Shown: piece by piece, positions 1 through 51,423 of the stretch
Position numbering within the stretch: the first letter of the stretch is position 1
Layout of the letters: each line of letters begins with the position of its first letter
Assembly (NCBI GenBank): GCA_013360465.1
Contig: JABWBO010000056.1
Span: 1-51,423, forward strand
Length of the DNA stretch: 51,423 bases
Direction: 5' to 3'
Source of the DNA: Anaerolineae bacterium
GTDB lineage: Bacteria > Chloroflexota > Anaerolineae > Aggregatilineales > Phototrophicaceae
Translations under genes and position numbers: made by a program
The notes under the pieces: generated by a model
Told to the model about the DNA's origin: nothing
The model's database searches: none
What the model saw: the letters and a program-made list of their open reading frames with translations, nothing else

Positions 1-429
1 CCTCTGCCGGAACGGGAAGGCGCGGCGGCGGCGCAGGCGGCGCTTGACGGCGTCGTCGTCGGGCTGCGCGTTCACCCGGCGGGTTTGGCGGTACAAGGAG
101 GCTTCGATGGCGCGCCGCGCCCGGCGTGGCTGTTCACCGCCGGGGAAGCGCTTGAAGCCGGTTCCGCCGCTCCGGCATTCATCGGCGTCGTCTGGATCGA
201 CGGCGAAAGCGGCGCGCCGCTCGACGTGATCGTCGGCGTGGACGACCCCGCCGCCGTTTGCCATCTCAACCTGCGCCGGGCGGCACGCGACACCCTGTTT
301 TCTCCGCCCTTTCTCCTGTTGTTAGGTTATACTGGAATCGGGATAGTCTATCTGGCGGCGCGCCGGCTGCGGCGTCGAAGACGCCGCCTGCGCTTTGCCG
401 GAAACGATGCGCTGAAAAGGACGGCTTGA
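1..429 (+). CDS. Unknown protein, C-terminal part (open at left edge), membrane-anchored C-terminus
   Basis: The frame is open from base 1 to the stop at 427-429, so the start lies outside the window. The visible part, about 142 residues, is rich in Ala, Gly and Arg. It has one hydrophobic stretch near the end (FLLLLGYTGIGIVYLAARRL) followed by a run of arginines, which suggests a single membrane helix with a positively charged cytoplasmic tail. I recognise no family. The next gene (GNAT acetyltransferase) begins one base after the stop, so the two are probably co-transcribed. The frame is well supported by the strong G/C third-position bias. Function unknown. Confidence 0.6.
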   Translation, partial: PLPEREGAAAAQAALDGVVVGLRVHPAGLAVQGGFDGAPRPAWLFTAGEALEAGSAAPAFIGVVWIDGESGAPLDVIVGVDDPAAVCHLNLRRAARDTLFSPPFLLLLGYTGIGIVYLAARRLRRRRRRLRFAGNDALKRTA

Positions 430-430
430 G

Positions 431-982
431 ATGATCGCGAGACTCTTCGAGGGAGAACGGATCAGGCTGACCGCGCTCCGGGCAGACGATGCACAGACCT
501 TCGCGGGGTGGTATCAGGACGGCGAATTTGCCCGTCTGTTTGACGCCGGACCCGCCGTGCCCAAGTCTGAGCGCGACACCGAGAGATACATGGATGAGGC
601 GGCGCGCGACCGGGGGCGCTATGCCTTCGCCATCCGCCAGCACTACAGCGACGAGATGATCGGCATCCTGGAGATCGACAGCCTGCAATGGACGCACGGC
701 ACGGCGTGGCTGGCGATAGGCATTGGCGATCCATCGCACCGGGGCAAGGGCTTCGCCACCGAGGCGATGAAGCTGGCGCTCCGCTTTGCCTTTCACGAGC
801 TGAATTTGCACCGGCTTCAGCTCACGGTGTTCGGCTACAACGAGGCGGCGATCCGGTTGTACGAAAACCTTGGCTTCCAGCGCGAAGGAGTCTTCCGCGA
901 GGCGCTGCACCGCGACGGACAGCGTTACGACATGATCCTCTACGGCCTGCTCAAAACCGAATGGCAGGCGGCGAACGAGTGA
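431..982 (+). CDS. GNAT-family N-acetyltransferase (RimJ/RimL type)
   Basis: A 183-residue cytoplasmic acetyltransferase expected to move an acetyl group from acetyl-CoA to an amine on a protein N-terminus or small molecule. The family signature is the acetyl-CoA pyrophosphate-binding loop, here RGKGFA at residues 104-109. It is followed by the typical helix (TEAMKLALRFAF) and by the late motif NEAAIRLYENLGFQREG seen in RimJ/RimL-like proteins. Length is normal for Acetyltransf_3 members. The start is one base after the upstream stop, consistent with translational coupling. Substrate cannot be told from sequence; it could equally modify an antibiotic, a polyamine or a ribosomal protein. Confidence 0.85.
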   Translation: MIARLFEGERIRLTALRADDAQTFAGWYQDGEFARLFDAGPAVPKSERDTERYMDEAARDRGRYAFAIRQHYSDEMIGILEIDSLQWTHGTAWLAIGIGDPSHRGKGFATEAMKLALRFAFHELNLHRLQLTVFGYNEAAIRLYENLGFQREGVFREALHRDGQRYDMILYGLLKTEWQAANE

Positions 983-1022
983 GCGCAGCGCAGCTGCTCT
1001 GTCCCTCCGAACTGCGAACTGC

Positions 1023-1139
1023 GGGGTGCATTTCAATATTTTGGGTACTTCAACGGACGATGCAGGCATCGTCCGTACATTTTGTAGCGACAACGCCCGC
1101 GTTGTCCGCCCGTATCCCCAATAATCTGAAATGCACCCC
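1023..1139. repeat. Small inverted-repeat element with 7-bp flanking duplication
   Basis: The ends are inverted copies of GGGGTGCATTTCA (1023-1035 and 1127-1139), with weaker pairing further in. The 7-mer GAACTGC lies immediately outside each end (1016-1022 and 1140-1146), as expected for a target-site duplication. A further tandem GAACTGC lies at 1009-1015. Inside are two perfect small hairpins: GGACGATGC/GCATCGTCC near 1055-1074 and GACAACGC/GCGTTGTC near 1089-1106. There is no coding capacity. It fills most of the gap between the acetyltransferase and the DUF4388 gene. A miniature transposable element is the simplest reading. No second copy was seen in this window. Confidence 0.65.
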
Positions 1140-1257
1140 GAACTGCGCGCTCAATTGTGTTGAACGGTGAGTCGTATTACAATTCTTGGCAGTATATGAC
1201 GGTCTGCCCGTCGATTCTTCGTCTTTTTTTCTGTCTGGTCGAGTACAGGGGGCTTCA

Positions 1258-2121
1258 ATGCCGCTGCAAGGCAATCTGCGTGATTTCTCGACAACGCAGC
1301 TCCTCAATTTGATCAATCTGGCGGGCAAGACCGGCACGCTGATCATGTATGAAGGCGTCCGCACAGGTGAAAAAGACGCGGTCGGCGGAGATCGGATGTC
1401 GGCGGGTAAGGAACGCGCCCGCGTGGCGTTCAAGGTCGGCAAGCTGATTTCGGCGGTACTCAACGGGCAGAGCGGCGATCTGGTCTCCGTACTCAACAAA
1501 GCGGGCAGGCTGACCAACGACCAGGCGCGGATCATCCGCGAACGCGCCAAGAACACCAGCGACAAAGCGCTGGCGCTGCTGCTGATCAACGCCAATTACG
1601 TGACGCAGAAGGATGTCGTGCGCAGCATCCAGCAGAACACGCTGGATGTCGTGTACAACCTGCTGACCTGGAGCGAAGGACCCTTCCGCTTCGAGGACAA
1701 CGTCCTGCCCGGCAATGACCGCATCCTGGTCCCCATTGACCTGGAGAACGTCATCATCGAAGGCGCGCGGCAGATCAAAGAGATCGAACAGCTCACCTCG
1801 CACATTCCGAATCTCGATATGGCGCTGCGCTTCCCCGATAACCCGCGCGAGAAATTCAAAGGGGTGCATCTCAGCGTCGAAGAATGGCGGGTGGTCTCGT
1901 TCGTCAATCCCAGGAACACCATCCGGCAGATCGCCAAAGCCAACAACATGACCGAAAACGAGATCCGCCGCATTGTCTTTGGTCTGGAACAGGCGGGGTT
2001 GGTCGAAGTCATCAAGCCGCAGACGGCGGAGGGCGCTGCCCGCAGTCAGACGCAGACACGCGCGCCGGCTGTGCAAAAGACCGTCGTCACCCGATTAATC
2101 GATCGTATCCGCCAGATTTGA
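1258..2121 (+). CDS. DUF4388 (PatA N-terminal-like) domain protein
   Basis: A 287-residue cytoplasmic protein. The start MPLQGNLRDFSTTQLLNLI is the typical beginning of DUF4388 domains, which occur in gliding, pilus and polarity regulators and in PatA-like response regulators. The ATG at 1258 follows a GGGGG-rich ribosome site at 1247-1252; an upstream in-frame start at 1186 would add 24 untypical residues. The domain covers about residues 1-170. The C-terminal part (about 205-260, NTIRQIAKANNMTENEIRRIVFGLEQ) looks like a winged helix. The next gene, a Ras-like GTPase, starts 51 bp downstream. In Chloroflexota and related phyla DUF4388 proteins recur next to such GTPases, so this is probably the partner or effector of that GTPase. 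Confidence 0.8.
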   Translation: MPLQGNLRDFSTTQLLNLINLAGKTGTLIMYEGVRTGEKDAVGGDRMSAGKERARVAFKVGKLISAVLNGQSGDLVSVLNKAGRLTNDQARIIRERAKNTSDKALALLLINANYVTQKDVVRSIQQNTLDVVYNLLTWSEGPFRFEDNVLPGNDRILVPIDLENVIIEGARQIKEIEQLTSHIPNLDMALRFPDNPREKFKGVHLSVEEWRVVSFVNPRNTIRQIAKANNMTENEIRRIVFGLEQAGLVEVIKPQTAEGAARSQTQTRAPAVQKTVVTRLIDRIRQI

Positions 2122-2172
2122 CCGCACCCTTCGCGCTGAAAGCAGAATTCGAGAAGAGCGAGCAACAAGCCC

Positions 2173-2715
2173 ATGCAAACGCAAACCGTCAAAATGGTCG
2201 TCACCGGACCTTTCAGCTCTGGGAAAACCGAGTTCATCCGCGCTATCAGCGAGATCGATGTCGTGACCACCGAGAAGGATATCAGCTCGGAGGCGGAACG
2301 ACAGGTCAAGAGCTATACGACGGTGGCGATGGACTTCGGGCGCATCACCGTCGATGACGACCTGGTACTCTATCTGTTCGGGACGCCCGGTCAGCGCCGG
2401 TTCGATTTCATGTGGGAAATCCTTGCCGAAGGCATGCTCGGTTTCGTCGTCATGGTCGACAGCACCAAGCCAGAGACCTTCCGCGAGGCGAAGAGCATCC
2501 TGGAAACCTTCAAAGCTTACGCGCCCACGCCCTACGTCGTCGCCGCCAATAAGCAGGACCTTGGCGAGGCGTGGAATATCGATGATCTGCGCATCGCCCT
2601 GCGCATCGAAGAAGGCGTCAAGCTGCTGCCCTGCATCGCCAGCAGCAAGGACAGCGTGAAGGAAGTCCTGCTGGAACTGCTCTACTCCATCCTTGAGGAG
2701 ATGGAGCGCAGTTGA
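2173..2715 (+). CDS. Small Ras/MglA-like GTP-binding protein
   Basis: A 180-residue single-domain GTPase. The P-loop is GPFSSGKT (residues 12-19), the switch II region contains GTPGQ (70-74) and the guanine-specificity motif is NKQD (126-129). The classical DxxG is replaced by FGTPGQ, as in the bacterial MglA/Arf-like group (COG2229). Such proteins act as molecular switches for cell polarity, gliding and surface machinery. A Roadblock/LC7 partner would normally act as activating protein, but none is adjacent here; the DUF4388 protein upstream is the likely partner. A hydrolase starts 31 bp downstream. Family call is firm; the process it controls is unknown. Confidence 0.88.
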   Translation: MQTQTVKMVVTGPFSSGKTEFIRAISEIDVVTTEKDISSEAERQVKSYTTVAMDFGRITVDDDLVLYLFGTPGQRRFDFMWEILAEGMLGFVVMVDSTKPETFREAKSILETFKAYAPTPYVVAANKQDLGEAWNIDDLRIALRIEEGVKLLPCIASSKDSVKEVLLELLYSILEEMERS

Positions 2716-2746
2716 TCTTGTCCCCTCACAAAGCACTGTAGGGATC

Positions 2747-3556
2747 ATGGCGACGCTGACGACCGAGCAGGGAATCGTCCATTACGAAGCCTACGGACGT
2801 GGACGACCGGTGCTGCTGCTGCACGGTTGGCTGAATTCCTGGGCGCTTTGGCGTAACTCCATCGAGCTGCTTGGTCGTAATTTCCGCACCTACGCCCTCG
2901 ACTTTTTCGGCTTTGGCGATTCCGACGCGCGCACTGAAGACTTCTCCGTCGCCAATTTCGGTTCGATGGTCAACCAGTTCATGGACCGCATGGGCATCGT
3001 TAAAGCACCGCTGATCGGGCATTCGATGGGCGGCACGGTGGCGCTCAGCGTCTCCATGCGCTACCCGGAAAAAGTCGTCAAGGTCGGCGTGGTCGGGTCG
3101 CCCATCCAGGGCAGCTCGCTGCGCCCCCTGCTGCGCGTCGCCGCCTATCGCGGTTGGGCGGAACTCGCCGAAGCTTCTCCCGTCCTCTACGATCTCTTCC
3201 AGAAAGGCTTCACCCCCTTTCTGCGCGGCTATTCGCATTTCCTGGCGCGCGATGGCAGGGCGCTGGGCGATATGCTCTCGGCAGATGCGGCAAAGCTGGC
3301 ATTTGGACCGTTCTGGGAAAGCATCAATACGCTGCGCAATACCGATCTCACCCCACATCTCAGCCAGGTCAACGTGCCGGTGCTGGCGGTCTATGGCAAG
3401 CGCGATAACATTGTCGATCCCAGGCAGCACAAAATCATCAAAACCCATATCCCGCACAGCCGCATCGCCTGGTTCGAAAACTCCGGTCACTTTCCCATGC
3501 TCGACGAACCGGAGCGTTTTCACAACACGCTGCTTGATTTCCTGCACAATGGCTGA
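2747..3556 (+). CDS. Alpha/beta-fold hydrolase
   Basis: A 269-residue soluble alpha/beta hydrolase. The start is ATG 2747, just after a GTAGGGA ribosome site. The N-terminal LLLHGW forms the oxyanion-hole region. The nucleophile elbow GHSMGG places Ser at 93. The acid is probably Asp220 (GKRDNIVD), and the C-terminal GHFPMLDEPE gives His248. A complete triad and normal length indicate an active esterase, lipase or lactonase-type enzyme with unknown substrate. It is third in a five-gene same-strand run with a GTPase and an acyl-ACP-reductase-like enzyme, so an acyl ester or thioester substrate is plausible but only inferred. Confidence 0.85.
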   Translation: MATLTTEQGIVHYEAYGRGRPVLLLHGWLNSWALWRNSIELLGRNFRTYALDFFGFGDSDARTEDFSVANFGSMVNQFMDRMGIVKAPLIGHSMGGTVALSVSMRYPEKVVKVGVVGSPIQGSSLRPLLRVAAYRGWAELAEASPVLYDLFQKGFTPFLRGYSHFLARDGRALGDMLSADAAKLAFGPFWESINTLRNTDLTPHLSQVNVPVLAVYGKRDNIVDPRQHKIIKTHIPHSRIAWFENSGHFPMLDEPERFHNTLLDFLHNG

Positions 3557-3630
3557 AGTTAACGGGGGGCGCGGTGCATCGCGCCCTTAGGCAACGATAC
3601 GAGATATTCAAGTGCTGAGGTAGGGCGTTC

Positions 3631-4947
3631 ATGCAGCGATACATTATTGAAGACTCGCGTCACATCCCGCCGTTCAATGAACCTGCCAGCCTGCTCACCC
3701 TCGGCACGGAGCCGCTCAAGCTGCATCAGGAGAACGTCATCCTGAAGACGTTTCGGGGCGCGGTCCCGGTGGGCGCAACCTTCAGCGATGTCGAACAAAT
3801 CGAGGGCGTGCGCGGTCAGGCGCTCGTCTACCGCGACAACCTGTTCTTTGATGTCGAATTTCTGACCGCCTTCAGCGATGCGGCGCGCCGCGCAGGACGC
3901 GCCTGCCGGGCGGCGTTTTCGCCCGAAGACCCCGCCTTTCGCGCCTACACTCTACCGCTGTCGCGCGCCTTTCAGATGGGCATCGACCCCAGTACCGGCA
4001 AACAGGTCTGCCTCGCCGATCTGTGGTATTTCCCGGACGGCTTCTCGCCCGATGTCATCCCGATCGTCCTCTCCAGCGACTCGCAGCAGATGGGTTTCTA
4101 CAACGTCCCCGACTTCATGACGATGGAGCGCGATACCCTGACGCACTACGGCGTGGCGCGCGCGCTGATCGCCATCGAAAGCTGGGTTCACGTCTATTTT
4201 GCCTCGATCATCTACAGCCTGTTCGGGCGCGCCAGCCGGGTGGACCGGCGCGCCGCCCAGCACAACCTGTTCAGCCTCACGCTGCTGTGGAAAGCCATCC
4301 TGGAACAGCGCCAAATCCTCAGCACTTCGGCGGTGGTCGAAGTCGGCAAAAACACCACCATTCACCCCACCGCCGTGATCACCGGTCCGGCGAAGATCGG
4401 CGATAACTGCGCCATCGGTCCTGGCGTGTTCATCGACAACTGCACCATCGGCGATAATGTCACCATCGACGATGGGTGCAGCCTGATGTTCAGCAGCGTC
4501 GGCGACGGCTGCTTCCTGCCCTTCCGCGCGGCGCTCTATCTGACCGCCGTCATGGAAAACACCATCATCGCCCAAAACACCTGCCTGCAAATGTGCGTCA
4601 TCGGGCGCAACAGCTTCGTCGGCGCGGGCAGCACCTTCACCGACTTCAACCTGGTCGAGCAGCGCCCGATTCGCGCCGCTAACCTGCATGGCGCGCTGGA
4701 AGAAGTCGGGCAGATCGTGCTGGGCAGCGCTGTCGGGCACAACTGCCGCCTGGGATCGGGCATGATCGTCTTTCCGGGACGCATGATTGAATCGGACGTG
4801 GTGCTGGTGGCGTCGCCGCAGCGCCGGGTCATCAGCCGCAATGTCAGCTTCGAGGAGAGCGATCACCACACCCTGAGCCAGCAGACGCGGCACGCCCGCC
4901 ACTATCCGCGCCGCGACGAAAAGCAGGAACAGGAAGAATCATGGTGA
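3631..4947 (+). CDS. Left-handed beta-helix (hexapeptide repeat) protein with unrecognised N-terminal domain
   Basis: A 438-residue protein. About residues 236-400 contain repeated hexapeptides (VVEVGKNTTIHPTAVI, AKIGDNCAIGPGVF, CTIGDNVTIDDGC), the [LIV]-G-x4 pattern of left-handed beta-helix acyl- and acetyltransferases and GlmU C-termini. The helix is interrupted by a loop (about 330-355) before a last set of strands. The first 230 residues are not a recognisable nucleotidyltransferase: no GlmU-like GxGTR motif is visible. They include a hydrophobic segment (ARALIAIESWVHVYFASIIYSLFG) that may be a membrane-associated helix. The C-tail is charged. It ends 9 bp before the acyl-ACP-reductase-like gene, so tight co-expression is likely. 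An acyltransferase role is inferred, not shown. Confidence 0.7.
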   Translation: MQRYIIEDSRHIPPFNEPASLLTLGTEPLKLHQENVILKTFRGAVPVGATFSDVEQIEGVRGQALVYRDNLFFDVEFLTAFSDAARRAGRACRAAFSPEDPAFRAYTLPLSRAFQMGIDPSTGKQVCLADLWYFPDGFSPDVIPIVLSSDSQQMGFYNVPDFMTMERDTLTHYGVARALIAIESWVHVYFASIIYSLFGRASRVDRRAAQHNLFSLTLLWKAILEQRQILSTSAVVEVGKNTTIHPTAVITGPAKIGDNCAIGPGVFIDNCTIGDNVTIDDGCSLMFSSVGDGCFLPFRAALYLTAVMENTIIAQNTCLQMCVIGRNSFVGAGSTFTDFNLVEQRPIRAANLHGALEEVGQIVLGSAVGHNCRLGSGMIVFPGRMIESDVVLVASPQRRVISRNVSFEESDHHTLSQQTRHARHYPRRDEKQEQEESW

Positions 4948-4956
4948 GGCGCGGGC

Positions 4957-6048
4957 ATGGATGACACCTTTGCCTTCATCATCCACCCCATCCAGATCAA
5001 GAAGGATGTGGCGCGCAAGTATCCGCTGCTCGGCAGGCTCCTGACCGAGCGGCAGATCAACTTCTTCTCGCGTTTCTTCCCGCCCGTCTACATCTCTGAA
5101 GTAAGCGGTGTGCGTTCACAGGCGACCGGGCGTGAACTGCGCGGTTGGCTGATCGCCTGTCCGTATACGCCGCCGACCATGATGTCGCTGCCCGTCGAGA
5201 CGGTCTACGACAAGATCGTCGCCTGCGGCAGGATGGCGGAACACTTGGGCGCGAAGATCCTCGGCTTAGGGGCGTTCACCTCGGTGGTCGGTGACGCCGG
5301 GGCGACTATCGCCCATCGGCTGGACATCCCGGTCACGACCGGCGACAGCTATACCGTCGTCATCGCTATCGACGCCATCCGTGAGGCGGCGCGGGCGATG
5401 CATATCCCGATGGCGGCGGCGACCGTCGCGGTGGTCGGCGCGACTGGCTCCATCGGGCGGACCTGCGCCGTGCTGCTGGCGGGGGGATGCCGCGAGATGA
5501 TCCTGATCGGGCGGCGCGAAGATGCCCTGGAAGCCGTGCGCGCGGAATGCCTGGAACGCGGGTCCGCCATCAGCGTCGCCACCGACGTTCATGCCATCTA
5601 CCGCGCCGACCTGATCCTGACGGTCACCAGCGCCATCCGCGCCGTCATCGAGCCGGAACACCTCAAGCCGGGGGCGGTGGTCTGCGATGTCGCTCGCCCG
5701 CGTGATGTCGCCCGCCGGGTGGCGGAGCGCCGCGCCGATGTGCTGGTGATCGACGGCGGCATGGTCGAAGTGCCAGGCAAACCCGATTTTCATTTCGATT
5801 TCGGCTTCCCGCCGGGCAAAGCCTACGCCTGCATGGCGGAGACGATGGCGCTGGCGCTGGAAGGGCGCTACGAGGATTACACCATCGGCAAAGAGATTCC
5901 GCCGGAAAAGGCGGAGGAGATCGGCGGGATTGCCGGGCGGCACGGCTTCCGCCTGAGCGGCTTCCGCAGCTTCGAGCAGCCGATCACCGAAGGGCAGATC
6001 GAAGAAGTGCGCCGCCACGCCGGTCAGGCGCAGTTCAGAGTCACGTGA
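4957..6048 (+). CDS. Acyl-ACP reductase (AAR)-like NAD(P)-dependent oxidoreductase
   Basis: A 363-residue protein that automatic annotation would probably call shikimate-dehydrogenase-like. From memory its layout follows cyanobacterial long-chain acyl-ACP reductase: an N-terminal region with ISEVSGV, then GLGAFTSV (103-110), TTGDSYT (127-133), a Rossmann loop GATGSIG (161-167), a second-half IDGG (265-268), and GKAYACMAETM with Cys292 where the AAR acyl-thioester cysteine lies in the ACFAES motif. The final IGGIAGRHGFRLSGF also matches the AAR end. AAR reduces fatty acyl-ACP to fatty aldehyde. No aldehyde-deformylating oxygenase is seen nearby. It is last in the 1258-6048 run. Aldehyde or alcohol lipid synthesis is the best guess; another acyl-thioester reduction is possible. 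Confidence 0.7.
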   Translation: MDDTFAFIIHPIQIKKDVARKYPLLGRLLTERQINFFSRFFPPVYISEVSGVRSQATGRELRGWLIACPYTPPTMMSLPVETVYDKIVACGRMAEHLGAKILGLGAFTSVVGDAGATIAHRLDIPVTTGDSYTVVIAIDAIREAARAMHIPMAAATVAVVGATGSIGRTCAVLLAGGCREMILIGRREDALEAVRAECLERGSAISVATDVHAIYRADLILTVTSAIRAVIEPEHLKPGAVVCDVARPRDVARRVAERRADVLVIDGGMVEVPGKPDFHFDFGFPPGKAYACMAETMALALEGRYEDYTIGKEIPPEKAEEIGGIAGRHGFRLSGFRSFEQPITEGQIEEVRRHAGQAQFRVT

Positions 6049-6103
6049 AGCACAGGCGGGAGACCCGCCGGCTCGCCCGCCGATGCAGCAGGCGCAAAAG
6101 AGG
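6049..6103. other. Short GC-rich inverted repeat between convergent genes
   Basis: The gap between the AAR-like gene and the convergent DtxR gene holds GGCGGG...CCCGCC around 6056-6082, with an internal GACCCGCCGGCTCG. This resembles the short palindromes at 23189-23250 and 50105-50157. There is no T-tract, so a classical terminator is not evident, but the structure could end transcription from both sides. Confidence 0.35.
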
Positions 6104-6799
6104 TTAATCCAGGGGGAAGGCTTCCGGCGCGCAGACGCGCAGCACGCCCGCCAGCTCGTGACCGAGCAGCACGGTCTCGCCATCCAGGTCGAGCTGAAGC
6201 GGACCATTGAAGGGGGCGCGCGCTACCAGACTGAAGGTCCTGCCGGGGCGCAGTCCCAGCTCGCCGAGATATTTGAGTTTGTCGATGTCGTGCGTGTTCA
6301 CCCGGCTGATGGCGAGGGTTTGCCCAGGCTCCCGCTCGTTGAGGGGGAAATCGCGCACGTGCGGCATGACGCCGTCGGCGCTGGGAATCGGCTCGCCGTG
6401 CGGGCAGCGGCGCGGCGCACGGGTCATCTGGCTCATCTTGTCGACGATCAGCTCGCTGACCACCTCGCCCAGCGAATCGGCGTCGTCATGCACCTCATGC
6501 CAGCCGAACTTCATCACATCGACCAGGAAGACTTCGACCAGACGATGGCGGCGGATGTTGGTCAGGGCTTCGCGTTCGCCGGCGGAAGTCAGGGTGATGC
6601 CGCGATACGGTTCATGTTCGATGTAGCCCGCTTCCTTGAGGCGCTGCATCATACGGGTGACGGCAGGCGCAGAGACGCCGAGCGCCTCCGCCAGCGCTGA
6701 GGTAGAGATGAACGGGCTGTCGTCCTGATAATAGGCGATCCGGTACGCCTCAGCCAGATAGCTTTGTGGGGAATGCCGGTGAACTGCCGTCTCACCCAT
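6104..6799 (-). CDS. DtxR/MntR-family metal-dependent transcriptional repressor
   Basis: A 231-residue regulator. An N-terminal winged helix (about 10-75; LAEALGVSAPAVTRMMQRL is the recognition helix region) is followed by the dimerisation and metal-binding domain with HRLVE (85-89), HEVHDDAD (101-108) and CPHGEPIPS (132-140). A C-terminal FeoA/SH3-like domain follows (about 155-228). This three-domain build matches DtxR/IdeR and long MntR proteins, which bind Fe(II) or Mn(II) and repress metal uptake genes. The position of Cys in DtxR's site is not obviously Cys here, so metal choice cannot be decided. No metal transporter is adjacent. A weak inverted repeat upstream (6852-6880) may be its own operator. 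Confidence 0.88.
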   Translation of the reverse strand: MGETAVHRHSPQSYLAEAYRIAYYQDDSPFISTSALAEALGVSAPAVTRMMQRLKEAGYIEHEPYRGITLTSAGEREALTNIRRHRLVEVFLVDVMKFGWHEVHDDADSLGEVVSELIVDKMSQMTRAPRRCPHGEPIPSADGVMPHVRDFPLNEREPGQTLAISRVNTHDIDKLKYLGELGLRPGRTFSLVARAPFNGPLQLDLDGETVLLGHELAGVLRVCAPEAFPLD

Positions 6800-6851
6800 A
6801 CGTCATGCTTCTCACGCTTGCCGAATTTTGATTATACCGATCATCAATATA

Positions 6852-6880
6852 TCAACCTGAGATTATTTTATCAAGGTTAA
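6852..6880. promoter_or_regulatory. Candidate operator upstream of the DtxR-family gene
   Basis: An AT-rich stretch in an otherwise GC-rich region has imperfect symmetry, AACCT...AGGTT (6854-6878), about 55 bp upstream of the regulator start. DtxR-family operators are typically AT-rich palindromes with TTAGGTTA-type arms. The arm match is short, so this is only a suggestion of autoregulation. Confidence 0.3.
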
Positions 6881-7088
6881 ATGGAAAGTGCTGCTGTGGT
6901 TAAAGTGCGCTGTGCCGCGCCCGGAATTTCCCGACTTCCCTTGACGCCGTTCATAAGGCGCGCCTAACATTACCGGCGCTGAACTCCCTGGGCGATCAAA
7001 GACCCTGATCGCGGGTGTTCTCCACCGCCTTCCGCATTTCGTCCCTTGACCGAAGCCTGATGACCGGCAGCGCCGGACCATTCACCGA

Positions 7089-9596
7089 TTGGAGCAGCAG
7101 CACATCTTGGAAAAACTATCCCTCAACGGGCAGTGGTCCCTCTGGCGAATCGATCAGCCGGATGACATCATCACAGCGCGGGTCCCCGGCTGCGTCCACA
7201 CCGATCTGCTGGATGCCGGGCGCATCCCTGATCCGTACTTCCGCGACAACGAAACCCGCCTTCAGTGGATCAGCGCGGTCGATTGGCTGTACGAGCGCCG
7301 CTTCGAAGTGCCGCCCGACCTGCTGCGCCGTGAACGGGTGCTGCTGCGCTGTCACGGGCTGGATACCATCGCCGCCCTGTCGCTGAACGGCGTCGAGATC
7401 GCCCGCACCGACAACATGTACCGGACGTGGGAGTTCGACGTGAAGGCGCATCTGCGCGCCGGCGAAAACACGATCCGCGTCCACTTCAGTGCGCCCGTCC
7501 CTTACGTCGAGAAGATGGACGCCGAGCGGGGCGCGATGCCCGGATGGGTGCAGCCGATGCGCATCAACAGCGGCGGTTGGATTCGCAAAGAGCCGTGCAA
7601 CTTCGGCTGGGATTGGGGTCCGGTGTTGGTCACCAGCGGCATCTGGCGCGATATCGAAATCGTCGCCTTCGACTCCGCCCGCCTGAGCGATGTCCGCATC
7701 GAGCAGTTTCACAGCGGTTCCGGGCGCGTCACCCTGACGGTCAGCGGTGGTGTGGAAGCGCTCCACCCCGTTGCGCTTCATGCCGAGGTGCGCGTGTCGC
7801 TGGACGGGCAGCCGGTGGCGGAGGCGGCTGCGCCGGTCGGCGAAGGACGTTTTTCCGCCGACCTGACCATCGCCAGCCCGCGCCTGTGGTGGACGAACGG
7901 GCTGGGCGATCAGCCGCTCTACGATGTCTCGGTGACTCTCTCCGCCGGCGCAGCGCCCGATGGCGCGCCGATCAATGTCTGGGCGCGGCGGGTCGGTCTG
8001 CGGGTGCTGAAGCTGGAACGCCATCTCGATGAGTGGGGCGAATCGTTCAGCTTTTCGATCAACGGCGCGCCGTTTTTCGCCAAGGGCGCGAACTGGATTC
8101 CGGCGGACCCTTTCGCGGCGCGCGTCAGCCCGGCGCTCTACCGCCGCCTGCTCGATGACGCCCGGCGGGCGAACATGAATATGCTGCGCGTCTGGGGCGG
8201 CGGCATCTACGAGAGCGACCTGTTCTACGATCTATGCGACGAATACGGCATCGCCGTCTGGCAGGATTTCATGTTCGCCTGCGGCGTCTATCCGTCCTAC
8301 GATGCGGCGTTCATGGCGAACGTGCGGGCGGAAGCCGAAGACAACGTGCGGCGGCTGCGCCATCACGCCTGCCTCGCCCTGTGGTGCGGCAACAACGAGA
8401 TCGAGCAGGGCATGGAGGGGAGCGGCTGGAAGTACACGATCAGCTGGGAGGTCTACGGCGCGCTGTTCGACAAGCTGCTGCCGGAAGTGGTCGCCGCGCT
8501 CGATCCCCAACGCGCCTACTGGCCCAGCAGCGCCCACAGCCCACACGGCGACCGTGAAGATCACATGAACCCGAAATGGGGCGATTCGCATCTGTGGTCG
8601 GTGTGGCATGGACGCCAGCCGTTCGAATGGTATCACACCCGAACGGATCGCTTCGTCAGCGAGTTCGGCTTCCAGTCCTTCCCGCCGCCGAAGACCATCG
8701 ACTCCTTCACGCTGCCGGAAGACCGCAACATCACCAGCTACGTGATGGAACACCACCAGCGCAGCGCCATCGGCAACAGCGCCATCGTCGATTACCTGCT
8801 GAGCTGGTTCCGCCTGCCCGGTTCCTTCGAGTCGCTGGTCTGGCTGAGCCAGATTTTGCAAGGGCTGGCGATGCAGTACGCCGTTGAGGGCTGGCGGCGC
8901 AATATGCCGCAGTCGATGGGCGCGCTCTACTGGCAGCTCAACGACTGCTGGCCCGGTCCCACCTGGTCGGGCATCGACTATCAGGGCAGATGGAAGGCGC
9001 TGCACTACATGGCGCGGCGCTTCTTCGCCCCGCTGCTGATCAGCGGCGTCGAGGATGCTTCCGCCGGCAGGTTCGACATCCACATCACCAGCGATCACCT
9101 GTCTGCGCTCGAAGGAGCGGCGCGCTGGCGCATCCTGACCCCGGCGGGCGACCTGCTGGGGACGGGCATACAGCCGGTGACGATCAAGCCGCTCTGCAGC
9201 GAAAAGATCGCGTCGGTCGATGTCGCTGACCTGCTGCGCGAATACACGCCGCGCGGCGTGCTGGTGCTGCTGGAACTGGGGGTCGGCGGCGAGACGGTCT
9301 CGGAAAACCTGGTCCTCTTCAGCCGCCCCAAACATATCGCGCTGGCGAAACCCACCCTCACCCCAACGTTCCACGCCGCCGACGGCGGGCTGACGGTCGC
9401 CTTGCAGACCGACCAGCCGGCGCTGTTCGTCTGGCTTGAAATGGACGGCGTCGATGTCCGCCTCAGCGATAACTTCTTCCACCTCCTGCCGGGGCAAACC
9501 AGGATCATCACGCTGGAGGGCGTGACGGACGCGGAACGGGCGGAGAGAGCGCTGCGCCTGCGCTCGCTCGTCGATACTTATGGAGAGTCGGAGTAG
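7089..9596 (+). CDS. Glycoside hydrolase family 2, beta-mannosidase
   Basis: An 835-residue enzyme that removes beta-linked mannose from the non-reducing end of manno-oligosaccharides. It has the GH2 sugar-binding domain (about 10-190, with FGWDWGPVLVTSGIWR), the immunoglobulin-like domain (about 200-310), and the TIM barrel (from about 320) with GGGIYESDLFYDLCDEYGIAVWQDF. The acid/base is Glu437 in GNNE and the nucleophile is Glu525 in SEFGFQS. The WDWGP and GNNE pattern separates beta-mannosidases from beta-galactosidases. There is no signal peptide, so it probably acts in the cytoplasm. The start is uncertain: TTG 7089 has no ribosome site, and TTG 7107 follows GGAG at 7091 but with long spacing. 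No sugar transporter is adjacent. Confidence 0.88.
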   Translation: MEQQHILEKLSLNGQWSLWRIDQPDDIITARVPGCVHTDLLDAGRIPDPYFRDNETRLQWISAVDWLYERRFEVPPDLLRRERVLLRCHGLDTIAALSLNGVEIARTDNMYRTWEFDVKAHLRAGENTIRVHFSAPVPYVEKMDAERGAMPGWVQPMRINSGGWIRKEPCNFGWDWGPVLVTSGIWRDIEIVAFDSARLSDVRIEQFHSGSGRVTLTVSGGVEALHPVALHAEVRVSLDGQPVAEAAAPVGEGRFSADLTIASPRLWWTNGLGDQPLYDVSVTLSAGAAPDGAPINVWARRVGLRVLKLERHLDEWGESFSFSINGAPFFAKGANWIPADPFAARVSPALYRRLLDDARRANMNMLRVWGGGIYESDLFYDLCDEYGIAVWQDFMFACGVYPSYDAAFMANVRAEAEDNVRRLRHHACLALWCGNNEIEQGMEGSGWKYTISWEVYGALFDKLLPEVVAALDPQRAYWPSSAHSPHGDREDHMNPKWGDSHLWSVWHGRQPFEWYHTRTDRFVSEFGFQSFPPPKTIDSFTLPEDRNITSYVMEHHQRSAIGNSAIVDYLLSWFRLPGSFESLVWLSQILQGLAMQYAVEGWRRNMPQSMGALYWQLNDCWPGPTWSGIDYQGRWKALHYMARRFFAPLLISGVEDASAGRFDIHITSDHLSALEGAARWRILTPAGDLLGTGIQPVTIKPLCSEKIASVDVADLLREYTPRGVLVLLELGVGGETVSENLVLFSRPKHIALAKPTLTPTFHAADGGLTVALQTDQPALFVWLEMDGVDVRLSDNFFHLLPGQTRIITLEGVTDAERAERALRLRSLVDTYGESE

Positions 9597-9649
9597 GCGC
9601 AGCGCCCCTTTCGTGATTCGGGAAAACGGGACGATAATTGCAGCGCACG

Positions 9650-9795
9650 ATCAGTTTCAGTGACTCACGGTTTGCCTTACCTCACCCCGTTTCGCTGCGC
9701 TCAACCGCCCCTCTCCGCGCGGAGAGGGGCGAAAAATCATCAGATTTTTGGGGTGAGGTTGGCTGAAAAGAGTGATGTTTCGTACTGAAGCTGAT
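9650..9795. repeat. Inverted-repeat element (family R3-like) in the 9.6-9.9 kb gap
   Basis: The ends ATCAGTTTCAGT (9650-9661) and its imperfect inverse ACTGAAGCTGAT (9784-9795) bound a core shared with the elements at 19962-20093 and 27083-27178: CCTCACCCCGTTTCGCTGCG, then GCCCCTCTCC...GGAGAGGGGC, closing with GGGGTGAGG. It is non-coding, and the core folds on itself over its whole length. Its right end overlaps the start of the next element by three bases, so two small elements sit back to back between the mannosidase and the membrane-protein gene. Confidence 0.55.
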
Positions 9796-9910
9796 GGAGG
9801 ATAGGTTTAGACCTGGCGGGATGTAGGGACGCGATTAATCGCGTCCGACACGGCGGACGGCAAGAATGCCGTCCCTACGAATTGCGCCAACGCTAAGTCG
9901 TATCTCCATG
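9793..9910. repeat. Small inverted-repeat element, family R2, copy 1
   Basis: About 118 bp, nearly identical to 33986-34103. The ends GATGGAGGATAGGTTTAGA and the inverse of CGCTAAGTCGTATCTCCATG form an imperfect terminal inverted repeat of about 19 bp. The interior carries two perfect hairpins, GGACGCGATT/AATCGCGTCC and GGACGGCA/TGCCGTCC, and GTAGGGAC/GTCCCTAC as outer pairing. It does not code for protein. The right end coincides with the ATG at 9908 used for the following membrane protein. Confidence 0.65.
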
Positions 9911-11092
9911 AACTTTCGTGATTTACTGAGATTCACGCGAGCAGCACCGGACCTTTCGCCTGAGGAGCGCTATTTCACCATGCAGACTCATCTCCACGAC
10001 GCCCCCATCTTCGACCATCAGCCGCACGACGAACAGCCACTCAGCGAGGCGGCACGCAACGCCATGCGCTCGTACTTGCAGCGCACCGAAGTGCGCCTTT
10101 CCACCCTGCATCGCATCGCCGTCGCTTTCATCAGCGGCGCGGGGCTGCTGCTGCTGCTGCCAGTCTTCTTCAAAGACGAGATCACCGTGCTGGTGCGCGT
10201 GTTCCTCAACACCATCCTGGGCGAGATCCTGACGCTCGACGGCGGGGCGATCCTGCTGCATGCCGCGCTTTACCTGACGCTGATCTTCCCCTTCATCCTG
10301 TCGCTGGCGATCCCGCTCTATGCGCTCTATCTCCTGCTCAAGGATGTCGTCCACTTCTACTTCACCATCTACAGCCCGGGTTTCCCTTCGGACCTGATGA
10401 CCCCCACGTTTGCGCTGTCGGGCGTGGGGTTCTCGCCGGATGAATCGCCGGAAGCCAAGCGGCGCATCCTAGCGTACCAGTACCGGCACTCCAGTTCGAT
10501 CAATTTTGCCATCCCCTTCAGCCCGGAACGCCGTAAAGCCTACTTCGATGAGATCATCAACGGCACGGAGCGCCGGATTCTGCCGGAAACCCGCACCTAT
10601 GACGCCGTCGCCGCCACCGGCGCGCTGACCGAAGAAATCGACCCGGCGACCGTCGAACGCTTCGGCGCGGCATTCGGGCTGGCGCGCGCGCTCGACCGGC
10701 AGCTGGTCGAGGAAGTCGCCACCAGCGAGATCTCGCTGGTGCGGCACATCCTCTACCTGCGGCGGCTGATGCTGCGCTACATGAAGACGCTGGTCATGTT
10801 CATCTGGACGACGCTGGTCACCTTCATCATGCTGCCCTTCTTGCAGGAAGAGCGGCTGCCCCGCTTCTTCATCCTGGCGGCGGGGTATCTGCTGTGGGCG
10901 GTGCTGGTCATGCCGGTGATGCGCATGCCGCTCAACTGGATTTACCGCCACCTGCGCGGCATCCCCGATGACGGACAGATCGACAAACAGCTCACGATCC
11001 TGGAAGAGCAGGTGCAGCCTTACATCCGCGCGGCAGTCGTCTCGGCAGTGGTGGCGCTGGCGCTGAGCATCTTGCTGCTGATGCCGGCGTAG
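9908..11092 (+). CDS. Polytopic membrane protein of unknown function
   Basis: About 394 residues, cytoplasmic N-terminus followed by hydrophobic helices: LHRIAVAFISGAGLLLLLPV, a long paired segment starting ILLHAALYLTLIFPF, a third near LRYMKTLVMFIWTTLV, a fourth FFILAAGYLLWAVLV and a C-terminal helix ending LLLMPA. Between helix pairs is a soluble part (about 160-290) containing FSPDESPEAKRRILAYQYRHSSSINF. No family is recognised. The start is doubtful: ATG 9908 coincides with the end of a repeat element, has no ribosome site, and the next 23 bp recur at 13759-13781. ATG 9980, with GAGGAG at 9962-9967, is a credible alternative. It converges on the histidine kinase with a 7-bp gap. Confidence 0.65.
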   Translation: MNFRDLLRFTRAAPDLSPEERYFTMQTHLHDAPIFDHQPHDEQPLSEAARNAMRSYLQRTEVRLSTLHRIAVAFISGAGLLLLLPVFFKDEITVLVRVFLNTILGEILTLDGGAILLHAALYLTLIFPFILSLAIPLYALYLLLKDVVHFYFTIYSPGFPSDLMTPTFALSGVGFSPDESPEAKRRILAYQYRHSSSINFAIPFSPERRKAYFDEIINGTERRILPETRTYDAVAATGALTEEIDPATVERFGAAFGLARALDRQLVEEVATSEISLVRHILYLRRLMLRYMKTLVMFIWTTLVTFIMLPFLQEERLPRFFILAAGYLLWAVLVMPVMRMPLNWIYRHLRGIPDDGQIDKQLTILEEQVQPYIRAAVVSAVVALALSILLLMPA

Positions 11093-11099
11093 CGCCGCT

Positions 11100-13208
11100 T
11101 CAGCCGACCACCTCGACGCTGGGCAGGGGGTGATGGGTCAGGCGGATGGTGAAGGTCGTGCCAACGCCGGGGGCGCTTGCGACGGCGATCTCGCCGCCGT
11201 GCAGCTGAACGATTTCGTGGGTGATGTACAGCCCCAGCCCCGCGCCGACGCCGCCTTCGGTCACGCGGTAGAACGCCTCGAACAGGTGCGGCAGATGTCG
11301 GGCGTCGATGCCGATGCCGGTATCATGTACCGTGACCGCCACCAGTTCCGGGGTGCCAGCGTCGAGGTTCGCGCTGACTTCGATGGTCCCTCCGGCGTCG
11401 GTGTAGAGGATGGCGTTGCGTACGATGTTGGTGAACGCCTGCGCCATGCGCGTAGCGTCGGCATGGACCCGCAGCGGTTCCTGCGGCAGCGTGAGGACCA
11501 GCGAGAGCTGTTTCAACTCGGCTTCTGACCGCTGAACGTCCACCACCTCCTGGATCGTCTGGCGCAGGTCGAGCGGCTGTCTGTTGAGCGCCAGACCGGC
11601 TTCCAGGCGCGAGACCAGCAGCAGATCGTTGACCAGATTGAGCATGTGGTGCGACACCTTGTTGAGGACATCGAGATGCCGCGCGCCCTGTTCGGGGTTG
11701 CGTTCCAACAGATACAACCGCGTCATGATGTTGGAAAGCGGGGTGCGCAGTTCGTGCGAGGCGCGCGCGAAGAAATAGTCGCGCTGCCGCTTCATGGCTT
11801 TCTCCTGGGTGATGTCGCGCGCGATGATCACCCGCCGCCGCCGGGCATCGCCCATCTGAATCGGCGTCGCCGTGATCGCCACTTCGACCTGGCTGCCGTC
11901 CCGGCGCAGCAGGGTCGTCTCGTAGCGATCGGTCTTGAGCAGAATCTGCGTCACCGTCATCTCCATCGTTGGGGTCAGCAGACGGAAGGGCTTGCCCAGC
12001 AGTTCCTGCGCGCTGACGCCGACCATGTCCGCCAGGGCGGGGTTCACGATCTGAATGTCGCCATCGACGATGTAAGCCAGTCCTTCGCCCATCGTATCGA
12101 CGATGGCGCGCAGCTGCGCATCCTGGGCTTCCACTTCCCTCGTGCGCTGCGCCACACGCTCTTCGAGCTGCTGATTCAGCGCCTCCAGCGCCCGGCGCGA
12201 TGCGGAGACATCCAACAGCGTGGCGTTGAGGGCGCGCGTCAGGTTGGAAAGCTCATCGTCGCCTTCCACCAGGATGGAAGATGGCGCATCCGCCCCGCCG
12301 ATGGTCTTGACGGCGTCGCTCAGGCGTTTGATGCGCGCCAGCATCAGCCGGTCGATCACGAACAACGTGCCGCTGATCAGCACCACACCGAACAGGAGCA
12401 GCGCCATCGTGAACTGCAAATGGCTGAGTCGCGCCTGCTGCATGATGTCGCGCGATTCCTGGACCTGCACCTGAAAACTGCCGCCCTGCGCAGGCAGCCA
12501 GGCGTGGGCGTAGATATGGGCGTCGGTCATGGTGAGCCACTGTTCGGCGGCTGCCGAAGCGGCTTCCCCCGCCTGATCCTGCTGGGCGGTGAACCTGATG
12601 CTGATCTGCCGCGCGGCGGACATCTGCGCGGCGGTCGCCGCGTCTAACACGCGCCCCCACACCAGCGTCCCGACGCTGGGACCGCGATCGTCGCTGGTCA
12701 GAATCGGGCGCACGGCGAAGAGGATTGGGATCTCCTGAAAAATGCCGAAGAAACTGTCCGCCTCCTGCCGGCGGATCGCTTCATAGAGAGGATGCGACGG
12801 GGCTTCGGTCAGCGCCGCTCGCAGCAGCTCCGCAAAATCCGTCGAGTCCACCTGCGGTTCCCAGCGATACGCCGCGCCTTCGCTGTCCAGCACCAGCATG
12901 AAGGTCAGATCGAGGTAATCCAGCACGTCGGTTGTGAAGTTTTCTTCGGCGAATTCGCCATCCAAAATCCCATCGGAGACAAACCGGTACAGCTCCGTCC
13001 AGCTCGACCAGTCGCGCAGTCGGTCGAAGGTGGCATCGAGCATGTCCAGCAGCTCCTGGCGGATGCTGGCGCCATGACGGGTGATCTGTTCGCGTTCGAC
13101 GGCTTCGAAACTGGTGATGGTGATGCGCTGGAGCGCGACGAACAGAATCGCGATCATCCCAACCAGCAGGAGCGTGAGATAGATGAGGGTTCGACGACGC
13201 AGAGTCAT
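11100..13208 (-). CDS. Membrane sensor histidine kinase (CHASE4-HAMP-PAS-HisKA-HATPase)
   Basis: A 702-residue kinase. TM1 (about 7-26) is followed by an extracytoplasmic domain (about 30-260) with RDWSSWTELYRFV, typical of CHASE4, then TM2 (about 265-285). HAMP spans about 287-340, a coiled coil about 338-362, and PAS about 363-465. The HisKA phosphoacceptor is His485 in ASHELRTPL. The ATPase has an N-box around 594-602 (NIVRNAILY), G1 DTGIG (629-633) and G2 GAGLGL (655-660). All catalytic motifs are intact. It should sense an unknown external ligand and pass phosphate to a response regulator. No response regulator is in the window, so it is an orphan. The ATG at 13208 gives the normal short cytoplasmic lead-in. 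Confidence 0.9.
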   Translation of the reverse strand: MTLRRRTLIYLTLLLVGMIAILFVALQRITITSFEAVEREQITRHGASIRQELLDMLDATFDRLRDWSSWTELYRFVSDGILDGEFAEENFTTDVLDYLDLTFMLVLDSEGAAYRWEPQVDSTDFAELLRAALTEAPSHPLYEAIRRQEADSFFGIFQEIPILFAVRPILTSDDRGPSVGTLVWGRVLDAATAAQMSAARQISIRFTAQQDQAGEAASAAAEQWLTMTDAHIYAHAWLPAQGGSFQVQVQESRDIMQQARLSHLQFTMALLLFGVVLISGTLFVIDRLMLARIKRLSDAVKTIGGADAPSSILVEGDDELSNLTRALNATLLDVSASRRALEALNQQLEERVAQRTREVEAQDAQLRAIVDTMGEGLAYIVDGDIQIVNPALADMVGVSAQELLGKPFRLLTPTMEMTVTQILLKTDRYETTLLRRDGSQVEVAITATPIQMGDARRRRVIIARDITQEKAMKRQRDYFFARASHELRTPLSNIMTRLYLLERNPEQGARHLDVLNKVSHHMLNLVNDLLLVSRLEAGLALNRQPLDLRQTIQEVVDVQRSEAELKQLSLVLTLPQEPLRVHADATRMAQAFTNIVRNAILYTDAGGTIEVSANLDAGTPELVAVTVHDTGIGIDARHLPHLFEAFYRVTEGGVGAGLGLYITHEIVQLHGGEIAVASAPGVGTTFTIRLTHHPLPSVEVVG

Positions 13209-13622
13209 GACGCTGCCTCACTCCGGTCTGGCAGAAAGCGTGCGCTGCGGCGATAGATGCTGCGGCACTACGTCCATTGTAGTGGATTTTGAAGCGCCGG
13301 ACAGGATTTGAAGTCAATCAGTCGCGGATTCAGCCTGGACGATTCGTACGGACTCGTTCTGAACCGGAGGGACTCGCAGCAGCGCGTCCGATGGCTGCGG
13401 AAGCAGCGAATCGCGATTCGCTGAAAATGAGTTTGTAAGGGCGGGTGGTGTGACTTTAGTCACTGACTCTACTCATTCTGCCTGTATAAGGTATAGATAA
13501 CGTTCAGATAATGTGCGGTTGTTTTTCACTGCACACATGAGGAGGAGGTGTCCAGGTAGAGAGATTCGGTGAATCATGATTCTGTCCCAACTTGCCTGAT
13601 AGGCGAGCGCCGCCGAGGGCTA
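13209..13622. other. Intergenic region with possible promoter and gene remnant
   Basis: About 410 bp without a convincing gene. It contains an AT-richer stretch with TGTATAAGGTATAGAT (about 13483-13498), compatible with a + strand promoter, then GAGGAGGAGG (about 13540-13550), a strong ribosome-site-like sequence. A short + strand reading frame beginning GTG 13569 runs straight into the repeat element at 13623, so a small gene may have been interrupted here. The palindrome GAATCATGATTC (13571-13582) recurs at 39966-39977. Confidence 0.35.
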
Positions 13623-13746
13623 AGGCTGTTCCAAGAAAATAATCGAGCAGGTGTAGGGGCGGAGCTGTGTCTCCGCCCGCCGTTCACGGGCGAACACGTG
13701 GGTTCGCCCCTGCAACCGCTGGCGCGTCTTTTGTCTGGAACAGCTT
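13623..13746. repeat. Small inverted-repeat element, family R1, copy A
   Basis: Starts AAGGCTGTTCCAAGAAAATA and ends GTCTGGAACAGCTT, with terminal inverted repeats GGCTGTTCCA/TGGAACAGC. The interior holds two hairpins, GGGCGGAG...CTCCGCCC and CGTTCACGGGCGAACACGTG. Other copies lie at 20094-20220 (inverted), 28708-28835 (inverted) and 47185-47312. It is non-coding, and the right end is slightly degenerate compared with the other copies. It lies about 90 bp upstream of the secreted-protein gene, in its likely promoter region. Confidence 0.75.
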
Positions 13747-13831
13747 TAGTCCCCGGCGAACTTTCGTGATTCGCTGAGATTGGTGTCTTCTCCATCCAGG
13801 CAGACGGTATTTCCCAACAAAGGAGTCCGGA

Positions 13832-14404
13832 ATGTCTACGAATACGCTTAAGTTTGTTCTCATCACAGTCGCCGCAGGACTGGCGGCGCTGACGGTTGCA
13901 GCCCAGGATGATTCGGAGATTCAAGCCAAGATTGAGAATGCCATGAGCGCCGCCCCGTCGGCAATCGCTCAAGATGCCTCCATCCTGGATTGGGCGTTCG
14001 ATGCTGACGGAAAATTCGTTGTCCTGCGCGAGGGCACTAACGGCTGGAGCTGTCTGCCGGACGATCCCAGCACGCCCGTCAACAGCCCCATTTGCCTTGA
14101 CGAGATGGCTATGGGATGGCTTTACGCGCTGTTGACAGGAGAAGAGCCGAACGTGACCGCTCCAGCCTTTACTTACCAGCTTCAGGGTGACGAGGCTTTT
14201 AGCAACACCGACCCCGGCGCTACGGAACCGGCAGCGGATCACTGGGTGTCAGATGCCCCTTACATGATGGTCATTTTCCCACCCGACGTTGACCTGAGTA
14301 CCTTCACAACGGATGAAAACTCCAGCGGTCCGTTTGTCATGTGGGGCGATACCCCCTATCGCCACATCATGCTGCCGGTGGGGGACAGAGTACAAGACCA
14401 TTAA
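13832..14404 (+). CDS. Secreted protein of unknown function
   Basis: A 190-residue protein with a clear signal peptide: KFVLITVAAGLAALTVAA with likely cleavage after VAA before QDD (about residue 24). The ATG at 13832 follows AAAGGAG (13820-13826) at good spacing. The mature part has two cysteines (in WSCLPDD and PICLDE) that could form a disulfide, and a pattern DWAFDADGKFVVLREGTNGWSC close to secreted proteins of unknown role. No catalytic motif is recognised. It is isolated: a repeat element upstream and a convergent peptidase downstream. Function unknown. Confidence 0.75.
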   Translation: MSTNTLKFVLITVAAGLAALTVAAQDDSEIQAKIENAMSAAPSAIAQDASILDWAFDADGKFVVLREGTNGWSCLPDDPSTPVNSPICLDEMAMGWLYALLTGEEPNVTAPAFTYQLQGDEAFSNTDPGATEPAADHWVSDAPYMMVIFPPDVDLSTFTTDENSSGPFVMWGDTPYRHIMLPVGDRVQDH

Positions 14405-14468
14405 GCGCACCTGAAGCGTGTTTGGGACTTTGATCGGGCATCGTTCCCCACGCCCTGCCCCTCATGCC

Positions 14469-14507
14469 CCAGCCCTTTCTCCCTGCTTGCATGGGAGAAG
14501 GGGCTGG
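14469..14507. terminator. Stem-loop between convergent genes
   Basis: CCAGCCCTTTCTCCC (14469-14483) pairs with GGGAGAAGGGGCTGG (14493-14507) over 15 bp with one mismatch and a 9-nt loop. It lies between the convergent secreted-protein and oligopeptidase genes. There is no U-tract, so it may be a bidirectional terminator or a worn repeat element. Confidence 0.4.
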
Positions 14508-14530
14508 AGGACAGAAGTCAGTAACGGGTT

Positions 14531-16243
14531 TCAGCCGGACGCCGATTCCAGCGCTTCAATCGTGCGCATCATCGCATCAATCTCGGTCTGAAGGAGGCTG
14601 CGGTCCATCGCAAAGCGCGCCCCGGCGGCGGCGAACAGCGCCGGCAGCGGTTCGGTCCCGCCCAACGCCAGCGCCCGGCGGTAGTCGGCGGTGGCTTTCG
14701 CCAGATCCTGGAGCGAATTCAGCCACACCTGCACCGCGCCGATCTGGGCGATACCGTATTCGACGTAGTAGAACGGAATCTGGAAGATGTGCAGCTTGCG
14801 ATGCCATCCAGTGACCCGTACTTCGTCCAGCCCGTCGAAGTCGATGCCTTTCATGAAACGATCCCACTGCCTGCCCCACTCGGCATCGCAGTTCGCCGGG
14901 TCCATCGCTGCGTCGGCATGGGTGTAGACCCAGTGCTGGAAGGCGTCCACCACCGCCATATAGGGCCAGAACAGCAGCGCCCCTTCCAGATGTTCGATGC
15001 GGGCGCGGGCGGCGGCGCTCTCGCTGTAGTAGCCGCCCTGCGATGCGGCGAGATAGGGCGCGGCGAGCAGCTCCATGCTCATCGAGGCGACCTCGCAGAA
15101 CTCCAGCGGCGGTTCGGTCCGACGGTACTCTTGCAGGCTGTTCGCCTCATAGACGTGAAAGGCATGTCCGCCCTCGTGCAGAAGCGTCTGCACATCGTCG
15201 TGGACGCCGACGGCGTTCATGAAGATGAACGGCTTCTGGGCGATGGGGTATTCCGTGCAGTAGCCGCCCGGCGCTTTGTTCTTACGGCTGTCCAGGTCGA
15301 GCAGACCGTTGGCGCGCATGTCGGCGAAGTGCGCCCCCAGCGCCGGGTCCACCTGGCGGAAGATGGTTTCGGCGCCGGCGACCAGCGACTCCGCCGCCGT
15401 GAACGGCTTGAGCGGCTGACGGTTGAGCGGATCGACATCCAGGTCCCAGGGGCGCAGGCGGTCGATGCCGAGGCTGTGCCGCCGCTTCTCGTAGAGCGCC
15501 TGCGCCGCCGGGACGACGACGGATTCAATCGCCTCGTGGAAGCGCAGGCAGTCTTCCGGCGTGTAGTCGAAGCGCTTGCTGCGCTTCCAGGTATAGGCGC
15601 GGAAATCCGGCTCGCCAGCGTTGGCGGCGATCTGCCGGCGCAGACTCAGCATCCGCGTCCACAGGTCGTTGAGCGCGGCGCGGTCGGCAAGCTGGCGTTC
15701 GGCGCGCAGCGTCCAGGCGCGTTCGCGCCGCGCCCGGTCGGTCTCCATCAGCAGGGGGTTCATCTGTGGGATGGTGCGGGCTTCTCCTTCCCACATCACT
15801 TCCTGCGCGCCGATGATCTTGTCATACTCGTTGGTCAGCTTTTCCTCTTCGGTCAGCAGCGGCACGTTCGCCTCTCTGAAGAGATCGGCTTCGGAACGGA
15901 TGCCGCGCAGGATGACGGCGTAGCCTTTCGGCTCGATGCCGCTGTCCAGCAGACGCTGCTTCAGCCGTTGATTCGCCACCGACGCCGGTTCGGAAATGGT
16001 ATCCAGGAAGGCGAAGAAGCGTTCCTCGGTGTCTTTATCCGCCGTGTTCACGGTTGTGCCGACATAGAGCCGCTGGTAGCTTTCGCCCAGCAGCTTGTTG
16101 AGCCGCTCCCAGGCGGTCAGCCAGTCTACGGCGGTCTCCGCCGTCAGCGGCGCGGCTTCCAGCGACTCGAAAAACGGCTGAATGCGATCCCACCCCCAGG
16201 ACTGAAAATCCTCAAAACGAATATCCAGAATGCGCGCAGTCAT
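14531..16243 (-). CDS. M3-family oligoendopeptidase (PepF-like)
   Basis: A 570-residue zinc metallopeptidase that degrades short peptides in the cytoplasm. The zinc motif HEGGH is at about residues 356-360, followed by AFHV, with the third ligand Glu in EFCEVASMS near 384. It has typical M3 features, including the helical N-terminal half and a C-terminal PFYYVEYGIAQIGA segment seen in PepF/M3 oligopeptidases. The ATG at 16243 follows AGAAGG at 5 bp; an upstream in-frame start would add 12 residues without a ribosome site. It is divergent from dnaN, sharing a gap of about 136 bp. There is no signal peptide. Confidence 0.9.
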   Translation of the reverse strand: MTARILDIRFEDFQSWGWDRIQPFFESLEAAPLTAETAVDWLTAWERLNKLLGESYQRLYVGTTVNTADKDTEERFFAFLDTISEPASVANQRLKQRLLDSGIEPKGYAVILRGIRSEADLFREANVPLLTEEEKLTNEYDKIIGAQEVMWEGEARTIPQMNPLLMETDRARRERAWTLRAERQLADRAALNDLWTRMLSLRRQIAANAGEPDFRAYTWKRSKRFDYTPEDCLRFHEAIESVVVPAAQALYEKRRHSLGIDRLRPWDLDVDPLNRQPLKPFTAAESLVAGAETIFRQVDPALGAHFADMRANGLLDLDSRKNKAPGGYCTEYPIAQKPFIFMNAVGVHDDVQTLLHEGGHAFHVYEANSLQEYRRTEPPLEFCEVASMSMELLAAPYLAASQGGYYSESAAARARIEHLEGALLFWPYMAVVDAFQHWVYTHADAAMDPANCDAEWGRQWDRFMKGIDFDGLDEVRVTGWHRKLHIFQIPFYYVEYGIAQIGAVQVWLNSLQDLAKATADYRRALALGGTEPLPALFAAAGARFAMDRSLLQTEIDAMMRTIEALESASG

Positions 16244-16292
16244 CAATGCCTTCTTCTCTCTGCAAACCCAGTCGCTCAATGATACTTGAAGG

Positions 16293-16322
16293 CGGACAAA
16301 TGTTTAATCTTTGTTGTATACT
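16293..16322 (+). promoter_or_regulatory. Possible dnaN promoter
   Basis: CGGACA (16293-16298) and TATACT (16317-16322) are separated by 18 bp in the AT-richer gap between the divergent peptidase and dnaN genes. The -10 is good and the -35 is weak. Confidence 0.3.
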
Positions 16323-16379
16323 TGTCCTCAATTCTCATCTCTAGCCTGTAGCGCGATTGGACGCAGGAGCACCGAGCGT

Positions 16380-17510
16380 ATGCGCATTTCCGTCTTACAA
16401 GATCAGCTCGCCAGAGGGTTAAATATCGTCAGCCGCGCTGTCGATGCCCGTCCGACGCTGCCGGTGTTGGCAAATGTCCTGCTGGCGACGGATGAGTCGC
16501 GCCTGAAGCTGGCAGCGACCAACCTGGAACTGACCATCATCACCTCGATTGGCGCGAAAGTGGACCGCGCCGGCGCGATCACGCTGCCCGCCAAGACGTT
16601 CAGCGAGCTGGTCAACAACCTGATGCCCGACCGGGTGGACCTGAACCTGGACAGCGCCACGCAGACGGTCAACGTGCGCAGCGGCATGACCAATTCCAAT
16701 GTTCGCGGCATCAGCGCGGCGGAATTTCCGCCGCTCAACGAGACCTTCACGCCGGATGTCGTCATGCCCGCCAAGACCTTCCGCGAGATGGTCTTGCAGA
16801 CCCAGTTCGCTTCGGCAAAAGACGATGCCCGCCCGACCCTGACCGGCATCTACACGCACCTGGATAAAGGGGTGCTGACGATGGCGGCGGCGGACGGCTT
16901 CCGTCTGGCGGTGCGCACCACGCGGCTGGAAAACGGCAGCGGCAAGACCGACCTGATCATCCCCGCCAAGGCGCTCAACGAAGTGGCGCGCATCATCGGC
17001 GATGAGGACAAAGAGATCAGCATCGCCCTGAGCGGCGAGCAGGATCGGGTGATGTTCCTCTACGAGAACACGCTCGTCGCCACGCAGGTGATCGACGGCA
17101 AGTTCCCGGACTTCACCGCCATCATCCCCAAGTCGTACAGCACCGCCGTCACCCTTTACACCTCCGACCTGCTCAAGGCGTGCAAGCGCGCCGAGATCTT
17201 CGCCCGTGACAGCAACTACAGCGCCCGCCTGATGGTCAAGCCCGCCCCCGAACCCAGCACGCCCGGCGAAGTCACCGTCGTGGGGCGCAGTCCGGAGCGG
17301 GGCGATAACGAAGGCGTACTCGACGCCAGCGTCGAGGGCAGCTCGCTGGAAGTGGCGTTCAACATCCGCTTCCTGATCGACGTGCTGAGCGTGATGAACG
17401 ACGAACAGGTCGTGCTGGAAAGCAACGGCGCCGCCCACCCCGGCGTGATTCGCCCGCGCGACCGCGACGACTTCGTCTGCGTCGTCATGCCGATGTCCAC
17501 GACCCGCTAA
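16380..17510 (+). CDS. dnaN: DNA polymerase III subunit beta (sliding clamp)
   Basis: A 376-residue ring-forming clamp that tethers replicative polymerase to DNA; length is standard. It begins MRISVLQDQLARGLNIVSRAV, typical of DnaN, and ends with VVMPMSTTR, matching the conserved C-terminal MPM that closes domain III. Three clamp domains fit at about 1-125, 126-250 and 251-376. The ATG at 16380 follows AGGAG (16365-16369); an upstream in-frame ATG at 16311 would add 23 atypical residues. dnaA, recF and gyrB are not adjacent, so dnaN stands outside the usual oriC cluster here. Confidence 0.95.
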   Translation: MRISVLQDQLARGLNIVSRAVDARPTLPVLANVLLATDESRLKLAATNLELTIITSIGAKVDRAGAITLPAKTFSELVNNLMPDRVDLNLDSATQTVNVRSGMTNSNVRGISAAEFPPLNETFTPDVVMPAKTFREMVLQTQFASAKDDARPTLTGIYTHLDKGVLTMAAADGFRLAVRTTRLENGSGKTDLIIPAKALNEVARIIGDEDKEISIALSGEQDRVMFLYENTLVATQVIDGKFPDFTAIIPKSYSTAVTLYTSDLLKACKRAEIFARDSNYSARLMVKPAPEPSTPGEVTVVGRSPERGDNEGVLDASVEGSSLEVAFNIRFLIDVLSVMNDEQVVLESNGAAHPGVIRPRDRDDFVCVVMPMSTTR

Positions 17511-17527
17511 GCCGGAACGCCCCATCT

Positions 17528-17561
17528 GTGAGCGCGCCGGCGTGATGCTGAGCGCGCTCAC
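17528..17561. terminator. Probable bidirectional terminator after dnaN
   Basis: GTGAGCGCG (17528-17536) pairs with CGCGCTCAC (17553-17561) perfectly over 9 bp. A pyrimidine-rich TGGCTTCGTCTTTT follows. It lies between the convergent dnaN and ABC permease genes. Confidence 0.55.
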
Positions 17562-17578
17562 TGGCTTCGTCTTTTCCC

Positions 17579-18412
17579 TCACAGCCGGGCGATCAGCGCC
17601 CCCCGCCGGAATGACCGCGCACCGTAGACCACCAGCCCTAGGGCGAGCGCCCACAGCACCGCGCCGACCGCCAGCGCCAGCAGCGGGCTGAAATAGACCA
17701 CGCCGCCCAACTGCCCGAAGAGCAGCAGCAAGATCGGCAGGACGATCATGCCGCCCAGCTGGTAAGCCTCCTGGAAGGTGTTGACCCGCGACGAGACCAG
17801 CACCATCGCCCCCAAGCCCAACCCCGACGCCGCCGGGACCACCCAGAAGATGAGCAGCAGCCAGGTCGCGTCCAGCACGAAGACGCTGCCCATGAACGAC
17901 AGCGTGGTCAGGGTGACGACGATGGCGAAGGCGAGGTAGCCCAGCCAGCCGACGGCGACCCCCGCCAGCCAGGGTCCGATCAGCTTCGCCAGATACAGCT
18001 CGCGGTCAGTCGTCGGGGCGTACAGCAGCGCCTCCAGCGTCTTGCGCTCCTTTTCTCCGGCGAAGCTGTCGGCGGCGATCACATTCGCCACCATCGTCGG
18101 CAGCAGCAGGACCATCGGCGGGAAGAAGAGGTTGAAGAGGATATAGGTGATGCGCTGCACCTCGTCGTCGTACTGCGCCAGGCGCTCGCTGATCGGCGCG
18201 GGCAGATGGTCGAAGAACGCCGCCGATTCGCGCCGGAAATCACGGATCACCTCGGAGTCCGGGTCGGCGGTGGCGAGGAGCGCGCCGCCAATCCCCGGCA
18301 TCAGGACCAGGATCAGAACGGGCACAATGATCAGCGGGATGAGTACCGCCCGCGTCTGCCGGACGACCTTCAGGTCCTTGCGGATAATCGTTCGCATCGC
18401 GCGCCAGTTCAC
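17579..18412 (-). CDS. ABC-2 type transporter permease
   Basis: A 277-residue membrane protein with six hydrophobic segments: near 20-40 (AVLIPLIIVPVLILVLMPGI), 95-120 (LFNLFFPPMVLLLPTMVANVI), 150-175, 180-200, 215-235 and 245-265. The motif SFAGEKERKTLEALLYAPTTDRELYLAK after TM2 is characteristic of ABC-2 permeases (NatB/YhfP-like), where it couples to the ATPase. The large loop between TM1 and TM2 lies outside. It overlaps the upstream ATPase gene by 4 bp (ATGA), so the two are translationally coupled. Substrate unknown; sodium or drug export or a surface polymer are typical for the class. Confidence 0.88.
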   Translation of the reverse strand: MNWRAMRTIIRKDLKVVRQTRAVLIPLIIVPVLILVLMPGIGGALLATADPDSEVIRDFRRESAAFFDHLPAPISERLAQYDDEVQRITYILFNLFFPPMVLLLPTMVANVIAADSFAGEKERKTLEALLYAPTTDRELYLAKLIGPWLAGVAVGWLGYLAFAIVVTLTTLSFMGSVFVLDATWLLLIFWVVPAASGLGLGAMVLVSSRVNTFQEAYQLGGMIVLPILLLLFGQLGGVVYFSPLLALAVGAVLWALALGLVVYGARSFRRGALIARL

Positions 18413-19365
18413 GGCATTTGCTCCCTTTCCTGCCCCTGCCGATGCAGCGCCATATAGATGTCTTCAAGCGAAGTCTCGTGCGGCGTCAGGGCATAGACGC
18501 GCAGATTCGCCGCCAGCAGCCGCGCCAGCACCTCCGGCGCTGCCTCGCGGTCGCTGAGGGTGAGCGTCAGGTCGGCGTCGGCGGTCTCGACGTGCTTCAC
18601 CGCCGGCAGCAGGGCGATCTCATGGCGCGCTGCCTCGCGCTGGTCTGCCGCGACTTCGAGCGTATAGCGCATCTCCGCGCCGATCTCCCGCGCCAGCGCG
18701 CGCGGCGTTCCGACGGCGGCAAGACGCCCATGTTCCATCACCGCCACCCGGTCGCACAGGCGCTGGGCTTCTACCAGGTTGTGGGTACACAGGAAGACGG
18801 TGCGCCCTTCGTCGCGGCTGAGATGGCGGATCATCCTGCCCACCTCCTGCGCCGCCACCGGGTCCAGCCCGGCGGTCGGTTCATCGAGGAAGAGGATCTC
18901 CGGCTCGTGCAGGAACGCCCGCGCCAGCGCGAGGCGCTGCTTCATGCCCTTGCTGTAACCGCCGACTTTTTCGCCGGCGCGGTCCGCCAGCTCGAATCTT
19001 TCCAGGACGGCGGCGGTGCGCTGCCCAACCTGCCCCGGCGGCACGCCGTACAGATCGGCATAGTAGATCAGATTATCGATGGCGGTTAGCCGCTCGTCGA
19101 GCGATGGCGTCTCGGTCAGCACGCCGGAACGCGCCCGCACCTGAGGTCCCTGCGCCCCCGGATCAAGCCCCAGCACGCGGATGACGCCGCTGTCGGCGGC
19201 GAGTACGCCGTTGAGCAGACGAATGGTCGTGGTCTTGCCTGCGCCGTTGTGCCCCAGGAATCCGAAGACCTCGCCCGCCTCGACGGTCAGCGACAGTTTA
19301 TCGACAGCGGTGATCGCGCCAAAACGCCGCGTCACCTCCTGAAGGTGTATCGCCGGTGATGCCAT
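18409..19365 (-). CDS. ABC transporter ATP-binding protein
   Basis: A 318-residue ATPase. Walker A is GHNGAGKT (38-45), the signature is YSKGMKQR (137-144), and Walker B with the D-loop is ILFLDEPTAGLD (157-168), followed by the H-loop His in CTHNLVEA. The C-terminal 90 residues (from about 225) form the extra domain of NatA/CcmA-type exporters. YSKGMKQR instead of LSGGQ is usual for ABC-2 exporters. The gene precedes and overlaps the permease. No regulator is adjacent. Confidence 0.92.
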   Translation of the reverse strand: MASPAIHLQEVTRRFGAITAVDKLSLTVEAGEVFGFLGHNGAGKTTTIRLLNGVLAADSGVIRVLGLDPGAQGPQVRARSGVLTETPSLDERLTAIDNLIYYADLYGVPPGQVGQRTAAVLERFELADRAGEKVGGYSKGMKQRLALARAFLHEPEILFLDEPTAGLDPVAAQEVGRMIRHLSRDEGRTVFLCTHNLVEAQRLCDRVAVMEHGRLAAVGTPRALAREIGAEMRYTLEVAADQREAARHEIALLPAVKHVETADADLTLTLSDREAAPEVLARLLAANLRVYALTPHETSLEDIYMALHRQGQEREQMP

Positions 19366-19480
19366 CTGAAAACCCCTCCTGAACCTGTCTCTAGCATACT
19401 CCCCTTTCGGGGCGCTTCCAGGTCCAAGGCGGATCAGCGGTGAGGATGGGGATCGGGTTCTGCGGCGGCGCGGGGGCGGA

Positions 19481-19819
19481 TCAGCGCTGGCGGTCCCCCA
19501 GGCGGTTTTGCAGCAGCGTCCCGCCGACGAAGCCGACGGCGATCAATCCCAGCAGCGGGATCACCGAAAGCAACCGCTGTTCGCCGCTGGTTACCCCAGA
19601 GATGACGAAGCTCGGCACGAGGGCGGCGGCGAGACCGATCAGCGCACCTTTCCAGCGCGCCGGAAGGAGTTCGAACAGTTCGATCAAGAGAGGGCGCTGC
19701 TTTTTTTGTCCCGGCTGCCCGCGCAATGCCTTGCCGGCGCGCGGGGCGCGGTCGCGGACCTGCTGCCGGCGCAGCGCCGCGATCCGCTGGCGTTCCTGCT
19801 CTTCCCGGTTTATGGACAT
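19481..19819 (-). CDS. Small membrane protein of unknown function
   Basis: A 112-residue protein with a very basic N-terminal half (INREEQERQRIAALRRQQ) and then two hydrophobic helices: GALIGLAAALVPSFVISGV (about 58-76) and LLSVIPLLGLIAVGFVGGTLL (about 83-103). It is probably a two-pass membrane protein with a cytoplasmic basic tail. No family is recognised. It stands alone between the ABC operon and a block of repeats. Codon use fits the neighbours, which supports it as a real gene. Confidence 0.5.
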   Translation of the reverse strand: MSINREEQERQRIAALRRQQVRDRAPRAGKALRGQPGQKKQRPLLIELFELLPARWKGALIGLAAALVPSFVISGVTSGEQRLLSVIPLLGLIAVGFVGGTLLQNRLGDRQR

Positions 19820-19892
19820 GATCTGTTTTCCCAGTATGTGGCATAGTTCTGTCTATAAATCGGAAAACAGCGGCGAATGTTTCAGAAACAGT

Positions 19893-19919
19893 GCAGCCGG
19901 GATCGGCGATCCCGGCTGC
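19893..19919. other. Perfect 12-bp stem-loop
   Basis: GCAGCCGGGATC and its inverse GATCCCGGCTGC are separated by GGC, about 75 bp upstream of the small membrane-protein gene. There is no T-tract. Function unknown; it may be part of the surrounding repeat block. Confidence 0.4.
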
Positions 19920-19961
19920 GCGAGAGGCTGTATTGGTGAGATCGGCGCGCCGCGCCGGCTG

Positions 19962-20093
19962 AGAGACTGTTTGCAAACTGCTCACCTCACCCCGTTTCGC
20001 TGCGCTCAACCGCCCCTCTCCAATTGGAGAGGGGCAGGAAACCGTCAGGTTTCCGGGGAGGTTGTGTGAAAACCGGCTTTGCAGACACGCTCT
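19962..20093. repeat. Small inverted-repeat element, family R3, complete copy
   Basis: The ends AGAGACTGTTTGCAAA (19962-19977) and the inverse of AGAGCGTGTCTGCAAA (20078-20093) match at 13 of 16 positions. The interior is fully palindromic, with GCCCCTCTCCAATTGGAGAGGGGC at its centre. The same sequence, inverted and cut short, is at 27083-27178, and a related one is at 9650-9795. The family R1 copy B begins at the next base, so the two elements are adjacent or nested. Non-coding. Confidence 0.7.
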
Positions 20094-20220
20094 TAGGCTG
20101 TTCCAGACAAAAGACGCGTCAGCGGTTGCAGGGACGAACCCCCGTGTTCGCCCGTGAACGGCGGGCGGAGACACAGCTCCGTCCCTACAACTGCTCGATT
20201 ATTTTCTTGGAACAGCCTTA
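20094..20220. repeat. Small inverted-repeat element, family R1, copy B (inverted)
   Basis: TTAGGCTGTTCCA (from 20093) at the left and TGGAACAGCCTTA at the right, so a TTA direct repeat lies outside GGCTGTTCCA terminal inverted repeats. The last three bases (20218-20220), read on the minus strand, are TAA, the stop codon of the GH51 gene. The interior hairpins are as in copy A, with small differences. Confidence 0.75.
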
Positions 20221-21726
20221 GAGCTGCGTCTCGACGACCGTGAAGGACAGCGGCGGCAGCAGCAGCTCAGTCGCGCCATCCTGCACGACCGGCGCGGCGA
20301 CCGGGACGGGGACGATCTGGTTGGGGTGCGCCAGGCTGTTGAACGCCTTCGGATCGCTCCCCGACATCTGATGGACGGCGCGGATGCTCTGCGGCGCGCG
20401 CGCCTGCCAGCGCAGCTCGACCGGCAGGCTTTCGGTCTGGCTGCGGTTGACGATGAAGACGGTATTGGCGCCGCTGCCCTCGTCGTACGACGCCGAGACA
20501 TCCAGCAGCGGCGTATCGCCGAACTGCTTCGTCTCGTGGCGCGGCGACTGCACCGCCACGTCCAGCGCCGCGCCGCTCGCCAGCCGGCTGAACAGCAGGA
20601 TCGGATAGTAGGTGGTGTGCTTCAGAAGGGCATCGCGCGTGGTGTAAATCGGCGAGATGACGTTCACGATCTGCGCCAGGCAGGCGATCTTCAGCACGTC
20701 CGCCCGGCGCAGGAAGACGTTGAGCCACTGTGCCACCACCAGCGCATCTTCCAGGTTGTAAACCTCTTCGCTCAGATGCGGCGCTTCGGTCCACTCGCCC
20801 CGGTTGAATTCGGGACCTGCCGCCTTGTACCACACGTTCCACTCGTCCCACGACAGGTGGACATCGTGCCTGGAGCGCCGCTTGGCTTTGACGTAGCGCA
20901 GCACGCCGCTGAGCGTATCGACGAAGTTCTCGAACTCCGCCGCCAGCGCCAGATAGCTGTCGGTGTCGTCCGTCCGGTTGCCGGCGTAGTAGTGCATCGA
21001 ATGGTAATCGACCTGATCCCAGCACAGCTCCAGCGCCACCCGGTCCCATTCGGGATAGGTCGGCATGACCGAGTTCGACGAGCCGCACAGGATCAGCGCA
21101 ATGGACGGGTCGTGCCAGCGCATCATTTTGGCGGCTTCGCGCGCCTTCATGCCGTATTCCGCCGCCTCCAGGTGTCCGATCTGCCAGGGACCGTCCATCT
21201 CGTTGCCCAGACACCAGTATTTCACCCCGTGCGGATCGACATAGCCGTGTTCGGCGCGCATCTGCGCGTACTGGGTGTCGGCGGGCGCGTTGCAGTATTC
21301 CACCAGATTCGCCGCTTCCTGAATCGTGCCGGTCCCCAGGTTGACGCCCAGCATCGGCTCGGTGTTGATCTGCTTGCAGAACTCGATGAACTCGTTGGTC
21401 CCGAACTGGTTGGTCTCGACCGACTGCCACGCTAGATCGCGCCGGCGCGGGCGCTGATCGCGCGGACCGACGCCATCCTGCCAGCGGTAGCCGCTCAGGA
21501 AGTTGCCGCCCGGGTAGCGCATGGAGCGGTAGTTGATCTCGCGCAGCGCCGCCAGGACATCCGTCCGCAGACCGCTGGCGTCGGCATGTGGCGACGCCGG
21601 GTCATAGATGCCCTCATAGACGGCGCGCCCCATGTGTTCGAGAAAGCCGCTGAAGAGCAGCGGCGAAATGGGGCTGATGGTGCGGTTCGTGTCCAGATAG
21701 ATCTGGGCTTTGGAACGTTGAGACAT
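20218..21726 (-). CDS. Alpha-L-arabinofuranosidase, glycoside hydrolase family 51
   Basis: A 502-residue enzyme (the usual GH51 length) that releases alpha-L-arabinofuranose from arabinan or arabinoxylan fragments. It has a TIM barrel followed by a C-terminal beta-sandwich (from about 390). The acid/base is Glu176 in [10 protein letters not shown] and the nucleophile is Glu295 in [17 protein letters not shown] (69-76) and YYAGNR are also typical. The ATG at 21726 follows AAGGAGC; a longer in-frame start adds 11 residues only. There is no signal peptide, so it is likely intracellular. It lies downstream of the GH29 gene on the same strand. The stop codon TAA belongs to a repeat element abutting the gene. 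Confidence 0.93.
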
Positions 21727-21906
21727 TATTTTCGATGCTCCTTGCAGCGGCTGGGTCAAAAAGCAGGCGACCTGATCAAACTGTATTCGAATGCATAGCT
21801 TAACGTCAGAAGGCGTATGCCGTCAAGTTCGGGGTTACGTCTCTCTGAGGTTTCGCTCACATCGTCGTGACGAGTTCGATTTCGCAGCCGGGCAAGGGTC
21901 ACGCTG

Positions 21907-23133
21907 TCACAGCAGAGCGACGACGGTGCTATGACGGTCACGCCGCGCTTCAGGTACGGTCAGGATCAGGTCGCTGCCGCGTCGTTCTATCTCGACGGGC
22001 GCGCCATCCGCCAGCAGGACTGCCCGCGTCACCGTTTCCGGCGCGCCGCGCACGATCACGCAGTCGCTCACGTCATCCAGGATGTGCAGATAGTGCGTAT
22101 CGCCCCGGCGGGTGCTGACCACCTCCTCCGACGGCGGGATCGCCCCGGTGCGCGTGCCGTAGACCGCCTCGCCGTTCACCTTTAGCCATGCTCCGACGCC
22201 GCGCAGGCGTTCGGCGTGGACGGGCAGGATTTCCCCCTGCGGCGTCGGTCCGACGTTGAGCAGGAAGTTCGCCCCGGCGCCGGCGCTGCGCGCCAGGACG
22301 TGGACCAGGCGGCGGGTCGTCTTATGATTGTGGTCGCCGGCGCTGTAACCCCAGTGATCGTTCAGCGTCATGCCCACCTCCAGGGGCAAACCGGAGGCTG
22401 GCGTCGTGTTCCAGCCCGCCGTGTTCGCGCCGGGCAGGTCCTGCTCGTAACCCTGGACATCTTCGCCGGGCAGGGGCGACTGATGATGGTTGTTGATCAC
22501 CAGCGCATCGGGCTGGAGGGTGTGGATCATGTCGTAGAGCGCATCGTATTGAAACGCGCCGCCCGGACGGAAATAGGCATTGGTCTCGTCAATGGGATGA
22601 GCGGGCCAGTCGCCGTCGAACCACAGGCAGGCGATATCGCCGTACTGCGTACACAGCTCGCGCACCTGCCCGTGCAGGAATGCCAGATAATCGGACCAAG
22701 CCAGCCCGCTCTCCTGGCGGAAGCGGTAGGCGGGGTGATGCCAGTCCAGCAGCGAACTGTAGAAGCCCAGTTTGACGCCGTGCCGCGCGCAGCTTTCGGC
22801 AAGTTCGCGAAGCGGATCGCGGCGGAAAGGCGTATTCGTCACTTTGTAGTCGCTGAGGGCGGTATCGTACATGCTGAAGCCGTCGTGATGCCGGCTGGTG
22901 ATGACCATGTATTTCTGCCCGGCGTCGGCGGCGATGCGCGCCCATTCGTCGGCATTGAAGCGGGTCGGGTTGAACTGCCCCACCAGTTTTTCGTAGTCGG
23001 GCACGGGGATGCGCCCCGTGTGCATGATCCATTCTTCCTTCGCCAGGATGCTGTACAACCCCCAGTGGATGAACATGCCGAAGCGGGCATCCTGAAACCA
23101 CGCCGCCCCTTTTGCCGAAACCTGCCGAGCCAT
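21907..23133 (-). CDS. Alpha-L-fucosidase, glycoside hydrolase family 29
   Basis: A 408-residue retaining fucosidase. The N-terminal [17 protein letters not shown] and [13 protein letters not shown] (79-91) are family signatures; the nucleophile is Asp173 in CLWFDGDW. A short C-terminal beta domain (about 320-408) follows the barrel. The ATG at 23133 has a strong AAGGAGAGGGAG ribosome site three bases upstream; an upstream in-frame start would add 29 residues encoded by repeat-like DNA. No signal peptide is seen. It probably forms a transcription unit with the GH51 gene 180 bp downstream, giving a small plant- or algal-polysaccharide side-chain module. Confidence 0.92.
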
Positions 23134-23188
23134 AGACTCCCTCTCCTTTGGGCTGTTCCAAGCGAAACCTTGAAAGAAAACCACGCGC

Positions 23189-23250
23189 GGGAGACCCGCC
23201 GGGTCTCCCCTACAACCCACGTGCCGTAGGGGCGAGCCGCCGGCTCGCCC
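23189..23250. repeat. Two short GC-rich palindromes in tandem
   Basis: GGGAGACCC-gcc-GGGTCTCCC (23189-23209) and GGGCGAGCC-gcc-GGCTCGCCC (23230-23250) are each perfect 9-bp stems. Related palindromes are at 50120-50140 and around 6056. The pair lies in the 180-bp gap upstream of the fucosidase gene. The sequence GGCTGTTCCAAG at about 23152 resembles one end of family R1 and may be a decayed remnant. Confidence 0.6.
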
Positions 23251-23314
23251 GTTGAAACTTTTCTACCCTCAACCCCCCAGCTCCCTTCTCCCCGTTTCTG
23301 TGGCAGAAGGGGAG

Positions 23315-24277
23315 TCAAGTCCCCTCGCCCCGCGCGCCCCTGGGCGGCGTGAAGTCGATCAACTCCTTGCCGCCGACATCAAAGGCGAACGACAGCTTGA
23401 GCGCGTCGTGCGGGCAGACGTGGATGCAGGTCTGACAGAGCGTGCATTCCGTCGAAAGCACCCGCTCCCCCTTGAGGATGTAATCGGGCACGCGGATGTT
23501 CATCGGGCACTGCTCGACGCACACGTTGCAGGCGTCGCACTTCGGCGCATCCCCGGCGATCTTCAGCGCCGCGTAGCGCGAAAACGTCTTGAGCGGCACG
23601 CTGATCGGGCAGAGATATTTGCAGAAAGCGCGGTTGTCCTTCAGTGCCAGCGCCATGCCGATGCCGAGCGCATAGTACAGCGCCAGCCCGCCGACGAACC
23701 AGACGATGCCGCTCGAACCCGTCGCGCCGTCATGATAGCCGAAAATGAACCACAGGGCGACAACGGTGAGCAAACTGAGGAAGAAATGGGCGTAGCGCAG
23801 TGCCCCCCAGCGACCGGGGATGCGGTAGCGGCTGGCTTTGTAAGGCAGCAGGTCGAAGACCATGCCGAACCAGCACGCCCAGCCGCACCAGATGCGCCCG
23901 AAGATGAGCGGACCGGCGAACTTCGCCAGCGCATAGTGCAGCACGATCCAGGGCGCGCCCGCCAGCACGCCGAAGAACAAGCCCTCGATCTGCATATTGC
24001 CGTGATCGGTGATCAGCGCCAAGCCCAGCAGCATCGCGCCGACCATGAACATCATGACACGGCGCGCCACCGGGCGCTTGTTGGGCGGCAGACCGAGGAA
24101 CGACCCGACCCCGACGCCGATGAACATGCCGACGTATGCCAGGACGAACAGACCGGTCAGGTCGCGCGTCGCCCACCAGTAGACCAGCCCGACCGCCCAG
24201 CAGCCGAGCATCAAAACGACGGGGACGCTCATCACCTTGCGGTCGAGCGTCCCCGTGCCGTCGTTGAAAAATGCCAT
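23315..24277 (-). CDS. NapH/NosR-like membrane protein with two 4Fe-4S ferredoxin domains
   Basis: A 320-residue membrane protein, about six helices, then a C-terminal ferredoxin. Cys131 and Cys135 (IWCGWACWFG) and Cys219/223 (CKYLCP) are the NapH/NosR-type cysteine pairs on the cytoplasmic face. CDACNVCVEQCP (247-258) and CTLCQTCIHVCP (278-289) bind two [4Fe-4S] clusters. Proteins of this kind carry electrons between quinol and a periplasmic or cytoplasmic reductase. No nap, nos or other terminal-reductase gene is present, so the partner is unknown. Start choice: ATG 24277 follows GAGG; GTG 24292 would add five residues. Confidence 0.85.
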   Translation of the reverse strand: MAFFNDGTGTLDRKVMSVPVVLMLGCWAVGLVYWWATRDLTGLFVLAYVGMFIGVGVGSFLGLPPNKRPVARRVMMFMVGAMLLGLALITDHGNMQIEGLFFGVLAGAPWIVLHYALAKFAGPLIFGRIWCGWACWFGMVFDLLPYKASRYRIPGRWGALRYAHFFLSLLTVVALWFIFGYHDGATGSSGIVWFVGGLALYYALGIGMALALKDNRAFCKYLCPISVPLKTFSRYAALKIAGDAPKCDACNVCVEQCPMNIRVPDYILKGERVLSTECTLCQTCIHVCPHDALKLSFAFDVGGKELIDFTPPRGARGEGT

Positions 24278-24381
24278 TGTCCCGTGCCTCACTGCCCAAA
24301 AACCCTATGGTGAATCATGGCACGGTTTCACCCCGGCGGGCGAGACCCGGAGATCATCCGCCGGGAATGTCGTTTGTCATC

Positions 24382-25254
24382 TTAAGGCGCGAGCGCCGCT
24401 TCCTTCAGCCCGGTCATCTGCTCGCTGACTTCCCATAGACGCCGCTGAACGGCTTCGTCGTAGGACGGGGCGATGGAGCGGATCGCCCGGCGCTTCTCGA
24501 AATAGCCGCCCTTCACCCCCTCAACTTCCGGCGACGACGCCAGCCAGACCAGCGTATCCGCACCCTGTTCCGGGGTGAGGATGAACGGTCGCATCGCCAT
24601 CATGGCGAGTTTGACCACGCCGCCGTTGTTGCCGGCGAAACCCGTGCCGACGAAACCGGGATGCATGGCGTTGACCGTCACGCCCGCGCCGCGCTCGGTC
24701 AGCCGGCGCGCCAGCGCATAGGTGAAGAGGATGTTCGCCAGCTTCGACTGCGAATAGGTTTCGAAGCCGGTGTAGCGCCTGCGGCGCTGAAGATCGTCGA
24801 AGTCGAGCCTGCCGCCGCGCTCCGCCTCCGAAGCGACATTGACGATGCGTGCCGGGGCGCTGTCGGTCAGCAGGTCGAGGAGGAGGTGGGTGAGCAGGAA
24901 ATAGCTGAGGTGGTTGAGGGCGAAGGTCATTTCGATGCCATCGACCGAGTCGTGGTGGCGCATGAACATCGCGCCGGCGTTGTTGACCAGCACGTCGAGC
25001 CGCTGATAGCGGGCGTTGATCTGCGCCGCCAGTTCGCGCACCTGATCCAGCGACGAGAGGTCGGCGACGGCGGCGCGCCCTTCGCCCCTGCCGCCCGCCC
25101 GAATCTGGGCGATCACCGCATCGACCTTTTCGCGGTTACGCCCGTGTACGATCACCGTTGCGCCCATCTCCGCCAGCTTGAGCGCCGCCGCCCTGCCGAT
25201 GCCGTTGGTCGCCCCGGTGATGAGGATCGTCTTGTCCGACAGTGTGTTGAGCAT
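24382..25254 (-). CDS. Short-chain dehydrogenase/reductase (retinol-dehydrogenase-like)
   Basis: A 290-residue classical SDR. It has the nucleotide loop GATNGIG (14-20), NNAG (91-94), Ser142 in VNVAS, and the catalytic pair Tyr167 and Lys171 in YSQSK. The arginine at HGRNRE after strand 2 suggests preference for NADP(H). The overall pattern (HHDSVDGIEMTFALNHLSYF) is that of RDH/WWOX-like SDRs acting on alcohols, aldehydes or lipids; the substrate is not predictable. The ATG at 25254 is chosen because it begins MLNTLSDKTILITG; a longer frame would add 11 residues. It is divergent from the next gene. Confidence 0.88.
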   Translation of the reverse strand: MLNTLSDKTILITGATNGIGRAAALKLAEMGATVIVHGRNREKVDAVIAQIRAGGRGEGRAAVADLSSLDQVRELAAQINARYQRLDVLVNNAGAMFMRHHDSVDGIEMTFALNHLSYFLLTHLLLDLLTDSAPARIVNVASEAERGGRLDFDDLQRRRRYTGFETYSQSKLANILFTYALARRLTERGAGVTVNAMHPGFVGTGFAGNNGGVVKLAMMAMRPFILTPEQGADTLVWLASSPEVEGVKGGYFEKRRAIRSIAPSYDEAVQRRLWEVSEQMTGLKEAALAP

Positions 25255-25367
25255 GGTTGTCGTTATTCCCGTATTTCCGAATCGCACTCACGATAAATCA
25301 CACCGCAAGGATAAACCGACCGGGGCAGAAAGTGGCAAAGCTATCATCCACCGCTTAAGAACCGGTG

Positions 25368-25376
25368 TGCTAAAAT
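25368..25376 (+). promoter_or_regulatory. Possible extended -10 promoter element
   Basis: TGC-TAAAAT (25368-25376), about 27 bp before the start of the small conserved gene and preceding its GAGGAGG ribosome site. There is no good -35, as is common with extended -10 promoters. Confidence 0.35.
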
Positions 25377-25402
25377 AGAAGTGTATTCGAGGAGGCATAA
25401 CG

Positions 25403-25729
25403 ATGGATTTCCTGAAAAGACTTTTCGGCGGCGGGGGGCAGAACCTTCGCGATGGCTTGTACTTCTACATTCAGCCGCGCGGCTGCGACGAGGTGGTGCG
25501 CGTGCGCATCAACATGATGAACGACCCCTCGCTGGATGAGTCCGGCGGCTACCTCGTCCGTAAGACCGTCATGGGCGTCAAATGCTTCCAGCGCGCCGAG
25601 CTGACGCTCACCTTCGACCGCAACCGCAAGCTGATCAACAAGGAGGTCTCCGGCGGCGCGCTGGTCGATGAATCCGACTACGACGCCTGGGCTGCCGCGC
25701 AAAACCCGGAAGCCGACGCATCACAATGA
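25403..25729 (+). CDS. Small conserved protein of unknown function
   Basis: A 108-residue cytoplasmic protein beginning MDFLKRLFGGGG, then a compact domain with GLYFYIQPRGCDEVVRVRIN and ELTLTFDRNRKLINKEVSGG that reads as a small beta-rich fold. The ATG at 25403 has a strong GAGGAGG site. It overlaps the downstream DNA-glycosylase-like gene by four bases (ATGA), so the two are translationally coupled and presumably work together. I recognise no characterised family; similar short proteins may exist in Chloroflexota, but I cannot check. Confidence 0.7.
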   Translation: MDFLKRLFGGGGQNLRDGLYFYIQPRGCDEVVRVRINMMNDPSLDESGGYLVRKTVMGVKCFQRAELTLTFDRNRKLINKEVSGGALVDESDYDAWAAAQNPEADASQ

Positions 25730-26958
25730 CCGCCCGCGCCATTTCCACCGAGACGGCGCGGCGGCTGGCGATCACCCGGCAGCGCCTCAGCCAGAACGGG
25801 AAGTCGGCAGCCAAACCCGGCGCCGAGTCGCTCTTCGGCATCGTCCGCGACCTGGGCTGCCTCCAGCTTGACCCGATTAGCGCCGTCGCCCGCAGCCACC
25901 TGCTGGTGCTGTGGAGCCGCGCCGGGGTCTACAACCCCAAACTGGTCGATGATCTGCTGTTCAAAGAACGTCGGCTTTTCGAGTACTGGGCGCACGAAGC
26001 GTCCATCGTGCTGACCGAGGACTACCCCCTGCATCATCATCACATGCGCCATTATGCCCAGGATGATGACGGTTGGTCGCAGCGCGTCCGCGCCTGGGCT
26101 GCCGAAAATCAGCCGCTTTACGATCACATCCTGCGCCATCTGCGCGAACACGGCGCGGCGCTCTCCCGCCAGCTTCAGGCGGATGGTCTTGACCCGGAAG
26201 GCTGGGTTTCGAGCGGCTGGACGAGCGGGCGCAACGTCAGCCGGATGCTCGATTTCATGTGGCTTGGCGGCGAGATCATGGTCTCCGGGCGGGTCGGCGG
26301 GCAGAAGCAGTGGGATCTCGCCGAGCGCGTGCTGCCGCACTGGACGCCCCGCGAAGCCATCGACGCCCGCGAGACCACGCGGCGGGCGGCGCAGGTCGCC
26401 ATCCGCGCGCTGGGCGCGGCGCGCGACGCTCACATCACCCGCCACTTCATCCGCCGACGCTACCCGCATCTGGCGGAGGTGCTGAAAGCGCTGCACGCCG
26501 AGGGGCAGATCGTCCCGGTGCAGGTGGAGGGTCAGGCTGGAACGTGGTACATCCACGCCGACGATCTGCCGCTGCTGGAGCAGATCGAGCGGGGCGAGTG
26601 GGCGGGGCGCACCGTCCTGCTGTCGCCTTTCGACAACCTGATCTGCGACCGGGCGCGGACCAAGGCGCTGTTCAATTTCGACTACACGATGGAGATTTAC
26701 GTCCCTCCCGCCAAGCGTAAGTACGGCTACTACGTCCTGCCGATTCTGCATCACGACCGGCTGATCGGGCGCGCCGACCTGCAAACGGATCGCAAGGCGG
26801 GGACGCTGAAGGTCAACACGCTCTACGCCGAGCCGGATGCGCCGAAAAGCGCCGTCAAGCCGCTGCGCGCCGCGCTGGAATCGCTGGCGTCGTTCGTGGG
26901 GGCGGAGCGGCTGGACTTCGACAGCCCCCGCCCGGCGGTGTGGAAAAGCATCGGATAG
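25726..26958 (+). CDS. YcaQ-like winged-helix DNA glycosylase (HTH_42 superfamily)
   Basis: A 410-residue protein of the HTH_42/AlkZ superfamily, which contains bacterial glycosylases that open DNA interstrand crosslinks (YcaQ/AlkX) or remove azinomycin adducts (AlkZ). The motif LGCLQLDPISAVARSH (about 44-59) carries the Q-phi-D arrangement that, as I recall, marks the YcaQ-like branch, and FEYWAHEASIV follows as in family members. Three winged helices fit the length. LSPFDNLICDR and the closing VGAERLDF are also family-typical. It is coupled to the upstream small gene by a 4-bp overlap and ends before a strong terminator. Predicted role: repair of alkylation or crosslink damage. Confidence 0.85.
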   Translation: MTARAISTETARRLAITRQRLSQNGKSAAKPGAESLFGIVRDLGCLQLDPISAVARSHLLVLWSRAGVYNPKLVDDLLFKERRLFEYWAHEASIVLTEDYPLHHHHMRHYAQDDDGWSQRVRAWAAENQPLYDHILRHLREHGAALSRQLQADGLDPEGWVSSGWTSGRNVSRMLDFMWLGGEIMVSGRVGGQKQWDLAERVLPHWTPREAIDARETTRRAAQVAIRALGAARDAHITRHFIRRRYPHLAEVLKALHAEGQIVPVQVEGQAGTWYIHADDLPLLEQIERGEWAGRTVLLSPFDNLICDRARTKALFNFDYTMEIYVPPAKRKYGYYVLPILHHDRLIGRADLQTDRKAGTLKVNTLYAEPDAPKSAVKPLRAALESLASFVGAERLDFDSPRPAVWKSIG

Positions 26959-27037
26959 CCGGCGGGCGGGCTGGTCGGGGGCGCTGAAGACTTCGGGGCA
27001 CAGACCGTCGCCGCTGTGTTCGCCGTCGGTCGGCAGC

Positions 27038-27063
27038 AAAAAGACGCCCGCAGGCGTCTTTTT
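27038..27063. terminator. Strong rho-independent terminator, bidirectional
   Basis: AAAAAGACGCC (27038-27048), loop CGCA, GGCGTCTTTTT (27053-27063): an 11-bp perfect stem with A and T tracts on both sides. It lies 80 bp after the YcaQ-like gene and can serve both strands; the ODC-like gene ends 180 bp further on the opposite strand. Confidence 0.9.
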
Positions 27064-27082
27064 GTTCGATTCGGGTACAGTT

Positions 27083-27178
27083 AGAGCGTGTCTGCAAAGC
27101 CGGTTTTCACACAACCTCACCCCGGAAACCTGACGGTTTCCTGCCCCTCTCCAATTGGAGAGGGGCGGTTGAGCGCAG
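27083..27178. repeat. Family R3 element, truncated inverted copy
   Basis: Begins AGAGCGTGTCTGCAAAGCCG, the inverse of the right end of 19962-20093. It continues through CCTCACCCCGGAAACCTGAC and GCCCCTCTCCAATTGGAGAGGGGC, then stops after GGTTGAGCGCAG, so the other terminal repeat is missing. TTA directly precedes GAGCGTG. Confidence 0.65.
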
Positions 27179-27243
27179 AGCCTCGCAGGAAATCCATCAG
27201 CCGCCGGCTCGCCCGTCGAAGATAGTCGCGCTGCGGCTTCAGC

Positions 27244-28434
27244 TTATGCCGTCAGGGGCGTCAGGTCGAGTTCCTCAACCGCCTGCTCGAAGGCGCTGAC
27301 TCCCAGGTTCAGCATCACGATCTCCGGGATCGGGAAGCCGTTGAACGCCGCCGCGTACTCGTTGGTGTACGCGCCGGTGTCATAGAACACCAGCCGGTCG
27401 CCGATGTGAATCTCCGGCAGTAGGATGTCGCGCGCCACGACATCACAGCTGTCGCACGAGGGACCCGCCAGCGTGTAGGTGCGCATCGGGCGTTCCAGCG
27501 TCTCGTCCGTCACCAGATCGACCACCGGGGGGAACCCTTCAAAGGTCTCCATCAGCCCGTTGAACACGCCGACATCCAGGTACAGCCAGGTCTGTTCGCC
27601 GCGCAGCGCCCGCCCCATGACCGTCGTCAGCAGGCGACCCGATTCGCCGACCAGCCCGCGCCCCGGTTCCAGCGCCAGCAGGAAATCGGGCGTGTGCGGG
27701 ATGTGTGTGGCGACAGCGTCCATGACTGCCTCGCCAATCGCCTCGATGGTCGGGATGGCGGCGTCATGGTAATGCCCGGCAGGGAAGCCCCCGCCGATGT
27801 CCAGAAAGTAGAGGTGATGTCCGCGCATGGCGGCAGCGCGCCACACTTCGCCGCAGGCTTTGATGGCGTTGACCCAGTTCTGCACGTTGAGGCACTGCGA
27901 TCCAACATGGAACGAGGTGCCGATCGGCTGCAAACCCAGGTCGCGCGCCCGGTCCAACAGGCTCAGCGCGGTGGCGACATCGACGCCGAACTTGCCCGCC
28001 AGCGGCAGAACGCTGCCGGTGTTGTCGACGGCGAGGCGGACGTAAACTCGCATTCCCGGCGCATAGCGCGCGACCTTCTCGACTTCCTCGATGGAGTCGA
28101 CGGTCACGGCATAGACGCCAACTTCGTGCATCCGGCGCAGAAAAGGCGGCTGCTTGATGGGGTGACTGCAAATGATTGCGTCGCCCGCCGCCCCTGCCGT
28201 CAGGGCGCGATTCAGCTCTGGCTCCGACGCGATCTCGATGCCGCCGCCCAACCCTACGACCGTTGAAAGGATGGTCGGGTTAGCGTTGGCTTTCATCGCG
28301 TAGTCGATGGCGGCGCCGGGGAATGCAGCCTGGAAACGGCGGAAGGTATCGCGGATGCCTGCGAAGTCGATGAACAAAGTGGGGGTCGTCGGAAACGAGT
28401 CTTTCACAACGGTGTCCAAACGGACTGTGTCCAA
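27244..28434 (-). CDS. Ornithine/lysine-type decarboxylase, PLP fold type III
   Basis: A 396-residue enzyme of the eukaryotic-type ODC family that decarboxylates ornithine (possibly lysine) to make putrescine or cadaverine, the first step of polyamine synthesis. The PLP lysine is in DYAMKANANP (about residue 48), followed by SFHVGSQC, EPGRGLVGESG and DTGAYTNEYAAAFNGF. GPSCDSCDVV (about 324-333) supplies the active-site cysteine across the dimer. LysA and ODC are relatives; the GPSCDSCD motif and short length favour ODC. There is no ATG: TTG 28434 follows AAGGAG at nine bases and is preferred; another TTG is at 28473. Polyamine genes speE and speH are not nearby. Confidence 0.85.
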   Translation of the reverse strand: MDTVRLDTVVKDSFPTTPTLFIDFAGIRDTFRRFQAAFPGAAIDYAMKANANPTILSTVVGLGGGIEIASEPELNRALTAGAAGDAIICSHPIKQPPFLRRMHEVGVYAVTVDSIEEVEKVARYAPGMRVYVRLAVDNTGSVLPLAGKFGVDVATALSLLDRARDLGLQPIGTSFHVGSQCLNVQNWVNAIKACGEVWRAAAMRGHHLYFLDIGGGFPAGHYHDAAIPTIEAIGEAVMDAVATHIPHTPDFLLALEPGRGLVGESGRLLTTVMGRALRGEQTWLYLDVGVFNGLMETFEGFPPVVDLVTDETLERPMRTYTLAGPSCDSCDVVARDILLPEIHIGDRLVFYDTGAYTNEYAAAFNGFPIPEIVMLNLGVSAFEQAVEELDLTPLTA

Positions 28435-28513
28435 CTGGACAAGCTCCTTCTGGCAGACTATGCCCTTTTTCAAGATCAGAACCCGCGCCGCCCGACCCCT
28501 TTACATGATCGAA

Positions 28514-28531
28514 GGCGGTCATTTGACCGCC
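28514..28531. promoter_or_regulatory. Hairpin in the leader of the ODC-like gene
   Basis: GGCGGTCA-TT-TGACCGCC is a perfect 8-bp stem about 80 bp upstream of the ODC-like start. It may be an operator or a leader hairpin; polyamine genes are often controlled after transcription. The rest of the gap to 28707 shows no gene. Confidence 0.35.
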
Positions 28532-28707
28532 CCCGAGGACCATGCGCCGGCTGCACGCGAGTTCTGAATTCCGTTCAGTGACGATCATTATAACGCGATT
28601 TGTCACGGAGGGACATTAGGAAATTGTGCGACTCTTCCGCGCCATCCAGTGTGCCAGTGAGACGTTCAAGCGCTGTCAGGCGCATCGAAGTCTACACGCG
28701 GAAATAC

Positions 28708-28835
28708 TAAGGCTGTTCCAGACAAAAGACGCGCCAGCGATTGCAGGGGCGAACCCACGTGTTCGCCCGTGAACGGCGGGCGGAGCTGTGTCTCCGCCCC
28801 TACAACTGCTCGATTATTTTCTTGGAACAGCCTAA
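28708..28835. repeat. Small inverted-repeat element, family R1, copy C (inverted)
   Basis: TAAGGCTGTTCCA at the left and TGGAACAGCCTAA at the right: a TAA direct repeat outside the GGCTGTTCCA inverted ends. On the minus strand the right end reads CTTAGGCTG, and its TAG (28832-28834) is the stop codon of the adjoining restriction-enzyme gene. The interior is the same as copy B with a few substitutions. Confidence 0.78.
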
Positions 28836-30154
28836 GTCGGATTCGAACGAGCCGCGGCAATCGCAGCTTGGAGGGTCTCGACCCAACGCTGGCAAGGCTC
28901 ATCTATCGGTGCAAAAAGGCGGCGCTTCTGTGCCAGTGACTCGCCATACGCCAGAAACCAACGTCTGGCTAGCGCTTCTGGACTTCCTACTCCCTCATCT
29001 CGAAGGCGAATAAATTGTTCTTGTACCCAATCAACGAACGGAAGAATACGAACAACAACGCCATACATCGCCTCAATGTCACCCATTCGAGACATAAGCT
29101 CAGATAAACGCTCGGGGGGATCGCTGGTTACAAATCCTACAAGCTCTACGTCAGGGTGCTTGGCTAGTTTATCAGTCAGTTCCTCAATCTCATCGCGCAG
29201 ATAGCCTTTGCCGTACTTTGCGTCCCACGCCTCTACAATCTGCCCATCACGCTTGATTTCCACGTCGCCGATATTTCCGTGCTTCTTGTTCGCCGATCTC
29301 ATCTGCGAAAGAGGCACTATTTCACCCCCTGCCAATGTGCCAAATTCCCAGACAGCTTGCAAGAGACTATGCATGGCAATTTCCATCAATCTCGCTGCAT
29401 AGTCTGATTGATGGATATGTTCAAGAATAACCCGAGTGATTGCAGGCACATCGCTATTGGCTGAAAAATCATCCAAATCCCTGAGCATACTCTCCGCCAG
29501 GACCCTGAACTGCTCGGCGCGATTTATGAGCTGCGACAGCAAGTAGCGGAGGGACACTTCAGGCGGCAGCGAACCATCTTCAATTCGCTCCACAACTTCT
29601 AGCCATTGGTGACGCCCGCCTCGCATCTGGGCTTTGTACATTCTGGAATAGGGATAGTTCTCTGCCAGACTTCGTGTCATGAATAGACCGTAGCTGTTCA
29701 ACAAAAGTAGATTGTGTGCGCGAAGCGCCGGGGTGACATAATGACTATCGAGCGTCCTCATGGAGATGCCCTCGGTCCATGAAAATCCGCTGCTGTTTCG
29801 TCCGCCCTTGTGCAACCGAATACTCTGAGTTGGCTCGATAGACTTTATGCAAAGCTGCATCACGGTTAAAGCAACAAGCGCGCGCCCAACCTCGCTCGTT
29901 ATTGTATCGACAAGATTGTCAAGCAAGGTCGCATCTTCATCGCTCAGTGAACTGAAACCGAGTCCAGAAGCCTCTTGGCTCTTACAGAGGTCTATTTGAT
30001 GGTTTAAGTATCCATTTGACAATGCGGTTTCAATTGCACGATATCGCTGTCGAGCCTCTGCGCAAGACGCACCTTCCAGGAAAACCTCTATTCGCCCATC
30101 AGAATGGACGAGTTCACTTTTGTCAATGTAAACGCGGAGATGCATCTCAGCCAT
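28832..30154 (-). CDS. Probable type II restriction endonuclease (PD-(D/E)XK)
   Basis: A 440-residue protein encoded directly behind, and overlapping by 8 bp, a C5-cytosine methyltransferase. GDVEIK (296-301) and VEAWDAKYG (307-315) have the spacing of a PD-(D/E)XK nuclease core: an acidic residue in the first strand, then D-A-K in the next. Downstream DEIEELTDKLAKHPDVELVGFVTS continues as the typical helix and strand. The N-terminal 280 residues are mostly helical and may bind DNA. Base composition is visibly AT-richer than flanking genes. The stop codon comes from the repeat element. I recognise no named enzyme, so the recognition site is unknown. The endonuclease call rests on the motif plus gene position. 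Confidence 0.72.
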   Translation of the reverse strand: MAEMHLRVYIDKSELVHSDGRIEVFLEGASCAEARQRYRAIETALSNGYLNHQIDLCKSQEASGLGFSSLSDEDATLLDNLVDTITSEVGRALVALTVMQLCIKSIEPTQSIRLHKGGRNSSGFSWTEGISMRTLDSHYVTPALRAHNLLLLNSYGLFMTRSLAENYPYSRMYKAQMRGGRHQWLEVVERIEDGSLPPEVSLRYLLSQLINRAEQFRVLAESMLRDLDDFSANSDVPAITRVILEHIHQSDYAARLMEIAMHSLLQAVWEFGTLAGGEIVPLSQMRSANKKHGNIGDVEIKRDGQIVEAWDAKYGKGYLRDEIEELTDKLAKHPDVELVGFVTSDPPERLSELMSRMGDIEAMYGVVVRILPFVDWVQEQFIRLRDEGVGSPEALARRWFLAYGESLAQKRRLFAPIDEPCQRWVETLQAAIAAARSNPT

Positions 30155-32135
30155 TGATGCTCCTCAGATTTTTTCGCAACTGGACACTGCGCGGTGTTAA
30201 TGTTGGAAACGCATATGGGATGAGGTAATCTCCGACATCAATTTGAGGATTGGTAACATTGTTTCTGACTTCATAGCCGATCGAACGCAGCCACTCACAA
30301 TACATTAGTACATTCCCGCTGTCTAAGCCCAGGAGCATCGCTAAATGTTCTTGCCGCATTCGTTTGGCGACACCCGTCCCATTCACAACCGACTGAAGCG
30401 CCTCCCATCGCCAATCCATACTTCCTCTTAGCGCCAGAGTCATCTGTGAACGAAAACGCGGCGCATATTGATAGTAACCGCACAACTGCACCAAATCGGC
30501 AACACTCGTTAGCTGGGCGTTTTTTTCCTCAAAAGCCTTCCATAAAGCAGTGAAGACTCGATCTTCCGTGCTGTAGGCGCGGAGGATCACTTTGGAGGTT
30601 GGCAAAACCCATCGATAGCCGGGGGTTGGAGCTGTTACGATTTCATAATGCCATTCTTCGCCGACTCTTGATTCAGTGTCGGCTGAAATTACCCACACAT
30701 CCTCACTCAATGAATAACTGAGCCTAATTTTCGCGCCATCTGCCGTTTTCTTGTGGTTCAGAGAAAAGTTTGATGTGATGTATCTGGTTTCTTCATGCGA
30801 AACGGCGCCGTTGAGTCGCGGTTTCTGCAATGTGCCATCGGTATTTAGCTTTGCTATTGCCTGCCTTGCTTTTTCGGCATATACCTGGGTCAAATCGCGC
30901 TTGCGCTGCCGAAAGCCAAGTCCCTCATTATGCTGAAGATAGCGCATCGGAAATGGCAGGCGCACGCCGAACAATTGGTCAAGAACTGCTAACGCCAGCA
31001 TCCTGGCGATCTGCGGTGGAACAGAGTTTCCGATCTGCTCGATGGCGGTCTGCCTATTGCCCACCACTTCAAAAGAGTCGGGGAATGTTTGCAGCCGCTT
31101 CAGTTCGGCAACCGTAAAAGCCCGGTTTTCCCAACTAAACGGACCTGTGTACTGCCCGCCTTGTGCCTTGATAGTTCTTACGGGCGCATCCGGGTCCGCT
31201 TTGTACAAGAAGTCAGAGAACTTCGATCTCCAGCCAAAAACTGGGGCGGGATGTCCCAGTTTTTCTGTGTAAAAGCTATAGTTTAGCCCCGGCGGGATAT
31301 CATTGAGCAAGTGACCATATTGCCCAGCCAAGCCGGTTCGAACCCCCGAGATATCTGCATCTTCTACGGCTTCTCGTGCAGTGTAGTAAGGCTGACTGCC
31401 GTCGGCATCCGGACCATGAGTTGGGCGCGGGAACATAAACGTACCGTCCTTCAACCCCACAATCAAAAGGCGCTCTCGATGCTGCGGAACGCCATAGTCG
31501 GCGGTGTCCAAAATGCGATAATACAGGGTGTACCCCGCTTCTCTAAAAGCGTCCTGAATCTCCTTCCAAGCGTTTCCCTGCTGCGCGCCAGTGATGCCAT
31601 AAACATTCTCAAAGAGAAATCCTCTAGGTTTCAGGGTTTTTAAGAGCCTGACGTATTCTTCGAACAACACCCCGCGGGCATCGGTCGTTCCTAAAACGCC
31701 GGCTGCCCGTCTGCCGGCGGCGGAGAAAGTTTGGCAGGGCGGTCCGCCTATGATGAAGTCTACTTCCAAGCTTGCCGATGGTTGGTAATCTCGTATGTCT
31801 CCGCAGTGAGGATGACTTCCATGAAAAAGGCGCCCCGGCTGTGAATTTGTTTCCAGCGTCTTAACATATTTGGCTTCAATTTCAATCATTTCGATGCTAT
31901 GGAAGCCGGCATCGTGAAATCCAATGTCAAGCCCACCGCCGCCAGAGAATAAACTCAGAGTCTTGATAGGCTTGACCCCGTGATCTCGCAGCCAGGTACG
32001 CAGCTTATCTCCGAACTCGTCAACCCAGTTAGCACCAGCACGAACCCCCAGCGCTTCGAGCATCTCTTTGTGCCATGAGCGCGTGTCATGTTCGTTCATT
32101 TGCGCGAGAAAACTCGGTAGGAGTTGTTGTTCCAT
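30147..32135 (-). CDS. DNA (cytosine-5)-methyltransferase with C-terminal extension
   Basis: A 662-residue Dcm-type enzyme that methylates C5 of cytosine in a specific sequence. Motif I is FSGGGGLDIG (63-72), motif IV GGPPCQTFS with catalytic Cys134, motif VI ENV (176-178), motif VIII QHRERL (218-223) and motif X GNSVPP (369-374). The target-recognition region is about 225-340. An extra C-terminal domain of about 260 residues (from about 400) lacks methyltransferase motifs and may help in sequence recognition. A further N-terminal lead of about 55 residues precedes motif I. One 60-base line in this gene (30241-30300) is 43% GC by hand count, against 78% for a line in der (33001-33060), which supports horizontal acquisition. 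It starts 23 bp after der. Confidence 0.93.
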   Translation of the reverse strand: MEQQLLPSFLAQMNEHDTRSWHKEMLEALGVRAGANWVDEFGDKLRTWLRDHGVKPIKTLSLFSGGGGLDIGFHDAGFHSIEMIEIEAKYVKTLETNSQPGRLFHGSHPHCGDIRDYQPSASLEVDFIIGGPPCQTFSAAGRRAAGVLGTTDARGVLFEEYVRLLKTLKPRGFLFENVYGITGAQQGNAWKEIQDAFREAGYTLYYRILDTADYGVPQHRERLLIVGLKDGTFMFPRPTHGPDADGSQPYYTAREAVEDADISGVRTGLAGQYGHLLNDIPPGLNYSFYTEKLGHPAPVFGWRSKFSDFLYKADPDAPVRTIKAQGGQYTGPFSWENRAFTVAELKRLQTFPDSFEVVGNRQTAIEQIGNSVPPQIARMLALAVLDQLFGVRLPFPMRYLQHNEGLGFRQRKRDLTQVYAEKARQAIAKLNTDGTLQKPRLNGAVSHEETRYITSNFSLNHKKTADGAKIRLSYSLSEDVWVISADTESRVGEEWHYEIVTAPTPGYRWVLPTSKVILRAYSTEDRVFTALWKAFEEKNAQLTSVADLVQLCGYYQYAPRFRSQMTLALRGSMDWRWEALQSVVNGTGVAKRMRQEHLAMLLGLDSGNVLMYCEWLRSIGYEVRNNVTNPQIDVGDYLIPYAFPTLTPRSVQLRKNLRSING

Positions 32136-32158
32136 AGTCAGTCTGCCGGCGACTTCTC

Positions 32159-33550
32159 TCAGTCCTCGTCTTTATCGCGCGGGCGGAAGCTCATGCGGAT
32201 CGGCGTGCCGGTGAACGGATATTCGGCGCGCAGCTGGTTTTCCAGGTAGCGCCGGTAGGTGAAATGGACCATCGCCGGATCGTTGACATGGAACAGGAAG
32301 AGCGGCGGCGCGACTCGCACCTGGGACCCGTAGTAAATCTTGAGCTGCACCGTGCCGCGCGCGGGCGGCGGGTGACGCTGCATGGCGGCGCGCAGCAGGC
32401 GGTTGACCTCCGCCGTCGGCACACGGGTGAAGCGCCCTTCGTAGACCTGGTGCGCCGTCTCTAACACCTGGTGGATGCGCTGCCCGGTCAGCGCGCTGAT
32501 GAAGATCATCGGCGGGTCGGGCAGGAAGTCGAAACGCTCGCGCAGCGCCTGCTGAAAGGCGGTGTGCGTGCTGTTGTCCTTCTCCACCGCGTCCCACTTG
32601 TTGACGATCAGCACGATGCTCTTGCCCGCTTCCATGACGTAGCCGGCGATGTGCGCGTCCTGGTCGGTGATCCCTTCGATGGCGTCGATCAGCAGCAGCG
32701 CCACATCGCAGCGGTCGATGGCTTTCATGGCGCGCAGCACGCTGTATTTTTCCACCCCCGGCTCGATCTTGCCGCGCCGGCGGATTCCGGCGGTGTCGAT
32801 CAGGGTGATCGGTTCGCCGTGAAAGGTGATCTCGCTGTCGATGGCGTCGCGCGTCGTCCCGGAGACCGGGCTGACGATCATCCGCTCTGCGCCGATCAGC
32901 CGGTTGGTCAGGCTGCTCTTGCCGACGTTGGGGCGTCCGACGATGGCGATCTTGAGATGCTGGTCTTCCTCTTCGCCTTCGCCGGGCATCGTCACCAGTT
33001 CGGGCAGGGACTCGCGGGCGGCGGCGATCACGCCGTCCAGCAGATCGCCCACGCCCAGCCCATGAATGGCGCTGAGTGGGTAGACCTCGCCCAGCCCCAG
33101 CCCGTAGAATTCGACCGCCGTCTTGAAGTGATCGACGTGGTCGGCTTTGTTGGCGGCGATCAGCACCGGTTTCTGGGTGCGTCGCAGAATTTCGGCGATC
33201 TCTTCATCCGCCGCCGTGATGCCGGTCGTGCCATCGACCACCAGCACGATGATGTCGGCGTCCTGCACGGCGATCAGCGCCTGCGCCTTGATCTGCGGCA
33301 CGAACTCGAAGCTGCCCTCGGCGAGCGGTGCTTCGTCGCGCGTCCCCTTCGGCTGGTAGACCTCGATGCCGCCGGTGTCCACCACGTCGAAGAGCATACC
33401 GTGCCAGTCGAAGACGCCGCCCAGTCGGTCGCGCGTTGTGCCGGGGATCGGGTTGGTGACGGCGAGTCGTTCGCCGACCAGCCGGTTGAACAATGTGCTT
33501 TTGCCGACGTTGGGACGCCCGACCAGCGCCACGAGCGGTTTACGTGCCAT
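32159..33550 (-). CDS. der: Ribosome biogenesis GTPase Der (double Era-like)
   Basis: A 463-residue essential GTPase for 50S subunit maturation. There are two G domains: the first with GRPNVGKS (11-18), DTGG and NKAD (134-137); the second with GRPNVGKSS (205-213), DTAG (252-255) and NKWD (317-320). A KH-like C-terminal domain follows (about 375-463). An insertion of about 22 residues after the first DTGG (about 64-86) makes it longer than the Bacillus protein. It lies 39 bp downstream of ridA on the same strand and is directly followed by the restriction-modification genes, so all four may share a transcript. Confidence 0.95.
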   Translation of the reverse strand: MARKPLVALVGRPNVGKSTLFNRLVGERLAVTNPIPGTTRDRLGGVFDWHGMLFDVVDTGGIEVYQPKGTRDEAPLAEGSFEFVPQIKAQALIAVQDADIIVLVVDGTTGITAADEEIAEILRRTQKPVLIAANKADHVDHFKTAVEFYGLGLGEVYPLSAIHGLGVGDLLDGVIAAARESLPELVTMPGEGEEEDQHLKIAIVGRPNVGKSSLTNRLIGAERMIVSPVSGTTRDAIDSEITFHGEPITLIDTAGIRRRGKIEPGVEKYSVLRAMKAIDRCDVALLLIDAIEGITDQDAHIAGYVMEAGKSIVLIVNKWDAVEKDNSTHTAFQQALRERFDFLPDPPMIFISALTGQRIHQVLETAHQVYEGRFTRVPTAEVNRLLRAAMQRHPPPARGTVQLKIYYGSQVRVAPPLFLFHVNDPAMVHFTYRRYLENQLRAEYPFTGTPIRMSFRPRDKDED

Positions 33551-33589
33551 AACGATAGTACTCCATAGGGTCTGTCTGCTGCGCCGGCA

Positions 33590-33970
33590 TTAACCGATCT
33601 CGGCAATCGCCTCGATCTCGACCAGCAAGCCGAGCGGCAGTCCTGCCGCCTGAATGGTCGTGCGGGCGGGCGGTGCGGAAGGGAAGAACTCGGCATAGAC
33701 GCCGTTCATCCGCCCGAAATCGTTGATGTCCGCCAGGTAGACGGTCGTCTTGACCACCCGGTCCATCGACGTGCCGGCGGCTTGTAGGATCGCCTGGATG
33801 TTTTCGAGGCACTGGCGGGTCTGCGCTTCAACGCCCTCGGCGACCGTGTTGGTCCCGGGGATCACGCCGCCCTGACCGGCGGTGAAGACCAGATTGCCGG
33901 TGACGATCCCCTGGGAATAGGGTCCAATCGCTGCCGGGGCGCGGTCGGTGGCGACAGTTTTACGACTCAT
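33590..33970 (-). CDS. RidA family enamine/imine deaminase
   Basis: A 126-residue trimeric protein that hydrolyses reactive enamines and imines such as 2-aminoacrylate. It has the family pattern IGPYSQG (15-21), the substrate-binding Arg103 in PARTTI, the acidic Glu120 in EIEA, and the usual length. The ATG at 33970 follows a strong GAGGAGG site. An upstream in-frame start would add eight residues and lose that site. The ribosome site touches the R2 element that starts at 33986, so the promoter must lie in or beyond that element. It precedes der. Confidence 0.92.
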   Translation of the reverse strand: MSRKTVATDRAPAAIGPYSQGIVTGNLVFTAGQGGVIPGTNTVAEGVEAQTRQCLENIQAILQAAGTSMDRVVKTTVYLADINDFGRMNGVYAEFFPSAPPARTTIQAAGLPLGLLVEIEAIAEIG

Positions 33971-33985
33971 GGCGGAATGCCTCCT

Positions 33986-34103
33986 CATGGACAATAGGTT
34001 TAGACCTGGCGGGATGTAGGGACACGATTAATCGCGTCCGACACGGCGGACGGCAAGAATGCCGTCCCTACGAATTGCGCTAACTCTAAATCGTTTCTCC
34101 ATC
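33986..34103. repeat. Small inverted-repeat element, family R2, copy 2
   Basis: Nearly identical to 9793-9910. The ends CATGGACAATAGGTTTAGA and the inverse of TAAATCGTTTCTCCATC form imperfect terminal repeats. The interior has GGACACGATTAATCGCGTCC, GGACGGCA/TGCCGTCC and outer GTAGGGAC/GTCCCTAC. It fills most of the gap between divergent ridA and the YtxH gene. Confidence 0.68.
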
Positions 34104-34115
34104 AGAACACAGACA

Positions 34116-34124
34116 TGCTACAAT
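34116..34124 (+). promoter_or_regulatory. Possible extended -10 promoter of the YtxH gene
   Basis: TGC-TACAAT (34116-34124), just outside the R2 element and about 48 bp before the YtxH start; a further TATACT is at 34135-34140. No good -35 is visible. Confidence 0.35.
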
Positions 34125-34171
34125 AGACTCCTAGTATACTGGCGACTGACCGGTTCTAGAATGACCAGACG

Positions 34172-34393
34172 ATGCGAAAACTGACGAGCCTAGGCATGGG
34201 GTTTCTGATCGGCGCGGTGATCGGCGCGGCACTGGTGTTCGTCTTCGCCCCGGCGACCGGCGAAAAGATGCGCCATGCGCTGCGCGAGGGCGTCCGCGAG
34301 ACGATGGACGAGGCGCGCAGCGCCGCGCGCAAGCGCGAGATGGAGCTGACAGAGGCGCTGCATCAGCGCCAGAAGCGCCCCGCCGCCCGCTGA
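34172..34393 (+). CDS. YtxH-like small membrane protein
   Basis: A 73-residue protein with one membrane helix (SLGMGFLIGAVIGAALVFVFA, about 6-26) directly followed by the typical APATGEKMR turn of YtxH/GvpP-like proteins, then a charged amphipathic helix (about 30-70). In other bacteria YtxH proteins are associated with stress response, but their role is unclear. No strong ribosome site is visible; the ATG at 34172 is the only sensible start. It stands alone, divergent from ridA and convergent with the PEP-hydrolase-like gene. Confidence 0.75.
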   Translation: MRKLTSLGMGFLIGAVIGAALVFVFAPATGEKMRHALREGVRETMDEARSAARKREMELTEALHQRQKRPAAR

Positions 34394-34445
34394 GCGCGCG
34401 GCGGGATAACCTGAATCCTCGCCCGGTCTCCCTACTGAAAACGCC

Positions 34446-35273
34446 TCACAAAGCCATCGCCTTGAAATCGCGAACCTGCTGGGTGATCGCCCGTTCGGTG
34501 GGCAGCCGCTCGATGCTGGATGCGCCGAAGAAGCCGTCGATCCCCGGCATACGCCGCATCGCTTCGGCGACGGTACTCGGCTCGTCGAAAGGTCCGCCGT
34601 GACAGATGACGAAAATGTCCGGGCGCATGCGCCGCCCCGCCTCCATGATGCGCAGCGTCACGTCGATGGCTTCGTCGAGCGTCATGGCGACGCCCGCGCC
34701 GATGCTGCCGGACGTGGTCAAGCCGACATGCGCTACGAGCTGATCGGCGCCCGCCTGGGTCATGGCGACGGCTTCGTCTTCGGTGAAAACATACGGCGAG
34801 GTGAACAGGTCCATCGCGTGCGCCAGCGCGATCATGGCGACCTCTTTGTCGTAGCCCATGCCGGTCGCTTCCAGGTTGGCGCGGAATCTGCCGTCGATCA
34901 AGCCGACGGTCGGGAAGTTCTGCACGCCGGAAAATCCCGCCTCTTTGACCTGTTTGAGCAAGACCGGCATGAGCCGAAAAGGGTCGGTCCCGCAGACCCC
35001 GGCGAGTACCGGCACATCCCTGACGACGGGCAGCACCTCCCCGCCCATCTCCATGACGATGGCGTTGGCGTCGCCATAGGGTAGGTAGCCCGCCAGCGAG
35101 CCGCGTCCCGCCATGCGGTAGCGTCCGCTGTTGTAGATGATGATCATGTCCGCCCCGCCCGCCTCGGCGAGCTTGGCGGAGATTCCGGTGCCCGCGCCGG
35201 TTCCGACGATGGGCTTGCGGGCGGCGCGCTGCGCGGCGAGCCGGCGCAGCATTTCCTGACGTGACACAGCCAT
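34446..35273 (-). CDS. PEP-hydrolase-family TIM-barrel protein (Tm-1 C-terminal-domain homologue)
   Basis: A 275-residue protein of the PEP_hydrolase/TIM-barrel signal-transduction family. It has GTGAGTGISAKLAEAGGADMI (25-45, start of the barrel), MPVLLKQVKEAGFSGVQNFPTVGLIDG, and ICHGGPFDEP (about 224-233). The family's enzymatic activity is not well established. It follows the UPF0261 gene after 7 bp on the same strand. In tomato the virus-resistance protein Tm-1 joins a UPF0261 domain and this domain in one chain; here they are separate. The start ATG is within the downstream part of an operon, with GAGC upstream. Function unknown, probably a metabolic enzyme working with its partner. Confidence 0.82.
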   Translation of the reverse strand: MAVSRQEMLRRLAAQRAARKPIVGTGAGTGISAKLAEAGGADMIIIYNSGRYRMAGRGSLAGYLPYGDANAIVMEMGGEVLPVVRDVPVLAGVCGTDPFRLMPVLLKQVKEAGFSGVQNFPTVGLIDGRFRANLEATGMGYDKEVAMIALAHAMDLFTSPYVFTEDEAVAMTQAGADQLVAHVGLTTSGSIGAGVAMTLDEAIDVTLRIMEAGRRMRPDIFVICHGGPFDEPSTVAEAMRRMPGIDGFFGASSIERLPTERAITQQVRDFKAMAL

Positions 35274-35280
35274 GATGGGT

Positions 35281-36492
35281 TCAGCTCCTGAGCAGTTCGA
35301 GTAATGTTTCGGCGCATTTGCCGGAAAAGGCAGGATCGTTGATATTGGCGTCCACCTCGATCAGCGGAACGCCGGGCTTGAGGCTGGCGCGGATGGCGTC
35401 GAAGCAGGCGGCGTCGGCAGCCGGGTCCCAGAACGCCCCGCCGGCGCTGTCCAACATCGACACGCCGCGCAGGGGCAGCAGCACGGCGGTTCGCCCGGTC
35501 GAGGCGTTGGCGGCGGCGGCGATCAGCGCCCCCATGCGGGCGTTCTCGGCGATATCCGTCCGCAGCAGGGTGATGTTCGGGTTCCACTGGTAAAGCGTGC
35601 GCCCCCGATATTTTTCCGGCACGGTCTCGATGCCGCCGAAATTCGCCATATCGACGCAGCCGGGGGCGAGGAGGGTCGGGATACCGGCGCGCGCCGCCGC
35701 CATCATCCGGTCCGGTCCGGCATCCAGCACGCCGCCGCACACCTGATCGGCGATCTCGGTGGTGGTCAGGTCGAAACAGCCCGTCACATAGCCGTCGGCG
35801 ATCAGGCTCTCCATCGTGCGCCCGCCGACGCCCGTCGCGTGGAAGACCAGCACTTCGTAGCCCGCCGCCTCGAAGATGCCGCGCGCGTGACCGACCGCCG
35901 TCGTGGTATTGCCGAACATCGACGCCGTGAGGATCGGCTTGTCGGCGGCGGCGGGCGGCGCTTCGACCAGCACCATGCCCAGGATCGCCCCGGCGGCATT
36001 GGCGTAGATGCGGCGGCTGATGCGGTTCAGCCCGGCGACATCGACAATCGAAGGCATGAAGGTGATGTCCTTCAGCCCGGCGTACTCGTGAACGTCGCCG
36101 CCCGCCAGCGTCGAGACCATCACCTTGGGGACGCCGACCGGCAGCGCCCGCATGGCGGCGGTGGCGATAGACGTGCCGCCGCCGCCGCCCATGCCGAGGA
36201 TGCCGTCGAGCCGTCCCTCGTCGAAGAGCCGCCGCACGACGACCGCCAGCCCGTCGGACATGGCGCGCATGGCGAGGTCTTTGTGATCGCCGTCGGCGAG
36301 CTGGGCGAGGTTCGCGCCGCCCGCGCCGGCGACTTCGGCGCGGACGACATCGGGCGGAAACGCCGGTTCGCCCATGACGCCGAAATCGACGACCAGCGTC
36401 CGCGCGCCGCCGCGCTCGATCAGCGCCTTGACGTAGGCGAAGTCCCCGCCCTTGGTATCGAGCGCGCCAACCATGACAACCGTTTTGGGCAT
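35281..36492 (-). CDS. UPF0261 (Tm-1-like ATP-binding) protein
   Basis: A 403-residue protein of the UPF0261 family. The N-terminal GALDTKGGDF (9-18) and the glycine-rich loop GMGGGGGTSIA (100-110) are family hallmarks; Tm-1's N-terminal domain binds ATP through such a region. The C-terminal half has ACFDAIRASLKPGVPLIEVDANINDPAFS. The ATG at 36492 follows AAGGAGC at six bases. It is first gene of a two-gene unit with the TIM-barrel protein. No other enzyme is close enough to suggest a pathway. Confidence 0.85.
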   Translation of the reverse strand: MPKTVVMVGALDTKGGDFAYVKALIERGGARTLVVDFGVMGEPAFPPDVVRAEVAGAGGANLAQLADGDHKDLAMRAMSDGLAVVVRRLFDEGRLDGILGMGGGGGTSIATAAMRALPVGVPKVMVSTLAGGDVHEYAGLKDITFMPSIVDVAGLNRISRRIYANAAGAILGMVLVEAPPAAADKPILTASMFGNTTTAVGHARGIFEAAGYEVLVFHATGVGGRTMESLIADGYVTGCFDLTTTEIADQVCGGVLDAGPDRMMAAARAGIPTLLAPGCVDMANFGGIETVPEKYRGRTLYQWNPNITLLRTDIAENARMGALIAAAANASTGRTAVLLPLRGVSMLDSAGGAFWDPAADAACFDAIRASLKPGVPLIEVDANINDPAFSGKCAETLLELLRS

Positions 36493-36614
36493 GACAGATG
36501 CTCCTTACAAATAAGCGGGGTCATTTTGCGCAGAACATAACGCAAAGCGGCGGGAGACGGCAAGAACCAGCGCATTTGGGACACATTCTAACCAACTTCC
36601 TACTTCCAGACCTC

Positions 36615-36644
36615 TTGATTAGAACAGGTGTACTGTTTTATAGT
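36615..36644 (+). promoter_or_regulatory. Promoter of the winged-helix regulator
   Basis: TTGATT (36615-36620) and TATAGT (36639-36644) with an 18-bp spacer, 45 bp before the ATG of the regulator gene. It is one of the best sigma-70-like promoters in the window. An inverted repeat occupies the spacer. Confidence 0.6.
36623..36637. promoter_or_regulatory. Candidate operator between -35 and -10
   Basis: AACAG-gtgta-CTGTT, a perfect 5-bp inverted repeat with a 5-bp centre, lies entirely in the promoter spacer upstream of a winged-helix DNA-binding protein. This is a classic repressor position and suggests autoregulation. The arms resemble LexA-type boxes. Confidence 0.5.
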
Positions 36645-36688
36645 GAGGGTCGTTATAGAATTGTTATGGAAGACAGGGACAGAACACC

Positions 36689-37138
36689 ATGACACGGCAG
36701 CAGACACCGGCGCTGAGCGAGCGGCTCATCGCCTATATCGCCCGCTACGAGCGCGAACAGGGCAGCCCGCCGACCCTGCGCGAGATCGCCGAAGCGGCGG
36801 GGGTTTCGCACACCACCGTCCTGCTGTGGCTGAAGCGGCTGGTCAAGGCGGGGCGGCTGACGCAAAACGGACAGGGCGGGCGCATCTACAGCGCGCTGGG
36901 GGTGACGCCCAGCGATATGGACGCCGAATCGAGCGCGGCGATGCAGGTGCTTCGGGCGGCGCAGCGGCTCCCCGGCGAGATCACCAGCGAGGCGCTGGTC
37001 GAGGCGACCGGGCTGCCGCTGGCGCGGGTGCGCGACTCGCTGGAGACGCTGCGCGAACTGGGCTTCATCGAGACGGTCAATCACCGCTTCATCGAAGGCA
37101 AACACCAGTTCATCTACGCGGTCAAAGGGGAGGTCTAG
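36689..37138 (+). CDS. Winged-helix transcriptional regulator (LexA N-terminal-like DNA-binding domain)
   Basis: A 149-residue protein with two winged helices. The first (about 8-70) contains ERLIAYIARYEREQGSPPTLREIAEAAG and VSHTTVLLWLKRLVKAGRL, close in pattern to the LexA DNA-binding domain (sPPTlrEIa...). The second (about 82-145) is ITSEALVEATGLPLARVRDSLETL. There is no LexA protease domain and no ligand-binding domain. It is probably a repressor of its own promoter. The ATG at 36689 is chosen because the LexA-like domain begins shortly after it. It is followed immediately, in convergent orientation, by the AfsR-like gene. Confidence 0.75.
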   Translation: MTRQQTPALSERLIAYIARYEREQGSPPTLREIAEAAGVSHTTVLLWLKRLVKAGRLTQNGQGGRIYSALGVTPSDMDAESSAAMQVLRAAQRLPGEITSEALVEATGLPLARVRDSLETLRELGFIETVNHRFIEGKHQFIYAVKGEV

Positions 37139-37162
37139 TCTTTGCCGGCAGATCGCGGCGGG

Positions 37163-39949
37163 TCAGCCCGCCTTGATCTGCTCGGTCAGGGCGTCGATCT
37201 CCTGCTGGATCATCGTCACATACTGCGCGTTTCCGAGCGCGCGGAAGACCGCCTGACTCTCCTGGAAGTAGCTCCGCGCCTGCCGCAGCTCCCCCTGAAA
37301 ATGAACGTTGATCGCCAGGTTGGTCAGCGTGTTGGCTTCCCACAGCCGCGCGCCGATCTGCCGGGAGAGGTCGAGCGACTTCAGATAGTAGTCCGTCGCC
37401 AGCGCATACTCTTTCCTGAGGTGCGCGGCATTCCCCAGCCCGGTATACGCCAGACTGAGACCGTCCAGGCTGCCAACCGCCTCGTAGAAGCCCAGGCTGG
37501 ATCGGTGCAGCGTCTCCGATTCCTCGGTCCTGCCCTCCATCTGCGTGATGGTCGCCAGCAGCGTCTGGCAGCGCGCCGTCAGGAAGTGATCGCCCAACCG
37601 GCGGATGATCGCCACCGCCTGTTCAGCGGCGGCGCGCGCCTGTTCCAGATGGAAGGTGAGCGCTTCTCTGTGCGATTCGCCGACCTGGATGTCGTACTGC
37701 GCCTGCTGCCCATAGGTGCTGCCGATGCGCATCAGACACTGCGCCAAATCCCACTCGTCGCCAAGCGTCTGGCGCAGCGCCAGGCACTCCTGAAGGTGGG
37801 CGACGGCTTCGGCGTAGGCTCCGCGCAGCCCTTTGGAATAGCCCATCGCCAGCAGGGCGCGGGCGATGCTGGCGCGGTGCGCGGGAATATCTTTGGACAG
37901 CAGATCGAGACAGCGTGCGACGCACAACTCGGTCTGGTCCGTCTGACCGATCCGCGACGACGCCAGCGCCAGGTGCGCCAGCCACTCGCCGTAGAGGTCG
38001 GCGTTTTGTGGGTCAAGCGCGCTCTCGGCGCTCCTGAGCAGCGCCTCCGCCAGCCGCCAATCCGCCTTGAGATCGTGAAACAGGAAGAGGGCGGGCATCA
38101 GCGCCGCCAGGGTGCGCTGATCGCGGCTTTGTACGGCGGTGTCCCATGCCTGATGGAGATTATTCACGTCGCGGGTGATCTCTTTGAGCAGCGTCTGCTG
38201 TTCCGCTGTCTTCAGGCGCGCCGCTCGCGCCTGAAGGAAGTGGGCAAAATACTCCAGATATGCCGTTCGCACCTGATCCATCTGACCAGACTCCGGCAGT
38301 TTTTCGAGCAGGTACTGCCGGATCATCTCGTGCAGCGAGAAACGCCCTTCGCCTTCGCGGCGCAGCAGCATCTTATCCGCCAACCCCAGCAGCGAGGACA
38401 GCGACGCGCCGGCGACTGCCTGCGCCGCTTCGCGGGTGAATCCGGCGGCGAAGACCGAGAGCGCCATCAGCGCGCGCTGCTCCTGTTCTGTAAACAGCCG
38501 CCACGAGTAATCGAAGACGGCGCGCAGGCTGCGATGACGCTCTTCGCCGCCATCGGTCGTCGCTTCCAGGGCGGTCAGGTTAGAGGCGATCTCCTCCGCC
38601 AGTTCCTCGCAGGTCAGCACGCGCGTCCACGCCGCCGCCAGTTCAATCGCCAGCGGCATACCGCCGACCATCTGGCAGATGCGCCGCACCGCCGCCGCCG
38701 ATTCGGAGTCCGCCGGCAGGGCGCTGCCGCCCACCCGCCGCGCCGTTTCCCAGAACAGGGTTTGCGACGACGCCGCGCCATCGAGCGGCAAGCCGTAGAT
38801 CGCCAGCGCCCATTCGCTGTGCAGGTTAAGCCGCTGGCGCGAGGTCACGATGATCTTGACTTCCGCCGCTGTGTGGATCACCTCATTCAGGAAGTCGTTC
38901 GCCGCGCTGCCGAGCTGTTCCAGATTATCCAGGACCAGCAGCAGATGTTTTTCGCGCAGATAATCGAGCAGCTGCTCGTGCGGCGTGCCCAATTGAAGCA
39001 GGGGAAATTGCAGCGCATCCACCAGCGCGCTCAGGAAGCTGCTCAGCGTCCGCGCCGGCGCAAGGTTGACCATCGCCGCGCCGTGCAGCATACGCCGCGC
39101 CTGATGCCGCGCCGCCTGCAGCGCCAGACGGGTTTTGCCGATTCCGCCCAAGCCGACGAGCGTGATCAGGCGGCAGGTCGGGTCGTCCAGCCGCCGCTGA
39201 AGGGCAGCCAGTTCTTCTTCACGTCCGATCAACGGCGTCGTCTCCGCCGGCAGATTGCTCAGCCGCCGCGCCGAGCGGATTCGTTCGTTCAGGCGGGTCG
39301 TCTCGGCTTCCGGTTCGACTCTCAGCGTTTCCCAGAGTACCGTCGCGCACGCCTGATACTGCTCCAGGGCGGCGCGGCGCTGACCATCAATCGCCAGCGC
39401 GCGCATCAGGTCGCGCTGCACATCTTCTTGCAGGGGGTCCATCTCGATCAGCCGGTTCAGAGTCGCGATACCGGCTTCATCCTGTCCCTCTGACAGGTAG
39501 GCATACGCCTGTCGGCGCAGGGCGGTACGCGCCAGCGCGTGCAGACGCTCGCGTTCGACGGCGAGCCATTGATCGAAGTCCGGGGCATCCGAAACGCTGA
39601 ACCCCGCCAGCAGATCGCCGCGATACAGCGCCGCGTCCTGGGTGGTCTCGAACGCCTCGACATCCAGCCAGTAGGGCTGGTTGAGATTGAAGGCGACGCT
39701 TTGACGAGTGATGTCCAGATAGGGTCCAAACAGCTTCTTGAGGTTGGCGATTGCCTGGCGAAGGTTGGCGGCGGCATCTTCGTCGAGCATGTCGCCCCAG
39801 AACATCGCCGCCAGGCTGGATCGCAGGTGAGACTGTCGGGTGAGCGCCAGGATACACAGCAGTGCCTGCGCCTTGGCGCTGTTGAAGCCGGTCACCGGCG
39901 CGCCGTTCAGCCTGATGTGTAAGCCGCCCAACAGCTCGATATGCAGCAT
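37163..39949 (-). CDS. AfsR/SARP-type regulator: wHTH, BTAD, NB-ARC ATPase, TPR repeats
   Basis: A 928-residue STAND-class regulator. The winged-helix DNA-binding domain is at about 1-95 (with AANLRQAIANLKKLF). The BTAD domain is at about 97-240 (DVEAFETT...YRGDLLAGF...DFDQWLAVERERL). NB-ARC has Walker A GLGGIGKT (266-273) and the Walker B region LLLVLDNLEQL. A winged region precedes about 350 residues of TPR repeats (about 570-925). STAND proteins switch by ATP binding and release when the TPR part senses a signal. Such architecture is abundant in Actinobacteria and Chloroflexota. The ATG at 39949 follows GGAGGGATGGG. Target genes are unknown. Confidence 0.9.
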   Translation of the reverse strand: MLHIELLGGLHIRLNGAPVTGFNSAKAQALLCILALTRQSHLRSSLAAMFWGDMLDEDAAANLRQAIANLKKLFGPYLDITRQSVAFNLNQPYWLDVEAFETTQDAALYRGDLLAGFSVSDAPDFDQWLAVERERLHALARTALRRQAYAYLSEGQDEAGIATLNRLIEMDPLQEDVQRDLMRALAIDGQRRAALEQYQACATVLWETLRVEPEAETTRLNERIRSARRLSNLPAETTPLIGREEELAALQRRLDDPTCRLITLVGLGGIGKTRLALQAARHQARRMLHGAAMVNLAPARTLSSFLSALVDALQFPLLQLGTPHEQLLDYLREKHLLLVLDNLEQLGSAANDFLNEVIHTAAEVKIIVTSRQRLNLHSEWALAIYGLPLDGAASSQTLFWETARRVGGSALPADSESAAAVRRICQMVGGMPLAIELAAAWTRVLTCEELAEEIASNLTALEATTDGGEERHRSLRAVFDYSWRLFTEQEQRALMALSVFAAGFTREAAQAVAGASLSSLLGLADKMLLRREGEGRFSLHEMIRQYLLEKLPESGQMDQVRTAYLEYFAHFLQARAARLKTAEQQTLLKEITRDVNNLHQAWDTAVQSRDQRTLAALMPALFLFHDLKADWRLAEALLRSAESALDPQNADLYGEWLAHLALASSRIGQTDQTELCVARCLDLLSKDIPAHRASIARALLAMGYSKGLRGAYAEAVAHLQECLALRQTLGDEWDLAQCLMRIGSTYGQQAQYDIQVGESHREALTFHLEQARAAAEQAVAIIRRLGDHFLTARCQTLLATITQMEGRTEESETLHRSSLGFYEAVGSLDGLSLAYTGLGNAAHLRKEYALATDYYLKSLDLSRQIGARLWEANTLTNLAINVHFQGELRQARSYFQESQAVFRALGNAQYVTMIQQEIDALTEQIKAG

Positions 39950-40057
39950 CCCATCCCTCCACCACGAATCATGATTCTCGACCGTATTGTGCCACCATCT
40001 GTGTATGGGGCGAATCCAGCGGAGCGGGCGGCGCGGCAGCCGGTTGGACAGGCGGGG

Positions 40058-40609
40058 TCACGTCGGGAAAATGTCGCGCACGGGCAGGATAAAACCGGGC
40101 AGGATTTCGCCGCCGTCGAGGACGCCGTTGAGGTCCAGTTCGACCACGTCGTCATCGGGGGTGTAGACCTCGACGCGCTGCGTCTCCGGGAAGATCAGCC
40201 AGACCAGGCGCGTGCCGAAGCGCAGATAATCTTCCGCCTTGCGGCGCAGTTCGCGCTTGCTGTCGGTCGGCGAAAGCACCTCGACGGCGAGATCGGGCGC
40301 GCCCCGCACTTCACGCATCGGGATTTCGGGAAGGCGCTGCCTGGAGATGTAGCCGACATCCGGCATGAACTCGTGGTCCGGGGAGAGGACGTAGCTGCCG
40401 TCTGCGCCAGTCACGTAGCCGATAGGATGTTTGAGGAGGTACATATTGATATAGGTGCTGATCCAACCGGCAATTCTTGAAGGGATGAAGCTCGCCACTT
40501 TTTCAACCACCTCCCCATCGATGAGTTCAAAGAGCCGATCCCGGTTTTCGGGGCGTTGGCTGAAAGCGTGGAACGCTTCCAGGGTGTAGCGCTGCTCGCG
40601 GATGACCAT
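40058..40609 (-). CDS. Uma2 family (DUF820) PD-(D/E)XK nuclease-like protein
   Basis: A 183-residue protein of the DUF820/Uma2 family. It has the two core acidic strands MPDVGYIS (about 81-88) and APDLAVEVLSPTDSKRELRRKAEDYLRFG (from about 103), giving the P-D...E-x-L-S-x-x-D pattern of these predicted endonucleases. RLFELIDGEVVE at the N-terminus is also family-typical. The gene family is greatly expanded in cyanobacteria and Chloroflexota and its biological role is unproven. It lies about 110 bp upstream of the AfsR-like gene on the same strand. Confidence 0.88.
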   Translation of the reverse strand: MVIREQRYTLEAFHAFSQRPENRDRLFELIDGEVVEKVASFIPSRIAGWISTYINMYLLKHPIGYVTGADGSYVLSPDHEFMPDVGYISRQRLPEIPMREVRGAPDLAVEVLSPTDSKRELRRKAEDYLRFGTRLVWLIFPETQRVEVYTPDDDVVELDLNGVLDGGEILPGFILPVRDIFPT

Positions 40610-40753
40610 CCAGGGTTCTCCTGCTCACGATCTATGCTCATTGTACACTGAAATCGACGGCGGCTCGGCGTGTTCATCCGTGCCGTTTCCCTGTAGAATA
40701 TGAACTTATGAGCTAAATCATCTTGCGACGATCCGCAAAAGGATGGAGCGGCG

Positions 40754-41134
40754 ATGGCGATGAACGAAGGCAAATTCAGCACGATTGACGAGTACATCGC
40801 CACTTTTCCGGGCGATGTCCAGGCGATCCTTCAGAAGATGCGGCAGGTCATCCACGAGGCGGCGCCGGAAGCCGAAGAGGCGATCAGCTACCAGATGCCG
40901 ACCTTCCGGCAGAACGGCAATCTGGTGCATTTCGCGGCGTTCAAGAATCACATCGGCTTCTACCCCGCCCCTTCGGGAATCGAAGCCTTCGCCGAGGAGA
41001 TCGCGCCCTATTTCGGCGGCAAAGGATCGCTTCAGTTCCCCAAGGACAAGCCGATCCCCTACGATCTGGTCAGCCGGATCGTGCGCTACCGGGTGGAAGA
41101 GAACCAGGTGAAGCGGAAGCCGAAGAAGGGCTGA
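40754..41134 (+). CDS. DUF1801 domain protein (YdhG-like)
   Basis: A 126-residue protein with the DUF1801 pattern: DEYIATFPGDVQAILQKMRQVI (N-terminal helices), AEEAISYQMPTFRQNG, FAAFKNHIGFYPAP and the C-terminal SLQFPKDKPIPYDLVSRIV. The family has been linked to iron handling (frataxin-like YdhG) in Bacillus, but this is not general. The ATG at 40754 follows GGATGGAGCGG. A TGTAGAAT sequence about 65 bp upstream may be its -10 region. It is convergent with the DUF1684 gene. Confidence 0.85.
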   Translation: MAMNEGKFSTIDEYIATFPGDVQAILQKMRQVIHEAAPEAEEAISYQMPTFRQNGNLVHFAAFKNHIGFYPAPSGIEAFAEEIAPYFGGKGSLQFPKDKPIPYDLVSRIVRYRVEENQVKRKPKKG

Positions 41135-41144
41135 AACATATCTC

Positions 41145-41666
41145 TCATCCGCCTTCTGACGGCTGTTTTTCGCCGGCGCGGACGGCGACCTTGAGCCGGT
41201 TCTCCAGCGGGACGAGCGGGCAGCTCCAGCCCGGACCATAGGCGCAGTAGGGGTTGTAGGCGAGGTTGAAGTTGACCTCGAAGCGCGCCCGATCTGGCGA
41301 TTCGTTGAGCAGTTCAGGCTCCAGATAGCGCCCGCCGCCATAGATGTCCTCGGCGGCATCGGTGAAGGGCAGAAAGAAGCCGTGCGGCGTCTCGTAGACG
41401 GTCAGCGCGGCAGTTTCGCCATCGACGGTGAAGGTGAAGCGCCCATAGCGCTGATACTGGCGAACCTCGCCGCTGGTGGTCTGCATGGTCACGGCGTCGC
41501 CGGGCAGGCGTTCGGCATCGACCACCAGATCGAGCGTCGGGTTCGGTGCGAAGAAGCGAATGCCCTGAAAAGCGCCCTGCTGTTCCGGTGTCAGCGGGGA
41601 ATGCGGGCTGGTTTTGAAGAACTGATCTTTCTGCCGGCGCAGGGCGATCAGGTCGGTGTCATTCAT
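41145..41666 (-). CDS. DUF1684 family protein
   Basis: A 173-residue cytoplasmic protein. The signature is in the second half: PFTDAAEDIYGGGRYLEPEL followed by FNLAYNPYCAYGPGWSCPLVPLENRLKVAVRAGE, matching the DUF1684 core DFNxAYNPYCAY...CP.P..ENrL. The conserved cysteines and tyrosines suggest a binding or catalytic site, but no activity is established. There is no signal peptide. Convergent with DUF1801 with a 10-bp gap. Confidence 0.88.
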   Translation of the reverse strand: MNDTDLIALRRQKDQFFKTSPHSPLTPEQQGAFQGIRFFAPNPTLDLVVDAERLPGDAVTMQTTSGEVRQYQRYGRFTFTVDGETAALTVYETPHGFFLPFTDAAEDIYGGGRYLEPELLNESPDRARFEVNFNLAYNPYCAYGPGWSCPLVPLENRLKVAVRAGEKQPSEGG

Positions 41667-41841
41667 CGCGAATCCTCCATAGGGTCCGAATGCCGGGTTG
41701 GATACATGCCCGGATGTGAGACGGAATCACCCCCATTGAGTCAGGGGTGTTGATACCAAGTGCGCGCGTGTCTACCGCGTCAGGCATTGTCTCTCTATAC
41801 TGACAGTGACTCCTGGACGCTGTGAACGCAAGGACTCTTCC

Positions 41842-43287
41842 ATGATTGACCTGACTCCCGATGAATTTCGCCGCCTGGGGTATCTCGCCGTGGACCTGAT
41901 CGCCGAGCGCATGGCGGCGCAGCCTGATCTGCCCGTGCGCCAGCCCGTGCCGGCGGACCTGCGCGCCCGGCTGATGTCCCCGCCGGGTGGGACGACCGCC
42001 GACCCGGAAGCGCTGATTCGCCGGGTGGCGGAAGAAATCCTGCCGTATCCGATGGGCAACAGCAGCCCGCGCTTCATGGCGTGGGTCAATTCGCCGCCCG
42101 CCCCGCTCGGCATCCTGGGCGACCTCCTGGCGTCGGCGGTCAACCCCAGCGTCGCCGGGGGCGATCACGCCGCGACTTATGTCGAACACGGCGTGCTGCA
42201 CTGGATCAAGTCGGTCTTCGGCTATCCGGCGGACGCCGGGGCGATCCTCACCAGCGGCGGCAGCGTCGCCAACCTGATCCCGCTGGCGGTTATGCGCCAC
42301 TGCAAAGCCGCCGACGACATGCGCAAGCGCGGTTTCAACGGCGAAGACTTCCCGATGGTGATCTACACCTCGACGCAGGGGCATTCCTGCATCCACAAGG
42401 CGGCGGAACTGCTCGGCTTCGGCAGCGCCTATCTGCGCAAAATCCCGGTCGACAGCGACCAGCGCATGAGCCTCGACGCGCTGCGCGACGCCGTCGAGGA
42501 TGACCGCGCCGCAGGACTGCGCCCGGTGTGCGTCGCCGCCAGCGCCGGGACGGTTAACACCGGGGCGGTCGATCCGCTCCGTGCTATCGCCGACCTGTGC
42601 GCCGCCTATGACATGTGGTTTCATGTGGATGGCGCTTACGGCGGTTTTGGTATCCTGGCGCCCAGCGCCCGCGCCCACTACGCCGGCATCGAACGCGCCG
42701 ACAGCATCGCCGTCGATCCGCATAAATGGCTGTACGTGCCGGTGGAATGCGGCTGCACGCTGGTGCGCGACGCGGCGGCGATGCGCGAAACCTTCAGCCT
42801 GATCCCGCCCTATCTGCGCGACGACCGGGCGCTGCCCTGGTTTTCCGAGTTCGGCATCCAGCAGACGCGCGGCTTCAAGGCGCTCAAACTGTGGCTGACG
42901 CTTCAGCAGATCGGCGAGACGGGATACAGCCGGCTGATCGAGAACGACATCGCCCTGGCGGGGCTGCTGCAAGAGAAAATTCTGGCGTCCGACGACCTGG
43001 AACTGGCGGCGGCGGGTCCGCTGAGCGTGACCTGCTTCCGCTATCGCCCGGACAGCGAGATGGAGGATGGCGAGATCGACGCGCTGAACCGGGCGCTGCT
43101 GATCCGCGTGCAGGAGAGCGGTGAGGCGTTTGTCACCGGCACCGAGCTGGACGGGCGCGCCGTCATTCGCGCCTGCATCGTCAACTTCCGCACCCAGGAA
43201 GCCGATCTGGATCGGCTGCTGGCGGCGGTGCGGCTGGCGGGCGAGGAAACGCTGAAAGCGGATGGAAACAGCAGAAGTCGGTTGTAG
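41842..43287 (+). CDS. PLP-dependent amino-acid decarboxylase, group II (aromatic/glutamate type)
   Basis: A 481-residue enzyme of the group II decarboxylase family that includes aromatic L-amino-acid, tyrosine and histidine decarboxylases. SPRFMAWVNSP (75-85) starts the core. GHSCIHKAA places the ring-stacking His at 181, HVDGAYGG (261-268) binds the PLP nitrogen, and Lys295 in VDPHKWLYVP forms the Schiff base. The ATG at 41842 follows AAGGA; an earlier in-frame start would add 12 residues. The substrate (Trp, Phe, Tyr or other) is uncertain. It is followed by an FAH-family hydrolase gene 59 bp downstream, so aromatic catabolism is a reasonable guess. Confidence 0.9.
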   Translation: MIDLTPDEFRRLGYLAVDLIAERMAAQPDLPVRQPVPADLRARLMSPPGGTTADPEALIRRVAEEILPYPMGNSSPRFMAWVNSPPAPLGILGDLLASAVNPSVAGGDHAATYVEHGVLHWIKSVFGYPADAGAILTSGGSVANLIPLAVMRHCKAADDMRKRGFNGEDFPMVIYTSTQGHSCIHKAAELLGFGSAYLRKIPVDSDQRMSLDALRDAVEDDRAAGLRPVCVAASAGTVNTGAVDPLRAIADLCAAYDMWFHVDGAYGGFGILAPSARAHYAGIERADSIAVDPHKWLYVPVECGCTLVRDAAAMRETFSLIPPYLRDDRALPWFSEFGIQQTRGFKALKLWLTLQQIGETGYSRLIENDIALAGLLQEKILASDDLELAAAGPLSVTCFRYRPDSEMEDGEIDALNRALLIRVQESGEAFVTGTELDGRAVIRACIVNFRTQEADLDRLLAAVRLAGEETLKADGNSRSRL

Positions 43288-43346
43288 CCCGGCGGGCATT
43301 AGGCTAAACTGCTGCTGCAAACGCAGACCACACGATAGGTGACAAC

Positions 43347-44195
43347 ATGAAACTCGGAGTCGTGGAAGTACAGGGGCGCAAGCTCCTCGCGGAGATCGAC
43401 GGCGATACTGCCTATGGGCTTGCCTGGCCCGACAGCAACATGATCGGTCTCATCCGCCGAGGCATCACCCCCACGCGCACGTATGAACGCTTCCCGATCG
43501 CCAATGCCGCGTTCCGCGCGCCGCTGCACCCCGGCAAGATCATCGCCGTCGGCAGGAACTACGCCGAACATGCCAAAGAGACCGGCAGCGTCCCTCCGGA
43601 GCGCCCCCTGCTGTTCGCCAAGCTGTCCAGTGCGGTGATCGGCAGCGGGGAGGCGATCACCTGGCGCACTTCGAACACCACCGAGGTCGATTGGGAATGC
43701 GAGCTGGCGGTGGTGATCGGCAGGACGGCGAAAGATGTGCCGGAAGACATGGCGCTCGATTACGTCTTCGGCTACACCGTCGCCAATGATGTTTCCGCTC
43801 GCGACATTCAGAATCGCATCGACTCGCAGTGGACACGTGGTAAGGGGCTGGATACGTTCTGCCCGCTGGGTCCCTATATCGTCACCCGCGACGAGATCGC
43901 CGATCCGCAGAATCTGAGCCTGAAGACCACCGTCAACGGCGAAGTCATGCAGGACGGCAATACGCGCGACATGATCTTCGGCGTCAGCACGCTGATCGCT
44001 TACACCACCCGCAGCATCACGCTGGAACCGGGCGACGTGATCATCACCGGTACACCCGCCGGGGTGGGCATGGGCATGAAGCCGCCGCGCTTCCTGAAAC
44101 ACGGCGACGTGGTGACGGTGAGCGTTGAGGGCATCGGCGAGATCGCCAACCCGTGCGAGGTGAACGACGATCTGGCGGGTGGCGGCGGCTTGTAA
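43347..44195 (+). CDS. Fumarylacetoacetate hydrolase (FAH) family protein
   Basis: A 282-residue enzyme of the FAH superfamily, which cleaves or decarboxylates beta-diketo acids and similar compounds. The metal site is Glu117 and Glu119 (DWECELAVVIG) plus Asp148 (VANDVSARD), with Lys166 in TRGKGLDTF and ITGTPAGVG near 233-241. NYAEHAKE around 71-78 is typical of the short bacterial FAHD1-like group (oxaloacetate decarboxylase, acylpyruvase or 2-hydroxyhepta-2,4-dienedioate isomerase). A complete active site indicates an active enzyme; the substrate is open. The start follows an AGGTG site. Its stop is inside a perfect hairpin. Confidence 0.92.
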   Translation: MKLGVVEVQGRKLLAEIDGDTAYGLAWPDSNMIGLIRRGITPTRTYERFPIANAAFRAPLHPGKIIAVGRNYAEHAKETGSVPPERPLLFAKLSSAVIGSGEAITWRTSNTTEVDWECELAVVIGRTAKDVPEDMALDYVFGYTVANDVSARDIQNRIDSQWTRGKGLDTFCPLGPYIVTRDEIADPQNLSLKTTVNGEVMQDGNTRDMIFGVSTLIAYTTRSITLEPGDVIITGTPAGVGMGMKPPRFLKHGDVVTVSVEGIGEIANPCEVNDDLAGGGGL

Positions 44196-44210
44196 ACTGC
44201 GAGTTTACAA
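44190..44210. terminator. Hairpin spanning the FAH-family stop codon
   Basis: TTGTAAACT-gcg-AGTTTACAA is a perfect 9-bp stem. The TAA stop of the FAH gene (44193-44195) is inside the left arm. There is no long U-tract after it. It may be a terminator or protect the mRNA 3' end. Confidence 0.4.
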
Positions 44211-44295
44211 ACATCTGACATCCAGCTAACTTTTCACTCAGGCGGCGCTTATGCCCACGTCCTACGATGAAGTGCGTTGTTGAAGGAGGCAATCC

Positions 44296-45462
44296 ATGCG
44301 TAGAAATCCAATGCGATCCGGCACGTCGGCGGTGATCCTGTTCGTCGTGCTGGCAGCAGCGATCATCGCCGGTTCGGCGTTCGTCACCGGCGCGGCGCAG
44401 CAGGATGTGGTATGGCCCGCCAGCTTCGTGCCCACCCAGGACTCGTCGAGCGCCGTCCTGCCGAGCGAAACGGTCTATTCCGACATCTATAACCATGTCA
44501 GTCCGTCGGTGGTGTCGATCAACGTCGTGGCGCGCACCCCCAGCACGCAGTTCTTCGACGAAGAATTCTCCGGCGGCACGGGCACGGGCTTTGTCCTCGA
44601 TCAGCAGGGGCACATCGTCACCAATGCGCACGTCGTCGATGGCGCCATTCGCATCGAGGTCAATTTCCGCGATGGCAGCATCTATCGCGGCGAGATGGTC
44701 GGCATCGACTATGATTCCGATCTGGCGGTGATCCAGGTTCAGCGCGTCGCCAGCGAGCTGGTCCCGGTCCCCCTGGGCGATTCCGATGCCCTGTTCATCG
44801 GTCAGGAAGTGGTGGCGATCGGCAGCCCGTTCAACCAGCCCTGGACGCTGACGACGGGCATCGTCAGCGCGCTGGATCGCACCATCGACGGTCTGGGCGA
44901 ATACCAGATCGGCGAGGTGATCCAGACAGACGCGGCGATCAACCCCGGCAACAGCGGCGGTCCGCTGCTCAACCTGAACGGCGAGGTGATCGGCGTCAAT
45001 TCGCAGATCATCAGTCAGTCGCGCTCTAGTTCCGGCGTTGGCTTCGCCATCCCCAGCAATCTGGTCCGGCGTGTGGCGTCCGAGCTGATCGCCGATGGCG
45101 CGGTGGATTACAGCTATCTGGGCATTCGCGGCGGCGACATCGATCTGGCGACCATCGAGACGCTGGGGCTGCCGAACAACGCGCGCGGCGTGATCATCTC
45201 GGCGGTGGAACCGGGCGGTCCGGCGGCGCTGGGCGGCTTGCGCAACGCCCGCAACCCGCGCGAGGTGGATGGCATACGGGTATATACCTCGGTGGACATC
45301 ATCACCGCCATCGACGGCTCAACGATCACTGGCATGCCGTCGCTGATCGCCTATCTCTCCAGCCAGACCCGCCCCGGCGATACTGTCACGCTGACGGTGG
45401 TGCGCGACGGCAGTCAGGCGATTCAACTGCCCGTCACCCTGGTGGCGCGCCCGGAAAGCTAA
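44296..45462 (+). CDS. HtrA/DegP-type serine protease with PDZ domain (S1C)
   Basis: A 388-residue membrane-anchored or secreted protease for envelope quality control. The hydrophobic segment SAVILFVVLAAAIIAGSAFV (about 11-30) works as signal anchor. The trypsin-like domain (about 55-260) has the complete triad His112 (TNAHVVDG), Asp142 (DYDSDLAVIQ) and Ser220 (NPGNSGGPLL). A single PDZ domain covers about 265-385. There is no lipoprotein cysteine. The ATG at 44296 follows GAAGGAGGC. A strong terminator ends the unit, and nothing else is co-transcribed downstream. Confidence 0.94.
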   Translation: MRRNPMRSGTSAVILFVVLAAAIIAGSAFVTGAAQQDVVWPASFVPTQDSSSAVLPSETVYSDIYNHVSPSVVSINVVARTPSTQFFDEEFSGGTGTGFVLDQQGHIVTNAHVVDGAIRIEVNFRDGSIYRGEMVGIDYDSDLAVIQVQRVASELVPVPLGDSDALFIGQEVVAIGSPFNQPWTLTTGIVSALDRTIDGLGEYQIGEVIQTDAAINPGNSGGPLLNLNGEVIGVNSQIISQSRSSSGVGFAIPSNLVRRVASELIADGAVDYSYLGIRGGDIDLATIETLGLPNNARGVIISAVEPGGPAALGGLRNARNPREVDGIRVYTSVDIITAIDGSTITGMPSLIAYLSSQTRPGDTVTLTVVRDGSQAIQLPVTLVARPES

Positions 45463-45486
45463 GGCGTCCCGGCATTCATATGCCGC

Positions 45487-45526
45487 CCCCCTCAGTCTGC
45501 ATCGCGGGCTGAGGGGGTTTTGTTTT
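45487..45526. terminator. Rho-independent terminator between convergent genes
   Basis: CCCCCTCAG (45487-45495) pairs with CTGAGGGGG (45509-45517) and is followed by TTTTGTTTT. It serves the HtrA gene on the plus strand, and its last bases lie next to the stop of the minus-strand SH3 protein gene. Confidence 0.85.
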
Positions 45527-45529
45527 CGC

Positions 45530-46876
45530 CTATTCGCCGCCGACGCAGTTGAACGAAGCTTCAAATGGTTCGCTCACGTTGCCGGCTGCGTCGGTGAGCG
45601 TGATGGACCATACCACCGGTCCGATGAAGCAGGCTTTGCCGGTGGAGCAGGTGATCCCCCAGCTCAGCGCGCCGCTGACGCTGTTGCCCTCGACAAGGAC
45701 CGGATTCTCTCTGATGCTGCCTGTCCACTCGCCCTGCGGGGCGGAGACGAAGTGAACCTCCATGCGGGTGATGGCGTCGCCGTCTCGGTTGGCAAAATAG
45801 ATCGGGCAGATGGTCTCGCCGGCGTTGGAGATCACCCGGCAGCTTTCCATGCCGATGATGTGCGGCACGTCATCCACCAGCGCTGCCGGCGGATCGACGG
45901 TCTCCGGCAGGAGCGCCAGCGGAAGCGCCTCGACATCGCCCGCCGCATAGGGTTCGACCCGCAGTGTGCCGGCGGCGATGTGCTGATCGGTCATGGGTAT
46001 GACGGCGCGCATCCCGGCAGGAATGCCGGCGGTCAGGTCCGAGACCGTCACGGACGCTTCCCCGGAGAGGGTGTGGACGATCTGCGCGCCTCCGGGCTGC
46101 GCCTGGATGAAGACCGTGCCGGCAAGCGTCATGGCGACGCCGTTAATTTTCATCGGGACGGGGTCGGCGGCTGAATCCGACTGGATCAGCACGCCATCCG
46201 CCGGCACTTCGGCGCAGGTGCGCGGCTGGTCGCCGCTGCGCAGCGTGAACGCCTGCATCGCCGCATAGACCGGCGTGTCTCGGTCCACGACGGGCAGCGC
46301 GCTGGCGTCGCCCATGACCGTCACCGATGTCGAAGGGATCCAGCCGACTCGTCCATCCTCCAGGACGGTGCGCAGCCAGTTGCCCGTGCAGTTGCAGGCA
46401 TGGGCGCGAAGGACCTCGCCGGAACTCAGGGTCGCCAGCACCTCACTGCTCGATCCGGGTCCGCTCAGGATGTTCAGATCGCGCTCGGCGCGCACATCCA
46501 TCGCATTCAGGCTGGTGGCGGCGTTTTGCATCTCGACCTCACCCACCACGACGACGCTGAGTGTCTGATCCGACAGATGAGGGGTAACACGCATCACCAC
46601 CAGCCCCCATTCTCCTGTGGAATCCATGCCCTGCGAATGCAGCGAGCAGAAGGCGTCCAGCGGCAGGATATCGCCCGGCGCATCGAATGCCGGCGCATCG
46701 GCGCAGTTGGCAGTCGCTTCGATCCTGCCTGAACCATAACAGACCTCGTTTGCGCCGGCTGTGGTGCAGTCTGCCGCCTCAGCCAGCGCCTCCGTGATAA
46801 CCGTTGGGCAGTCCTGGGCGCTGACCGGAACTGCGAAGAACAGTGCTGTGATCAGCAGGAGGGTGATGGTTTTCAT
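45530..46876 (-). CDS. Secreted SH3-domain protein of unknown function
   Basis: A 448-residue exported protein. The signal peptide MKTITLLLITALFFAVPVSA is probably cut before QDC. A bacterial SH3 domain lies at about 128-190 (VRAERDLNILSGPGSSSEVLATL then NWLRTVLEDGRVGWIPSTSV), a fold used to bind cell wall or peptides. The part from about 235 has beta-rich repeats with FIQAQPGGAQIVHTLSG, and the end has paired cysteines (CSTGKACF and SFNCVGGE). There is no catalytic motif. The ATG follows AAAGGAGCC. It may bind to the cell surface. The upstream cupin remnant runs into its start. Confidence 0.82.
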   Translation of the reverse strand: MKTITLLLITALFFAVPVSAQDCPTVITEALAEAADCTTAGANEVCYGSGRIEATANCADAPAFDAPGDILPLDAFCSLHSQGMDSTGEWGLVVMRVTPHLSDQTLSVVVVGEVEMQNAATSLNAMDVRAERDLNILSGPGSSSEVLATLSSGEVLRAHACNCTGNWLRTVLEDGRVGWIPSTSVTVMGDASALPVVDRDTPVYAAMQAFTLRSGDQPRTCAEVPADGVLIQSDSAADPVPMKINGVAMTLAGTVFIQAQPGGAQIVHTLSGEASVTVSDLTAGIPAGMRAVIPMTDQHIAAGTLRVEPYAAGDVEALPLALLPETVDPPAALVDDVPHIIGMESCRVISNAGETICPIYFANRDGDAITRMEVHFVSAPQGEWTGSIRENPVLVEGNSVSGALSWGITCSTGKACFIGPVVWSITLTDAAGNVSEPFEASFNCVGGE

Positions 46877-47171
46877 GACGCGGCTCCTTTCGTCGAGATG
46901 CTCCCGGCGCGCCGCCGCTTCCCTCCTGTGCCTGGAACACCAACAGGATGAGCGGCGGAAGGGGGGAGGTGTTGAAAAAACGATGGGGTTGTGAAGCTAC
47001 GAACAGCAGGCTGTCCCCCTGTTCGAGGCTGTAGGTATCGTTTCCGATCTGATAGCTGATCTTCCCAGAGACGCAGTAGGCAAACTCCTGTCCGGCATGG
47101 GCGATCGGCGGCGTCTCTCTTCCAGTGTACTGTTGACACAAAAAGTGGTAGAAGTGATAAACGTAACCGAT
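46779..47171 (-). pseudogene. Truncated cupin-domain gene (remnant of an HTH-cupin-type regulator?)
   Basis: The open frame begins directly after a stop at 47172-47174, without a sensible start, and reads into a clear cupin: HAGQEFAYCVSGKISYQIG, DTYSLEQGDSLLFVASQPHRF, then LILLVFQAQEG. This is the pattern of the C-terminal cupin in XRE-type regulators; the N-terminal half is missing. The frame then lacks its normal stop and runs about 100 bp into the SH3 gene, which starts at 46876. A family R1 repeat (47185-47312) lies only about 13 bp beyond the break. I infer that the upstream part was lost, possibly in an event involving the repeat. It could still be expressed from an internal start. Confidence 0.55.
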
Positions 47172-47184
47172 TCAGGCGTGTGCT

Positions 47185-47312
47185 TTAGGCTGTTCCAAGA
47201 AAATAATCGCGCAGTTGTAGGGGCGGAGCTGTGTCTCCGCCCGCCGTTCACGGGCGAACACGTGGGTTTGCCCCTGCAACCGCTGGCGCGTCTTTTGTCT
47301 GGAACAGCCTTA
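47185..47312. repeat. Small inverted-repeat element, family R1, copy D
   Basis: TTAGGCTGTTCCAAGAAAAT at the left and GTCTGGAACAGCCTTA at the right: a TTA direct repeat outside the GGCTGTTCCA inverted ends. The interior is nearly the same as copy A. It lies between the truncated cupin gene and the DUF1772 gene. Confidence 0.78.
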
Positions 47313-47369
47313 GTGGGACAGATCACACAAAAGATGGAAAATAGTATCGGGCATATGTGTTTCAGCGGG

Positions 47370-47409
47370 GCAGTGGGTGGATGACCGCGCGGGTACGCCC
47401 ACCCACTGC
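47370..47409. terminator. Possible terminator hairpin after the DUF1772 gene
   Basis: GCAGTGGGTGG (47370-47380) and its exact inverse CCACCCACTGC (47399-47409) with an 18-nt loop. Weak further pairing GCGGGG/TCCCGC lies outside. No clear U-tract. It lies 32 bp beyond the DUF1772 stop on the minus strand. Confidence 0.4.
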
Positions 47410-47440
47410 TTCCCGCAGAACGACACCCGCCGGGATGCTT

Positions 47441-47938
47441 CTAGTCGGATGCGCCTTTCGCCAGGCAGGCGGCAAACGCGAGCGCGGCTGCCCCCACGAC
47501 GGCGAGCGTGCGCAAGTCGTGCAGACGCACCCAGCGCGCCCCCGGACCGTGATACTCCTGGCGTACCCGTTCGGCGTCCGTCTCCGAATACTGGCGGAGG
47601 TCAAGCGCTTCCAGCCGATCATTCAGGGGGACATTGCCCAGGATGGTGATGCCGTTGCCGCCGATGATGTGCAGCGCGGCGGCGGAAGCCAGCAGCGGAA
47701 AGGCGGTCGTCCCCTGGTGCAGCCATGCCGCCAGCGGCAGCAGGATCGACGGACCCAGGAACATGAGCAGGAAAACCGGGTTCTTGATCTTTACGTTGAT
47801 CGCCTGCATCGCCAAGAGGTGCTGCTGCGCCGGCAGGCTGCGCAGCGCCGGCACCACGGCGGCGGAGAAGTCGGCGAACAACCCTGCCAGCAGGGCGGTC
47901 AGCGTCCCTCCGGCGATGAGGATGACGTTTTCGAGCAT
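47441..47938 (-). CDS. DUF1772 / anthrone-oxygenase-like membrane protein
   Basis: A 165-residue membrane protein with four hydrophobic helices (about 4-28, 52-74, 80-95, 140-160). GLFADFSAAVVPALRSLPAQQHLLAMQAIN near the N-terminus and GNGITILGNVPLNDRL in the middle match the DUF1772 family, some of whose members are called anthrone oxygenases. The catalytic role outside fungi is not shown. The gene is 64 bp downstream of a MerR regulator on the same strand and is probably its target. Confidence 0.8.
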   Translation of the reverse strand: MLENVILIAGGTLTALLAGLFADFSAAVVPALRSLPAQQHLLAMQAINVKIKNPVFLLMFLGPSILLPLAAWLHQGTTAFPLLASAAALHIIGGNGITILGNVPLNDRLEALDLRQYSETDAERVRQEYHGPGARWVRLHDLRTLAVVGAAALAFAACLAKGASD

Positions 47939-48002
47939 TGGATGTCCCTTTCGTTAGGCTTTGTGCCCAGATGTTGTGCAGTGCGCGTTCCGGTGCATGG
48001 AT

Positions 48003-48830
48003 TCAGGGAGCAGACTCGATGGGAAACTGAATCTCCGTGATGAGATCGCTGCCATCGGCTGATCGGGGAAGCTGGAGCGAGATCTCGCGCGGCAGCCCGG
48101 CGAGGCGATAGCCGTTGCCTTCGACCCACCGCCCGATCTCGGCATAACCGGTATGAATGGTCTCGACAGCGCCGGTCACGACGGTGGTCGCCATCTGATC
48201 GACGGCGGGCAGTTCGCGGAAGCTGAGCAGCACGCCGCCGGACAGGGGCAGTGGGGCATGTTCCTTCACCTCGATCAGACAGCCCAGTTCCAGGTCCATG
48301 TCGCGCTCTACCATCGCCTCGTTGTGGCAGATGCAGAACGACAAGCCGTAGAGCGCCTTGTTGGGCAGTGCGGTGCGAATCTGCCGGAAAATTTCTAAGC
48401 CCTCTTCGAACGAATCGACCATCCGGCGCAGGCTGAGGACGGGCTGCACGGGCGACCGTTTGATGACAACGTTTAGCGGCTTGCCGGCTTCAGCATCGCG
48501 GATGGACCCCAGGCGCGACTCGATCTTACGGATGCGCTCCAGTTCTGCCTGAAGCTGCTGCTCGATCTCCGCCTTGCGCAGCAGCAGCATCCCCTGCATC
48601 TCGTCGGCAGAGACGTTATCTTTCACCAGCTGGCGAATCTGATCAAGCGACAGCCCCAGCTCTTTGAGCGCCAGGATGCGGTTCATCTGCGACATCTGCG
48701 CGGCGCTGTAGAAGCGGTAGCCCGTCTCCGCTTCGATATGCGCCGGCTTGAAAAGACCGATCTCGTCGTAGTAGCGCAGCAGCCGCCGGGAGACCTGCGC
48801 GAGACGTGAGAATTCACCGACCGTGAACAT
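48003..48830 (-). CDS. MerR-family regulator with GyrI-like effector domain
   Basis: A 275-residue transcription factor. The MerR DNA-binding domain is at 1-70 (FTVGEFSRLAQVSRRLLRYYDEIGLFKPA), a coiled-coil dimer helix is at about 75-112, and a GyrI-like ligand-binding domain (about 118-272; NVVIKRSPVQPVLSLRR, ending LITEIQFPIE) is at the C-terminus. This is the BmrR/AraC_E_bind build that detects small hydrophobic or cationic compounds and activates export or modification genes. It lies upstream of the DUF1772 membrane-protein gene on the same strand, which it may control. Confidence 0.9.
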   Translation of the reverse strand: MFTVGEFSRLAQVSRRLLRYYDEIGLFKPAHIEAETGYRFYSAAQMSQMNRILALKELGLSLDQIRQLVKDNVSADEMQGMLLLRKAEIEQQLQAELERIRKIESRLGSIRDAEAGKPLNVVIKRSPVQPVLSLRRMVDSFEEGLEIFRQIRTALPNKALYGLSFCICHNEAMVERDMDLELGCLIEVKEHAPLPLSGGVLLSFRELPAVDQMATTVVTGAVETIHTGYAEIGRWVEGNGYRLAGLPREISLQLPRSADGSDLITEIQFPIESAP

Positions 48831-49113
48831 GCCCCTGCTTTCTGATGCTCAGCCATCGTTTGCAGCCCGATCATGCACCTTGCCGCAGCGTGAAGCTCAA
48901 GCCTTTCTCATCGTTTGCTCATATTCACTGTGCGGCGTGCGGCATCATGGGGCGCGGGTGGGGTGTTTTTCTGATGAGAAGAGGCGCTGCACTGGCGGCG
49001 AAGGTCCATCGCGGTTTCAGCCTGGACTGGCTTGGCGCGTGGTCGGAAATCGAGGCGGCGCGGCGCGAAACGCGGTAAAATCTGCCTCCATATTGGGGAG
49101 TGGACACCGCGAC
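48831..49113. other. Intergenic region between MerR and hydrolase genes
   Basis: About 280 bp between divergent genes. A GGTAAAATC sequence near 49073-49081 could be a -10 for the hydrolase gene, and GGGGAG (49095-49100) its ribosome site. No repeat element was seen. An in-frame extension of the hydrolase gene to 48823 exists but shows no conserved start. Confidence 0.4.
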
Positions 49114-50079
49114 ATGACTCAACGCAAATCGTCTCTCTTCGGCGCCGCCCTGCGCGGCGTTATCGCGGCGGCTGGGGCGTGGATCGCCTACAGCCGCTTC
49201 GCCATCGACCACGCCGTCGATCTTCCGCCCGCCATCGACGCCGAGCGCGTCCGTTTTCGTCACCCCGCCGCCGGCTTCCTCAGCTATTACGCCGATGCCG
49301 CTCCGCCGGGACGCCCGCTGGTGCTGATTCACAGCATCAACGCGGCAGCCAGCGCCTACGAGATGCGCCCGATCTTCGAACGCTTTCGGGGCAAGCGCCC
49401 CCTCTACGCGCTCGATCTGCCCGGCTTTGGCTTCTCCGAGCGCGCCGACCGGGTTTACACGCCGGACCTCTACGCCGGGGCAGTCGAGGCGCTGCTGGGA
49501 CGGGTCGCTTCGCCGGAAAACCCGGCGGATGTCGTGGCGCTCTCGCTGGGGAGCGAGTTCGCCGCCCGCGCCGCCCTGCGCCAGCCGGAGCGGGTGCGCT
49601 CGCTGACGCTGATCTCGCCCAGCGGGCTGGGGCTGCGCCAGCGGACGACCGGGCAGTATGGCGACCGCGCTCTGGCGGCGTTTCGCTTTCCGCTGTGGAG
49701 CCAGGCGTTCTTCGACCTGCTGGCGACCCGCGCCAGCATCCGCTGGTTCCTTCAGCAGAGCTTCGTCGGCGACCCGGATTCAGGGTTGGTGGATTACTGC
49801 GTGCAGACGGCGCATCAGCCGCGCGCCCGCTTCGCCCCGCTCTATTTCGTGAGCGGCAAACTCTTCACCGAAGGCGCGGTCGGCGCGCTCTACCGCCGGC
49901 TGGAGATGCCGGTGATGGTCCTGTACGACAAAGACTTCTTCGTCCGCTTCGACGCGCTGCCGGGGCTGCTGCGCGAGCGCCCCAACTGGCGGGCGGAACG
50001 GATCGCGCCGTCGCTGGGGCTGCCGCAGTTCGAGCGCATGGACGAGGTCGCCAGTGCGCTGGAGCGCTTCTGGGGGTGA
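49114..50079 (+). CDS. Membrane-anchored alpha/beta-hydrolase-fold protein lacking the catalytic histidine
   Basis: A 321-residue protein. The N-terminal hydrophobic segment (FGAALRGVIAAAGAWIAYSRF, about 9-29) is likely a signal anchor. The fold is clear: VLIHSINAAAS at the oxyanion region, YALDLPGFGFSER, the nucleophile elbow VALSLGSEFA with Ser144, and YDKDFFVRFD with Asp274. Where most family members end GHxPhxExP, this protein has SLGLPQFERMDE, and no histidine occurs in the last 40 residues. It may therefore be inactive, use another residue or serve a binding role. The elbow starts Ala rather than Gly, also atypical. ATG 49114 is preferred over a longer frame from 48823. Confidence 0.75.
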   Translation: MTQRKSSLFGAALRGVIAAAGAWIAYSRFAIDHAVDLPPAIDAERVRFRHPAAGFLSYYADAAPPGRPLVLIHSINAAASAYEMRPIFERFRGKRPLYALDLPGFGFSERADRVYTPDLYAGAVEALLGRVASPENPADVVALSLGSEFAARAALRQPERVRSLTLISPSGLGLRQRTTGQYGDRALAAFRFPLWSQAFFDLLATRASIRWFLQQSFVGDPDSGLVDYCVQTAHQPRARFAPLYFVSGKLFTEGAVGALYRRLEMPVMVLYDKDFFVRFDALPGLLRERPNWRAERIAPSLGLPQFERMDEVASALERFWG

Positions 50080-50104
50080 CGCCTCATGTCCCGGTGAGTC
50101 AGGA

Positions 50105-50157
50105 GGTCTCGGCTGGTAGGGGCGAGCCGCCGGCTCGACCGCCCACCCGCCGAGACC
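50105..50157. repeat. Short nested palindromic repeat
   Basis: GGTCTCGGC (50105-50113) and GCCGAGACC (50149-50157) enclose GGGCGAGCC-gcc-GGCTCGaCC (50120-50140). The inner palindrome matches the one at 23230-23250 with one change. It lies between the convergent hydrolase and flavodoxin genes and may terminate both. Confidence 0.55.
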
Positions 50158-50172
50158 GTTTCGAGCGATGAC

Positions 50173-50691
50173 CTAGACCTCGAATTCCTTGACGATCTGC
50201 GCCACCCACGCCTGAAGGCGGGCGGAGGTCTTTTCCGACTGACCCTCTTCATCGACGCCCAGCCCCAGGAACAAGTCTTCGACCTGCGCCTTGGACTCGT
50301 TGAACTGATATTCCCTGGTGGACCACATGCCCCACAGTTGCGCGCCGCAGTCCATGAGATCATCCGCCAGCGTGCCGACGGCGTCCAGGAAGTTGAAACC
50401 ATAACCGTTCTGGTCGCCCAGCCCGAAGATGGCGACTTTCTTGCCCTTCATGTCCTTGCCCTTGAGCTTGGGCACGAAGATCGCCCAGTCGTCCTGAAGC
50501 TGACCGGTGTTCCAGGTCGGAATCCCACAGATGAGATACTGATAGCCGAGGAACTGTTCCGGCGAGGTGCTGCCGATATTGGCAATATCGACCAGCCCCG
50601 GCTTCGCCTTGTCGAACAGGTCTTTCATCTGATAGGCGACCGCCTCGGTCTTGCCCGTGCTGCTGCCGTAAAACAAACCGATCTGACCCAT
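50173..50691 (-). CDS. Flavodoxin, long-chain type
   Basis: A 172-residue FMN-binding electron carrier. It begins GQIGLFYGSSTGKTEAVA, in which SSTGKTE forms the phosphate loop, then GIPTWNTGQLQDDW (Trp stacking on FMN) and FGLGDQNGYGFNFLDAVG with the long-chain insertion. The usual loop has Asn where Lys occurs here (TGKTE rather than TGNTE), a mild oddity also seen in some cyanobacterial types. The ATG at 50691 follows AGGAGAG; an earlier in-frame start would add 22 untypical residues. The likely role is a ferredoxin substitute under low iron. Confidence 0.92.
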   Translation of the reverse strand: MGQIGLFYGSSTGKTEAVAYQMKDLFDKAKPGLVDIANIGSTSPEQFLGYQYLICGIPTWNTGQLQDDWAIFVPKLKGKDMKGKKVAIFGLGDQNGYGFNFLDAVGTLADDLMDCGAQLWGMWSTREYQFNESKAQVEDLFLGLGVDEEGQSEKTSARLQAWVAQIVKEFEV

Positions 50692-50795
50692 GACGCTGCT
50701 CTCTCCTGCGACTCGCTGTGTGATAGACGGGATGAGCGCCCGCCCGCGACATGCCAATAGTTTAACCCACGCCGACGGCGCTTGGGCAGATCAAA

Positions 50796-51423
50796 TCACG
50801 CCAGAATCGGACGATCCGGGTCGATCAGCCGTGCGCCCAGGGCGATCAGCGTGCGGTTGCCGCCGGCGGGCAGATCGAGCGTGTAGACCTGCCGCCCCAG
50901 GTCCAGGGCGCGCCGGGCGGCGTGCATCGCCCCGCCGTCGTCGTTGGATTCGACCACGATGACGGCGCGGCACAAAGCGGCGATGATGCGGTTGCGCGCC
51001 ACCAGCCGCGCGGCGGTCGTCCCGGCGTCGGGGTGCGCCGCGCTGACGACTGCGCCCCGCTGCACCCGCAGAATCTTCTCCACCAGATGGGCATTTTCCG
51101 GGGGATAAATCTGGCGGATGCCGCCGCCCAACACGGCGACCGTCGTCCCCTCGGCGATCAGCGCGCCGGTGTGGGCGAGGGTATCGACGCCGCGCGCCAG
51201 CCCGCTGACGATGACGACACCCGCGCGCGCCAGGCCATCGGCCAACGCTCTTGCGTTCTCCAGGCCATCCCGCGAGGCCGTGCGGCAGCCGACGATCGCA
51301 ATCGATGGCGTGGAAAAGCCGGGGAGGTGCGCGGCATCGCCACGGATCCACAGTCGGTCAGGCGGCGTCGGAATGTGAGCGAGGCGCTCGGGAAAAGGAC
51401 GCGCTCCGAGCGGAATGCAGACG
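50796..51423 (-). CDS. dprA: DNA-processing protein DprA (Smf), C-terminal part, cut by right edge
   Basis: The reading frame is open from the right edge to the stop at 50796-50798, so the start lies beyond the window. The visible 208 residues cover the Rossmann-like DprA domain: LWIRGDAAHLPGF, IAIVGCRTASRDGLENA (the single-strand DNA-binding core), VSGLARGVDTLAHTGAL, TTVAVLGGGIRQIYPPEN and RNRIIAALCRAVIVVES. DprA loads RecA on incoming single-stranded DNA in natural transformation. The glycine SG of the usual SGSLxTA is replaced (DDGGAMHAAR). A C-terminal winged domain is absent: the protein ends soon after PDRPILA. Confidence 0.88.
   Translation of the reverse strand, partial: VCIPLGARPFPERLAHIPTPPDRLWIRGDAAHLPGFSTPSIAIVGCRTASRDGLENARALADGLARAGVVIVSGLARGVDTLAHTGALIAEGTTVAVLGGGIRQIYPPENAHLVEKILRVQRGAVVSAAHPDAGTTAARLVARNRIIAALCRAVIVVESNDDGGAMHAARRALDLGRQVYTLDLPAGGNRTLIALGARLIDPDRPILA

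Follow-up and report, generated by a model that had tools for sequence, protein, structure and literature searches.

What does an acyl-ACP reductase (AAR)-like protein do in a member of the Anaerolineae that has no aldehyde-deformylating oxygenase (ADO) to receive its product? The stretch of DNA analysed here (the window; 51,423 nucleotides) had been described, from its sequence alone, as encoding an AAR-like protein with the putative acyl-binding cysteine outside cyanobacteria, with no ADO gene next to it and with alcohol, wax or ether lipid as possible fates of the aldehyde. The open reading frame (ORF) is real, and all motifs named for it are present in the order claimed: GLGAFTSV (residues 103-110), TTGDSYT (127-133), GATGSIG (161-167), IDGG (265-268) and ACMAET (291-296), the last of which contains Cys292. 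The source genome (5.93 Mb, 97% complete) holds this reductase as its sole match at E 1e-5. ADO is indeed missing beside the reductase, and none was detected anywhere in the genome (E 1e-10). Promoter and terminator scans of positions 900-6900 gave nothing better than shuffled sequence. The relevant features are listed below, with conservation among the 43 related loci found in a genome scan.

1186..2121, + strand: DUF4388 protein of the conserved cluster (PF14332, E 3e-20; 19 of 43 loci)
2173..2715, + strand: small Ras/Arf-superfamily GTPase of the cluster (75-100% identical in 19 of 43 loci)
2747..3556, + strand: alpha/beta hydrolase of the cluster (PF00561, E 3.2e-30; ATG at 2747, longest frame from 2693; 19 of 43 loci)
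3631..4947, + strand: partner protein with a nucleotidyltransferase-like N-terminal domain and a left-handed beta-helix (LbH) domain (438 aa; Pfam and VIA)
4957..6048, + strand: stand-alone AAR/PigE-TR-type acyl-thioester reductase (ATG start, 363 aa; profiles, PDB matches and model)
5437..5457, + strand: GATGSIG dinucleotide-binding loop, residues 161-167 (aligned with 162-GATGDIG-168 of SeAAR)
5830..5832, + strand: Cys292 codon (corresponds to AAR Cys294 and to the cysteine conserved in PigE and TamH)

Family, fold and active site of the reductase

Among curated profiles, PigE (NF053554) ranked first (E 7.1e-63, 213 bits against a cut-off of 850, residues 5-358) and AcACP_reductase (TIGR04058) second (E 4.8e-33, 114.9 bits against a curated cut-off of 449.7). 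The protein therefore lies far under the cut-off for the cyanobacterial AAR equivalog, and it differs from the PigE equivalog both in score and in having no aminotransferase domain. Sequence matches in the PDB followed the same order for the single protein (4ppm, E 8.1e-37; 6jzq, E 1.5e-27) and for a 38-row profile (4ppm, which is PigE, E 3e-54; SeAAR, E 1.7e-44). The AlphaFold model of the reductase (pLDDT 90.9, pTM 0.90) had 6jzu as its top Foldseek match (TM 0.78/0.82), and in VIA-align 2 the solved AAR structures reached Z 36.5 (325 residues, 2.9 Å), followed by the carmabin TAD domain (Z 35.4 over 342 residues). Overlaid on the solved AAR, the entire model matches. With a whole-chain AAR fold in the predicted model, a C-terminal acyl-accepting cysteine and the GxxGxxG loop GATGSIG, the reductase is a member of the AAR/PigE-TR superfamily and not a cyanobacterial-type AAR. 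Profiles, PDB matches and fold bear out the AAR-like protein outside cyanobacteria of the preliminary description, with the correction that the reductase part of PigE scores higher than cyanobacterial AAR.

Two other Rossmann-containing families had to be weighed. The shikimate-dehydrogenase model PF01488 exceeds its own cut-off (41 bits), as it would for a shikimate/quinate dehydrogenase, and glutamyl-tRNA reductase (GluTR) profiles gave 26-29 bits. However, the PF01488 match is confined to the Rossmann part (residues 151-263), the shikimate N-terminal substrate domain had no match at E 0.01, and GluTR, the next fold after the AAR-type structures, reached only Z 15.2 over 138 residues. Both identities were rejected on fold and domain coverage, leaving them next to no probability, and the comparison of AAR and shikimate dehydrogenase profiles kept AAR.

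The active site agrees with the AAR assignment. Cys294 of SeAAR corresponds to Cys292, which is invariant in all 38 rows of the relatives' alignment and retained in 56 of 56 sequences of a mixed alignment (39 stand-alone, 12 fused-clade, three PigE-like and one TamH-like sequence, plus SeAAR). In the GATGSIG loop, G161 and G164 are invariant in the 38 rows and G167 is present in 90% or more. In the solved enzyme, the acyl carbon on Cys294 lies 3.14 Å from nicotinamide C4, according to the accessible text of PMC7089970. A position of Cys292 close to the nicotinamide, which the preliminary description had made a point of its proposal, is consistent with this alignment. The same source (Gao et al., PMC7089970; accessible text) has R189, R193 and R314 of SeAAR contacting the extra phosphate of NADPH. 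Here these positions are R186, A190 and K312, with Arg or Lys at two of three, which was counted in favour of the preferred reading; either NADH or NADPH could serve. The Ala190 substitution was counted against the preferred reading given below, as was Arg247 in place of SeAAR Y247, which is needed for acyl-CoA binding.

By homology, an acyl chain would move from acyl-ACP (or acyl-CoA) onto Cys292, and hydride from NAD(P)H at GATGSIG would then release a fatty aldehyde. From alignment and model, we infer with good confidence that the protein converts an acyl thioester to an aldehyde through Cys292; the carrier and chain length of its substrate are presumptive.

Relatives and pairing with the LbH gene

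Of the 43 related loci, 40 are 60-94% identical and nearly all of these are labelled Chloroflexota/Anaerolineae, with one labelled Bacteroidetes. The outlying relatives are from one Armatimonadetes genome (49%) and two actinobacterial MAGs (50%); the surroundings of the Armatimonadetes relative (L036) and of one actinobacterial relative (L038) gave no functional clue. Some Chloroflexota carry a second form, in which the AAR domain stands behind an N-terminal domain of ~300 aa that had no Pfam or NCBIfam match in L055, the one example searched. Carriers of this fused form are, as we take their names to be, Chloroflexus- and Herpetosiphon-like genomes, together with some Anaerolineae (loci L055, L056, L058, L060-L064, L093, L095 and L096); in L055 and L061 the fused gene shares 4 bases with an alpha/beta hydrolase gene. 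A quick tree placed the 12 fused-clade rows together (support 100), set apart from a clade of 36 of the 39 stand-alone rows (support 87), with L036-L038 outside. It flagged long branches for SeAAR and L057, so the placement of these two is unsure. L057 (8018-10567, genome G145) is a Chloroflexota gene in which a class III aminotransferase is fused ahead of the AAR domain, in the TamH order, and likely has a role in fatty-amine synthesis.

Mobile-element collections were also searched. Seven plasmid records matched, six of them annotated as class III aminotransferase and one unannotated. The only match in a phage collection, L100 (MT835709.1), is filed as an unverified human-faeces bacteriophage; judged by its ORFs, it looks like a bacterial contig of high G+C content that includes an AAR-like gene with a CFAET motif, and a phage origin was dismissed. 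No candidate from the viral_contigs scan proved to be a relative of the reductase.

The gene directly upstream is a regular companion of the reductase. Only 9 bases separate the LbH stop from the reductase start, and the partner shows hexapeptide/eIF2B-LbH Pfam matches in 28 of 28 relatives. Its model was of lower quality (mean pLDDT 68.1, best in residues 1-150), and Foldseek returned weak matches to nucleotidyltransferases (best E 5.5e-4). VIA-align 2 placed ST0452 first (Z 14.9, 7.0 Å rmsd), then GMPPA and eIF2B subunits. The partner thus has the two-domain layout of ST0452-type sugar-phosphate nucleotidyltransferase/LbH proteins, at 15% identity and that same high rmsd. A G-H-N motif at His370 is invariant in the relatives' alignment, and presumably recalls the catalytic histidine of LbH acyltransferases. 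PDB sequence alignment failed to place such a histidine in the partner, because the matches span mainly the first coils.

The LbH gene is present in 32 of the 43 reductase loci. In the other 11 it was not found in the retrieved stretch, and several of these stretches are short, but L010, L032, L037 and L038 span 8 kb on each side. We counted both genes across a class sample of 199 genomes, with reductases in an open frame of <480 aa scored as stand-alone (61 genomes) and those of at least 480 aa as long form (26 genomes, some inspected). Two low-scoring rows were set aside, taking the stand-alone set from 61 to 59: G193:C244, which is truncated by the contig end (G193 is counted in neither group), and G318:C24 (L091), which falls in the fused clade of the quick tree though it has no N-terminal domain. 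Both forms occurred together in six genomes before this step and in five after it. LbH was found in 58 of 59 genomes with a stand-alone reductase, compared with two of 21 carrying only the long form, and in 55 of 59 it precedes the reductase on the same strand, the two matches being 5-801 bp apart. The single genome with reductase and no LbH (G176) has its reductase where a contig of 6,908 bases ends. Fisher's test gave 4e-40 for reductase with LbH and 2e-17 for the long form with WS/DGAT, values that ignore shared ancestry and are not readable as probabilities. A hand count in a phylum sample of 151 genomes gave 29 with an AAR-type match and 29 with LbH, 27 being common to both.

Three pairs are non-adjacent: in G218 the site is close to where a contig of 4,725 bases ends, whereas in G199 and G286, both from the window's own family, the separations are real, with the two genes on different contigs and kilobases from the ends. 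These two genomes were counted against the preferred reading, as were eight genomes of the class sample with LbH and no stand-alone reductase, and G104 (L075), in which the whole cluster is present and AAR has no match. Among the genomes listed for the window's own family, six have both genes and two (G316 and G328) have neither.

Signalling neighbours and fate of the predicted aldehyde

The reductase and LbH genes belong to a larger conserved cluster, and the full set of DUF4388, GTPase, alpha/beta hydrolase, LbH and reductase occurs in 19 of 43 loci. Near the reductase in relatives, a cluster of REC-type proteins is found in 25 loci and very large GAF proteins in 17; their representatives in L028 are REC-GGDEF and multi-GAF proteins by Pfam. 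The closest counterpart of the L007 REC-GGDEF protein in the window's genome is 74% identical and is encoded on another contig (C37). A defence role gained no support, as none of the five cluster proteins had a PADLOC match at E 1e-5. In other Chloroflexota genomes (L070-L074, L077 and L078), LbH, REC-type and giant GAF-sensor genes stand in a row with no reductase adjoining, and several of these loci have V4R-like and UvrA-like genes ahead (Pfam, one example each). Elsewhere in the window, positions 28000-32000 have a G+C content of 0.51-0.55 compared with about 0.60-0.66 around them. It covers the gene for a C5 cytosine methylase and an ORF of 440 aa with no Pfam match, and is possibly an acquired modification system.

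These neighbours raise the idea that the protein is no longer a bulk producer and instead passes information on acyl-thioester or NAD(P)H status to the signalling genes linked with it, as its place in relatives among DUF4388, GTPase, response-regulator and multi-GAF genes might suggest. Conservation of the catalytic cysteine and the cofactor loop argues against this, and we regard it as highly improbable.

If an aldehyde is made, where does it go? Alkane synthesis was dropped, as ADO was not found in 151 Chloroflexota genomes, the window's own included (E 1e-10), in a search that detected the S. elongatus control. Another route would reduce the aldehyde to an alcohol for esterification by WS/DGAT, making the reductase the first step of wax-ester synthesis. 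In its favour, a single WS/DGAT is encoded in the window's genome, on a different contig from the reductase; it passes the TIGR02946 cut-off of 309.95 with 314.3 bits. In G094 (L063, 4368-7954), a fused AAR gene and a WS/DGAT gene share 4 bases, and in G193 (L090, 7150-11996) AAR (cut at the contig end), SDR, PlsC-like and WS/DGAT genes stand in a row; L063 and L090 are candidate wax-ester operons. However, among the 54 genomes that have the stand-alone form and no other, just three carry WS/DGAT, compared with 24 of 26 long-form genomes and 42 of 199 overall. Co-occurrence does not support wax for the stand-alone form, and such a fate is improbable. Of the fates proposed in the preliminary description, the one through wax is disfavoured here for the stand-alone form, although the window's genome is one of the three; its premise that no ADO gene lies next door holds.

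For the fused form the picture differs, and wax esters have been recorded for Chloroflexus and Roseiflexus, in the accessible text of PMC4400912, and a WS/DGAT-like protein for Roseiflexus castenholzii, in that of PMC4520822. In Chloroflexus-like bacteria, the fused AAR could supply the aldehyde or the alcohol for wax-ester synthesis. By hand count, the 14 long-form genomes of families f19 and f29 in the phylum sample gave a WS/DGAT match only in G094, which speaks against a simple rule linking long form and WS/DGAT. The WS/DGAT of the window's own genome (L085, 7988-10663) lies in one 891-aa frame with a terminal dUTPase domain, either an unusual fusion or an assembly effect.

An ether- or alkyl-type membrane lipid, made from the aldehyde or a derived alcohol via PlsC-like acyltransferases, is rather unlikely. 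It draws on G011 (L059), where cmk, two PlsC-like genes and a stand-alone AAR follow one another with gaps of 43, 14 and 10 bases. It is the position behind two PlsC-like genes that suggests a membrane lipid, and this arrangement was seen in one genome only.

Co-occurrence favours the LbH protein over wax and alkanes. We consider it probable, from sequence comparison, the model and the genomic pairing, that the protein is an NAD(P)H-dependent acyl-thioester reductase whose predicted aldehyde feeds into a pathway shared with the LbH protein, with signalling genes encoded alongside. The aldehyde may be used together with the nucleotidyltransferase-like/LbH protein encoded upstream, and this pathway may be connected with the GTPase and DUF4388 genes, as well as with the response-regulator and GAF-sensor genes seen in relatives; these last two steps are the weaker ones. 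Far more tentatively, reductase and LbH could form the core of an undescribed aldehyde pathway in Anaerolineae, switched by GTPase and response-regulator/GAF proteins and yielding a new acyl-derived product.

Comparison with described AAR-type systems

The closest named systems are the N-terminal thioester-reductase domain of PigE and the C-terminal one of TamH (prodigiosin and tambjamine, respectively), which provide the best curated profile and share the same cysteine. Identity to the window protein is 28-32% for the reductase part of three PigE-like proteins from plasmids. In contrast to PigE and TamH, which are fused to a class III aminotransferase, the window reductase stands alone, and a Pfam search of the examined cluster genes beside it found no aminotransferase. 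In the accessible text of PMC9594044, TamH reduces C12-ACP to the aldehyde in a coupled, NADH-dependent reaction, is NADH-specific and refuses acyl-CoA; in that of PMC8341465, thioester reduction by PigE is supported by cell extracts, whereas NAD(P)H stayed unchanged with the purified enzyme. Because of these two findings, on acyl-CoA and on purified PigE, activity of homologues is conditional.

SeAAR (6jzq/6jzu/6jzy) shares the fold, the Cys294/Cys292 equivalence and GATGxIG, with 31% identity over 310 aligned residues. It differs in the four basic ADO-docking residues (from the accessible text of PMC9743570 and PMC7089970), of which only K80 is retained here (K86), while R73, R79 and R118 are replaced by P79, D85 and A119; where the window protein has Asp in place of R79, 27 of 38 relatives have a basic residue. 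The carmabin-pathway TAD domain (9e4s/9e50/9e56) has the same fold but only 20% identity, and by its chain name and residue numbers (1927-2309) is a late domain of a large adenylation-domain protein.

Our search found no literature linking AAR to Anaerolineae or Chloroflexota, which is weak evidence as most subscription journals lay outside its scope, and no publication among the matches listed treats Chloroflexus and acyl-ACP reductase together. In the accessible literature, systems that use AAR-type reductases pass the aldehyde on either to an oxygenase, for alkanes, or to an aminotransferase, for amines. The reductase described here has a third type of protein as its regular companion, suggesting a different product. 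A stand-alone AAR that has an undescribed sugar-enzyme-like partner in place of an alkane-making one makes the fate of its predicted aldehyde testable.
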